64,000 nt of DNA, taken from assembly GCF_011397635.1 (NCBI RefSeq), contig NC_064759.1:12792428-12856427 (forward strand), read 5' to 3'. How positions within the stretch are numbered: the stretch's first letter is position 1; every line of letters starts with the position of its first letter. Positions 1 through 64,000 of the stretch are shown piece after piece. Both the position numbers and the translations under genes were made by a program. The notes below the pieces were generated by a model that saw nothing but the letters and a program-made list of their open reading frames with translations, was not told where the DNA came from and made no database searches. Origin of the DNA: Epinephelus fuscoguttatus (lineage: Eukaryota; Chordata; Actinopteri; Perciformes; Serranidae).

Positions 1-242
1 CGTGCCACCACTCAGGCAGAATCTCCTTATGCCTCCACGAGTGACACACAACACAGTTAAAGCTGATTTAAGTCATAACATTAATAACCAAAGAGCACAG
101 TCAGTCTGAGCTATGGGAAGTGCTATTGTTATTGCCATGACTGAAGTCAGGATCAGACTCTGTGCAAAAGTGATCACCGCTCACTGTGGCTGATTTAATT
201 AGCCGAAGGCGGGATGGTAGAATCGTCTGCAGTCATGCGCGT

Positions 243-244
<2 letters not shown>

Positions 245-308
<64 letters not shown>
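245..308. repeat. (AC)n-(AG)n compound microsatellite
   Basis: An uninterrupted AC run of about 45 bases passes directly into an AG run of about 20 bases. The open frames over it, with runs of Cys-Val and Ser-Leu, are products of the repeat. It would lie in the first intron of atp8b2 if that gene starts at 1205. Confidence 0.97.
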
Positions 309-1096
309 TGATCTAATTTGTTGGAAAGTGATGCGGGTGACACAGTGACAGACTGGTGGGCTGGAGGTCAAATGAAGGTGCACATCCTGTGTGATTTGTG
401 ATAGTTAAGCTAAGGAATAAGGATACAGACGAGGCAGTGCAGTGACAGCGGAGGCTGGCGCCTGCAAGATTGATCAGTGTCTCAGGCAGCAGAGACAACA
501 AGGACATCATCCTACTTATTTATGCAAAATTCAGATTCAGATGAAGTCAGGTTTGTTTACAAATGCACATCCGCACTAAACATGAGGAAAACAGCTTGAA
601 TTGAGTGATGACTGTGTGTGTGTGTGACATGTTACACATTATCTCTGAATATAAGGGCATAAAACTGAAAACAGAGGAATAATAAAGGTGACACTGATTC
701 AAAATGCAATTAAAAGTGAAGCATAAATACAGTCTCTCCTTATTTCTTCCCTGTTATTTAATCTACTGTGGCAGTCCAGATGCTGATGCCTAATAAACAG
801 AATGAAAAAGCTCAGTAACAGCAGTCACAAAGTGGCACAGCACTAAAAAGCCAATTAGGTATGTAATATGATGAGATGAACAGTGTGCACTCATATACAC
901 AAACACAATTAAATATAAAATAGGGTGAGCGAGATGAAGAAGGAGGGATGAAACTTGGACTCAGTTGGGATGAGGATGAGAAATTATGTTTATTGAGATG
1001 CAGTTTGATGATGATGATGATGATGGTGATGGTGAAGACTGTGGGACAACAACAAGGTCAAAGAACCTCATCCTTAATTGTCACACAAGCTCGTAC

Positions 1097-1205
1097 CTGT
1101 CCGCTTCTTTTTCGACTTGGCTCCGTTTAGTCCCTTCTGTTTCTTTCTTTTCACGGGGAGAACGAGCGGAAACCATTTCTCCGGGATGTCTTTTGGTACT
1201 GTCAT
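1097..1205 (-). CDS. atp8b2: Likely first coding exon of ATP8B2-type phospholipid flippase (partial gene)
   Basis: The ATG is at 1205-1203 and the exon runs 36 codons plus one base to a good donor (ACAG|GTACGA) at 1097. The peptide begins MTVPKDIPEKW and then becomes Lys/Arg rich. That opening closely resembles the alternative N-terminus (MTVPKE.PEKW) that I recall for human ATP8B2, a class 1 P4-ATPase that moves aminophospholipids, or phosphatidylcholine, across the plasma membrane. The catalytic body (actuator, P-domain DKTGT and ten membrane segments) would lie beyond position 1 and is not in the window. The next gene, aqp10, is close to ATP8B2 in human, which supports the call. The exon is short and only about 11 residues carry the signal, so the identity rests partly on synteny. 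Confidence 0.6.
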
Positions 1206-1500
1206 CTTGACCTTTTATTCTAACAGTCACCCGCCTAAATTCTTGTCAGATGTGCGCAGCTGTTTTTCACTGACCGCCGCATCTCCGCAAGGACGCGCGG
1301 GGATGAAGCTCCGCTCCCAACTTCAGTCAAGTTAACCGCGCACTGACCGTCCCATCCCTGCCTCTCTGTTGCTTCCTCTCTCGCCTCCCCAAACACACAC
1401 ACACACACACACACGTGCACGCACGCACTCACACACACTCGGTCCATCCCTTGCTCTGTTTTCTCTCCCTCCTGCTGCAGAAACACTGAGGTCATTTTCT
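1206..1500 (-). promoter_or_regulatory. CpG-rich 5' flank of the atp8b2-like exon
   Basis: From about 1255 to 1360 the sequence is clearly richer in CG dinucleotides (GCCGCATC, GGACGCGCGGGG, AACCGCGCACTGACCGTC) than the AT-rich surroundings, as expected for a promoter or 5'UTR just upstream of the minus-strand ATG at 1205. A short (CA)n run sits at about 1392-1414. No TATA box is evident. The transcription start cannot be placed from sequence alone. Confidence 0.4.
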
Positions 1501-1779
1501 ATAATAACATCAGTCAGCAACTTCACAGTTAATCTGACACCGGCTCTCACTGATTGATTGATATGGCCTGTGTTATACATTTTAAATAATTACGTAGAAT
1601 GTAGATTTATTCATTCATATCCTAAAATATAATAAATAAAATAAAGTGTTAAGATAAAGTGTTTTATCAACTCTGCACCACAACCCCATCAATCACCCTG
1701 ACGCACCCACGTCCAAAGTCTGCACCGTCAGCTTCTTTAGGTCTCATCCACAACATAAACACTGTCCGCTGTGGGCATT

Positions 1780-2060
1780 ACGTAACCGCATAGGCTCCGG
1801 GTTTATCGGACGTTACCACAGCAACCGCCTCTGCAGGGATCCCACAACTGAGCGAGCCTGTGGATGAGGAAACCGGGCGCCATTTTGGATCTGAAAAGCA
1901 TGAGGTAATCGGAGCGTGGCTGCGGCGCTGAGAGCCAAAGTGGCTCGTGCAGGAGGTCCAGTTTCCCTGCACGTTTTTAAAAGGGAGAAGGTGCACTGCA
2001 GTGGGCGGGGGCAGGCAGGTGCACGTGCTGCGAGCCTCGTGCCGATACATTTAAGATTGC
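1780..2060. promoter_or_regulatory. GC-rich promoter-like block with YY1-like and Sp1-like motifs
   Basis: This is a second GC-rich island in AT-rich sequence. It contains GCCATTTTGG at 1879-1888 (the reverse of a YY1 core, CCAAAATGGC) and GGGCGGGG at 2003-2010 (a GC box). No convincing coding exon lies inside it; the open frames here match no family I recognise. It may be a second promoter for the minus-strand atp8b2-like gene. Confidence 0.3.
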
Positions 2061-5000
2061 CGACCACACGCTTGTCCTATAGGCGTTGGGTACATAGCCT
2101 ACATGAAGCATTTGACACACAGGAAATATAACAAAAGGAGCTGAAAGCTTGCTTTTCTACTACAGGTGCACATATGGCTGAAATACTCATGTTAAGTAAG
2201 AGTCAGGGCTGTAAAATGTAAGGGGACATTATGGTCATTATAGTGTAATGAAACTACACTATAATTTTGTCTAAATATAAGCCCTGTGCCACTTTGTAGG
2301 CTACACAGGAGAAATGTCCCCCTCCATATTCAGAACGTGTGCAATCAACACTGCTTTGTCATGAATATGATTCTGCCATAAAATTGCATCACAGTTTTTG
2401 CACAGGGCCAAAAACCAGAACCCAACAAAAATCAGTGCCATTGCACACCACAACTGCATGCTGTGTTTCAGCCCGACATGCTGGTCGGGTTCGCAAGTCT
2501 TCAATGCACAAATATGACAGCATGGCATATAAAATACGAGCTTTACAGTCAAACTTTGGGCTTGCGTGTCAAAATGCAATCAGTGGGGCCCCTTAATGTT
2601 CTGCAGTGCATCCTTGATGCTAAGATCTCTGAACATTTTGACTGATACCTGTGAGGCACCTGAGGCATTTGAAACATGATGTGGCAGGTTATGCTGTTTT
2701 ATGTGTTGTCTTTTTCTTTTCAAAGCTGAGGAAAAAGTGTATACAGAAGTATCCACAGAGAAGAATGCAGCTCTATTCAGTCTTTTCAGTCATCACCCTG
2801 ATGATACTGTCTGTTAGGGCTTAATATTTAATCTAAATATTACAGGAATCGCAAACTAGCCAAGTGCAAACCACATGAGATGCAATTCTTTGAAAAAGGT
2901 AAATGGTGTCATGACATGCTGTTGTAAATGAAGCTTTGAGGTGATACAGAGAAGCCTCAGCGTTTAAATAATAATCAAGACATAAGGGAACATGCCTGTT
3001 TGGTACAGACCTCAGCAGAAATCACATCATCATCATTTTTAGATTTGTTACAGTGAAAATGAAATGACCATTCCCACTAAAATCGCGACTCATATCATGT
3101 TAAAATAATCTCGGTAGGACTTTATTTGCATATCCCGCAGCTGTGGAGTAGCAGCTGGACCACAGTACTCTATATACTATGTATTAGTTCAGTATAACAG
3201 GTGATTGCATTCACACTTGTGCTCAGCTCTTAATGCATCCCTGAACACCTCCAGACCTGGTTTGGAAAATCAAATTAAAATCTATCCACCGTACATCCTG
3301 TTTACACCTGTATGTTAATGTGTTTAAGTGCTATCTGACCATAATCAAGTCACTATATGAACACTTATTAACACCAGGTAAAAGTCAAGACTCTGAGGGG
3401 CCTTGTGAGCTTCCCCGCCAGCAGACACCCTCTCATGTTTCACTATGATCTAGCCATCAGGGCCGCTCACACTTCACTTGAAAGCATGAATGATTATTGT
3501 GTTAAGTGTCAGGCACTGACCTGGAGGAGGTCTCTTTCTGAACATCTCCACTCTGCCGGTGTCTTTCTGCTATGGCCCATGAGATTGTCTGCAGAGGGAA
3601 AGAACAGGAGGTGAGGGCAGAACAGAAGCAGCCTTAAAGGAAGACTTTACCTATTTTCAACCAGCTTTTTATAAAAATGTGGGTAGTACGTGTAAATGAA
3701 CTAAGGTAAACTTCCCTCCATCTAACCAGCACCCAGATTTCCCTACTCATCGCCCAGCTCAAATCTAGCAATTGATCATAACATAGCTTCAGGCCGGCTC
3801 AGACCAGACCAACAACTAAGCTGTGCTCCATTGACTCTAATGCAGTCGTTTCAGATTTCCTTCATTTTCAGGCTGGTTTTATGGATTTGGAGCTAAATGT
3901 TGTGCCTGGGGCACGTCGTGTATTAATGATACTCGTTACCTGGAGAGGTTGGAAAAAGATATACGTTTCTTCCCTGTTCCAAAACCAAAATCAAACCCTG
4001 AAAAGTGTAGGGTTAGCTAGCTAGCTACTGAAGATATAGCCTACTGAATGTATACACATGCTGCTTTTGCTTTTTAATGATTATAACAGTGAAAAAAGAC
4101 CGACCCTGCTGTACAGGAACCAGTGAAGGGAAGCAGGGAAACTTTGTTCATATTCAACCAGCTGTGTGTCATCGCATTGTGTGCAGATGAAAGTTGTCTG
4201 ACCATCAGAGATCCCTGCCTGTCCAGCAGTAGAGGTCCAGGTGCTGGCAGCAGCACGGGGGTGAAGCCAAACACCGTTCATCTGCACACACTGCGATGCC
4301 ACACAGCTAGTTCAATGTCAGCAAAGTTTCCCTTTATATTCATTGTCTTGTGTGGCGATCAGCAGTGATGTGGTGGTTCACTTTTACACTGTGATCTGTA
4401 GCCTATAGTTGGGCTTTAGCTTCTAACTATCTTTGTCTTTTTAACCTGTTGTTGCTGCTGAGTCAGTTTGACATCCTGGATATATCCTTCAAACACAGAC
4501 TGTAGACCCCTCTGTCTGCTTCTCTCTGCAATCACTCTTTCATTTCTCCAAAAATATAAGAATATTTCTTCAGGGAGTGCAGTTAGTTATAGTGTGGGCT
4601 CCATGCTTACTGCGATAGCTTGTTGGACCATCACAATGTGCGGGGCTCTAGAGCCTTTGCTCTAATTAAAGATTGTACTTCCATGTTTCTGTAGGCCTGC
4701 CACCATGGACACAAAGAGTATAGAAGTGGATCGAGAGAGGAAGCCAGCTGTCTCTCTACAATTTAGTCCAAATTTAGAACAAACGGTAAAACTAGGAAGT
4801 GCTGATCACATATAAACCAAGATTCTGATTTTAGTGCACTGTTTGGCTGTAATATGAGAGCTTATAAACAGGAAGTGGACGCAATAGGCCTACTGTTGCC
4901 TGTATTGTGAAAAGCAAGCTAAAAAACAGATAAAATGGTAAAACTAAGCAGTGCTGATCAAATATGAACCACGATTCTGTTACTGCATTGCCATATTGTC

Positions 5001-7976
5001 TCCTTTGTCAAAACAGCCAAGTTTGCATTACATCACCCACTAGCAGGAGTGTTTATTGGTCTGTTGCAGCCCAGTGCATTCTGGTAGTTGTAGGTTTTCT
5101 ACCTCTTAAGGAAAAGCAAACAGCCCTTTTTTGGTTTCTGTGATTATGTTGCACCAATTTCAAAATAATTTGTCTTTCTGCTGCCTAGTTTTATGAAGAA
5201 AACATCTTTCCAGCAGTGAAATACTTATTCTATTGTGAAGAGAAGCACTGAGGAATGAGGTGGTGAAAGTGGTTATAGAGGAGGAGGTGAAGTGAGAACC
5301 ATACAGACAGATATTTTCCATTTACCAAACAGTGTTCATGTCTTTTTTTAAGTTTCCGGTTGTGAAAAACAAGTATTTGCCTCACAAAGGAGAGAAAGTA
5401 CAAATTTCAGTCAAGCATTACAACCGCTGCACACAGCAGGACACACACACCAGACTATCTCTGGTCTGTTAGAGCCATAATGAGGAAATGACATTCAGCA
5501 AAGAGCTGCATCTGTCTCTGTGGCACACGGCGTCAGGGGACTGGTAGCTCAGGCCAGATCCACTGACACTCTCCTCCTAAAGTGGATGAGAAAGAGTAAT
5601 GGAGCACACTTCTTGTCTCTTCTCACTTTCCCCTCTACACATTTATGCTGACCTGTTCATATCACACACCTCACTGCTTTCACTCACTGTGTTTTATCTC
5701 GGTTAAGTAGCGGCAGAAGGATGAGGGATGAGGTTGCGGAAGCGAGGCGTTTTACATCCTAGTCTGGGGTTTGTAGTGCAAGGTACACACAGTATGGCAG
5801 ACAGGGGCTGGAGGCAGCGAGCCTCCAATCAATACTCCTGAGAAAGAGCTGCTCTGCCTCTCTCCACATGAGCCGAGCCGATTGGCTTTCAGCTACAGTT
5901 TCCAGCATCGTCTCTTGCTCCGTCATACACTCTTCACTTTCACTGCATACTTTCTACTCACTTTCTACACTGTGAGTCTAATAGAGACTGTGGGATGAGA
6001 GTTGTTTGCCATGTTCTCTCACCTCGCTCCAGTCTCGCACTCGTCACGTCCCTGCCTCACTCTGTCGCTCTCCATCTGTGGCTGCCGTCTTGTATAACCC
6101 CACAGACCTGCAGTGCCCTTATGAAATAAAGCTGGCAACCCGGGGAGTGAGAACACCGGGGACACACTGAATAACTGAGCACTTTTCTTGGCCTCTGAGC
6201 AGAATTCCTTTCATCTCTCTCACTGGAGTCTGGCTGAAGTTTTAGAGGATTTGCAATGGCAGAAATACTCCATGAAATGTGTGAACTGCAACAGCAAAAT
6301 GCAGAATCTCACATCCTAAACATCACAACATTTACACATAGATAGTCCACACTGTATAACCATCTTGTTGAGACGTACTGGCTGTAGAGGAATTGCTAGA
6401 ACAACGCCTTTTAATTTTCTTTCTTAATAATTCTACCCACCATCTGCTCTGCATCACATTCTCTGTCGTCACATAACAATAAAGTTGGTCAACAGTAACC
6501 TCAGTGTATTTTGCAGATTTGTTAATCGTCTCTGCTACTGTAGCATCAGCAAATATTTTCAAGAATATTTGCATCACATCCTACTCATATGAACCCCAAC
6601 ATTAAACTGCTATTGCTACCAACTCCAACAAAAGGGAAACCACTATGCACTCTGCCTGCTCCGAGGGCAGCCTGTGCATTTCTCCAGGAGTAATTAAATT
6701 ACAGGGTTTTTAATCTCTCCTGATACACAACCACAACAGAATGTAGCTCTACGCACTATCTGCATGACTTATGGGTAAAATCAACTACAAGTTCACTGTA
6801 GGTCAGTGTAGTTAACTTTCATAGGGAAGCAGAGAACAACACAAGACTAGAATAGCTCTGACAAAGTTAAGTCGTCATGCAGCTGGAGGGCAGGTTGTGT
6901 ATGTTTTGAAGAGGGTGTGTGTTGCTATTGCTAAAAAAAAATCTCCAGTTGTGCTCAGTTTGGTGTATGCTCTACATTCAGGACACTCAACTTATGGTCT
7001 GCAGGCCAAATCTGGCCTGTGATAGGGTGCCAAGTCTCCTGCCAACCACTTTCTAATTTTTCATGGAAATAAATGGATTCACACTGGTAGTTTTTGTGTA
7101 ATTTGAATAAAAATAAGGTGCCAAAATGAGTAAAAATCATCATAATAGAGCTTGTTTATCAAAAACAGTGCCAGCGGAGGATCCCCTGGATGCTAAGCCC
7201 TGAATGTCCTTAAATCCTAGAAACGCCCCTGCATACACCTGACCTGTGCAGCTGCTGTGACCTGATTTGCCTCTTGATGAAGATGAGTGCAGACAGCAAA
7301 CGTCAAAAGGTTATGATATATACCGATACATATCATTAATGTTTATTAAATAGCTCATGGCCGCCTGTCATTTTGTAAAAGTGCTCCCGGGCAAGGTAAG
7401 TGGAAGATCCCTACAACACACTCAACACATTAAATATCTTTAAACAGTAATTAAGTTGGTTTAGGGTGGCTGTCACTTTCTATAGGTGTGTCAGTGTTGC
7501 ATCAGCTTGATATACTTTCATAAGGAAGCACAGAAAACAAACTGAAACAACAAAAGACTGGAATAACCCTGACAAAGTTAAACCATTATGCATAAATTCA
7601 ACTGAGTAACACACCATAAAGCCCAAATGCTTTGTCAGAAATCCATCAGAGTGAGTGTAGTGATGTCTGTGGTCACCACACTCTGACAACTAACTTTCAC
7701 TCTGACTTTGGGGAAATATTCTGACTAATCTCAGGCTACATGGAGCTTTAAACCCCCCCTGAAACTAAGCAGTGTATCTACTGTATGAAGAGAGCAGCTT
7801 TAATGTACATCACATTGCCTGGCGCAGTAATAAGCGCTGATCACCTCACAATGAAAACCGAGACACACATCAATATATTTGCAGCTGAGAAACTGCACAG
7901 CAAACCGGCTGCCCATACATGATGGAGGCGGCTGCAACCCACCGGCGCTACAACACTCCAGGAAACACAAACCTAC
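2061..7976. other. Upstream or intronic spacer without a recognised gene
   Basis: About 5.9 kb with no exon I can support on either strand. It holds the dispersed repeat copy at about 3785-4665. Around 4790-5110 there is more repeat-like sequence, in which the phrase TAAAACTA.G.AGTGCTGATC occurs twice. Open frames here are all under 85 codons, lack family signatures and often fall in repeats. If the candidate upstream exon at 7977 is real, this spacer is an atp8b2 intron. Confidence 0.6.
3785..4665. repeat. Dispersed repeat, copy A (paired with 30742-31590)
   Basis: Over about 880 bases this segment is nearly identical, in the same orientation, to the interior of the element at 30410-31908. 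Long stretches match base for base, for example the run from CAGTCGTTTCAGATTTCC through GGGTTAGCTAGCTAGCTACT. Copy A has a short extra segment near 4200-4225 that copy B lacks, and it lacks the long inverted ends that flank copy B. No transposase or reverse transcriptase frame is visible, so it looks like the core of a non-autonomous element. Confidence 0.85.
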
Positions 7977-8050
7977 CTTTTTCAAGTTGGCGTTATAAAT
8001 AGGTTTCTGGTGGAGACATGCTCGTTGCTCCTCTCGCCGAGGTCATGGTG
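7977..8050 (-). other. Candidate non-coding 5' exon (strong splice donor)
   Basis: A near-consensus donor, AAAAAG|GTAGGT, lies on the minus strand at 7977. It follows sequence with raised CpG content and a purine-rich tract at about 8100-8225. All three upstream frames either hit a stop or have no ATG before the donor, so it would be untranslated. It could be a distal first exon of the atp8b2-like gene or a chance donor. The exon's 5' limit is not visible. Confidence 0.22.
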
Positions 8051-9164
8051 AGGTTTTCAGGCTTGAACTGGACGCTGGCCCCGTGATGAGGTATACGGTC
8101 ACTGAGGTGGGAGGGGGGAAACAGGGATGATGCGCTGGAGACACCGTGGCGAGGTGAGAGGAGGGTTTTGCTTCAGCCAGAGGAGAGGAGGGAGGAGGAG
8201 GACGAGGAGGAGGAGGAGCTGCACCTCCTTCACCTTCTCCACCTCCATCTGAACTCCCACTCAGGACCTTAAAGCACATTCACTGAGGTCATATTTTCTT
8301 TTTATATGTATTACAGGCCCACTTTTTAGAGGCAAACCCATTTTAAAAATCAGTTTTATTGTTTCTGTTTTTAACACTTCACTTTTTGTCTACTCATAAA
8401 AATCTCTGCTGCGTAAACAGGCTGAATAAAACATTTTCTTTCACTTATCAATGGCCATGTGCGTTTTCCCCCTTTTGTGTCATAGCGCCCTCTGCTGCTC
8501 TGTCAGCATTATCTGCTCCCACATCTGTCCACTGCTCAAGGTCGCAACATCTGCATTATGTCCAGCATAATGCAAACATTAAGCTACTGCAACATCCCCA
8601 CACTGCATCTGTAGATTCACCAATTAAATGTTCTTTCTATCATAATTTCATCATCATCATTTCAAAGGAAACCTGTTTTTTCATTTTACTTACATATATT
8701 TAAAAACATGTACCTCAGAGACCCCTTGGACCCCTGTAGAAATTCAAATGACGTTATTGTTTAATAATGTTGTAGCATGCAGAGATATGCTCATGCATGA
8801 CTCAGTCTGTTACTGTTGGAAGGAGATGACGTGGAGAGATGGCTTCACATTGTTTTTTCGTTCTCTGTTACTCTATAAAGCTGAGAATCTCTAGGTGAAA
8901 GTGCAAGATGTCACATAGAGCCTAATATTTTGAGCGGAAAAAGGCCCACCAATCGCCAGCCTAGTTGTGCAGCTACCACTACTAATGAGCCAATGTACCA
9001 TATAGACTGTGACACTGTCAATGACACAGGCTGCCACTTCAATACCTGACCTTTGTGATCAGCCGATTTCACAATCTTCTTTTGAGTGTTTTCCAGATGG
9101 ACTCAAGAGACCGACTCGATCTAAAACACAGATGAGAGGACTCACAAGTGGCTCCCTGAAACAG

Positions 9165-9720
9165 AATAGAGTAGAATATTTTTATTGTCGATGTACATGT
9201 ACAATGAAATTGAATGCAACCCCACAGTGCAAATATAAGTAAAAAGAGCTTATAAAAGCAATAACAAACCTTAAAGAAAAAGCAAAAGAGTTCTGAACTG
9301 AATAAAATAAACTGTATAGCTCTTCCATGGAGGGCAGAGGACAGCCGATAATTAATAACTGTCTGGAGTGCTCTTCTGTGGGCTACTGTGTAGCTGGCAT
9401 ACCACACACATATACAGAACCTCAGCATACTCTCTGTGGAGCAGTGGTAGAAGGACACAAGCAGTGTCTGTGTGAGGTGGTTCTTCCTGAGAAGTCTCAA
9501 GAGGAAGAAACTCTTAACACTGTGGTGTTGGCACTCCAGCTCAGGTCCTCCTCAAGCTGAACACCCAGGAACTGGAAATCAGAGACCCTCTCCACACAGT
9601 CTCTGCTGTTTTATTCCTCCTGTAGTCAGTGATCAGCTCCTTGGTCTTGGTGGTGTTAAGGACCAGGTTATTGTTCCTGCACCACCCAGGGTCACCCCTC
9701 TCCTCACATACAGTACAATA
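9165..9720 (-). mobile_element. Degenerate LINE (non-LTR retrotransposon) reverse transcriptase fragment
   Basis: Read on the minus strand, about 9690 to 9300 encodes pieces typical of the C-terminal part of fish LINE reverse transcriptases: NNLVLNTTKTKELITDYRRN (thumb-proximal KTKE..DFR motif), then, after frame shifts, SWSANT, and then TQTLLVSFYHCSTESMLRFC and a segment ending in HRRALQTVINYRLSSAL. At least two frame changes and a stop interrupt it, so it is inactive. The plus-strand sequence at 9175-9215 (TTTTTATTGTCGATGTACAT) looks like the 3' tail of such an element in reverse. The family (L2, Rex or RTE) cannot be fixed by eye. Confidence 0.65.
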
Positions 9721-10126
9721 AATTTCCTAACAGACTTAAAACAACAAAGACTTACTGACAGGGTGAAGCAATTACATGTTTTCCCTCAACATTTAAGACA
9801 GTAATAGATAAAAGCTAATTCAGGCACACTTACAGATTGCTATTGTTGTAGGTGAAATGCAGCAATGTAGGTAGTTTAAACAAATCAGCAGAAGAAGTGC
9901 ATAGAGTACACCAGAGTGAAAAAATTTAATTTCCCCTCAGGGATTAATTAAGTACATCTTCTTCTTCTATTAACCATGATCATGATATCTGAAGAAGACT
10001 GTGTGGAAAAGCAAGTAAGGGGACCTTGATTTTGGATTGCTACATATAAACATAATGACACTAAATCTGGACCATGAGTTTAAAAAATAACGGTGACACT
10101 GATGTGTTTCTTTTTTCAGAGTTAAG

Positions 10127-10132
10127 TTTAAT
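10127..10132 (-). terminator. Possible aqp10 poly(A) signal (ATTAAA)
   Basis: The minus strand reads ATTAAA about 340 bases after the aqp10 stop. It is the common variant signal. No canonical AATAAA lies closer to the stop codon. Confidence 0.3.
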
Positions 10133-10469
10133 TGAATCAGCTTAACATATGCTCAGTATTCATTATGGCATTTCATAAAAACTAAATACAGTTCAGTAAT
10201 ATAATTTGAGGAAAAATCAATAGTATAAACAATATAGACATCAATGTAAACAGCATTATGACACAATCAGTATCTCCGTCAGCTGCCTCCAGCTGGGAGC
10301 CGCCTCCCAGCTACTGGCTATGTTTGTAAAGCTCACTGCAGACCATATAAATACAATATTCCTGTTATTTCTCCAACAGAGATGTGTGTGTCCTAACAAT
10401 AAGCTCATATATGTGCCTCTGCTTTCCCAAACAACCAGATTACTTTCTTGAAGTGTGTGTAACTAACAC

Positions 10470-13400
10470 TCAGAGCCGTGAAGCTTTTAACTCTATGTCC
10501 TTGTCCCACGTTGTGCTGGGCCGCTTGATTTTGTCACTGATGGTGGAGAGAGTGGTGAGGCTCTCAGGAGGGTCTGGGTCAGGCAGGTGCCAGTGGATGA
10601 AAATCAGATACATGAAAGAACCTATAACACCTCCGAGAAGTGGGGCCACCAGGGGCACCCAGAACCAGTAGTTGTAGCACCTGAGGAGCAGACAGAAAGG
10701 AGTTCAGATGAGAGTTTGTTTGTTTAAATCAGCATTATTCTGTACTTTTTATAATGTTACATGTGAAAGGGATTGCTCAGTGAGAAACCCGCAGAGAGTA
10801 ATTACCCAACTCTGCAGCTCTACAGATCTTTTTTTGCCTCTTTTAAGCCCTATGTTTTGGTTTATGGCCTGGTTAATGGTTCAGTGTCATCACATACTCA
10901 TCACACATTATGTCAGTGCTGTAACGCCCAGCGTGTTTTGGAGTTATTCTGCCCCCTAGTGGCCTTTAATCAATTAATTTAGCTTTAAATAGATTAGATC
11001 AAGCACAAATCTTTGGAGCCACACGAAAACTAAAGGGTCATAAAATCATAGAGCATCAGGTTACATTATCAATCATAGCAGAGTCATAATCAGATGTTCT
11101 GTAACAAGCTGACACTTCATGTTCCTTTGATCCTGCAGAAAGCAGCTGATAACCTCTAACATACGTGGTTTTCTGGGAAACAGAAGGTCAAAGACCTGTA
11201 AGAACGGCAAACAATGTCCCTCTTCAAATGCCACTATTACAGAATGAAATAACTGGTAGATTCATCAGTAAGATGTTTGATAAGTAACACGCATTTTGAA
11301 GTTGCCAGCTTGGAAAGTTGTGTGTGTTTAGTGCCGTGCATGTGCGCTGTATATGTAAGATAAGATACTCACGTGAACACCTCAGTGCCCCAGCCTGCAC
11401 TCAGTGTGAGGAGGCGTGGCCCCAGGTCCCGAGCAGGATTTATTGCTGCACCACAGTTAGCTGACATTGACATGGAGATCCCCAGGACAATCACTGCCAC
11501 TATGGGAGGAATCAGCTCTGAGGGGGCGGGAGTATTCCTCTTTTCATCCAAACATAGGATGCACAACATCAGCATGCCAGTGCCCACTACCTGATGACAC
11601 ATGTAAATAAATATAGAGTTAAATAAAGGAGGAACTGTCAATGCACTGAAGGTCACAAGTATCCTCCCACTGACCTGGTCAAGGAAACTTCTGCCCAAAG
11701 TCAAGTACTCTGAGGGGTATGTGGCAAATATAGACGCAGTCTCATTTGGGCCATATACAGTCAGCACTCCGCCACTGAACTCCATTATAGCATCTGAGAC
11801 AGAAACAGAGGGAACGTAGCAAACAAGAGAACAGACAGATTGAAACTTCTGAATTTATTCAATCTTTATTACGGAGCCCCTAAAGTCCGGAAAGGTCACA
11901 TCTTTTTTATCACAAGTTATTATCTTTTGGGAACAAGTTAATTAATGATCAAGTTAGTTAATTAGGTGGCATGTGAGCATGAATGGTCGTCTGTCTCTAT
12001 GTATCAGCCCTGCAATAGTCTGGCAACCTGTCCAGGGTGTACCCCGTCTCTTAAGTTATTTCCTGTGTTAACTTGTTCCTTTTGTATAATAACTTATGCA
12101 CGCAAGAAAGTAACTTGAGCACAAGCCCAGGGGTCCAAAGTGTCAGGGCCTTGACTGGCAAAATATCACTCAAATTAAGACATGCCAACCAGGAAGAGAC
12201 TCGAAATGACCACAAATAAACATATAACGACTACAAAGAGATGCAAAACAGCTGCAAAGAGACTCAAAGAGGCTCATGACCTCAAAGAGACATGAAATGA
12301 CTACACCAAGATTAAAAAAAGTTACCACAAAAAGATGCAAAGCAACTACAAAGAGGCTCAAAAGGACCACAGAGAGACACTTAACAAATACAAAGACCCA
12401 TAACATGACTACAAAAAGGGTCAAACCAACCAAACACAAAAAACTACAAAGAGATACAAAACAACAGAGAGATGTATAATGACTACATACCCTTTTTCCT
12501 CTTCATTCATTTATTTATTTATGTTATGTGTTATTTCATCTTGTCTTGCTGAGCACTTTGGGCTTAAAATGTGGTAAATAAGTTATTGTGTCATTTATAA
12601 ATGGGTGAATTATTTATATTTAAGCAGTAAAAGATTCAACATTATCGAGTTATTGGTAAATTTTTATTGTTTAATTTGTATTTTTATGTGCGGTGTTTAA
12701 GTGGTGTCATTGCATTCCCTGGGTTAGGAGCTAATTGGTTCCTACCTGCCCTGGTTTTGTGGGGATAGGCATGAGTGATACCCGAGAGAGAGTGAGTGCC
12801 TTGCTTAACAGGGAAGAGAAGTTGCTGTATCTCTAAGTTGGGATGTGTTAGTACTGTCTTATCATATTGGTGAAAATTAAATGAAGAGGAAGAAACAAAT
12901 GTAGCCCGCCTATTACTCATATGTAGTAGAGGTGGTGGGGCCTTATGTATGTCTGTGCCCAGGAGCCCATTGCCTCATACTCTGTTGATGCCTTTCAGGA
13001 CTTTAGGGGCTCCGTACAACTTTAATTTATCACCTTGTCTGTATTTGAATGATAAAGTGTTCGAGGTGCCAGAAAGACAAACCGTAGTAGACCAGGTAGA
13101 CGAGCCCTGACGCCATATAAGCCCCCAGCAGCTGGGAGAGGGAGTAGGGCACCAGCCTTCCCCACGGCACCTGGCCCAACACACAGAAGCTCAGAGTGAC
13201 CGCCGGATTCAAATGGGCACCTACAGAGACAAACAGGAGATGGTGGCAGCAGAAGACAGGAAAGAGGAAGACAAAAGTGAATTAGAGTGTGAGACATTGG
13301 ACGGTAATGAAATCTCAGATTATTTGTAGCCATATACTGTGTCAACCGGTGGATATCCATCAGAGCGAAGACCTTGAAAAGCTGGACGAGGCCTCAGCGC

Positions 13401-15660
13401 AGAGAGCGCCAGACATTAGTGTGATAAATCTAGAGTGTGAGGCAGAAGCTGAGCACTGTTGTATTTTATTTTATGTTCATCTTGCAGGGATGTCAGTGTG
13501 TGAGAGTGTCATATTTTACTGAGTTAAAAGATCACATAATGGGAAAATTTAGTGTGCATTTTATTTACCTGTGATGCCCTTGGTGAGGTACATTGCTGAC
13601 ATCACGCCCACAGAGAAGGCCATGTTGACTGAGAGGAACTGGCCTTTAGTGTCTCTGCTTGTCTTTACCTGCGCTGCAGCCGAGCAGCCAAAGAGCTTCA
13701 CAGCAGATAAAAGAGGAACAGAATTAGTGAGAGGAAAATCAGGAGAAATATTTTACACTTATAGGGAACAAAATAAGACAACTTAATCGCTCTACTGGTG
13801 ACTGATTATTTCTAGGTCAAACGAACTTATCAGTCATCACAGAAACATCTGATGACATTAAAAGGTGATTAATATCCTCTCATGAACTTTGTGATGAAAC
13901 TGCCCACTTCTTATCTGAATGACCATGTATAAATAACGGTGTGACTCTGAGTCCCAAAGATGAAAGGAAGTAAACACACATAAAGTATTTTATGTATTAT
14001 CTTCTAAAAGCCACACCTGCAGTCAGGCTTTTTCTGATGAAACTTTACAGCTTCTAATCACTAATTGAAATTGTTTTATTTATTACAGGCCAAGGTCACA
14101 TTAAAAAAGTTATGGCATCGTAACAATGAAGTACCGAGGCGATTAAAGTTTCTGGCAACAGTAGCTGGCTGAAAAACTGCAGTGATGACATATAAAAGGC
14201 CTGTATGGATAATCATGTGGATTCAACATGCGTCATAATGATTACCAGCAATTCAGTGTATGGATTATATTGGCATATACATCATTTTACATTTGCTTAT
14301 TAGTTCATTTAAGTTTTGCACATCTGACTTTTTCATTTATAGGAAAGGAAATACTGCCATCAAAAAGTATCCTCACCACTCTAATTATAATCCTGGTTAC
14401 ATTGCGTAAATCCCAGTACCAGCTTGATTCCAGGAAGCGGATTAATAATTTATGTTTGCTTTTTCAAACGCTGCCGGAGCATAACTTCAGTCTAAAACTT
14501 CACTACTGGTTCCAGTTTCATGTTTCATCAAAATAAACATTTAAATAAATCAAAAAGAGCCTAAGCACCTGTAAAATCTTTGCACATGAGTTTTCATATT
14601 TCATACTTTGGTTATTATTCCTCTTACATGTAGTGCTATTCATCAATCGAGATTGTTTTAGTGCGAGTTTCCAAGTGTTGGAGATATCAGCCATAGAGAT
14701 GTCTGCCTTCTCTCAAATGTAATGGAACTCAACAGCAATGTCTCTTTTCAGTTATCATGACCTGGTTCCTCAAGATAGTCCACAGTCATTATTGTGAGCA
14801 GTTTCGTGTACGAACTATTTTCTCTCTACGGAACGACACCCACCCACCAAGAAGGAAGTGTGCATCCACTGAGCTAATTTATGTTACAGCTCAGCTGAGG
14901 AGGACACCATTAATGTTTACATCTTGTGCTGTCACGAGCACGAGCCTCTCGTCCATGAGTAGATGCACGCTTCTTTCTGTGCAGTGATACAGTTGGCGGG
15001 TGTAGTTTCGTAGGAAGAAAACAGTTTTTGCTTGAAGCTGCTCACAACAAGATCTGTGGATTATCTTGAGTAACCGGGTCATGATTCCTGGAAAGAGACA
15101 TTGCTGTTGAGTTTTTCAAATTCATTTTTTGGACACTTTGAGCACCACAAGTGAAGTAATATGTAGTTCGATTATATTGGCGAGAAGGTAGACGTCTATA
15201 ACCAATACCTCCAACACTCTGCAACTCACACCAAAACAATCTAGACTGATAAATAGCACTACAGGTAAGAGGAAAAATATGTATTTTTGAATTTGGGCTG
15301 AACTATCTCTTTAAATCTAAGCCATATGCCTATACAACCTGCATACTCACATGTCCAATATACTAAATACAAAATAACTAAGAAATAAATTAAGATACGC
15401 CTCTCTGTATCTCTTTTTGTGTTTCATATGTTTTTATTTTCTTACATTTTAGGAGATTTAAATCTGTTCTGAAACAGTGTATACCTTGTTAGTCAATAAA
15501 AATGGACAATTAGTAAAAAAAAATTAAAAAAAAAAAATAAATAAAAAGCAAATTCAAAAACCTGTGTGTCACTTACCAGCAAGACAAAAGTTCCCAAGAA
15601 CTCAGCCATGCACTCTCGCACCAGAGCATTCCTCACCCTCACAAGCCGTCGGTTCAACAT
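10470..15660 (-). CDS. aqp10: Aquaporin-10, aquaglyceroporin (6 coding exons, complete)
   Basis: Exons in transcript order: 15660-15577, 13695-13569, 13220-13083, 11793-11675, 11590-11373, 10680-10470 (stop TGA). They total 897 nt, 298 aa; human AQP10 is 301. All introns are GT-AG and phases match. Exon lengths 127, 138, 119 and 218 equal those of the mammalian aquaglyceroporin genes. The first NPA is at residues 75-77 (AHLNPAV). The second is at 207-209 within NCGAAINPARDLGPR; R210 is the selectivity-filter arginine and D211 marks glycerol-transporting members. The TASIFATYP loop and FLDQ-VGTGML junction are AQP10-like. It is a six-helix plasma-membrane channel for water, glycerol and other small solutes, typical of intestinal epithelium in fish. 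No frameshift or stop is seen, so it appears functional. Intron 1 holds a foldback element (14600-15314) and intron 3 a tandem repeat (12180-12480). The donor after exon 3 (G|GTTTGT) is weak but gives the correct phase. Which fish paralogue (aqp10a or b) is unresolved. Confidence 0.94.
11968..12050 (+). repeat. Fragment of a common dispersed fish repeat
   Basis: The phrase GGTCGTCTGTCTCTATGTAT followed by CAGCCCTG.AATAGTCTGG and CCTGTCCAGGGTGTACCCCG matches the copy at 39750-40065 and the reversed copies at 27120-27680. Only the middle part survives here, in aqp10 intron 3. Confidence 0.7.
12180..12480 (+). repeat. Imperfect tandem repeat of about 20-25 bp units (CAAAGAGA.RCAAAAYGACTA)
   Basis: Units of the form GACTACAAAGAGATGCAAAA recur about a dozen times with drift (GACCACAAA, AGACTCAAAG, AGACACTTAA). 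The same unit builds the array at 25560-25810. A reversed trace is at about 52730-52775. The basic Lys/Thr/Arg-rich open frame over it is translation of the repeat. Confidence 0.85.
14600..15314. mobile_element. Foldback (long inverted repeat) element in aqp10 intron 1
   Basis: The left arm (from about 14600) and the right arm (to about 15314) are imperfect reverse complements of roughly 300 bases each. Both arms encode, in opposite directions, related short frames (MTWFLKIVHSHYCEQFRV and MTRLLKIIHRSCCEQLQA), which shows the inversion clearly. Both carry the phrase CCTCTTAC.TGTAGTGCTAT and its reverse GATAAATAGCACTACAGGTAAGAGG. The same arm sequence bounds the larger element at 30410-31908 and makes up the solo copy at 47999-48265. 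No transposase is present, so it is non-autonomous. Confidence 0.85.
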
Positions 15661-17366
15661 TGCTGGAGTTAAATCCCTCTTCTCATCTCACACTGAACTT
15701 GTTCTCTGCTCTCAGACAGACCAGCTGTCAGTCTGTCCGTCTCCCCGTCTGTCAAGGAGCTGATATACTGCTGTAAGTGGAGGAGGTGTCAGTGCTGATG
15801 CTATTAAAAAAAAAACAGTTTCCTGACTCAACTTCCACCTGAGCATCTGAAGACCTGCACTCTGTATCCTGACTCTTCCGCTTCTCTGCCTTCTCTTTCT
15901 CCACAGCTGGTCAAACACTGATGTTCATTTATTGTGTGGTCACACCTCAGGATTGGCTGGCGCAGAGAGCGTAATGTGCCTCAGCTGTTGCATATACTGA
16001 ACAAGGCCATAAACAGTAAGATTATGTATTGATGGCACTGATAGGGGGCAATAAACCACATCATATGTATACAGCGGAAACCTGCCTACTCCTTTGAAGA
16101 CCCCAGGTACAGATATTCATTCATCCCGAGGTTTCAATAATCTGAGTTGTGCGAGACACCACAGGTAACAATTACCATCTTGCATGCATACCAATGTTTT
16201 ATATACTCTTATTTCTCTATTAAAGAACCAGTATGCCTCAATAAATTAACACATGTTTTATGTTTAAACCATAAAATGGCAAAAAGAAACCCTGATGCAG
16301 CCTGCCTTTGACCTGTGGGTTCATCTGAATGCGTTTCTATGTGGAATTAAAGTCCAAAAATATCCATTTATGAATGTAGAAATTATATTTTTACTTGTGT
16401 GGTGAAACCGTCCTTAGTGAGTGTTAGGTAAGATGGTTGATAGGGAAGCCCCTCTCATCATCAGAGAGCAAGATGTCACCATAACCCCTCTTCACTGAAC
16501 TTTGGACTCCTAATGGATTATGTAACCAAAATAATTGCTGTGCAGCAGTTAACAGTCGTATTATTGCTGATAATTTCCAGAGAGGCACATGACTGTGGCA
16601 GGAAAGAATCTCTTGAGATCAGATAAGATAAAAGAGCCACTGGTGAAACTGCTTTGATATCTGTCATTTTACTGCTATTTTATCTGTAAAAAGGTTATAC
16701 TTTGAGTTTGGGGATTTGAGTTAAGGTAAAATGATGAAAAAACTCCAAACAGCTTGTGACATCATATCTTATCGCATCTACGCTCGAGGAATATCGCTGT
16801 TTGGTAATGTGTAAAAGGACAGATACCTTTACCCTGCTTCTGAGTTTTGTCCCAGGGCTTTTTCTGTGAGCTGATAGCAAGATGATAACACTATATCTCC
16901 CTCTGCAGGATATACGAATAAAAAGCATCACATTTAGTTAGGATTTATTAAAAAGCAATATAAACTCTAAATGCTGTCGTTAGCTTCTATTCACAATATA
17001 TTACAACATATATTTTCATTTACAGGTGCCACATTAATAGCTGAACAAAGTATCTGTTACAAAGTTTGGTTGACTTAACAAATGCATGAGCCGTCAGTGC
17101 ACTTAAATTCTGGCTGATACAGAATTATATCCCAGGCCTTGAGGTAGATGTAATCCTGTAGATAAAGTAAAAAGTACACACTTTTGACCTGGTCTCCAAG
17201 ATTATATTTCCTGTAGGGATTTCTCATAATGACTTGTTTTGATGGCATAGGCCCCGGATGGCTCGCTTAATCCATGTCAAGTTCTCAGCCACTAAGGGAT
17301 GGCTTTTAGCTTCTTGTCCGTCATCAGTCACTGAATGTTGCTCTGCCCCAGGTAGCTAAACAATCT
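15661..17366. other. Intergenic spacer, aqp10 5' side to IL16-like 3' side
   Basis: It contains the presumed aqp10 promoter (immediately above 15660, no clear TATA) and the 3'UTR of the IL16-like gene with AATAAA on the minus strand at 16944-16949. No other coding signal is seen. Confidence 0.55.
16944..16949 (-). terminator. Poly(A) signal AATAAA for the IL16-like gene
   Basis: The plus strand reads TTTATT, so the minus strand has a canonical AATAAA about 420 bases after the stop at 17367. It implies a 3'UTR of roughly 440 bases. This is inferred from position and motif only. Confidence 0.5.
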
Positions 17367-20300
17367 TCATGTTTCCAGATGTTTAAGAGGGCGGCGAAGC
17401 ACCACGTCCACAGGCCCGGGGGGAAGTCCTCTGATCAGAGTCCAGGCCTCCAGGCGTCTCATCCCCACCACGCTTACACCGCCAATCTCTTCAACCTCAT
17501 CACCAGGACACACCTTGTCAACAGGACCTCCTGAAGGAGAAAGAGTGGGTATAATGAACATGTATGTATACAAAAAGGGGCCAAACTGAAGCAGCCAAAA
17601 TGAAAAGGTAATGTAGCATGTGTATGGTTTATAAATTCCCCGAATAGGCACGTTTTAAGGTATGTAAAAATACTCTGCTACGATTGATCATTTGTTTATC
17701 ACGGTTTTCCTACGTTAAAAAAACTCAGAAAAGGGGCCTGAAGCAGATCTACTCCTTCTCCCTCATTGATACACTCTGCATCTGACCTTGGGCCCTGTCC
17801 ACCCAAAATTCCAATGTCAGCCGGTAAATCCAAAAACAAATGCCTATTGCTCCAAAGCCCATTTCACCAAAAATATATTTCCTTTAGTTAGTTTCCAAAT
17901 ATCGATTGAGCCACTCATCCCGGGTGTTTTTAGCGACCCTTTGCAGCATTTCCCAACAGCGTTTCAGCCACTGATACCACAGTTTTTACCCACCCTTCAT
18001 GGAGTTTCACAGCAGTGTTTGAAACTCCAATCCTGGGTTACTTTACCAACCCATCCCTGCTTTTCCAGCAACTTCTGTGCCACCAAATGTAGTGTTTTAA
18101 GCCAGAACATGATCCTTTTCCAACTGTAACCAAGAGGTTTTTGTACCTAAACCTAACCACACATTCACCACAGCATTGTTGACAAATGTAAAGTATCTGT
18201 GGTTTACAGAAATGTACAATGCAAACATTTTTTCTGGTGATTGGGTTGTCTAACTCCGGAGAGTGTATATTTTCAAGGAAATAGGACTTCAAAGCTATGG
18301 GCATCTGTTTTTGGGATAATGGGCTGTCAGAGAAAAGGGCTTACAGTGTGAAGAGACATTTTTTTGGACTAGTGGGGCTTTGGAATTTTGTGCCTCAGGG
18401 GAATGGCCGATCTCTCTGTACTGACAACTACGCTCTGCCTTGGAGGGTTTAAGGTCTCTTTGCCGATGTTATGTCAAAGTCTCTTCCCCTGTCAATATGT
18501 GTCTTCCATGTTAGACAGCAACTGGCCTTTGTAAAGGTGATGTACCTAATCTAGGTTGCCTGGGGTATATTTGAATCTCAGATTTTAGGGATGTATACAG
18601 ACATCTCCCGTTTTAGTAAAGGAATTTGATAAGACCTCTCTGGTGACAGACTTTGCAGAGATACAAGTCGTTTATAGTCAAGGTCAGATATTTTAGGGGT
18701 CATAAATATAAGAAAAACATATTGTTTAGTAAAGGGTATATTTGAATTTTAAATCTTAATTCTGACAGGGTTGCTTAACGTATAACCTCTTTGGGGAATG
18801 TAAAAGATATGGTGTTCAAATGAAGTTCAAGTCTCTGAGCTTCAGTTCTCACCCTGGAAGATCTTCTGCACAGTGAGTGGTCTGTTCCCCAGAGTGGAGT
18901 CCACACCTCCCTCCAGACTGAAGCCCAGATCCCTGCTGTTCTTCTCCAGACGCACACACACACGCTGACCTGAGAGAGCACATAAGCAGAAAAACCGAGA
19001 TCAGTATCTGACTTTAAACTGATTCAATACTAATATCTTTTCAGAACTCAGGTAAAGCACGACCTCTCACCTGCCTGTGTTGGCTCCTGATTATTTGTCT
19101 GTGCTCCCACCTTGCAAACACCACTACTCTCTTCCCTCCTCAGGACAACCACCCCCATCTCTCGAGTCTTTGCTCTCCTCAGGATCCTCAGGGCCTCCCA
19201 GTGGGCGAAGCCACACAGTGCCGTGCCGTTGATCGACAGGACCTGGTCGCCTTCCCTAATGGAGCCTTCCTTGGCTGCAACACCTGAGTGAAACACCCTG
19301 TGAACCTGTAAAGAAGACACAAAGGGACAAATGAGGAGACTGAGAACAATCTATTTGAAGATTTTTTTCAGGAGAATGCAGGAAGGAGTGTTTTCTTACA
19401 GTGATAGGCTTGTTCTGATCTTTGCCTCCCGCCAAACTGAAGCCCAGTCCCACTCCCATGTCCTTATGGAGAACCACCACCTGCACATCGTTGTAGTCCT
19501 GCAAAAAGGGAAGGCAGAGAGAATGAGAAAGAAGTCGTAGTTACACTCTTCTTGTGTTTTCCTGATTTTGTAGTTTGAATTTTGCATGGGAAAAGTGACA
19601 TAATTCATGCCACAAAAGCTGCAAAATTACTGATGCTGTTGTTTGTACCTGTAGGTTGTTGTCCCCCACGCTCCTGACATCCTCCAGGAGCCTGTCAAGC
19701 TCCTCACTGGGCATCACAGACACACAAGACAGGGCTGACATGTCTGAGCTCAGCGAGGCTGTCCGATGTTTAGTAGATTGCCACTCATCGCTGTCAGTCT
19801 CTGACTCATAGTCAACTCCAGCAAAGTTACAAAGTTCTGAAAGACTACAGGGAGGAAAGAAAAAAGTTCTGGGGTTAAAAAACTGACGTATTGTTGGAGG
19901 GAATACTTCCAGCTAATCAAAAATGTGGTACTACAAACGGTACACACCTGACACAGAAGCTCCTGTGATCTGACTGGCTCATGTTACTAGTGATGGTCAC
20001 CGAGGACTCTCCAGAATCTGAGTCATAGTTTGAATCCTCATCCCTCTGCGTACTCTCATCATCGTCCTCATAATCATCTTCGTCGTCATTCCAGACCTTT
20101 ATCTCTGGGGTCAAACCAGCTACCCAAGCATTCAAGTCCAACACCTGCTTCTTCGCCTTTGGACTGGATGTGCTGACATCTGAAGAGATGAGATCAGGGA
20201 GGTTGCTGTAGGAGGAAGTGGCGAGGGGCTGAGGGAGAGGTGGCAGATCTGGTTCAGGAGTTTTGGCTGCTTGTGTGGTAACAGAAGTACTTTTATTTTC

Positions 20301-22508
20301 ACCGTCTGCAATGGGAATGATGTTTTGCGGTTGCGTGGTAGGTGAAAGAGTAGGTGAGTTGTTTGGAGAGTTTGTTGGAGTCTTGTCGTCGTCACTAACA
20401 GGTGAAGTGACATCAGGCGGTGTTGTTTTCTGTACGTAAGTGTAAGTGTCACTAGAGTCGGACAGTAAGGACGGTAGTTTCTCGCTTGGTGTCTCAGGGC
20501 TTGAGATTTTGTGGAAATCTGTTTCATCGATGTAAAAGTTTCTCCGTTTTTCTTGAGCTCCTTCACCTAGAGGGATTTCTAATGTGCTCTTGAGTCTGGA
20601 ATATTTACCAAAATCTTCGGCATAACCACCACCACTTTCTTTTCCCTCATTCTCAACCAAATCACTCCCTCCTCTTTCTTCCCTCAACAATCTCAGTCCA
20701 ACCTCGTCCACTGATAAAGACCTGTTTGACCCAAGTTTCTGTCCTGCTCCTGACGCCTTCTCCTCAGCTTTTTCATTGCCCTCCCCTCCTTCTTTCAACC
20801 CCTCCCACTTGTATCTCAGTCCACCTACCGCTCTTGCTGATCCACTCTTTTTCACTCCATCATGAGCCCTGCTGAGTTGTGTTGGCACAGAGAAGGCCCG
20901 TCTGGGCAGCAGGACCTGTCCTGTAGCCAAACCCTGAGCTCTCTGTGAGAGAGCCTCAAACTGATTTATCTTATTTCTCACACTGGCTGCAGAGGCGGAT
21001 GACAACCTCTCTGGGAATCGCTTCCTCTCTATTGTTTTCACTGCCAAGTCCACTGGGTTTGACTCAAACACGTCTTCATCAGTGCTGCTACTCTTTGATT
21101 CATTTTTTTCTTTTGCTCCATCATTTGTCTCTTTTTCCGTCTCTTCATGCAACCCAGTGTTTTCCCTCAATGGCTCATTTATTCTATTAGTCTCGCTCTT
21201 CATCCCGCTCCAATCCCAACTCCCACTTGCTCTTCTCTCCCTACAACCAGACGAATCTCTCAAAGACACTGATCTCCCTTCTTCTAAGAAACTGTTGGAC
21301 TGCAAAGATGGAGTAATTCCTGCTGCAGCCCTTGCAGATCTTATCTGAGCTGCTACACAGTACCTGCTCCTCGCTCTGTCTAGAGACCTCGTGCCCATTT
21401 CCTCTAATCCTCTATGCCAGTTAACGCCCCCTTCCTCTGAATACTTACCCTGGACCTGTCCTTGCCATTGTATCCCTGACAATCTCTCCCTGGTCCTGCT
21501 CGTCCTCGGAGAAAGTGAAGTCTCAGAACCTGACATGTCTTTTTGTGTCCAGGTGAATGAGTTCCTGTTTTGCAGTGGACTTAAGCTGCTTTTGTCTTCA
21601 GAAGAGAAACGCCTGGGGAAGGTTCCCCCTGATGCCCTCTCATATTTAGAGGTAGAGGAGTCCCTAGTTTTGCTGGAATCCTCCGTTTTTGCAAAACCAG
21701 CTGAGCCGTAGAGTTTCTCTATCCGCTCCATTATACTCTGACCTCCTTGAGGCCCACTCAAAGATGTCCCTCTGACACCAGAGCCAGGTCCAGACAGGGA
21801 CCTCAGCCTAGTGGGGAGAGAACTGCCCCGACTGGTCCTGTCCAAAGTCTGACTCACGTGACTCACTGGGCTCCTCTCTTGAACATTACTTGTAGCTGCA
21901 GAGTTATAGGCCTGTATTGAAGACATCACCCTGCCCCTCAAGCCTTCAATTCCAGTCCTTCTTTCATCCAAGCCACTTTTGGTTGAAAATGCATAGTCAG
22001 CCCTTTTGCCATAATCGGGACTTGATGCCCCCGATCTCCAATCTAAACTCTTACTTCTGCTCGGCAGGTTGTATCTCCTCCAGTCTGTCCTGCCCCGGCT
22101 TTCAGATGCAGGGTTAAAGTTTCCACCTCTGTCAGTGCCAAACTCTGTGATAGTTTTGTCTGCTGCGCCATTCTGGTTCAGCTTGGTAAACGTTTTATGG
22201 CTTGACATTTCCTCCTCCTCACACTGACCTATGACACTGCTGCGACTCCCAGTCCTGGCTTGATAACCAGTGACTGTGGGATCCTCCTCCTTGCTTGTGC
22301 CATTTGCGCCAGTGTGCGTCTCGCATCTCTCTCTGTTGCTGGCTTCCTCAGCACTTTCCTTCTCCTCTAAAAAACCTGTGGGTTTCCTAACACCTGGCCT
22401 GCGAGTGAGACTGTAAGAGGGAGAATTAGCTGAGCGGACAGTGAAGCGTGCTTCTGTCCTCTGCCCGCTGTACTCACTCACTCGAGTAGGGAGCATGGAC
22501 AAGTCCAT
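17367..22508 (-). CDS. Pro-interleukin-16-like protein with two C-terminal PDZ domains (6 coding exons)
   Basis: Coding exons: 22508-19948, 19844-19649, 19498-19400, 19305-19071, 18969-18853, 17530-17367 (stop TGA); 3372 nt, 1123 aa, all GT-AG and in phase. Residues 1 to about 850 come from one giant exon and are low complexity, Ser/Arg rich (many SR, RSxS and SP sites). There is a Ser-Pro/Thr-Pro cluster near 690-730, a short non-polar motif [14 protein letters not shown] near 790, and an acidic tract near 805-835. PDZ1 (about 924-1010) carries [11 protein letters not shown] and [17 protein letters not shown]2 (about 1035-1118) carries [31 protein letters not shown] and [16 protein letters not shown]. 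These match the order and wording of the last two PDZ domains of pro-IL-16 ([23 protein letters not shown]). Pro-IL-16 acts as a PDZ scaffold and its C-terminus is released by caspase-3. Here the inter-PDZ linker has no aspartate, and the chain ends RRPLKHLET, unlike the human RRKS-type tail. The start ATG follows a splice-acceptor-like TTTACTCTCAG, so 5' non-coding exons probably exist. It could instead be named as another PDZ scaffold; family confidence is high, orthology is not. Confidence 0.82.
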
Positions 22509-23995
22509 TGTCTGAGAGTAAACAAAGTTAATGACCTACTGTCAAGTGCCAAATCCCAAAAAGAGAGCGGGAGAGTGAACTTGATATTTAAGCGATTCCA
22601 AGCAACTGTCTTTTGGGCTGCAATCTGGAAGCAGTTTGTCTGAATGCTGCAGCTGTGTGTGTGTAAAAAAGCAGTGAAATGGCAGCACAATTACAGCCCT
22701 CACATTAGTTTCTTGCACAGCAACAAATCGTGCATTAAAAAGCTTGATATTTCAGCAGTACTCCTGATGATTCTCTGATTTGCGGCCTAGAAGAGATGAC
22801 TCCTCTGGGCTCCTTTCCTTGATCTCTTGCCGTTCTGCCCCTCTGAGTCTTCAGTTCCCCAGCACGACTTCAGCGAACAGCTCCCGTCGCCTGCCAAGCA
22901 TAAAAATGTACAAATTTCCATCCTGAGAACGGATTGGGCTGGAATGTTGTGATATGTGGATTGTGGTCACTCTGGCTCTTCAAAATGGTCAAACAGAATC
23001 ACAGAGTAGTTGAGGACAGTGAACTCAACATGTTATAGAGACACATGAAGTGGACAGTGAATGGAAACGATAAGAAGAAAAAATCAAAGATAGAGGGCCA
23101 GAGGAACAAGTTAGTTGTGTCAGTTATGTCATTTTGCAATATGTCCCTACTCTCCTGACATTCCCTTCATACTGACTCAATAAGCCCATTCACAGGACGA
23201 TGGGACTCAGATAATGCACACACACACACACACACATCATAACGGCTGTTTACACAGGCAACATACTCATGACTACCTGTCAGCGTCAGCTAAACCTGAA
23301 CCAAAAACTGGAAAAACTCACCTAACTGCAATCCACCCAGTAAAAACAATGTATTAAAGTGCCACATTAGTCTCTGTGCAGTGCGTATCGGTCTCACAGA
23401 GCCACAACTGAAATCTTGTAACAGTGGAAATGATCAGATAAGGTGGACAAAGATGGGAACAAAGTCACTTTGATTTACATACAGAGTTAGATAGCGTTAC
23501 TGATGGACAATGGCTCATGAGGGATATCCGAGGTCACAGCTGTACAAGACAGACACTGTCAGTAAGCCAGTGGAAACACCTTTGATTTTTAATCAGGTCA
23601 GAATTAGTATCTAATCATCTCTATTGACATCAAACACAAATAGGCTGTTGATTCACTGTACAAATCCAACAGGGCAACAGCATTTGATAAGCACTGCCTG
23701 CATGATTACATGAAGCTGTTTAGGTTCAGCATGTAACTTTGAGCAACAGCCTCTGAGGTGCTTTCCGTTGCAGGTGAGTCTGAGTGTCGGTTTACAGAAA
23801 CACCTGTTCTCCTAGGTCACAAAGCCTCCCATCTGGGTAACCTGGGTAACACTGCATGGTTTAATTTAAACGCCAACTGAACAGCAAGAAAGACCCAAAT
23901 GCACCCAGGCAACAGGCACAGAAATACACACGCTTACTTCCCCACATAATCAATAATTAACTTATTAATGACACACTCACACACATGTGCCTTAC

Positions 23996-24067
23996 CTTCT
24001 CCAGGAGTGACCTCTTTGCTTGTCCTAAACCACTGTGTTGTCATGTGTTCATAATGAAGGCAGCGCT
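23996..24067 (-). other. Candidate 5' non-coding exon of the IL16-like gene
   Basis: On the minus strand an acceptor-like CATTACAG at 24068 and a donor GAGAAG|GTAAGG at 23996 delimit 72 bases. The next acceptor downstream is the one at 22515, just before the start ATG. The exon need not be coding. This rests on splice-site pattern alone; a CT/GA microsatellite lies immediately upstream. Confidence 0.25.
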
Positions 24068-24092
24068 CTGTAATGACATCAGCTCCTAACTC

Positions 24093-24124
<32 letters not shown>

Positions 24125-24275
24125 GTCTTGTCTTTCCATCAGCTTTGCATGATGGAGTGTGTACAGTGACGCAAACCTGCCACACTGGTTTATCCTCTCG
24201 TCCTCTCTGTCTCTCTTCCTCTCTGTCTTTCTCTCTCTGTCTCTCTCTCTCTCTGTCTCTCTTTCTCTCTCCTCC
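24093..24275. repeat. CT-rich microsatellite pair
   Basis: (CT)n runs occupy about 24095-24123. A second degenerate CTCTCTGTCT block spans about 24200-24272. Minus-strand frames rich in Arg-Glu over this tract are repeat artefacts. Confidence 0.93.
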
Positions 24276-24949
24276 CCCTCCTATTGTTGTTTTCTCCCTC
24301 TTTTCCTCTTCTCACAGGGTAGCATTCCTGACTGCAGTTCAATGTGTCACCCACTAAACGGCTCAACAGGGAGTGCACATACACACATGCACACACACAC
24401 ATACGCTTACGTACACGCCCTGCTGACGCTTAAAACTTCAAAACTTCAAACTCCCTCTCACAACAGCATTTCATAGCTCAAGGGAGAGGAGATACAGTTT
24501 GGATAATTGTGTGAAATGCAACAAGAATGACATTTCCCAACACAGGCTTATAATATCACCCCACCTCAAGGCATCATCTGGGCTGAGCAGGTATCAAAAT
24601 ACATAATAACAGAGCACCTTTAATTAGGACCAGAGACCATAAAGCGCTCATGTGGACCCAGAAATACCAGCAGGGATTAATATTGTTAAAAGTGCACTTC
24701 TCATATGACATATGTTCAGCAAAACAAAACTACACTACAGATCAGGACTGTAATGTTAACTGAAGGACAAAAAGATCAGAGAAGAGGAAGTAGAGGAAGA
24801 TGAAGAAGAAGAAGAAGAAGAAGAAAGTATTGCTTGTGCTAAAATAGGATTCTGTAAAGTGGGAATATGAACAAACAGCCTTTGAATCGCAGATGTGCAA
24901 ACAGCAAACAGACATAGATATATAAAGTCAAATACACACCACTACTTAC

Positions 24950-25020
24950 AGTCTGGGTTGTTATGTCGAGGCTCATGTTCTTACAGCTGCTCTTTTACAT
25001 GCACCTGCTACTGTCTTCCG
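24950..25020 (-). other. Candidate first exon of the IL16-like gene (donor only)
   Basis: A consensus donor CAGACT|GTAAGT lies on the minus strand at 24950. The 5' extent is not defined. It is listed as an alternative to, or upstream partner of, the 23996-24067 exon. Confidence 0.18.
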
Positions 25021-25524
25021 TTGAGACAGAGGAAACTGTGGTTACTTCAGCATGCTACTGCGCCAAAAAGGGATGTCTTAATGTCTCTCTGTGCCTGTCA
25101 AAAGTCAGACTGAGTCAAAGGCATTGATCCTAACCCTAAGTCTGAGGAACCCAGTGATCCAATCAGTGATTAGCCATACAGACAAGAGGGGTGGTAGGTC
25201 GCATGGTATGCTCAGGACAGAGATAAGTCTGTGAGTAGGGGTAAATAGCTCCAGCACGACTCCACAGACACCCACCCTTGTTCCTGACAGAAGAATGGCG
25301 CTCAGTGTCTCTGCAGGATGGATGCAAATCACTGTGCGCACAGGCACACTGGTTCTGCATATTTCATCCCTGGGGTGTAGGACTCAATGGACCATGTGAG
25401 AGAGGGCAGTTTATGGTATTTAATCAGTAGATCGTGGGGTATAAATAGTCTATAATTCAGTTTCAAGTGACACAAAAAGAAACTGAGCAATTTAATGGTC
25501 TGCAGCTAATGGAAGGATTACTGA

Positions 25525-25810
25525 ATGGGCCTACTGAGCCCAAAGTGTGAGGTGGGCCCCCTGGTCCTCATGTGCAAAATGACACTCAAATCAACCTGTA
25601 CTGACCAGGAAGAAATTAAAAATGACCACAAAGAGATGCAAAGGAGCTGCAAAACCACATACAAACACATACCCAAAGAAACGGGACCACAAAGAGACAC
25701 AAAATAACCAGAAAAAGACACTAAATTACCTCAAAGAGACACAAATTGACAGCAGAGACACAAAACCACACAAAGATGCATTAAGATTACAAAAAGACAC
25801 AAAACAATGA
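25525..25810 (+). repeat. Tandem repeat of the CAAAGAGACACAAAAT type, second locus
   Basis: Units such as GACCACAAAGAGATGCAAAG and GACCACAAAGAGACACAAAA repeat with drift, as at 12180-12480. The block is preceded by GGGCCTACTGAGCCC.AAGTGTGAGG. A reversed version of that phrase precedes the trace at about 52810-52860, so the array and this flank travel together as one dispersed unit. Confidence 0.8.
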
Positions 25811-26044
25811 CACAAAATAGGCTGAACAACTATGAAGACTGTGGATATAAACAAAATAAACAGACTAATAAACAATAAAAATGAAATAAAATCAACAGTA
25901 CAATTGCCTGTAAACAGCCCCTGCTGCTGCTGTCTAAATGACTGGCCATTATTTTCTGTTTGTTGATTTGTTTGTTTGTTTGTTTTGTTGGTGTGTCGTT
26001 GTGAAGTCTCTTAACAGCAGCAGGTGGCAGAAGAGGCCAGAGAG

Positions 26045-26245
26045 ACGTCACAACCTGACGTCACGCCTGCCTCTATCGGTCACGTGACGATTGCGGAAGT
26101 CAACAAACCGGCCAGCGAGAGAGATGTTACAGCTTAAAGCACTTTACTTTTTGTACTTCCCTGTTTTCCGTCTTACGTTTTAACTTCATGACTTCAAAAC
26201 CGAGCACCTAAATGAAACCGTTCGCCTCTCAGAGGTCACGTGTCG
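26045..26245 (+). promoter_or_regulatory. c1orf43 promoter with CRE, E-box/CLEAR-like and ETS-like sites
   Basis: Within 270 bases upstream of the c1orf43 ATG there is a perfect palindromic CRE TGACGTCA at 26056-26063. It is followed by GTCACGTGAC at 26079-26088 (an E-box in the exact palindromic form bound by USF/TFEB-type bHLH factors), GCGGAAGT at 26093-26100 (ETS/GABP-like) and a second E-box, GTCACGTG, at 26235-26242. The local CpG density is high and there is no TATA box, as in many housekeeping promoters. The motifs are visible; factor binding is inferred. Confidence 0.65.
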
Positions 26246-26312
26246 GACGTACTTTAGGTCTTTTTAGCCAACGTTAACATTAGTTAGTTTAGTGAAAACG
26301 CACCGTTTGAAA

Positions 26313-27462
26313 ATGAGGAATGATTCTCTCCTGTCGAGCATTAACGTGGTGCTCGTTATGGCCTACGGGAGCCTGGTGAGTCTCTGTCACTTTGTATCTG
26401 TGTTATATCCAGTTTAAGATGCAGTGGTGGTATTTTATAACTGCTTTAGCGTAATTTTCACACTGCATGCAAAGTTATTGTCTCAAATAGTCAGACTGAC
26501 TGGCTGAATTCTTAATATTTAAATGTTGTCTTACATACAAGGTGCCAAATACCAAATCCTGTGCTTAATTGTTAAAATATACACACAAGCATATACGAGA
26601 TCATCACATTAGTGCAACATGGGTTTGCAGACATTTCTAAATCCAGGTGAGCATCACTATAATAAAGCTGCTGATCACCTGCAGTTAATACTGTTAACTA
26701 ACAGGTTAATATATATATATATACATATCTATATCTATATCTATATCTATATAATATGTATTGTTCATGATGTCTTGAATAAAAGCTCAGTTTAGTACAG
26801 GAATAGTAAATGGATGAGATGAAGCAGTCAGACATCATTTTGCCTTGTTTAAATGTAAGTTTTACTGTAGATTAAGTCAGACTTCACACCACATTATCTG
26901 TGTTTTATAGAAAGACATTGTGTTAATTTTATTACTTTTTTAAGTACAGTAAACAGGATGTCAGTGGATGATAAACAGAAGCAAAAAATAACACAAAATA
27001 AACAATAAATTAGTAAATATCTAAGTAACGAAATGAATAAATTAAAAATAGAGAAAATATCATATTGAAATTGCTACATACAATTTCACGTAAATTATGT
27101 TTTTGGGGATTTATCTATTTTTATTTCCATCCATCCATTTTCCATAACCACTTATCCTCTTGAGGGTCACAGGGGGGCTTGAGCCTATCCCAGCTGCCAC
27201 TGGGCGAGAGACAGGGTACACCCTGGACAGATCGCCAGACTATCACAGGGCTGACACATGCCACCATTCACACTCACATTCACACCTAAAAGTTTGGCAC
27301 CTTTGCTTGAAAAAAATTATGATAATAGTTATTAGTATACTCATTTTTTCATTCATTTTCCATAACCACTTATCCTGTTGGGGATCACGAGGGGGGCTGG
27401 AGCCTATCCCAGCTGACATTGGGCGAGAGGGCTGACACATAGAGGGCTGACAACCATTCACA

Positions 27463-27516
<54 letters not shown>

Positions 27517-29980
27517 CACACTTACAGACAATTTAGAGTCACCAATTAACTTGCATGTCTTTGGACTGTGGGAGGAAGCTGGAGTACCTGGAGAAAACCC
27601 ACGCTGACACAGGGAGAACATGCAGACTCTGCACAGAAGGGCTCCAGGAATCAGGAACCCTCTTGCTGTTAGGTGACAGTGCTAACTCTATTTTTATTTG
27701 TTTATCTTATTTATCGAACAGGGACAGTACACAGCTACTTAGCTGCACCAGAGTTAGCTATAAGCTCATTTTCATCTGTAGTCCCTGGGCAGGAAATGGA
27801 GGATAACGTCTCTGCTAAAAGACACTATAATATAAAAAACACAGTTATAAAATAGAACATATTCATGACACACAATGGCTTCAGCAATAACAATAGCAAG
27901 ACAACCCAACATCAAGTCATTGCAACAATAACAGCAACAACAGTACAACTACAACACTAAGACACCACAACAGCAACATTACAGTATAACAAGATTTCAT
28001 AATGTAAGATCGAGTGTTTGATTTCATGTGTGATGGGGACATGAGTTCATCTTAAATTTGAAACCAACAAAGCTGTTTTCTTTCTTATCTCACTTGGTGC
28101 TGAGTTTCAATAGTTTGTGGCTCTAAGAGAGAAAGACTGATCTACAAAACTCAATAGGTCTCTGCTGCATTGCACAGTCGCATCTGTTGGTCGTCCTAGA
28201 TGTCCTCCTGTTGTCTGAGCGCAGTTGTATGAATTTAAAGTTAAGAGTTAACTGCTGAAAATGTTTATCACTTGTGTTAGAGTTACTCTCATGACATTTT
28301 AGCTTCCCAGGATAAGATAAGGTTAAGCTAAAATAAATATATCACTCTCTGGGTTTCATATCTACATGAACAGATCTAAGATCTATTAGGTTAGTAACCT
28401 GATAATTATCTCTACATTCCTACTCATTTACTGTGTGTTTTCTTTTATTTATTTGTTCTGCTTATCAATTACTGGCATTTTGTCTACTACTCTTAAAATA
28501 GTAAAACAAACAAGCAAAAAAATTGATCCCTAAACTGACGTCTAGATTTTTTCTAGGTCTTTGTTTTGCTGTTCATCTTTGTCAAAAGACAAATTATGCG
28601 GTTTGCCATGAAGTCTCGAAGAGGACCACATGTTCCTCTCGGCCACAATGCTCCCAAGGTAACACACACAGACCATAATAACCAGAAGTGTGATGCTGTG
28701 TGGTGTTCTGCAGATTAACTATAGCTGGGTGTCTCTCGTGTGTGTCCTGTAGGAGCTGAGACAAGAAATTGAAGCCAAACTGAGCCAGGTTCAGAAAATC
28801 CACTTTGAGCCTCGTCTGCTGTCCCCAGACGATGACCGACTAAAGCACAGAGAACAGTCTGGTTAGAGAGACACAAAAAACAAATGTGTACACACATATA
28901 GTGCTGAAACAATCTACATGAGTACTTCTTATACAAGTGTACAGTAGATTCTGTGTGTGTTGCAGGTTCCAGTGACTACCTGTACAGGATGAGAGCACTG
29001 GATGCCATCAGAGACACAGGTTAGCTTTGCTGTCACTCATTTTAGTCACAGTTTAGTTTTGCTGCACTCACAGACTGTTACAATACCACCTGTACGTTCT
29101 GTCAACAGATCTGCCTTTCCGTGAACTGGGTGGCTCGTCCACTGCTGTGACGGGTAAAAGACTTCGGACGTGGCTACTGCGGCTACGAAACTCTGAGTGC
29201 ATGTTCCGAGATGGCCTGAGCTCGCTCATCGACACAGTGCTGGATGGGTACAACAAAGCACGCCATGGGGCTGAGGTCAGTGTCTCTGTGTGTGTTTGGG
29301 TATCAGAAATGTATCATCTCATCTTTTGTATAAATGAATAAGAAAATTTAGTCTAAAAAGGCGGATACAGTCATGTATATACTTTAAATTTGAAAAGAAT
29401 AACATCTGGAAAAGTCAAATTTGTATTATAACAGTAGATATGTTACGATAATGTAGTATCCTTATGATTAGCATGATTTCCATTTTTACCACAGAGCCTA
29501 TCTTTGTGTGTACTGTATATCGTGATTGCAGGAAGAGCTGACAAATGCACCGATGTCCTGTTTTTGTCTGCAGGCTTTTGGTGAAGCAGAGTTTTTGAAA
29601 TACCAGGAAGCTCTGACTGAACTGGCTTCTGTGTGAGTAAACACAACCTCTCCTCACAGTGCTCCCTCACAGCTTTCCGTTTCTGCTAATCCCACCATGG
29701 AATGTTAATCACACACTGCGAACAACCTGTTTCTCCCTTTTCTGCTTTCAGCGTCAAGTCTCACAGCAACAGCAGCAGCAGCAGCAGCACTACGAGCCAG
29801 TACCACCAGTCCGCAGCCAAAGACCTGACCAGCGCCACAGAGCCTGCTAGCTCCTCCTCCTCCCCCACCCAAACCACCTACCTCACATCTTCGATGCAAC
29901 AGCGCAGCAAGCGGCCCAGGAACTTCCTGGAGCTGAAGAACTTCAAAGACAACTACAACACTCTGGACAGCACGCTCTGA
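26313..29980 (+). CDS. c1orf43: C1orf43 (NICE-3) family single-pass membrane protein (7 coding exons, complete)
   Basis: Exons: 26313-26375, 28557-28658, 28753-28861, 28966-29019, 29109-29275, 29574-29632, 29752-29980 (TGA). They total 783 nt, 260 aa, all GT-AG with matching phases; human C1orf43 is about 253. An N-terminal membrane segment (about residues 10-30, INVVLVMAYGSLVFVLLFIF) is split by intron 1 and followed by KRQIMRFAMKSRRGPHVP, essentially unchanged from human. Other shared blocks are DYLYRM.ALDAIR, LIDT.LDGY..AR, KYQEAL.ELA, HQSAAKDL and the C-terminus FLELK.FKDNYNTL.STL. The protein is intracellular and membrane-anchored. Human work links it to phagocytosis and organelle (Golgi/mitochondrial) localisation, but its molecular activity is not known. 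The last exon has a serine run encoded by an AGC repeat. Intron 1 (2.2 kb) carries reversed dispersed repeats and a CA microsatellite. Confidence 0.97.
27120..27680 (-). repeat. Two reversed copies of a common fish dispersed repeat with embedded (AC)n
   Basis: The sequence CCATAACCACTTATCCT, followed by a G/A-rich run and GGAGCCTATCCCAGCTG, occurs twice, at about 27128-27210 and 27355-27420. It is in opposite orientation to the copy at 39750-40065. The second copy continues through a (AC)n run (about 27466-27512) into ACAATTTAGAGTCACCAATTA and CATGTCTTTGGACTGTGGGA, the far end of the same consensus. It lies in c1orf43 intron 1. Confidence 0.85.
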
Positions 29981-30377
29981 AAATCTGTGACGCCCGTCCA
30001 AAGGAAAGGTCAAAGACAAGGCAGAGCTGCCAGCAATGAAAGAAGTGCCTATGTATGGCGACGGGTCACTGTTGCCAGATAGTATAGAGTGAAATGATGA
30101 ACCCACTGCCTTCATATACTAACATGTATTGCCTGGTTTACAGTATAATGCATATCAGACTCAGTGCTCTTTATCTAAATGTAGCTTTGGCGTATGTCCA
30201 GTATTAATGCATGTACAAGTGCTTTACTACAGTGAGTGACTATAGTAAGTAGGGTTGATTTGACCAAAACACATCCAGAGCTATGAGGCTATGCAACAGC
30301 ATAAGACAATCAGTATTTATTGCACAATGTAAAGGCCTATGCAGACTTAAAATTAACCAACTGTATGTAAACAAGCT

Positions 30378-30383
30378 AATAAA
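30378..30383 (+). terminator. Proximal c1orf43 poly(A) signal
   Basis: A canonical AATAAA lies about 400 bases after the stop at 29980 and just before the mobile element at 30410. Confidence 0.5.
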
Positions 30384-30409
30384 ATAATGTTAGTAGAGAA
30401 AACCAGTGC

Positions 30410-31908
30410 TAAAGGGACAGTTCAACTCCAAGTTAAAAATACATACTGTATCTGTTACCTGTAGTGCTGTTTATCAGTCTAGATTGTTTTGTTGTGAGTT
30501 GCAGAGCGTTGGAGATTGGCTGTAGACATATCTGCCATCTCTCAAATATAATATATAACTGGATGGCACTCGGCTTGTGGTGCTCAAAGTGTCAAAAAAT
30601 GCATTTGTAGCCGTGGAGAACGTCAACAAGCCTTTTGTCCATGAGTAGATGAACGTTTCCTTCTGTGCTCTGATACAGTTGGTAGGTGTAGTTCAACTGA
30701 ATTGACACAAGGTCCCGCCGCCGGACGCAGACTGGCCAATCATAACGTAGCATCAGGCCAGCTCAGACCAGGGTCCGACAACAACACAGCTGTGCTCCAT
30801 TGACTCTAATGCAGTCGTTTCAGATTTCCTTCATTTTCAGGCTGGTTTTGTGGATTTGGAGCTAAATGTTGTGCCTGGGGCACGTCGTGTATTAATGATA
30901 CTCGTTACCTGGAGAGGTTGGAAAAAGATATACGTTTCTTCCCTGTTCCAAAACCAAAACCAAACCCTGAAAAGTGTAGGGTTAGCTAGCTAGCTACTGA
31001 AGATATAGCCTACTGAATGTATACACATGCTGCTTTTGCTTTTTAATGATTATAACAGTGAAACAAAGGCCGACCCTGCTGTACAGGAACCAGTGAAGGG
31101 AAGCAGGGAAACTTTGCTCATATTCAACCAGCTCTGTGTCATTGTATTGTGCACAGATGAATGTTGTTTGGCGGTGGAGGTCCAGGTGCTGGCAGCAGCA
31201 CGGGGGCTAGGCCAAACACGGTTCATCTGCACACACTGCGATGCCACACAGCTAGTTCAGTATCAGCAAAGTTTCCCTTATATTCATTGTCTTGTGTGGC
31301 GATCAGCAGTGATGTGGTGGTTCACTTTTACACTGTGATCTGTAGCCTATAGTTGGGCTTTAGCTTCTAACTATCTTTGTCTTTTTAACCTGTTGTTGCT
31401 GCTGAGTCAGTTTGACATCCTGGATATATCCTTCAAACACAGACTGTAGACCCCTCTGTCTGCTTCTCTCTGCAATCACTCTTTCCTTTCTCCAAAAACA
31501 TTATAACATTTCCTCAGGGAGTGCAGTTAGTTACAGTGTGGGCTCCATGCTTACTCTGTCAGCTTGTCGGACCATCACAAAGGGGCGGGGCTTAGTGAGA
31601 GGTCAAATAGAAAGAAAATAGTTCCTACATGAAACTGCTCACAACAAGGTCTGTAGATCATCTTCAGTTACCGGGTCATGATTTCTGGAAAGAGACATTG
31701 CTGTTGAGTTGTTCAAATGTATTTTTTGACACTTTTAGCACCACAAGCCGAGTGCCATTGACTTTTATTATAATGGAGAGAAGGCAGACATCTCTGCGGC
31801 TGATATCTTAAACACTCGGCAACTCACACCAAAACAATCTAGATTAATAAATAGCACGATAGGTAAGAGGAAAAAATTGATTTTGGGGTTAACTGTCCCA
31901 TTAATGGT
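30410..31908. mobile_element. 1.5-kb non-autonomous element with about 300-bp inverted ends (copy B)
   Basis: The left end begins AAAGGGACAGTTCAACTCC and the right end reads ATTTTGGGGTTAACTGTCCCA, its imperfect reverse complement. The inverted match continues inward for roughly 300 bases (CTAGATTGTTTTG.TGTGAGTTGC against its reverse). The ends match the foldback element at 14600-15314. The interior matches copy A (3785-4665). A TAA trinucleotide flanks both ends and may be a 3-bp target duplication, as in PIF/Harbinger-like elements. No transposase frame exists. It sits 400 bases after the c1orf43 stop. Confidence 0.85.
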
Positions 31909-32268
31909 TTCAAAATCATGTCACTTATGTTTACATGTCTCTGCTGTTCATTTGCTGCTGTGAATTTGACAGCCAGTTTATTTTTTAGCCTTAAATGTAT
32001 TTTACAGAAGCCATACTTGATTTTAATGAACTTTTGATGGATACGTGGTCTTTTGTTTTAATCAGTTCTCTCAGTGCAATGTAATTTAACAGTATTCCAG
32101 TACATTAATAGATTCTGAATGTTGCATCAGGGGAAGTCAGCTTCTTGTCTTTGTTAAAGCTAGACTGGCCCCCCGATGTTTTAACTGTGTGTTTAATTTG
32201 CTATTCAGGGCTGCCATCAGGTGAATAATTTTATTTTCTGTGATTCTTACTGTACAAGTTGCCTTCCA

Positions 32269-32274
32269 AATAAA
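32269..32274 (+). terminator. Distal candidate c1orf43 poly(A) signal
   Basis: AATAAA on the plus strand, 2.3 kb after the stop and 123 bases before the opposing tuft1 signal. If used, the c1orf43 3'UTR would include the whole element at 30410-31908. Confidence 0.35.
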
Positions 32275-32396
32275 ACAGTGACATAGGGTTGAAATGTTTT
32301 ATGTTGTGTATTATGTCCAGCAGAGGGCGCCCTCTGCATAGTAATGTACTTGGTTGCATCACTTGGTATCAGTAGGAAGTCAAAGGAAGCACTATA

Positions 32397-32402
32397 TTTA
32401 TT
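32397..32402 (-). terminator. tuft1 poly(A) signal
   Basis: The plus-strand TTTATT gives AATAAA on the minus strand, about 1.04 kb after the tuft1 stop. It converges with the c1orf43 3' end. Confidence 0.5.
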
Positions 32403-33443
32403 TTCAGTACTTTATTCTGAGAACCACAAACACAGATAATAGATTAGAGTGTACTTCATAAAAAAAACCTCCTCACACACAATCTGTCCGGAGGTTTCAC
32501 TTAATATAAATAAATACAAAGGAGTTGTTAGATGGAAATTAAAACATCAAATCACATTCATCAATATTATTTACAAGACAAGGTGACTTTTTACACTGGT
32601 GGGGAGCTGAAATGCTTTACAAGAGATCTGTAGAAATATGACACTTTTATGAAGCAGGAATGTTGTCAAATATCATCCTCAACACTGATGCCATTTTGTC
32701 CTCTGCTGCCTCACAGTTTCATAAAGTGCCGTATTGTTTTTATTAAAAACTTTTAGCTCTTTTCATCACAGGGCGTTGACCTCATTTAAGTTACAGTCGT
32801 TATTTTTACACGTTTAAAGCATCTTACATTCACTCGGCGGCGTGAACGGAGTCATGGATTAGTGACTATTGAGTACAGGGACACAGGATGTAGATCATCT
32901 GGTTACTGACTTCTACATGAAACTATTAGCTTAGTTAGCTATGTTTGCTACATCACCGTACAGTATATGGACTTTATAGTGTCACTTTGGCAAAATGTCT
33001 ACCGTCCTGCACTTTGCCCAACAGTTCTATTTTGATACAACGCCAAACTGTCACAAACTCAAAGGTTAAAAAAGTGATCAAAACAGGGCAGCGCAAAGAA
33101 ACACTCGCTTTCAGTATTACAAGTAAAACTTCAAATGCATGTCAGCCAAGTCAGTACGCTTTCATTTATCTACATTAAAGCTGACATACACACTCGTTCA
33201 TTTATGCACATGCACAGCAAGCCCCGACGCGTGCCGCCAAACACCACACAGTGTCCTTCAGGAGTGTTTGTGGTTGTAGTGGAAGTGTTGATGGAGTTGC
33301 AATACAGGAACTCCGACATCCCGACTGTTAGTGTGATCAGATGTGGTCGCAGAGCTGCAGTTTGGTTTCAGTCCGTGTTAAAAAGGTTTGGCGGTGCTGA
33401 GCCCTCCTCGACAATCGCTGTGTCTTTCTTCTGCACGGGCGCT

Positions 33444-36400
33444 TCATGACTTGATCTCGATGACTTTGATGAAAGGGAGCGGTTTGGTAGATGAGGTGGT
33501 CGGCTTGATTGGTTTACTGAGGGGACAAGAGGAAGGGAAATTAGTTGGTTCAGTGTTGAAACACCATAAAAACAAATAATCAGGGATCTTATTTAGATGC
33601 ATGACTGAAGGGTCCTGTGGAACAGTGATACTCAACTCGTAGCAACCAGACCAGGCATGAGACAGGCCTTTAGTTGTGTAAATGTGTAGCCACACCAAGC
33701 TAGTGAATTGGACTGGGCGTTATTTGAAGTTTTAAGGTGCAAATAGAACTTGTTTAGCAAAAAAAGGGCCAAGGGAGGATCCTTCAGACCCCCTGACGAA
33801 GGTCTGAGCTAGGTCTGTTTATTAACTGGTCCCTGGCCTCCTGTCAATTTGCAAATGTGGCCCCATGCAAAGCAAGTTGAGTATCCCTGTTGTAGGACTT
33901 GCAAATCTATCTTAAAGTGAAAAATAATATGAAGAGGAAAGGCAAAATTAGTTACCTATACACAATCTGGGGGTTGCGCTCTGATGAGAGGTAAGAATTT
34001 GACCTTTGTCCTCCCAGGAAGTAGTCCATCTGGTCATGCATCTCTCGGTTCTGCAAACACAGGAAGTCAGAGGTCAGTGCACATAATAGCAAAAATGTTA
34101 AGATGGTCATCAAACAGACAGCGGTTGCATTTCCTCCTCTTTCATGCCGCCATTAGAAGCGCTATGAGAAGGCGGGGGTTTCACAACTTATCTGTCTCGT
34201 GAATTATTGACAGGATACAGTGACAGTTTCAGCAGAAGTTACCCAGTACAGCTTTAACCCTGACTCTTCAATCAAAATTCCCTTGAAAAGCCATAAAACC
34301 TGATCTTATCTTAAACCTGAACCTTATCTGAGACGCCAATAAGCAGTCCTCACCTCAGCCTCCAAGAAAGCCACTTTCTCCTCCAGCTCTTTGATCACGC
34401 GGTCCCTCTCTTGGATCACCATGCGGGAGTTCTGGAGCTAAAGACGAGAAAACACACACAAACAGTCAGTAAACCCTGCACAAATATGAACTCGGAGACA
34501 GTGTGTTTGCTTTCGAGAGTCTCACACATGTGCGCCTCACCTGTTCAATCATGTGTCTGACTTTCCTCTGCTGGCTTTTCAGCATGTCATCCAGATGGTG
34601 GATCTTTTCCTTGAGAATAGCCACCTCCTTCTCCAACTGCTCAGCCCTAAAAAGACACACAGAGAGTTAAGAACACGCCGCTTGAGATTTGACTGTCACT
34701 GACTGATAAAGAATCATTCATTGTGTTCATTGTTATCATGTATGTTTGTGTTAGCTGACCTCTGCTCCCCTGCCTGGCCGTCTTCTCTGAGCTTGCGCAG
34801 CTCGCGGAGTTCATCCTCGCGGCTGCGGATTGCGTCCCTCAGGGTGGCACTCTCCTGCTCCATCCCTCCCAGCAGCCTCTGGAGCTCATCTATACGCCTG
34901 TCTTTCTTCTCGCTGGCTTCTTCTGTGATCCTCAGCTTCTCCTCCTCATTGCTCAGACGCTCCTTCAGCTTGCTGCTTTCAACCTAGAAGAGACAGTGAC
35001 GGTTTATTTCTGTTGTTTAAAATGTGGCTTCAGCATAAATAACATAAATTTAGGCTCTGTATGTGTGTGTTACCTGCAGCCTCTCTTTTTCCTCCTGGTG
35101 TTTCTTTTCTGCTTCCTGTAGCTGTGCATATAAGCGCTTGCTGACCTCCCTCAGCTTGGCTCTCTCCTTTTCTTCTTCTGCTTCCTAAAAGAGTAAAGAA
35201 TGAAGGGTTAGATTAGCAGATAGATACTGCAATGTCCCAGAGAGGCCGAGTCCAGAGCTTAATACAGTTGAGAATTTGTGCTTGAACTCATTCACCCATA
35301 ATAATAGGCATAAATTTCCCCCCTTAATACTTAGAACATGTGCATTTGTCCCCTTTGATGAAAACATGAGCGAAACAGAGGACTTTTACTTTGACATAAT
35401 TTAAGACATAAGTCAGAGGGGGTGAGTGCTTATGCAAAAAAACTATTTTGTATTTTAGATTTGTAATTAATTTAGATCATTTTAAAGACATCTGTTTTCA
35501 CTTGGACATTAAAGGGACTCTTTAATTTTAGAGTTAACTGTATCATGCGCAGGACTGGCTTACACACAACACTTTTAAGCTGGACAGAGAAGCAGATAGA
35601 TACTTTCATGATAACCTAATGTAAAATCTTGTTTTCATTCCATTTGAGCTTTGGGTTTGGCTGTCATAAAGAAAACAGGCGTGTCTGCGTGCGTCACTAG
35701 AGCGGTTGGATCACGACCAGCTCCCTCATGATTTCTGCAACACTTGTGCGAGTGAGCCGTGGCGTGACTCACAGATAAATGCTATAATTGGTGTCAAAGC
35801 CATTCAGCCAAACACAGCTGTGTCACCTCTGTTTGTATTTGTACTAAACAATACTGGCATGCAGATTGTATGGTTGCTACAAGTGCGTGGCTCAAAGACA
35901 GCAGCAAAACTATTAAAGGAGAGGTATCTGTGGAATGCTGGGAACAATGAGAAGGGCCTGAACACAATAACACATGGAGGGAGAGGAACAGTGTGTGCTC
36001 TCGCACGTTTTCATACACCCCGGGGTGCTATAAGCATATTTACTCTGTCGCTGTCTTTCTTTTTTTCACTATATCACATCTCTGTTTAACCTTATATCTC
36101 GTTCCACCTCTTCTGTGTGCCTCTGGGAGGTTATCGCTTTACACGCACCACACAAAACACACTGGCACACATTGTCCAAAGGAAAACACATTGGACATTG
36201 GACTGCGGCTATGATACACACACGACATTTGATATGCTCACACACACAGTATATGCTCACCTGTCCGTCAGCTTTAGCTCCTCCGCCGGGGGCAGTTGAG
36301 GTGCTCTTTCGGAAGGGAAGACCAACTTTCCACCCGTTTGTGTGCGTCTGGAGAGAAAAGGAGGAAGTCAGCAAGGAAAGAGTGAAAAATTGAGATGCGA

Positions 36401-39400
36401 GAGGAGGAGGAAATGCTGTTAAGCATGCAGGATGTAAGGTCAACAATGGCGAGGGCACAACAAAGCAGCTCAAAATAGACCTACCTTGTTTTTGGCTGCC
36501 ATCTGCTCCCTCAGCGTCTTCAGGCAATACCTCACCTGTGTGATACACAGATAAATTGTGAGTTGCTGAGATAATATCTTATATTTGTCAGCGTTTTAAC
36601 ATCTGTGTGTTTGCGGCTGATAAACACAAGATCGTATCATTAGTGGAGAGAAAACAAGTCTGGAAGCCAGGAGGAATTTGCATGATGCCAACATGCAAAT
36701 TGTTATGTAACCCAGGAGACAGGGTTGAGCGGCTGCAGTGTTCAATACAGTAGATACCGTGCAGAGACTGACCTCCTGTATCTGTGACACTTCATCTGAC
36801 AGCATCTTCAGGCTCTGCTGGTGTTTCTGCTGCTCTTGTCTGCGGGCCTCTAAATAAACCTGCAACAGGGAGGAGAGACGCACACGGATGTCAAACACCA
36901 GCGTGACCGCGAGACAAACACGCAGCATTTATTTCTTCCAAAACAACAGCCAGTGTGCCACACCCACCTTTATAACCTCCACCTGCTCCTCTGTAGATTT
37001 GACTGGTTCGGGATTCAGAGATGTCCTGTCACTGGGCGGCTGCACCAGCGCAAATGCACGTCCGATTGGCTGCAGGTGAGAGAGCAGAGGAGTTAGTTAA
37101 CGATGTAGCATGCGCAGTGTTTCATGCTGCGTGAGGATGGGTGGATGGGTGTGATACATTTCCACACATACGCAAACATGAGTGAGGTCACGGTGCTTTG
37201 CTAACCCCAGGAGAGAAGTTGAAGCATGTTTCTCGTCAGAATATTGCAAAACAATTGGAAGGACAGCCTGGAGTACTTCCGTTTAATAATCATTATGAAA
37301 CATCTGTGGAATGATGCAATTCAACTGTGAACACATCAAGAAGAATATATGTCTTAACCCCAGAGCGAATTGTTCCTCTTGTGTATGTGCGAGTGACTGT
37401 GAGTCTCTATAATCAGTAGGTAGAAACATTTTTCCATAATCACTATGGAGACTAACCCATAAACATCTGGTGCTTCTTTGGAAGTAGTATTCAGACTTGG
37501 TCAACACCATAAGCAGAAAGTCTCAGAAGAAGGTGGTTATGTAACTCGGCCGCTCTGGTGGTCCGTTTTTTTTAATCTAACTTTGGCACCAGTTTTTTGG
37601 GAGAACAATGGTTGTCTATTGAGTGGCCTCGTGTGGGAACCGCGCTAATGAAAAGCTGAAGGCAGCTGTGGCATGTTTACAAGAAGTCGGTGTCTCCGTA
37701 CAGTTTGTGTGTAGGAATGCGTGTATGAATGTACGGTAGCTCTGAGCTAATTCCTCCGGATCATTGAGAAGATTTACAGCCTGAACTTTCAGATCCAAAT
37801 ATGGTCCGAATGATCGCACCTTCACCTTTGTTTGTTTTTTTCTCATCCAAAGAAATCGCAGACTATTCCCCCTCATGGTTTACAGTACAAATCCGACCCA
37901 GTGCATCCTTTAAAAATTAAATGCATCAGTTTGATATCTTAAACCCTCAAGTATCAAATTTTCCATGCTGTATTCCTTGATCTCCCACAGTTAGGGTCCC
38001 AGGACTTAGTCTGTTCTTAGCACTGATGTTACAGTCCACATTACAACCTATCAGGTGCAGGAAGTTCTTACCTTGTCCCTGTGCTGCTCCGAGCTCCGAG
38101 CTGCCTGGCGCTGGTCTTGCAGTGTGAGCCTCAGCCTCCTGCACCCGTCCTGAAAACCAAGACAGGAGACGATGAAGTGAATCCACAAAGAGACCGTTAT
38201 GTGATGGATAAAATGATTGAGGACTATTTTGAGGAGGAGAGGGGGGGGCAAGAGGAGGAGAAAGTGAGTCATACTCACTGAAAGTACCAGAGAAGGAGGG
38301 AGAGAGTAACCAGTAAGACAGAGGGAGGGGGGCTACGAGCGTCAGACAGAAAGCAAAAGTTTTTCACAGCTGCACAGAGACAGATTGTTTGAATTAAATT
38401 GCGTGCTGTGGACGTCAGAGGGACTTTAGGCGGAAACTCTCCAGGCGCTCGCAGCCAATTGGAAGCGCCGGCTGGATTTCTGGGAAAGTGGGCAGAAAAT
38501 GTCATGTCAAGCAAGACAGAACATTTCCATGGCAACAAAATCCTCACAGTAGCCATAAACTGTCTGGCACGCTAACAGTATCAGAGGGGGGAGCAAGGAA
38601 GAGACGAAACAATGCACAGAACGCCTCACAGACCTTCCTGGTTATTTCTTTCACTCGCAGGAGAGAAGTTGTTTTAACAGGAAAAGTTTCGGCCGGGATG
38701 TCGCTGGGTGTGTGTGTCCTTCCAGCACAGGGAACCCCCTTAAAAGTGATACCCAGCGAGTGTGTGTGTGCAAGTGCAACTATGCGGATATGAGGGAGGA
38801 GGTCACAGACATTATATAACTCATTCCAGCCCAACACAACTTGTTCTGTTTATATTCCCCTATGCATTCGCTGTGTCCTCCTGCTGTCTAAACTTATGTC
38901 AACTCTGAGACACGAACAGGCAGAGAAGAAATGGCTGCAGTCTTCTCCTGGGGTTAAACGCTATAAACAAAAACAAACGCACACATGCAAGCAATTACAC
39001 AGAAGGGTGCGCACACACACATCAGACTTATTGGTGATATATTACACCAGCCAAATTGGGTGATAAATAATTAACCTAGAAGATAACTGTGTCATATCAT
39101 CCGTCCCTATTTAACCCTTTCCTACTGCAATACTTTTCTTTGTTTTCTTTTGGTACGTGCAGCACAAAAGGCCCTGCTACTTGCATTTCCTGTTTTGACT
39201 GCCACAGACGCTGACAAATCAAGTCTTTACTGAGCTTTAAATAACATCGCTGGACTTTGTCAGCGGATGGAGTTTGCCCAGCTGTTGAGTTTGTTTAAAT
39301 GGAGCTTAAATAAAACGCTCCACTTTAAAGGCAACATGGACAAAAAGTACTTAAAGATACACTAGGCATGTCGTCACTTGTGACCCACTGGAAGTTTATG

Positions 39401-42400
39401 GTGGTGTATTTTTCTGCACAGTTTCTGCCCTCTGCCTGTATTTTCTGATTTTCTCCTTATTTCAAGTGTTTGGGATGTTTATGGATGGTGTTGCCCTCAA
39501 AGCGCTCAGGTGAGGGCAGGGCTTCATAAAAGGCAGCGACTATAGGTGCCAGACTGTAGCCAGCAGGCATCCAAGAGACAGCGCAGAAAAAAGCAAATAT
39601 AGCGAGGCAAAATGCCAAACGAGAGTGAATCTGGGGTCAGCTTTTAACTTCAGTTTCGCTGGTGAGCGTTTTTACAAACAGTAACTGACAAATGTGCTTC
39701 GTGTGCCTTTAAAGTGCTGCGAGAAAAATGGAAATTTGAACATCTATAATCATGTGTCATGGTTAGCAATAACGCCTCACAGCTTCTTGGTTCGGACCCT
39801 GGATACATGTGTATGTTCTCCCCGTCTCAGCTTGGGTTTTCTCCAGGTACTCCAGCTTCCTCCCACAGTCCAAAGACATGCAGGTTAATTGGTGACTCTA
39901 AATTGTCCGTAGGTGTGAATGTGAGTGTGAATGGTTGTCTGTCTCTATGAGTCAGCCCTGTGATAGTCTGGTGACCTGTCCAGGATGTACCCCACCCCCA
40001 CGTCAGCTGGGATAGGCTCCAGCCCCCCCTCATGATCCCCAACAGGATAAGTAGTTATGGAAAATGAATGAATAAATGAATATACTAATATTTTCATTTT
40101 TTTTCAAGCAAAAATGCCAAACTTTTCTAGGTTTCAGTTGTGACAGTAAAAGTGAAGCAAATGTCCTCTTATTCCAGCTTCGTAAATATGAATATATTCT
40201 GTTTTTTCACCATTTTCTTTAAACCAAACAAATAATCAATTTATCTAGAAAGAAATCATTCGTTGCAGCCAAATTGATGACATCACGTTGGTCTTTAAGA
40301 AACAATGATAGACTGTTTTTTCTTTATCTTTCTTTTTCTGACATTTCACGGACCAAACAATAAATCAGTCGTGAAAACAGTCATTAGTCACGGCCCTATC
40401 CTAAACTCAACCTTTTCTCCAGTTTACTGAAAGAGTGGCAAAGTGACTCCCTCTGTATAGACACTACGTCTGATATGCATAATGCCCAGGCCTTGATGTA
40501 AGCCAGACAGGGGAAATGGACTGGACTGTGTTGTGTAATGTTGTGATAAAGAGCGGTGAGAGGTTGTAAAAGAAAGGCCCGTGTGTTTCGCAGACTACAG
40601 AAGGCCTTTCTGACTTGCTAGTTATCTACACGGGAAGTACAGCGGTGGAAGAGAGAGCAGAGAGGGACAGATGGGAAAATCCTCAACAAGAACAATTAAA
40701 AAATGGCAGAGGAAGTGGCCTAAGAGTTGGGCTAGGGGTGGGGGGGTCCTACTACGACAAACAAAACGAAACGAAAGCCAGAAATTCCCCTCTTGTTCAA
40801 CATGATTTCCTCTCAGATTACAGACACCTGAAAGCACAGCGATTACGGGAGGGAGAAGAGAAGAGGGGAAGAGAGAAGGGGGAACAGTGAGAGGGTTGTT
40901 AGGAAGGAATCCATCATTATACAACTTCTCTGGCTCTTCACAGACAACCAAACAAAGACTCTGCTAATCCTCGCTCTGCCATCGACTGTTTACACGCTAC
41001 CCTCTGCCTATTTTGCTCTTTTATATCCACACATACAAAAATGTCGCCCGTACCACCTTCAAAGACAACCTGTAATACTAGACTTCCCGGGAACACACGG
41101 ACAAAGGGACTAGTTGGAAGTGCTCGCGGACTGTGACGTTTGCAGGCACACGCACACATGCAGGAAAATACACACAGAGATACACACAATAACTCAAAGT
41201 ACACGCTACCTTTATAACAGGGCAGAAACCTGAAACTAAGCACACACATACACACACACACACACACAGTGTCCACCAACAATGAGCACAAAAGATCACG
41301 GGGTACGGCCAGGCCGAAAGGCTTAAAGGGTATGAAGACGCTTTTGTTTTGGACTTTGGCATGAGGAGGCCTGTGAATCATGTGGGTTAAATTAGCGGAG
41401 AAGTGACTGGAAATGTTGCTGACAAACAGACAGACCTGCTGAGTTTTGGGCAAAGAAACTAAATCTCCTTTAGAGCTCTGTGCCACTTTGTAAAAGTACG
41501 TGATGTTCAGATTTCTGAGGCCAGTAAACAGTAGAACATATTGTGCCTCCAGGTGTTCTACCTGCATTCCCCATAAAAATTCCACTAGTGTGCGTACTTC
41601 ATCCTACATTAAATCAATCTGTCCTTCTAATGCACTGCTTTCCCACACCTGCTGCACAGATGCACCTTCTGCATTATAAACCCGGGCCTCTGAAGCAACA
41701 GGTGGGAGCCGACTGAGTGTAGCGCTACAGCTGCAGGTATTGAAGGTTTCAAAACCAGTGCCCATACGATACCTGAGTTCCATTACCTTACTTAAACAAG
41801 GATTTGGATATACAAATATATCCTTCCACAACAGCTTTTTTTAGCTGAACTGAAAACTTCAAACTTCAAAGTTATGACTAGGATCAAGAATATTTGATCA
41901 AAGAATAAGCAAACAAAACTGAGAGTCTAAGCATTCAATGGCAACTTTTGTTACATAACAGTTACTGATCCTCGATTGTGCAAGCACATTTTGGCCACTG
42001 AACTATTTTGATAATCTATTACTTATTTTAGTCATTTTTCAAGCAATAATGCCAAACTTTTGCAAGTTCCAACCTCGTAGGGCCCTCGCACACCAAGCCC
42101 GCGGTCGAACATCGGTCAATGTCGGGCCATCGATGGCAATCTGTCACCCAAGTTTTAGGTGCTAGTTGTCAGCTTTTTGTTGTCCAATTTAGCATGTTGA
42201 ATCTGTGTCAGAGACGGTGGAACCTGTCGGTGAATGAAATCACTCTCATTGGCCGTTCAGCTCAGTGCATGAGAAGAGAAACGGAAGTCAGGAAAGTAAA
42301 CGGCTAAAGTCAACAGGGCATGAGATCGAAACAAACTTTTTTTTTTGCCATCAAGCTCTTGAGCAGAAACGGTTCGTAATTGTTTGTGTTACTGTTCGCG

Positions 42401-45400
42401 AACACATGGTAAATATAATTTCTTCTTTCAACATCACTTTGTGTTGTACATACGCTAACTGACGTCTTGAATTCGTCCCATTGGTCTTCTGGTTTCCCTT
42501 TTTGAATGGTGCCGAACGTATGTGCTAGTTTGCTGTTGTCTTTAGTCTTTGCGGTGTATTCAAGTGCAACTTTTTAGCTAGACACAGGCAACTTAAGGCG
42601 ACACAACAATCTGCCTTCGTCGCCACTACTTCTTTGATTTTGTTTGGTGTGTTTGGGTCTTTAAATGTGAGGATTTCCTGCTTTTCTATGTTATATATCA
42701 GTAGGTCTCAACCTTTTTTTGTGTCAAGGACCCCTAAAGTGATACACACTGGGTTACAGACCCTCATTTGATAGGATTTGCTAAGGGATCTCCTATGAAA
42801 AAGATTTTTGTGGTTAGATATGATAACACTAGAATTCTAGGGGCGCTGGTGGCTTAGTGGTAGAGCAGGCACCCCATATACAAGACAACTGCCGCAGCGG
42901 CCCGGGTTTGACTCCAGCCTGTGATCCTTTGCTGCATATCACTCCCTCTCTCTCTTCCCCCTTCACGCTTGTCTGTCCTATACATTAAAGGCTAAAAAGC
43001 CCCAAAAAATATCTTAAAAAAACACAAAAAAAACCCAACACACTAGAATTCTATAGTTTTCAACTACAGTTGAGGAGATAACCGTAAAGGAAGTGAAACC
43101 TATGACCAGGATAGTCACTCTTATCTCACATTTAGTTTTCTCTCACTGCTGTAGTGAATTAAATAGTTAAAATAAACTATTCCTGATTTTTCTGGAGACT
43201 CCTGAAACTCCGTCAAGGACCCCTGGGGGTCCCTGGAGCCCTCTATCATACTTAATGAAGTACTGTTGGAGTTTGGACTGTTGATAAGACAAAACAAGCA
43301 TGACTAAATGATGTATCAGTTATTCAATAATACAATTAGCAGATTAATAAATAATAGTTGCAGCCCTAGTTTTAAGAACATCCTGTCTTGGGATTAGATC
43401 CTTCAATATGGAGCTGTAGCTCTCAGGGTAGCAAAAAGGTTTTGTTGCCTGTCTGCCTGTCAGGCGTGGCCTTTCAGTCAGTCGGCAGTCATTACAACTT
43501 AAAGGGTTAAGTTAAAGGTTAAGCAAACTTAAAAGGGTAGGATCAAGCTGAGGCGTGAAGAGAAGCTGTTTGCGTGTGTTTAACCATCATGTGAGAACTT
43601 GAATGCTGACAGTAAACCGCTAGTCCAGGATCTGAGTCATGAAGTGCGGGCTGCCATCAGGACAGACTCGCACTATAATTGCTACAATCATCTTTCACTC
43701 AATAATGATCCCTTTGGGCTTTTTTTCCTGCTCTGTGTGGTTCGTGAACCAGGTGCGATCTGGCATATTCAAGCCTTTCCTCTACGTTGATGCCTCCATA
43801 TGTCATGTTTGGCTCGTTCCCAGCCAGGAACGTCACACATACTCCTGAGTGAGATGATGTCTGAGGATGAGGGAGGACAGAAGGAATGTGTTAAGTGACA
43901 TGACGTGGGGAAACTAAATGTCTGGAGGGATAGTTGGGGCATTATTTGAAAAGTGCCCTCACAGCAAAAAATAAATCTCTGGGTTTTTAAGGGAGGAGAA
44001 ATTGTGGCATGAGTTTCAAATGATTTTCAAATAAAAGCTGGAGTTTTGGTTGTTATTATGAACATTTTGTTTCAAATCCAGGCCTGGCTGTTGCTCATGT
44101 TTTACTTCAGATCACCTCAGTTCCAGGAAACTTATCACCAAAGCACCCAGTGAAGGCCCTTCTCTGCTACATCAGGCACATTCCTCCTCCTCATGTATCC
44201 TCTGAGACCTGATAAACAGTCTATTTTCTGTTAAGTCATTATGAAATGTTGCATATCGAGGTGAAATACCTCTGCTGCTTTATTTAGTCTGACCTGAATA
44301 ACCATATCAGGTATGTAAATAACTGGTGGGTGACTATTAGACTTTGATAAGGATGGATTTGCCTTCTGTATGACGCTGATGTAAATGTACTATCAGTGGC
44401 ATGTTAAAATGTAATGTATGACAGATAAAACAGACGCTGAACAAATGTGGAGTTTCGCATATTGCTTAATGGCACATTCCTCAACACAAATAATCAGTTT
44501 ATTAGGTGTGCGAGTAGAGCTGCCCTTTGTACACTTTGACCTTCTTTGTACAGTTACACAACGGTAAGTGACATTTAAAGAGGAACGCCGCCTCAATAAG
44601 AACTCCAATATGTTATTGTATATGTTATATATGTGCCAAAGCAAAAAACCAGAGAAGTAAGTCTCATACTCGTGTTGTAGTATTCTCAAATCTGAAACAG
44701 AAAATGTACTCATATACTCAGAACATTCACCTGGGTGTTCTCAGTGTCATCTATAACACCTTTCCCATTGTTCCTGAAGCAGCTCCAGTCTTAACACCCT
44801 ATGACTAGGGCTGCAACAGTGAGATTTTCACGGTACGATAATCATCTGAGAAAATATCCCACTTTTAAAGTACACAGTATTTGTGCTAGGTACATAATCG
44901 TTATTAATATCAGTTACAATGACCCTTAAATGAGTAAAAACAGGTGTTTTTTTTGGTTGAACGAATGCTTTAATGCTATAATTGAAATTTGAAACCATTT
45001 TTTTTTTTAAATAAATATGTAATAAAAGTCTCACTGCATCTGTTTGCATTTTTCCCCTCCAATACTGTAGATAAGCAAATGTACACTGTATGATAACCAT
45101 CACTATTCATACCACAGTACACCTTAAAACCACTATACTCCTGCAACCTTAGCTATAACATCACAAATTTGAGTTTTATCACTCTAGTTTTTGGATTTGA
45201 GTTGAGTTATTCACATTTACTAAAATGTCTGTACTGTCTTAGACCCATATGAATAATGTATGACTTTTAAAAATGGGCGTAGCTCCCCTTGAAGTCATCA
45301 CAATTGACACCGATGTAAAATCTAGCTGTCAATTCCTGCTCTAATCAGGCTTGGTTACATTTAATTTAACATCATTATAGCCGAGACTGTTCACTGTAAT

Positions 45401-46355
45401 CTCCTCTTTAGAGAACACCATCTGATATGAGCTCAGTGATCCGTCGCAGCAGGAGGCTGCTGATAAGGTGAAAGTGTCATGTTGCCCCGCAACCTCATAA
45501 ACCACAGTGTAGGTAACAGTTTTCCTCTCTCAGGTAAATGATTAAACCTCTGCTGCCACCAGAGAATGAAGCCCATTGACTGTTAAGTGACGCAGGCAGC
45601 TGCAGTGCTGATCACTCATCTACTGCACAAGCATCCACCAAACAAACTGAGCTTTACATCAAGCAAGTGTGATGTTTAATCCTGTTTAAGAAAACTTTAC
45701 AAGCACAGGTGGTGGACATATTGTACACGCAAAGCATTTAGAGGTTTGTCTCCTTAGCTGGCTTCACTGTCTGTCACAAGTGCAACTGTAAGCCCTTAAA
45801 TGATGCAGGCAGAAGGCACCTGTGACAGGCACAGATGTTATTTGGACTAATTCTGAGCTGCTGCCTTTATGTGTGTGTGTATGTGTGGACTCAGGAGGGA
45901 AGGGGCTAATACTTTAATTACAATAAGGCCACAGACTTAAAAGTAAAAACACCACTTAGAGGAGATGAAGCCTTAAGATGTGTGACAGAGCCATGACACA
46001 ATCACACAATGACTCCAATACAGTCAACAAAACTGATCATGTAAAGCAAGAAAAAAAGATTAGAAGAGAGGAAACGGAAAATAGTTTAACTTAAAAAGGA
46101 CCAATAGATTAAAAAAGTGGCAAAAATAACAATTTAAGTCTTTAAATTTGGGTTTCTTGATTCAAAATTGAATTATTTTAATATAATGCACTCACACCGG
46201 AAGTAAACAGACATACATGAAGACCTACTTTATCTTTAACTTCACCATTAAATAGACAAAAGCAACACATATGTGAATAATATCGAGTAACTCACCCCAT
46301 ATTCTTGACTCCTGATGTCCTCAAACGTGCACAGACTCCTCGACACTCCGTTCAT
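33444..46355 (-). CDS. tuft1: Tuftelin 1 (12 coding exons, complete)
   Basis: Exons: 46355-46296, 38149-38072, 37069-36968, 36859-36773, 36535-36485, 36347-36261, 35184-35074, 34983-34760, 34646-34541, 34437-34354, 34050-33956, 33516-33444 (TGA). They total 1158 nt, 385 aa (human about 390), GT-AG throughout, phases consistent. The start MNG..R.LCT resembles human MNGTRNWCT. The C-terminal half is one long coiled coil of Glu/Lys/Arg/Gln-rich exons. The block IHHLDDMLKSQQRKVR is identical to human tuftelin as I recall it, followed by IEQLQNS.MVIQ, FLEAEN.EMHDQM and the tail KPLPFIKVIE. Tuftelin is an acidic coiled-coil protein first found in developing enamel but widely expressed, linked to adaptation to low oxygen. 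Intron 1 is 8.1 kb and rich in transposable elements. The penultimate intron holds a hAT-like MITE. Confidence 0.95.
33623..33889. mobile_element. hAT-like MITE in the last tuft1 intron
   Basis: Terminal inverted repeats CAGTGATACTCAACTC (left) and CAGGGATACTCAACTT (reverse complement of the right end) match at 14 of 16 positions, 267 bases apart. The CAGNG termini are typical of hAT elements. The 8-bp flanks (CTGTGGAA and TTGTAGGA) agree at only five positions, so the target duplication is decayed. Similar text at about 6980-7200 appears to be a related relic. Confidence 0.65.
39750..40065 (+). repeat. Common fish dispersed repeat, plus-strand copy
   Basis: It reads GGTTCGGACCCTGGATACAT, then GGGTTTTCTCCAGGTACTCC, CCCACAGTCCAAAGACATGC, a phrase ending AATTGGTGACTCTAAATTGT, GTCTGTCTCTATGAGTCAGC and GCTGGGATAGGCTCCAGCCC, ending in AGGATAAGTAGTTATGG. 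The same order, reversed, is at 27120-27680, and a middle fragment is at 11968-12050. It lacks coding capacity; the origin (SINE or LINE tail) is uncertain. Confidence 0.85.
42081..42660. mobile_element. Probable MITE with GC-rich interior
   Basis: The left end GGGCCCTCGCACACCAAGCCCG and the reverse complement of the right end, GACCCAAACACACCAAACAAA, share a CACACCAA core. They suggest inverted termini about 580 bases apart. The GC-rich interior (TCGGTCAATGTCGGGCCATCG) differs from the AT-rich intron around it. No transposase is present. Exact ends are uncertain. Confidence 0.45.
42840..43039 (+). mobile_element. tRNA-derived SINE with a perfect 14-bp target-site duplication
   Basis: The element begins GGGGCGCTGGTGGCTTAGTGG. 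It has an RNA polymerase III A box (TGGCTTAGTGG, 42850-42860) and a B box (GGTTTGACTCC, 42905-42915), a unique body, and an A-rich tail (AAAAATATCTTAAAAAAACA). It is flanked by ACACTAGAATTCTA at 42826-42839 and again at 43040-43053, a perfect direct repeat and the mark of LINE-dependent retroposition. The perfect duplication suggests a fairly recent insertion. Confidence 0.93.
44806..45151. mobile_element. Probable hAT-like MITE (TAGGGCTGCAAC ends)
   Basis: The left end TAGGGCTGCAACAGTGAGAT and the reverse complement of the right end, TAAGGTTGCAGGAGTATAGT, are imperfect inverted repeats. Inside them a second inverted pair surrounds GATAATCATC and GATGGTTATC. The interior is AT rich and non-coding. 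Confidence 0.55.
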
Positions 46356-46700
46356 CTTGGATAGAAATAAATACTCCTCACACAAACAGATAAATAAATA
46401 AATAAATAAATACACTATTTGAAGCTCCCTCCGCTACACAGAAGCAGTTCCCGGTGTGTGTCCGTCCGCGGTAGCTGTTGCTGTTATCGGTCTCCTACCC
46501 GGTGTGCAGACCGGTGTGTGTTCATGTGTGTGTTCCCTCCCCTCTCAGCACATTGTAATAACTTTTCTCATCACGTCACTGTGGGAGTGGAAGGCTAAAA
46601 GCAACCCGCCCACAAAGCGACCGAAACAGCCAAATATGGGACCGGGGAAACAGGAGTGTGTGAGAGGGGAGGGCGGATGGAGACACCTGCTGCTTCTGGA
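46356..46700 (-). promoter_or_regulatory. tuft1 promoter region
   Basis: Upstream of the tuft1 ATG the sequence changes from AT-rich (an AATA tract at about 46391-46413) to CpG-rich at 46440-46690 (GTCCGTCCGCGGTAGC, CCCGGTGTGCAGACCGG, CCACAAAGCGACCG, GGGACCGGGG). This is what one expects around a TATA-less start site. The precise start is not visible. Confidence 0.45.
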
Positions 46701-47049
46701 TCAATGGCCTACATGATGATGATGATGATGTGATGACGGTGATATTCACCTGGGTGAGATGTTCAGGGAGTCTGAAACCTTACAGGTGACCATAGTTGGG
46801 CTGAGGACGGTCAGCTCCACCGCTCGGTTTACCAATGAATTATTAATTTATAAGGTTTAACCCGTGAATGAACCTGTTTAAGTGTCTCCTGTTAGCTTAC
46901 AAAGCAATAGGAAAAAACATATTACACTTAGTGATTTAAGGTATTTATTAAAGGTGTTTTATATAGAGACAATCTGTTTTTGATTTGCTTAATTGCTTAA
47001 TAGAATTTGTATGATTTTAAATATAGCCTGATGATAGGCTAATAATAAT

Positions 47050-47277
47050 TTCCCTTTTTTGGACAAATCACAAATATTGTACTTTATTACTGCCCACTAT
47101 TTCGTAAAGAATACTTAATAATAATAATTATAGTAATACTACTACTTCAACTAATAATAATAATAATTGTTATTATTATTATATCATTATTTTTTATTAG
47201 TTTCCCTTTTTTTAATAAATCACAAAAATTGTACTTTATATTACTGCCCACCATTTCCTAAAGAATACTTTGTAGTA

Positions 47278-47318
<41 letters not shown>

Positions 47319-47500
47319 AAGAAGAAGATGGAGAAGAAGTTAAGTAGTAAGTATCATTATTATTGTTTTTTTTAATATGTTTCCTTTTTTGGACAAATCA
47401 CAAATGTTATATTTAATATTACTGCCCACCACTTTCTAAAGAATACTTAATTAATTAATACTTATCAATAATAATAATAATAATAATAATAATGAGGAGA
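47050..47500. repeat. Three tandem copies of a roughly 110-bp unit separated by AAT-type microsatellites
   Basis: The unit (TTCCCTTTTTTGGACAAATC, then a copy of ACTGCCCAC.ATTTC.TAAAG ending AATACTT) starts near 47050, 47201 and 47380. Each copy is followed by its own AAT/ATT microsatellite; the longest is (AAT)n at 47278-47314. The copies differ by substitutions and short indels, so the duplication is not recent. Confidence 0.85.
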
Positions 47501-47998
47501 AGAAGAAGAATGACTTAATTTGTGGAGCACTTTTCGAGCTGAAAGCACAAAGTGCTTTTCAAGGTGCAGAAAATACAAAACAACAGTGATACTAATAAAA
47601 CATAAACATGCACTACACCAAGATATACACTTAAACACATATATACCTGTAAGCATGTACACATAAATACATGGCGGCAAATACATACATACCAACCCAT
47701 ACACATAAAAAGTCTATCAACTGTCAGAAAGTTCCATTCTGCAAAAGTAACATTTCAGACGAGATTTATAGACATCAACAGACTCAGCTGATCTGATGCT
47801 CAGTGAGAGCAACAACTGAAAAGGCTCCATCACCCTTTGTCTTTAACCTGGACTCTGGAACAGTTAGAAGACCCACTAGCAGACCTGAGGGGCCTGTTTG
47901 GATGGTATGGTGTGAGAAGCTCAGTTATATACTCTGGTGTCAGATCATTGATCATCTTCTAAAAGTGACTTGCATGTCTTTTATTCATTTCCAAGCAG

Positions 47999-48265
47999 GG
48001 ACCGTTCCCCCCTAAAATCAAAAAGCCATATTTTTCCTCTTACCTGTAGTGCTGTTTATCAGTCTAGACTGTTTTGGTGTGAGTTGCAGAGTGTTGGAGA
48101 TATCAACTGTAGAGATGTCTGCCTTCTCTTGAATGTAATGGAGCTAGATGGCACTTGGCTTGTGGTGCTCAAAGGGCCAAAAAATACATAAGCAAAACTC
48201 AACAGCAATGTCTCTTTCAAGAAAAATATACATTATCAATTTTAAGGTGAACTGTTGCTTTAAAA
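47999..48265. mobile_element. Deletion derivative of the 30410-31908 element family
   Basis: It starts GGGACCGTTCCCCCCTAAAA and carries CCTCTTACCTGTAGTGCTGT, TCAGTCTAGACTGTTTTGGT and GAGATGTCTGCCTTCTCTTG, as in the arms of the elements at 14600 and 30410. It ends with TTAAGGTGAACTGTTGC, the reverse of its start. Only the outer arms remain. Confidence 0.8.
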
Positions 48266-51200
48266 TGCATTGACAGTGACTTGGACTTTGCTTAAGATAA
48301 GTCATCTACCACAGTGGATATCATGCTTTTGTGTTAATATGTTGCCTTATGGTGGCGTGGTTGGTGCAGCACAGACTTTTCAGATCAGACTGTACTTGTG
48401 ACTACACAACCACAAAAAGGACAATGCAGTTTAACAAAGCATAAATGCAGACGTGCTCACTGTGGCCTATAAAGATAAGTCCATCTGTACAGCATATGAC
48501 ATCATCTGGCTTTAGGTTTTTACAGCATAGGAAAATGAATGGAAACCAGCTATAAGTGGACAGGTTAAACATGCAAAATGAATCAGTGACAGCATTAATG
48601 TTACACATGATAAACAACATATTTCCAGAGTTGACCGAGGTCACACAAAAGCAACACGCTGACAAAGCACAAGCAACAGAACAAGAGTTTCCCTGCTGGC
48701 GTTTAGCTGATTCCAGCAGCAGCTGATCCAAACCGGCACAGACCTCAAATTGGATAAAGACTTTAATGGCATTAATGGTTGTTGAGGAGCAAACAACAGC
48801 TCGCGGTGGCATACAAGGAATGACACTAAGTGAATTTGAAACAGGAGCAAGAACCAACGCTCATGAGCACACACACAAAGAATGTATATGCTCTCCCACG
48901 TTCATCACACACTGATGAACATTTCCTCAAAAGGCACAGTGGGTACTTAATAAGTAAATGTTTCAAGGCATCTCTTACCTGGAATAGATCACTGACAAAG
49001 AATGTGGTTAACTTATCAGAGTGGGCGTTATTTTTTAATGGTTGACTTATCATTTGGAATGAGGTGATCCCACATACACACACACACACACCCAAATCTT
49101 ACTCCAGTATGTCATCATGTGTCCCAGGTACTAAGCCATGATATAAGTCATAAATATGTGTTTACATCACACAGTGGGCTGCGTTCAGACACACTGATCC
49201 ACAGATCAGACGGTTATGACAGGCCTGCGTGTTTATATACATCCACGTCTGAGAGGACGACGTGAGTCAGAATCCTGCGTTCACACTCTGTTCTCACGTG
49301 ACATTAAATGTACAGCGGCACAGATTTTGAGTTACAATATCTTTAAAATGAGTCGCACTTGATGTAAATGAACCTGTAGCACTCTGCTGAATTGAGTTCC
49401 CAGGTGTGCTGCAGTTTTCAGAGCCAGAAGAATGAGAAGTGTGTCCAGTTTAAAATGCGTAGGACATACTTGTTTTTCATGTGTTTGAATTCAGGTCAGC
49501 TGTTCCTTTTACCGTATTTTACCAAATTTTGTCATCATTTAAATAATGTAATGTTTATATCATCTGTAAAATGTTTTATTTCTAGGGTGTGATACATTGT
49601 TTTTGTCCATAAAAAGTGATTAAATGTCTTTAATTTCACTTTAATGGAGAGAATACTTACGCAGATTGTCCAATGTTCACTTTAACTATAAATTGAAAAA
49701 GAAAGTTTTTTATTGTTAATGCCCAAAAGGAACAAATAGGAACAAATAAATACTGAGTGAAATATCCCCTTAAATAAATAAATATCATAATGTTTCCATT
49801 GTTTTTAGTATGAGTGGGACCATTTAAAGGTCAAAGATCTAATCAGATGACCAGTGACCATAAACAGGAAAAGCGTGAAAAAACTAATGTTTTGGTTGAG
49901 TGGGAACAAATGTTAAAGGTCAGTGAGTGCACTATAGGGTGACACAGAGTCAGTGGGTGGTGATACAGCAGTGCTGCCTTCCCGAAAATAACAGTGACAC
50001 TGTAAGTGTAGTCATTTACTCTGGTTTGGCAAAGTTGACCACGTTGGGAAGAGTCATCTTTCCATCCCTTAGTTATTATCATCAGAGCTGCACTGATAAC
50101 ACTGAGGTCACGTCGGCAGTATGTTTTGTGTGAATGTGTGGATTCCAGCAGCCTAGACCAAGTCATTGTTTTACAAGTTACAAGTAAGCTTGAAGACAAG
50201 TCCAGAGTTTTAACCTTTAAGTTTCAAGTCCTAAACAAGTTATAACATGTACACAAATCATAAATGCTTTTTAAATTGTACATTTATTTGTCAAAAAAAG
50301 TTTGTGGGTGTTTAGCTAATGTTAGCTAAGCATTAGCTCGCTAACTACATTGATGTAAGCACCAACTTCCTGTTGTTTGTGACTTCAAGTGTTGAACAAA
50401 GTTGGAAGTTGTGTGTCATCACCTATTATTTTCCCTTTTCCGTTTGCATATTGCAATTTGTTTTTGTTAACCATCACATATTTGTTGTATGTGAACGAAA
50501 TCTTTGGGCTTGGGGGACTGTATCAAGTATTTTCAAGTCAAAAGGCTTAAGTCTAAGTGAAGTCACGAGTGTTTGGTGTTAAAGTCCAAGTCAAGGTACA
50601 AGTCTTTTTTGATTTTCTTGAGTTGAGTCTAAAATTGTTAAATGTGTGACTCGAGTCCAAGTTACAGAACTTAAATCCACTTCTTAAATTTTGTTGTAAA
50701 TCTTTCCTTACAGTTTCTTGGAATGAGTAGTAGAAATAGTCACAAAATCCCTGACTAGTTTAATTAGATACACAAGTAAAAAAGTTCTGTGTTGTCATAA
50801 CCTTGGTATTTCTAAAACCCTGGCCATGACCCTACTGTCATGTGCTTCTGAACACAATGAGAGATATTTATAGCACTAAACACTCCTTATATTTTTGCTT
50901 TTTCAATCTTAATTAATGCAGAACAATAAAAACACGTTCACCATTGTGTCTGAACTACTCATCCAACCCTAACAGACCTGTATTCCCACATGTGGAACAC
51001 CTGTAGGCAAATGGAAATATTTTTCAGTAGGGCTGCATTCCCTCTGAGTAACCATATGTAATAGCAAACACACCATGATTTCAAAACATAACACACCCAG
51101 CTCTTGGCAAATCAGCTCTCAGGTTTAAAGCTGTGCCTGGGAAGCTGGAATGATATGGAAACCCAATCCCACCCATGGAAAGTATGCTCGCTCATAATTT

Positions 51201-53164
51201 ACAGTCTAGCAAAACAGGTATACAGTACACTGCATGCAGGTACTGTACAGGTTTGGTCACACTGGATGGGAGGTGTAGTTTCATGGATGCTGCATCTGGT
51301 TCTACAGCAAATATTGAAGGCGTGACTTCGTGCCAACATATTTGTTCCAAGTAAAGAAGTTCAGTTCCCAGGAACCGAGACACGAAAAGGGCTTTTTGAG
51401 GTCCTTTGTAGATCAAACAAACAATGGCACCACAGGGGGTCCAGTAAGTCTGTTAAAATCAGCAAGAGACCTGTACACTTGTGAGACGCAGACGCCACTG
51501 TGCTGCCTCAAAATAGCCAAACACAATCTTGTTACCTGTGCCAATGTGCCAAAAAGGATGCGAACACATAAACAACGCAGGGAGGTGGTGAAGTCTCCCT
51601 CCAGGGTGCTGGCTTTCATCTCTTTTCTCAAACGTACCAAAAACAAATGCCTGAAGTCATAAAAATGTTTTGGCATGAAACATAAAGGCGTGGATTTACT
51701 CCCGTTACGGTAAAGAGATTTTTCTGAGATTTAGATATGAGTTAGATCAGCAGTGGCAGGTGTTGATATCAGATCTTATCTCATAAACATTAAGTAGTTC
51801 GGCAGAAGTTTCCTTCAACCTGTTTTCACAAAGATCTCAGCTGACCCTGAACATTCCTAACATGCCTCACCCTGTGGTGCTCCTGGCACCAACAAACAAT
51901 CCATCACAACCTGCAGTGCCCATTACGAGAGACAGACTGTGTCTCAACGGCATAAACCTTATCACACAATTCAACTTTTAACAAACAGATGTTATTAATT
52001 TGTCTGAAATCTCTGGAGGGCGTGGGCTGTTTAGTATTTTCATCTCTCTGAGGTCTGTTTAATGAAGGTTTGCAAAACTGGAGGCCCAGATTATTCATCC
52101 AGGTGTGTGAACAGAATAATAGTGTACATCTGTGAATACTGCCACAAAATGGATGCAGGTCTCCGCTATGAACACATCAGCTCAGTTTATTTCTGCCCTG
52201 CGCGATGCTTATCACACAGTTATGATGAACAAAAGCAACAGGGTGGCAAGAGATAAGAGGGCAAAACAACAACACTGGCACACCCACACGCTCTGCTGCT
52301 CAGCTGGAACAGCCTATACAGTCATAACATCGTGGTCACGGTGTGTTTGAGGGTAGTAGAGCAAACTACTGCTGGAAAATGCTTCATTCCCTACAAGGCC
52401 CGAAAAGCTACAGGTGGATAATCGCTGGATGACTTTCTGTACATTAGTGCTGCTTTTGCCCCTTTCTTTCTTTTAACATTGTCTCCTCCATGTTGAGTTT
52501 TAGATGCTTCCATTAGGGCGGAGGTTTTGCCTCCCTAAATGTAGCACTAAGCATTACAGATCATCCTTTGTCCCGTCTGCTATGGTTTATCTTAACCAAC
52601 AGAGACCACTAATCCATGATTTACCCCCGACAGTGTGTGATACTGGGTAGTACTGTGTGTTTTGTTGTACGTATGACTACTGTCTGTATCTAAAATTGCC
52701 CCTCAAGGACATTAAAGTTTACCTTACCTTACCTTTGTGTCTCTTTGTGGTCATTTTAAGTCTCATTAGTTAATCTGAGTAACATTTTGCAGGTGAAGAA
52801 TATAGAGGGGCCCCAATACAGTACCTTGAGCCCCTGGGCCTGTGCCCAGTAGGCCCATCGATGCCTGCAACTACAAAAATATTTCTTTACCTGAGAAATG
52901 CTAATGAATAACTTTTCTAACTGATCTAGGTCACTCTATGTGGACAGCAACTAAAGGTTACAACCTAATACCATTCACAAATTACATGTTTCTGCATATA
53001 TGACGTCACCTCGGCAACTTGTGGACCAACATTTTTGCTAACTTTCCCAGTTGTTCTGATTTGAGGTGGCGTTAACTTTAATTTTTGGAGTTGGGAACTC
53101 ATGTTTCCGAATATTCCGACACCACATGAATGCAGGGTGGAAGGAGGGCCTGTGCTGTTTAGGT

Positions 53165-53435
53165 CACTGGGTCCCAACTGGTCCAGCCACAGAGTCCACA
53201 CTTCTCTTTAGTCATTAGTCCAAGGTCCACACAGTTTGATATATTTAGCGTGAAACTTGCGTTTGGCCATGTCGTCGAGCTAGTTTACTGTTTCTCTCAA
53301 GTAGCTGTCCTTTAGTCACTCACTCTACAGCACTTCAAAATAAAAGCTCTGTGCTGGAAATTCACTGTACTCATGTCTGCGAGTCACTTGTGGTCCACTC
53401 AGAATGGACCGCGACCCACCAGTTGGGAACCACTG
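53165..53435. mobile_element. hAT-family MITE with 8-bp target duplication
   Basis: The left terminus CACTGGGTCCCAACTGGT and the reverse complement of the right terminus, CAGTGGTTCCCAACTGGT, match at 16 of 18 positions. The flanks GTTTAGGT (53157-53164) and GTTTAGAT (53436-53443) agree at seven of eight bases, the target-duplication length of hAT transposons. The 271-bp interior is non-coding. Confidence 0.8.
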
Positions 53436-54541
53436 GTTTAGATGTCACACTGTTACACAAAAATGTAATTGGTACACCTGAAGAAATAACGGATAAATCC
53501 TTTTCTCACAGCAGACATAATGACATAGCGGAAAGCACAAACATGATTAATAACATTAATGATGGCTTCATTCTGTTGAAATGCTCCAGCAGGAAATGCA
53601 GCAGGCACGGTATCAGGACCTTGGAAGAGCCCACACAGAAGGAAGCTGTAGATCTAATTAATGTTATTACTCACACCTGTGCTTTCCCTGCTACGACATG
53701 TTTAAATGTCTCCTGGGCCACGGTAATTTGTCTCTTCAACACCAGTGTCTGAGATGTAGAAAAGACAAAGCTATAATCAGACCATGTCAGGTACAGGACA
53801 CACACAGTCGTTGTCACGGTAATAATAACTATTATACGCTTAGCGAACTCCTGTAGGCGGTATTGAAAAGCTCATACAACACACTTGTGTGAAACTCAGG
53901 CTTAGATAACAAACCATTAATTCCAGGGAAGCACCGCCCTGCAGCTGAAACAAAAACATGATCCATCTCTATTATCTTGTCATATGCCTCTTGAAGATGG
54001 CGATATATACAGTATTGTTAATTTGTAGTGTTTGTCGATCACACGGAGCGTTAGTACAAGTCACATTTTACTCTTTTATTTAGAATAGAGCTGCTATCAA
54101 CTGGCGTAGGTGTCTTACAATTAAATTAGTATTAAAACTGCAATAACAGATTTTCTGGTCATTTTTTGGAGCATCAGAAACAGACTTGCATTTTTAAATA
54201 TTTTTTTCCAAAGTAGAACTGGTGTGTGTATTACTGCACATCAACTTACATGTAGGTTAAAGATTTGTTGACTTCCTCCAACAGTGATCTCTTCCAATGA
54301 AGCCAACTGAGCCTCCGACGAAATCCACCAGAATGTGCAAACACTTCCCGCTGTAATCTCAGCCTCAGTGGGCAGAGAGCCAGCGACATCTGACGTCCTT
54401 CTGTTAAAGAGAAATGTTGAAAACTATGAGGAAATTGCACATGTTAAAATGTGTAAAAACAAAACTATGCAGTCAAAGTAGTTAACATTCTGTGAACATT
54501 AAAAAGGGCAAACAAAGAAACATCAGTTCAACGTCATAGTT

Positions 54542-54547
54542 TTATTG
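54542..54547 (-). terminator. Candidate cgn poly(A) signal
   Basis: AATAAA on the minus strand, 3.2 kb after the cgn stop. It sits in AT-rich sequence and would end a long 3'UTR. Closer signals cannot be excluded. Confidence 0.35.
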
Positions 54548-57500
54548 TTGCCAGATTTTCCATAGAAAAAATTCTACATTGTGAAGTACAGTCACAGTGT
54601 GATTTCTTTTTTTGTTATAATTACAGCATATACCAGCATCTTTAAATTCAACATCTTTGTACTCAACAGTCTAACAAATCAAATTAATTAGCATTTTCCA
54701 GTTTGACTGAAAAGACTGGAAGGAAAAATAACATTGCAGCAAAATGAAATACAGTTATTATTGCTCTGGCTGATTGTTCAAACTGTATACAAAAATCAAA
54801 TCGAGACTCAAAACAACAACAAAAAAAATCTACAAATGTTAAATACAAACATTTTACAAAATCATTCAGGTAAGAATTACAGTTACAAAATTCTTTTTAA
54901 CAATTTTAAGGCATCATAATGAAAATGATGAAAATATATTTCAGTGACTCGCTATTAAGGAATGCATAGATATAGTGCAGCACCTACAAATACACTTAAG
55001 CTTTTATTAGACAGGCAGCGGCATCACAGAGGTGAACATTTGGAGCCACTGAAACCCATGAGGTGACACCAAAACCAAAAGACGTAACTGGATTTAGGTG
55101 ATTCGAATATGCTGTTGAAGTTCATGGGCTAGTTTAAAACTTTGTCAATATGGAGAGTTAAGGAATCACATGCTGATATACTTTGGTTTTTTATTTTGCA
55201 GTTTATATAACTAATTACCCAATATGCATTGACTCATACCAGTACATTTAACATTGTGAGTTCCACAACAATCCTGTTTTAATGTGTTATGTATGTATAT
55301 ATGTTAGGTGATTCATTGTTCTTCAACTAGGCTGGTTGTTCTTTTCCTTTAATTAGAAGGAGTACATTGATTTAGAGGAACAAAGCATTTATTGGGAACA
55401 AGTTTTCTCAACTTCAGGAGAGACCCTAGGCACCCACACATTTTCATTCAGTTATAAGAGTTAATTCAGACATAAAAGTTCAAGGTAACCCTTTGAAAAT
55501 GGCTATGTTAGTTGTTCCCTCGCCGAAATCTAGCCTAACTTTCTTGCCAACATGGCTAGAACCAATGGATGCCTTGAGCACTGATCACACAGAAAATGTT
55601 TTAGCAGCTGGAGGAGGCTTTTTGTAATGGCTTTTCATGAGAATTTGCTCACAATTTCTATGTTGTGACACGCCTCGTGTTTCTGTGCTCTAGGCGCCTG
55701 GTGTATTTGCTGGAGCGCTCTGAACTCCTGAAGTTGAAAAAACCTAAACTCAGAGTGGAAAAGCGCCCCACGTCGTCTTTTTTCCCATTATCCAATTGGA
55801 TGATCTGAGAGGCGGGCCTTCTGTGGTGGTCACGACAACAAGTTCACAGTTGGTAAACAATGGAGGAGAAACTGATGGTAGCGACTGCTGGATACCCAGA
55901 GCTTTATGGCCCGATGATAGACAGCAGGTTGTCAAACTGCCCCCGAGTCATCCTAAAATATGACTGTAAACTGCCATCATGGAGGAGAACCAACTGGACC
56001 AACTGGTTGTACTCACTGTAATCCATGCTCTTTTTTTTAGGGTCTCATGTACCCACACAAATCTCCGACCAACAAACTGCTGACAGTCTCTCACCCTCAA
56101 CCAAAACTACAGCAAGTACCCTCTGCTTGCTCATTTTAGCAACTAGCTACTAATTACTGAGAAAAAAAAATGGTAGAGTGAATACATGGGAGGGTTAGTG
56201 TAAGGACGTGATGGAGTGGTTGCCTGACAACAATAAAAAGGCACCGCAAAAGCTTTTTTTTTTACCAGTTGCATTCAAAAAATGCTGCAAAATGCTTTAT
56301 GTGTGATCGGGGCGTTAGGTTGTCTCACGTCACAAGAGACCACTACCTTTGTGCTAGCTCAAAAAAAAAAAAAGCATGCCAGAGCCTCTTAAAACAGTTA
56401 TGTTGGCATCCTATTATTTTCACTAAGGGAACCGGCAATCGTGATACCCCACCCCACCTTGGGGGCACCACTGCAGACAGGAAGATATTTGGCCATTATT
56501 TTACTTTGAAAGACAGTTTCAAACTTGACCACATAAATATTCTGAATGTGTCCAAGTGTATGTTGAAAATCTTTTTGATGCAGTAGCTGACAAGGAATAA
56601 AAGATCTTATATTTTCCTTGGTAGCTGTAAACAAGGACCAAAGCTGTCGCCTAAGCAACAGAATAGCAATGAAACTGTCTATACGGTATACGATATTCTG
56701 ACAAATGTCCCATCTGTCCTCAAAGTTATAGACCACAGAACCAAATGTCTGTTGCACCTCTAACAGGAAGCTGCTTCATACAGTGAACAATGACTAACAT
56801 AACTAATCAAACCTTCCCACCAATGTGAGGTTTCTATCACATTTATAGTTTTCAACAGTGTGTTTCAGGTGCTATTAGTGTCATATTATAATTCTTAATT
56901 CCTAGCCTGTGTACCGTGTGACATTAAAAACGTGAGAATATATTTTGTTTTAAGTAAACAAACTCCACATTTCATTCATTACATATAATATGCAGTACTT
57001 AAACCATTTGATTTGGTTAGGCAAAATAACTGTGAGAAAACCAGCATAAGATTTAAAGTGTTATATTGCTTATAGTTTAATCATGAATGCACTCAATGTC
57101 AGTGTTTGGTCCATGTTTGTTAGTAGCCCTACCTAATGTTTGTGCACACTGGGGTACAGAAGTTTAGTGATTTGATGGTTGTGGCTACCAACAGGTAAAC
57201 TGTCCAAACGAGTATTTTTGATTGTTCAGTCAAAACCAGACTTGGTACCGTAAGTGCTTGACTCAGAGTCTCAACCCTGAAATGGTTTGACATGCTGAAT
57301 TTGTATCAAAAAATGCAAGAGGTATTTTTCATTTATATCTCTCTCTGCTTCCAGCTTAATGTCTCTCCTTGCATTCCAGTTACTGACTTTGTGCGGTAGT
57401 TAGTTTTCATATGTTGGAGTACTTCCAACTGTACCATGGAGAACATCAGTGTAGGTTGTAGACTGAAGGAAACACCCTGAAATGCAGAGGATGTTTTGTT

Positions 57501-57733
57501 TCCTTCCATTCACTCTGGTGTGGAAAATCATTTACCCGCTAATGTCAATATAATATATCAATACAATATATCATTAGGTCCTTGCACCCCTCCCTCCTTG
57601 TCTGTAGTGTGTACCATTCTGCCTTTTGGCTTTAACTCCCAGTCTACAAAGCAGCTAACCTACACTTCCTTCCATTTGTTTCCCTAAGCAGTGCTACATT
57701 TTCCCACCCTCATCCTGTCCCTGAAGTACTGTC
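54548..57733 (-). other. Probable long 3'UTR and downstream flank of cgn
   Basis: No gene signal is seen on either strand for 3.2 kb after the cgn stop. Frames at 56269-56757 (both strands) and 55750-55935 are short and overlap each other. Part of it may be 3'UTR, up to the AATAAA at 54542. Confidence 0.4.
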
Positions 57734-60700
57734 TTAACAGGAGCTGGTCTGGAGGTTGCCCTCAGTGAGGATGGAGGTGATGGTGGAGGGGTCATACAGG
57801 CTGTCGTCGTCATCTGAGCTGAGGACCGATGAATCCAAAGCTGGGCGCATTGCTGCCTGGGTTTTCCTCCTGTGACACATAATCATTGACATTATTAATA
57901 TCATCATTAGCTGTTGAAACACACTTTGATGTTTTATTCACGTGTCAGTGCTGCCAAGTGATCATAGTGCTCCCTCTGCTGGCAACAACATGCACTTCCT
58001 TGTTACTAGTGGGAGCATGTCTGGAATTTAATTTCCCCCGTGGTACATGAGTAATGTGCCTTTTTAATTTAATGAAATACCTGTTCACACATGGTGATTG
58101 CTGATTTGTTGTGAAATACTGCACCTCGGGGAGGTTATGTGAATCCCTACTTAGTGTGTGTAATTGTGTGTAACAGAAAAGGAATCTGGGTTCGCTGCTA
58201 ATAACGTCATTTACACGCAGTTTTATTCCGTCTGTGCCATAGGAAGGAGGAGATGGTGTCTCTCCTTCTTACTCACTCGCACACATTGCTGTGATAATCT
58301 GGCTGTCAGGATGTGTCTTGCATAAGCGCACAGTGAGTAACAAATTGGATGAGAGACAGAATTGGATACAAAGAAAGGGAAATGCTTACTTGAGCTCAGT
58401 TTCCAGTGCTGTGACTCTGGCCTGCAGGGCTTCTTTGAGCTCCATCTGTTCCTCCATGTCTCTCTGGGCCTTCCTCCTCAGTCCATCTATCCTCTCCAGC
58501 TCAGTCTCTCCTTCGTCCACCTGCCTCTTCAGAGCTTTCACTCTCAGAGCAATCTGTAACACAGGATGAGGTTAAAGTGCAATTTTACTGTGTATGCATT
58601 TTATATTTACGTATTCCCATATATCAAGAGTAAATTCAAATATTGACATACAGTAGGAGGTGAATGTGTATACCTGGTCCCTTTGTTCAGTGTGTGTTTG
58701 TCTCTCCTCATCCAGTGTCAAGTTAAGTTCTTTTATTTTCCTCTCCAGACGTCGTTGAGACGCCAACACAGAGTTCTTCTCCCTTTACATGAATACAAGA
58801 GAAGAGCAGAGCATGAGAGATGTGAGCATGTTAATGAGCCATACTCCCTTCATCTCAACTGCTGCCAAAATGCCCCTGAGCGAGACATTTGCCACCTCAT
58901 TGCTCTCATGAAGATGCTCTGTAGCCAGGTGTTAATGTCTGGCTTTACTTTACTCTCGGGTATGTGTGTAAGTGTAACTATATTACAGTGATGACTGTAG
59001 TTGTTCTTTTATCTCAGACATGTTAGGATGTTACATACTTTGACATGTTTTGGCAGAAACTTCCGCCTTCCTCAGAAGTGTCACTTGGTGGTGGTTATAA
59101 TGTGTCTTTATCAGCTGATCTGTCAATCAGCCGATATTAGGGTGGCGTGACCGTCCTGTCAGTTTTTGACAGCCACCTGCTGTCCGTCCGTCCGCCTCTC
59201 CAGGATGCTGCTCCAGGTGTGGGAGAGCATGTATGCCCCCTTGTCCCTGTTCATTGTCCCTGGGCCCCGCTTCCTTAAGGGACAATGAACAGGAACGAGG
59301 GGGCATACATGCTTGCAGTGTGTGACCGTCCTGGTCATGCGTCCCTAATATCAGCTGATTGACAGATCAGCTGATAAAGACCCGTCACAACCACCACCAA
59401 GTGACATTTCTGAGGAAGACAGAAGTTTCTGCCGAAACATGTCAAGGTATGTAACATCCTAACATGTCTGAGATAAAAGAACAACTAAAGTCATTATCAG
59501 AAATTAAAGACATAATGAACACCATTGAACTATATTACAGTGAAGCTGCATCCACATTAATACATCCTCACTTTCCAATTGAACACCTATGGGATGTTAT
59601 GTTTCGGTGCATCCGACGTTGCCAAGTACTGCCACACACTGTCCAGGAGCTCACTCATGCCCTGATCCAGGTCTGGGAGGAGATCTCCTAAGACACCATC
59701 CGCCGACTCATCAGGAGCATGCCCAGACATTGCTGGGAGTGCATACAGGCACGTGAGGGCTGCACTCGCTACTAAGTCACATTATGAGTTGCCGTGATAA
59801 AATTCACGCAAGTTGCATCAGCCTGTGATCTCAATTTTTTACTTTTTTTTTTTTTTTTTTACTTTGATTTTCAGTGTGATTTTAAATCCAGTCCTGGGTT
59901 GATGATTTTGGTTTCCACTGACCGTTTTAACGTCATTTTGTTCCCAACAAATTATACAATGTACATCAGTAAAGATTTCCAACTTCAATAATTTGTTCAT
60001 CAAGATCTGATGTGCGATTTAAGTGTTACAATATTGGCTTCCAAAATGTAGTGGAGTTGAAGTCACATAAAATGGAAATATTCAAGTATACTTTCAAATT
60101 AGTGCTTTAGTACAGTACTTGGGTAAATGTACTACTTAGTTACAGTCCTTAGGTACATGTTAAAAAAAAAAAACAAAAAAACTTTGGGATCCACTGTTAC
60201 ATAATCCACTGTGTCTCAGCCAATGACAAACAGTATCTATCCACCAAATTCAAGGGAATCTGTTCAAAAACATATGAAATTCCCAGCTGTCAAACAAACA
60301 AACAAACAAACACACAAGGGTGAAAAAAATATGATCCAATATGAAGATCTAGTGGACTGCAGCATGTTTTCTATTTGTTACTCTGTACCTTTCCTCACAC
60401 CGAAGGCGTTCTTCCAGCTCCTGGATCTTGTTCTCCAGCTGGGAGACTCCTGCTGAGGAGCGAGAATGGCCCTCCATGTCAGCCACACGACTCCTCAGCT
60501 CCTTCAGCTGCAGGGACGGACATGGACAAAGAGAAGGTCATCAATACCCAAAATACAACTGGGGCAGCAGGGTGGGTATGTTTTGATTGGATGAAACTCA
60601 GTTACTATTAATCAAAAAATGTCAGCAGACACATACGTTGTGTATGTGTTACATACGTGTCTCTCCATGGCGTTCTTGTCCAGCTCCAGGTCCTGTTTGG

Positions 60701-63412
60701 AGGATCTTTCCTGCATGAGCTCGGAGCGGAGCTGATCAATCTGGTCCCTGCTCCTGGCCACTCGGTCCGTCAGCATCTCCACGCTGCTTTTCTCCTCCTC
60801 CAGTTCCAACTCCAAACGCTTCAGCTTATCCTGATGGGGACAAGATGAGATCCACTGTATTAGACGATCAGTAGGGATGCACTGGTTGTAAAACTCTGGG
60901 CCAATTCCCATATTTAAGGTAACAATTTGGGTGCTGGCTGATAGCAAAGTTGTTTTTGCTGTTGTTTATTTATTTTTTCTTGTTAGTTATCTCCTTTTTT
61001 GTACCATGGAAACAAAGAAATCTTTAAGTAAGCACAAATTAAAATCATACAAATGTAACCTTCTTTCAAATGATTTTTTTTTTTAAAGAACTGCTTCAAG
61101 TCTTGTTACTATATAAAATATATCATAACTCTAATATGCTGAGGAAGCCAAATGGATGTAACACAACAGAAACACATGCTCAGAGAAGAGACTGTGTGTA
61201 CTGGATTAGCCTCAGTGAGAGACTTATTGATGATGAGTTTGTACATGTGAGCATGTAAGTACTCTTGACCTGTTGTACTTCTTGATAAGGGAGTATATCT
61301 CTATCGACTTAATTATTACCTACATGTTATCTATAAACCATATTTTTGTTTGGTTTACAAATGAAAGTAAGAACTGTATAGAAACATGTCCAGAAATTTG
61401 CACAGACTACAGTGCATGCAGAGCACAGCTATTAACAGCACAGAGCCCTGAGGTCATAGTTTACTCTCCCAAACCATGGAGGCGAGCAGATGCACATATC
61501 TTACCTCCAGGATGCGAATCTCCCGGGCCTTCTCATTATGGCTGTTTTTGTTAGCCTCCATCTCTCCCTCAAGGTGGCGCAGTCTGTTGGTCAGAAGCTC
61601 TTTATCCAGCTGGTGGTTGTCTCTCTCCTCACATGCAAGCAGAAGCTCCTTCTTTTGTCGTGACATCTAGTTAGATTCATAATAATATTAGAAACAGAGA
61701 TGCCAGTCTCAATTTCCATCATGAAATAAATATGTGTGGTTTTGCATGTTTGCATCGCACAGACCCATGAACACAACCAGCCAAGCATGCACCATGAATA
61801 TTATGTGTCAAAACTATTGAAAACATTCAGACCAGACTTTCATAATAACAAACAAACAACTAGGCCAAGCAAGTCAGTGAGCATGCACACAAACACTCAA
61901 AACACAAACACACACCTCTTCCTCCAGTCTCCTTAGATTTACATGACTTCTATCCAGTTCACTCTTAGCGTCGCTTCCGTGACGTTGCGCCTCCTGCATT
62001 TCCTTGCGTGCCCTCTCTCTCTGCTCCTCCAGCTGAACCCTGAGAGTCTGCGCCTCCTCTCTTGAGGACATGGTCAGCGACTCATACTGACGGGAGACCG
62101 GGAGGGAGAGGGGAAAAAACAGAGGGTGAATTTTTTTTTTTTGTCCTGCGAGTGCTGTAAAGAGCAGTTGGGAGCTTTCATTTCTTTGCAAATGAATAAA
62201 AAGGATCTCCTCTGCTTACCTCTTTGTTGATTTTCTCCAGAGCTCTCTCCTGCTGTCGTTTGGCCTCCTCCAGCTGGTTGAGGGTTTGTTTGAGTGTCTC
62301 CTTGTCTTTCTCCGCATCCTCCACACGCAGGATAAGATCACGGTGCTCCTGGCTCAGTCGGGAAGCTTTTCTCTTGGCCTCATCTAGCTCAGATCTCAAG
62401 CCTCTCACCTCAGCGTGGAGGGCGATCTCTGCCTCTGAGCTCTCTGTGGCATTGGACTGCAGCTGAGCCTGAGGAAACCACAGAGGATGTCCAGTAATGC
62501 TTAAATATGTCTGCTGCTTCTAATGCACTGATGGTCAGTGCCACACTGTGGTGTGTGACCTACCTCTAACCGTGAGAGTTTCTCTTTGAGACGTGTGTTG
62601 GCCTCCTCCTGCTCCTGCTGGGCATCTTCGAGTGACTTAATGTCCTTCTGAGCTCTACTGAGACGTGTTTTACTGGCCTCCACTTCCTCCTCAGCTAATA
62701 AGAGTTTTTCTTTGAGCTGGGTAGCTTCACCTTGTGCCTCACTGACCTTCTGCTCCAGCTCTGAGATGACGGATGGGTCTGGGAGCTATTGGCAAAAAGA
62801 CAAGGGAATGATGTTGGCAAAAAAATACAAAAGAGATGATGGAGATTAAACGCAAATCTCATCATTGTAATAACCAAAACTACCACATACACATCACCAT
62901 GATTTGTTGTTTTTACATTATTAAAACTTCACTAAAATTTAAGTGATCCCTTCAGGGTGCTTCAGCTCCTCACTGTAAGATTTAACAAACCCGTTTGCTC
63001 TTCTCCTGGGCCTTGGTTATATCCTCTTTGGCCCTCTGTAATTGGTCCTTCAACCTGTCAATCTCATACTTCAGTTCTGCCTCCTGGTCCTGGTGAGATT
63101 TTTTTATGGAGATGACCTCCATGACCTTCTTGTCAAATGCCGTCCTCTGCTTCTCCACCTCAGACTTGGCCTTCTGTAGATCAGCACTGTATCGCTGAAG
63201 TTCCTGAACAAAAAAAATGACAATTTGATGGTTTGACTGCTTAATTTTTGTTAAACAGATCAGGCATCAGAGATCGTGTGTGTATGTTCACCTGGTTGAG
63301 AGTCTGTGAGTGAACAGGGTCGGGTATCTGTTGTTTCATGGTGCTCACTCTATCCTGGAGCTCCTTTATTTCCTCCTCAAACTCCTCTTTTTCCAGACGG
63401 GCTTGCAAGAGT
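57734..63412 (-). CDS. cgn: Cingulin, C-terminal coiled-coil rod and tail (11 exons; 5' part off the window)
   Basis: Exons: 63412-63292, 63203-62991, 62785-62564, 62468-62220, 62086-61916, 61666-61505, 60830-60657, 60507-60389, 58782-58674, 58553-58390, 57869-57734 (TAA). They give 1840 nt, about 612 residues, all GT-AG and in phase. Nearly the whole is heptad coiled coil rich in Glu, Gln, Lys, Arg and Leu. Matches to human cingulin include LTDRV.R.RDQ.DQLR.ELMQERS, the LERK.KEL repeat, [26 protein letters not shown] and the end SLYDPS...[13 protein letters not shown] after an acidic SSDDDD stretch. Cingulin is a cytoplasmic plaque protein of vertebrate tight junctions that dimerises through this rod and binds ZO-1 and actomyosin through its N-terminal head, which lies beyond 64000. 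The neighbour tuft1 is also CGN's neighbour in human, which favours CGN over its paralogue CGNL1. The donor at 62991 (CGG|GTTTGT) is weak. One intron carries a palindrome and Tc1 debris. Confidence 0.94.
58990..59495. mobile_element. Large palindromic (foldback) element in a cgn intron
   Basis: Two arms of about 230-270 bases are reverse complements: the outer ends pair TTGTTCTTTTATCTCAGACA with its reverse near 59464-59485. At the centre 59228-59261 pairs with 59278-59311 at 32 of 34 positions around a 16-base loop. The left arm has extra sequence around 59156-59227. Each arm contains a small hairpin, GGCGGAAGTTTCTGCC-like, beside CTGAGGA. There is no coding capacity. Confidence 0.9.
59540..59985 (+). 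mobile_element. Tc1/mariner transposase C-terminal relic
   Basis: The plus strand encodes [15 protein letters not shown], then [16 protein letters not shown], a stop, then [20 protein letters not shown] and TRY. This is the conserved end of Tc1-type transposases (SPIEHLWD...IP...I..LI.SM..R). The catalytic part upstream is missing and an in-frame TAA interrupts it. The following 200 bases, with a poly-T run, resemble the 3' non-coding end of such an element. It abuts the palindrome at 58990-59495. Confidence 0.85.
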
Positions 63413-64000
63413 CTAAACAGTGTACATTAAATACAGCTGAGTTAGACAAAATGTACCCCATAAAAGTATTGTCAGTACTGCTTGATTAGCTGATCCGCAG
63501 CAGTTGGATTGTACAGGTGAATCATGGCAGGTGAGCTTAATTCACTTTGATGTAAGTCAATAAACAAATAAGTCATTATTTAATCTTCAAACAACAGGAA
63601 ATGAATCAGCATTTACATTTTACCATCTAACAGTCAGACATACTCACAGAAAACAAATCTACGACACATTTTTGCTAAACATAGAAATTTAAGGTCATCC
63701 ACACCACCCTTTAGTTTTTGCTGACATACAGTTTTACGCTGTATGGACACATGAAGACCTAAATTGTGACTCAGGTTTTTCACACTTTCTTAAACACCAA
63801 ACTCAAGGGCTTTTGAAGGACTTTCCAGGCCTTCTTCCTTCAAATTCAAGGACACAACACAGCATAGTTTGAGACACAGATTAATTATTTATATCTATTT
63901 TCAAAAACTTTGAAGGCCTTGATTTTTTCCCTACAATTCAAAACCTTTAAGGATTTTAAGGACCCGTGAGAACCCTGGTGACTGGTTTCCAGCACCAATT
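63413..64000 (-). other. cgn intron running off the window edge
   Basis: No further exon is found in the last 590 bases. Sequence from about 63780 on (GGGCTTTTGAAGGACTTTCC, AACTTTGAAGGCCTTGA, AACCTTTAAGGATTTTAAGG) is repetitive in character and looks like dispersed-repeat material. Confidence 0.5.

Follow-up and report, generated by a model that had tools for sequence, protein, structure and literature searches.

An IL16/PDZD2-type tandem-PDZ gene beside aqp10 in Epinephelus fuscoguttatus: a candidate third family member in a 1q21-type block

How does a gene that ends in two IL16-type PDZ domains come to lie next to aqp10? IL-16 is unusual among cytokines in being a PDZ domain that is cleaved out of a scaffold; IL16 has a 15q25-type and PDZD2 a 5p13-type location. 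We know of no counterpart of the present gene in the human 1q21-type block. The gene, called X below, is an IL16/PDZD2-type gene on the minus strand (17367..22508) of a window of 64,000 nucleotides, the whole stretch of DNA analysed.

X is a genuine, intact gene. Its six exons run from the ATG at 22508 to a stop codon ending at 17367 (exact coordinates) and join to an unbroken frame of 1123 codons, or 3372 bases with the stop, with GT-AG junctions throughout. Exon 1 (19948..22508) is an open frame with the donor AG/gtgtgt; its Ser/Arg/Glu-rich product contains a 14-residue motif and no domain above the Pfam cut-off. Exon 2 (19649..19844), in frame and bounded by GT-AG, encodes an acidic stretch and a short piece preceding the PDZ pair. 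The two PDZ domains of the protein are both C-terminal. PDZ-A is divided between exon 3 (19400..19498; GLGFSLAGG), with an intron position common to il16 and pdzd2, and exon 4 (19071..19305), which carries a His within an HWEAL stretch and continues into an Asp-free linker. The first part of PDZ-B (DLGFSLEGG) is encoded by exon 5 (18853..18969), the second part, including an 11-residue stretch, by exon 6 (17367..17530) together with the stop. A pseudogene is ruled out by the open codons and clean junctions, a retrocopy by the retained introns.

The placement of X in a 1q21-type block, flanked by aqp10 and C1orf43, was given in a preliminary description and is borne out by MIP and NICE-3 matches on either side. 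The aqp10 gene (approximately 10473..15687, minus strand) has MIP exons at 11372-11854 and 13033-13281 (Pfam E 3.4e-9 and 2e-13); its outer exons were assigned by eye, 10473-10703 being without a Pfam match. C1orf43 exons span 29057..29977 on the plus strand, with a NICE-3 match for 29057-29338 (E 5.8e-8) and a by-eye assignment, without Pfam match, for 29690-29977. A PDZ profile run over 220 kb (97 kb left and 117 kb right of X) matched four exons of X and otherwise three places with E values of 2.6 to 7.3 only, so that additional PDZ domains near X were rejected.

The domain type given there stood as well, since both domains match IL-16 best and in order. In Pfam, PDZ exceeded its cut-off with two stretches (E 3.5e-22), PDZ_6, PDZ_2 and PA-IIL staying below theirs; NCBIfam returned bacterial PDZ proteases alone, far under the cut-offs. 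The last 271 residues were compared with the PDB by phmmer, and the best 60 of 253 matched sequences were considered. Among these, PDZ-A is closest to the human IL-16 PDZ 1x6d (E 2.2e-25) and PDZ-B to the IL-16 C-terminal PDZ in 1i16 and 5fb8 (E 4.6e-22 and 1e-21), and the best protein other than IL-16 is the multi-PDZ DLG4 (E 6.4e-20). Among solved structures, human IL-16 thus comes first for each of the two domains, in matching order, and chance similarity is ruled out at E values of 2e-25 and 5e-22. No chain named PDZD2 occurred among the 17 matches of a PDB search.

A genome search for the PDZ pair gave 49 candidates and 15 matches: five window exons, three on contig C2, two on C6, and five elsewhere that matched the first PDZ only. 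No second copy of X was among these 15. The C2 and C6 loci match both domains and represent one il16 and one pdzd2-like gene, respectively. (An early PDZ search, in which 150 of 423 candidates were scored and X was missing from the list, was not used for the results.) Over PDZ A+B, X is identical to fish il16 at 85/178 positions (47.8%), to fish pdzd2 at 82/178 (46.1%) and to human IL-16 at 90/176 (51.1%). Fish il16 and human IL-16 share 122/179 positions (68.2%), fish pdzd2 and human IL-16 54.1%, and fish il16 and pdzd2 54%, making X, at 46-51%, the most divergent of the family. X is therefore not the gene closest to human IL16, as an orthologue should be. The introns C/D (phase 0), D/E (phase 1, donor side) and E/F (phase 1) as well as the B/C acceptor coincide in all three genes, where the D/E donor of il16 is the best among several candidates. 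Membership of X in the IL16/PDZD2 family thus follows from the PDZ matches (PDB only) and from intron positions and phases. Since X is about equally distant from il16 and pdzd2, its sequence identifies it as this family's third member and not just as another IL16. The proposed second copy of IL16 was accordingly right in that X is no copy of the il16 of this genome, judged by the identities of il16 to human IL-16 and to X, and has to be amended in its exclusive relation to IL16, pdzd2 being about equally distant.

Outside the PDZ pair similarity is weak. The most extended N-terminal similarity of X is to a fish pdzd2 exon (KTIERKRF and a 13-residue stretch), with a best local X-pdzd2 alignment equalled in 4 of 500 shuffles. 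Shuffles reached the score in 104/500 cases for X-il16 and in 246/500 for il16-pdzd2, and the best local alignments of these two pairs bypass the N-terminal motif. A profile of the motif gave E ~1e-5 for one sequence, a biased value because the profile was built from stretches first noticed through matches to X.

Could X instead be a third-round copy of il16, confined to teleosts, that evolved quickly and was relocated to the aqp10 block? The topology tests are compatible with it. In trees built from one fish genome and one human protein, with no pre-vertebrate outgroup and with the five first-PDZ-only loci left out, LG, JTT and WAG each retain all three topologies of the four-taxon tree in the confidence set. 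X as sister of fish il16 obtains AU p values of 0.291 (LG), 0.551 (JTT) and 0.244 (WAG), and JTT marginally prefers this grouping, by 0.06 log units. In a 13-domain tree PDZ-B of X pairs on a long branch with human IL-16 PDZ-B (UFBoot 60). The residues speak against such a duplicate: fish il16 is far nearer to human IL-16 than to X, and residues found in one pair only number 26 for fish il16 and human IL-16 but 4 for X and fish il16 (11 for X and human IL-16, 8 for X and pdzd2). Two-against-two sites amount to four for fish il16 with human IL-16, two for X with human IL-16 and one for X with fish il16. A duplicated il16 region would, moreover, be expected to bring along 15q25-type neighbours, not aqp10 and C1orf43. 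We consider this origin very improbable. Somewhat more room, at low probability, is left for an older or small-scale DNA duplicate of the IL16/PDZD2 ancestor, introns kept, that reached the block independently of whole-genome duplications. Its divergence within the family agrees with this, as does the lack, among the genome-search matches, of an IL16 relative beside the cgnl1-like gene and aquaporin that lie together on C17. The same finding, with il16 located on C2, weakens the link to 15q21-type paralogues drawn in the preliminary description. The N-terminal part of the first cgn exon matched one further gene, on C17 (74%), and its C-terminal half itself alone.

Against an independent arrival stand gene pairs that tie the chromosome of X, and C18, to those of il16 and pdzd2. 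For a nicotinic-type gene 96 kb from X, the closest paralogue (84%) lies on C2, the contig of il16, in a +/-/- cluster like chrna5-chrna3-chrnb4 at 17 Mb from il16; comparable clusters occur on C9 (best 76%) and C3 (best 75%) as well, so that the C2 link is not unique. On C6, pdzd2 has a GOLPH3-family gene at a distance of 106 kb, and the other gene of this family is on C18. The search for MTMR10-12-type genes, of which we presumed MTMR12 to neighbour pdzd2, found one gene, on C2, and none near pdzd2. For the GOLPH3-family, nicotinic and MTMR genes, names are provisional assignments based on place. TMC decides nothing: among 15 matches, one exon lies roughly 1 Mb from il16 on C2, but others lie on C8, some 1.7 Mb away from the window, and on C3, C6, C18 and C19. 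The links thus hold at chromosome scale only, but since the nicotinic-receptor and GOLPH3-family pairs connect the chromosomes, they favour the early vertebrate genome duplications, which are most likely the event behind X. X, IL16 and PDZD2 would have arisen together there, X then staying in its 1q21-type block in this fish. On balance we lean towards X as a third IL16/PDZD2 member of this origin, kept in that block and encoding a cytoplasmic scaffold. As such, it would supply the 1q21 representative in a group of duplicated genes spread over 1q, 15q and 5p.

With regard to function, the 24-residue linker between the PDZ domains contains no Asp and hence none of the caspase-cleavable kind expected of an IL-16 precursor, which makes an IL-16-type release of the last PDZ unlikely. 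This does not set X apart from fish il16, whose linker, with the best donor candidate, also appears free of Asp; that of fish pdzd2 contains Asp. That X is the precursor of an IL-16-like secreted cytokine seems improbable to us. PDZ-B does resemble mature IL-16 (42/86) and retains the Trp, matching residue 99 of 1i16 in the alignment, that fills the groove of the IL-16 PDZ; pdzd2 has it too, so it is not diagnostic of IL16. Upstream of the pair, SSTD (474) and D-x-x-D at 661, 684, 808, 809, 812 and 920 could let a caspase release both domains jointly. The Asp-free linker argues against a cytokine, as do the absence from the protein of RRKS, an activity motif of IL-16, and a 16-residue start that by eye is unlike a signal peptide, although IL-16 itself, to our knowledge, has none.

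The product of X is most likely a cytoplasmic scaffold in which the PDZ pair follows a long N-terminal region, probably disordered and open to phosphorylation. In PDZ-A the GLGF loop is intact and the His expected of a class I domain is present, and by this class rule the domain would bind S/T-x-hydrophobic C-termini; PDZ-B, its Trp kept, probably serves assembly and not tail binding, and would not be freed singly as in IL-16. More tentatively, and with considerable doubt, X may have been retained by fish next to aqp10, lost by mammals, and have kept a purely intracellular scaffold role ancestral to the cytokine; because fish il16 also seems to lack a cleavable linker, release of the last PDZ was perhaps invented outside fish. 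Both linkers offer a comparison for when and how cytokine use arose. Should fish databases name X "IL16-like", function is not to be transferred from IL-16.

X shares with IL16 the ordered C-terminal tandem, the intron positions of il16 in this genome and, in the last PDZ, the Trp and the R-x-E-A-W stretch, but differs in identity and 1q21-type location. Neuronal IL-16 is described with two additional N-terminal PDZ domains (PMC12171437), whereas X has only its pair, and the caspase-3 site of pro-IL-16 is placed between PDZ2 and PDZ3 (PMC7486693), where X has its 24-residue, Asp-free linker. PDZD2 is called similar to pro-IL-16 and given six PDZ domains (PMC10319068), compared with two in X. 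Among the search results no title or abstract opening concerned X, and the main text of aqp10 papers, as far as covered, mentions neither il16, atp8b nor C1orf43, nor PDZ where sought. With pdzd2, X has in common the PDZ pair, the intron positions and the N-terminal similarity; pdzd2 differs by HHDAW in PDZ-B in place of R-x-E-A-W, by the Asp in its linker and by its GOLPH3-family neighbour. Directly upstream of the ATG of X, an acceptor-like ctctcag suggests a further 5' exon.

The gene X, a third member of the IL16/PDZD2 family, was modelled from the DNA on the minus strand with six exons (22508-19948, 19844-19649, 19498-19400, 19305-19071, 18969-18853 and 17530-17367), yielding a coding sequence of 1123 codons with GT-AG at all junctions. 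The ATG is abutted on its 5' side by a splice-acceptor-like ttactctcag (minus strand, 22509-22520), and because of this ctctcag the model may lack a 5' exon. PDZ was the sole family above the Pfam cut-off. Human IL-16 was the top PDB match for each of the two domains, PDZ-A and PDZ-B (last 271 residues; best 60 of 253 matches), confirming the IL16-type tandem proposed in the preliminary description.

A search of the same genome for relatives of X (49 candidates scored) reported 15 matches: five exons in the window, three at 137700-183595 on contig C2, two at 5574102-5574955 on contig C6 and five elsewhere that cover just the first PDZ. A separate search located the final exon of the C6 gene. 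Judged by its identity to human IL-16 (122/179), the C2 gene is il16. The C6 gene is 54.1% identical to human IL-16; we name it pdzd2-like, going by a GOLPH3-family gene 106 kb away. X shares 85/178 residues with fish il16, 82/178 with fish pdzd2 and 90/176 with human IL-16. Introns C/D, D/E (donor side) and E/F around the PDZ-coding exons agree in position and phase among the three fish genes, as does the B/C acceptor. Their long exons also share a short S-V/I-R/K-x-K-I-x-x-F-E motif of modest, partly circular significance. The C-terminal exons of fish il16 are spread across about 46 kb, and its large introns hold open frames resembling pieces of LINE ORF1 and reverse transcriptase (L041 3096-3707, L042 946-1611).

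In a four-taxon tree, the pairing of fish il16 with human IL-16 scores best under LG and WAG (by 0.5 to 0.65 log units) and that of X with fish il16 under JTT (by 0.06), every topology being retained. In a 13-domain tree, PDZ-B of X joins the pair of IL16 PDZ-Bs (UFBoot 87) and among them sits beside the human one (60), and its PDZ-A falls outside the other PDZ-As (61). Since the topologies are not separated, the dating of X relies on its genomic place.

Reading 220 kb from left to right, window included, we found a pogz-like gene (by eye, without Pfam match), an il6r-like receptor (Ig above the cut-off, fn3 below, WSEWS present), an atp8b2-like P4-ATPase (DKTGT and GDGAND), aqp10, X, C1orf43 (NICE-3 match), a tuft1-like coiled coil (by eye, none above the cut-off), cgn (by eye, myosin-tail match under the cut-off), a she-like gene (by eye, without Pfam match) and, 96 kb from X, a nicotinic-type receptor gene, presumably a beta subunit. 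The position of X between aqp10 and C1orf43 thus holds. We take the human order to be C1orf43-UBAP2L-HAX1-AQP10-ATP8B2-IL6R. Next to a she-like gene is a long tandem array (L011, C8:12876862-12879020) whose two strands can be read as repeats of NNLSWHYPDRKRSDVSVKD and of a Cys-rich unit, respectively; a near-identical open frame (VVSDFLHFQAGF...DLELNVVPGARRVLMILVTWRGWKK) at 3782-4021 and 30751-30990 of the window is a dispersed repeat.

Early vertebrate duplications, suggested beforehand as the origin of X, are favoured, without being proven, by a chromosome-scale link through nicotinic and GOLPH3-family genes. The nearest paralogue (84%) of the nicotinic gene belongs to a +/-/- cluster on C2 that resembles chrna5-chrna3-chrnb4 (95 matches; 120/137 candidates scored), followed by clusters on C9 (76%) and C3 (75%). 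The human cluster of this type is presumably at 15q25.1. Human IL16 is assigned to 15q25.1 in PMC9836357, whereas PMC7486693 gives 15q26.3. In this genome the GOLPH3 family comprises two genes, one beside pdzd2 on C6 and one on C18. For the window aqp10 exon, identities are highest on C18 (52%, 58%), near those on C17 (50%, 56%), and C1 and C4 lead when the matches are ranked by E-value; it is therefore a guess that C18 carries the twin of the block in the window. A search for MTMR10-12-type genes gave one match from 8 candidates, on C2, and no relative beside pdzd2. The cgn N-terminus matches one further gene (74%). Against the proposed origin, no IL16 relative was reported among the 15 matches beside the adjoining cgnl1-like gene (C17:20.139 Mb) and aquaporin (C17:20.26 Mb).

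In pro-IL-16 the caspase-3 cut falls between PDZ2 and PDZ3, according to PMC7486693; in contrast, the 24-residue inter-PDZ linker of X contains no Asp. That of fish il16 (L042 2068-2300 and 2568, on C2) has none with the best donor (gtgaga), so that caspase-3 release of the last PDZ may fail there too; an alternative donor would add one Asp. The fish pdzd2 linker has several. The SSTD and D-x-x-D sites of X precede the PDZ pair, and joint release of both domains would therefore be possible.

The first 915 residues of X are somewhat enriched in RxxS (20 vs 11.7 in shuffles, reached by 11/1000) and S/T-P (17 vs 10.2, 6/1000); RxxSxP is borderline (46/1000), and three further patterns showed no clear enrichment there (99, 211 and 241 of 1000). 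We infer that the product is a scaffold. PDZ-A carries GLGF and a His that sits in one shared column in X, il16, pdzd2 and human IL-16, and all four have a Trp in PDZ-B. Counted from the alignment, this Trp of X corresponds to residue 99 of 1i16, which we take to be the Trp filling the IL-16 groove; the peptide site of IL-16 is reportedly occluded, going by the title of a 1998 paper.
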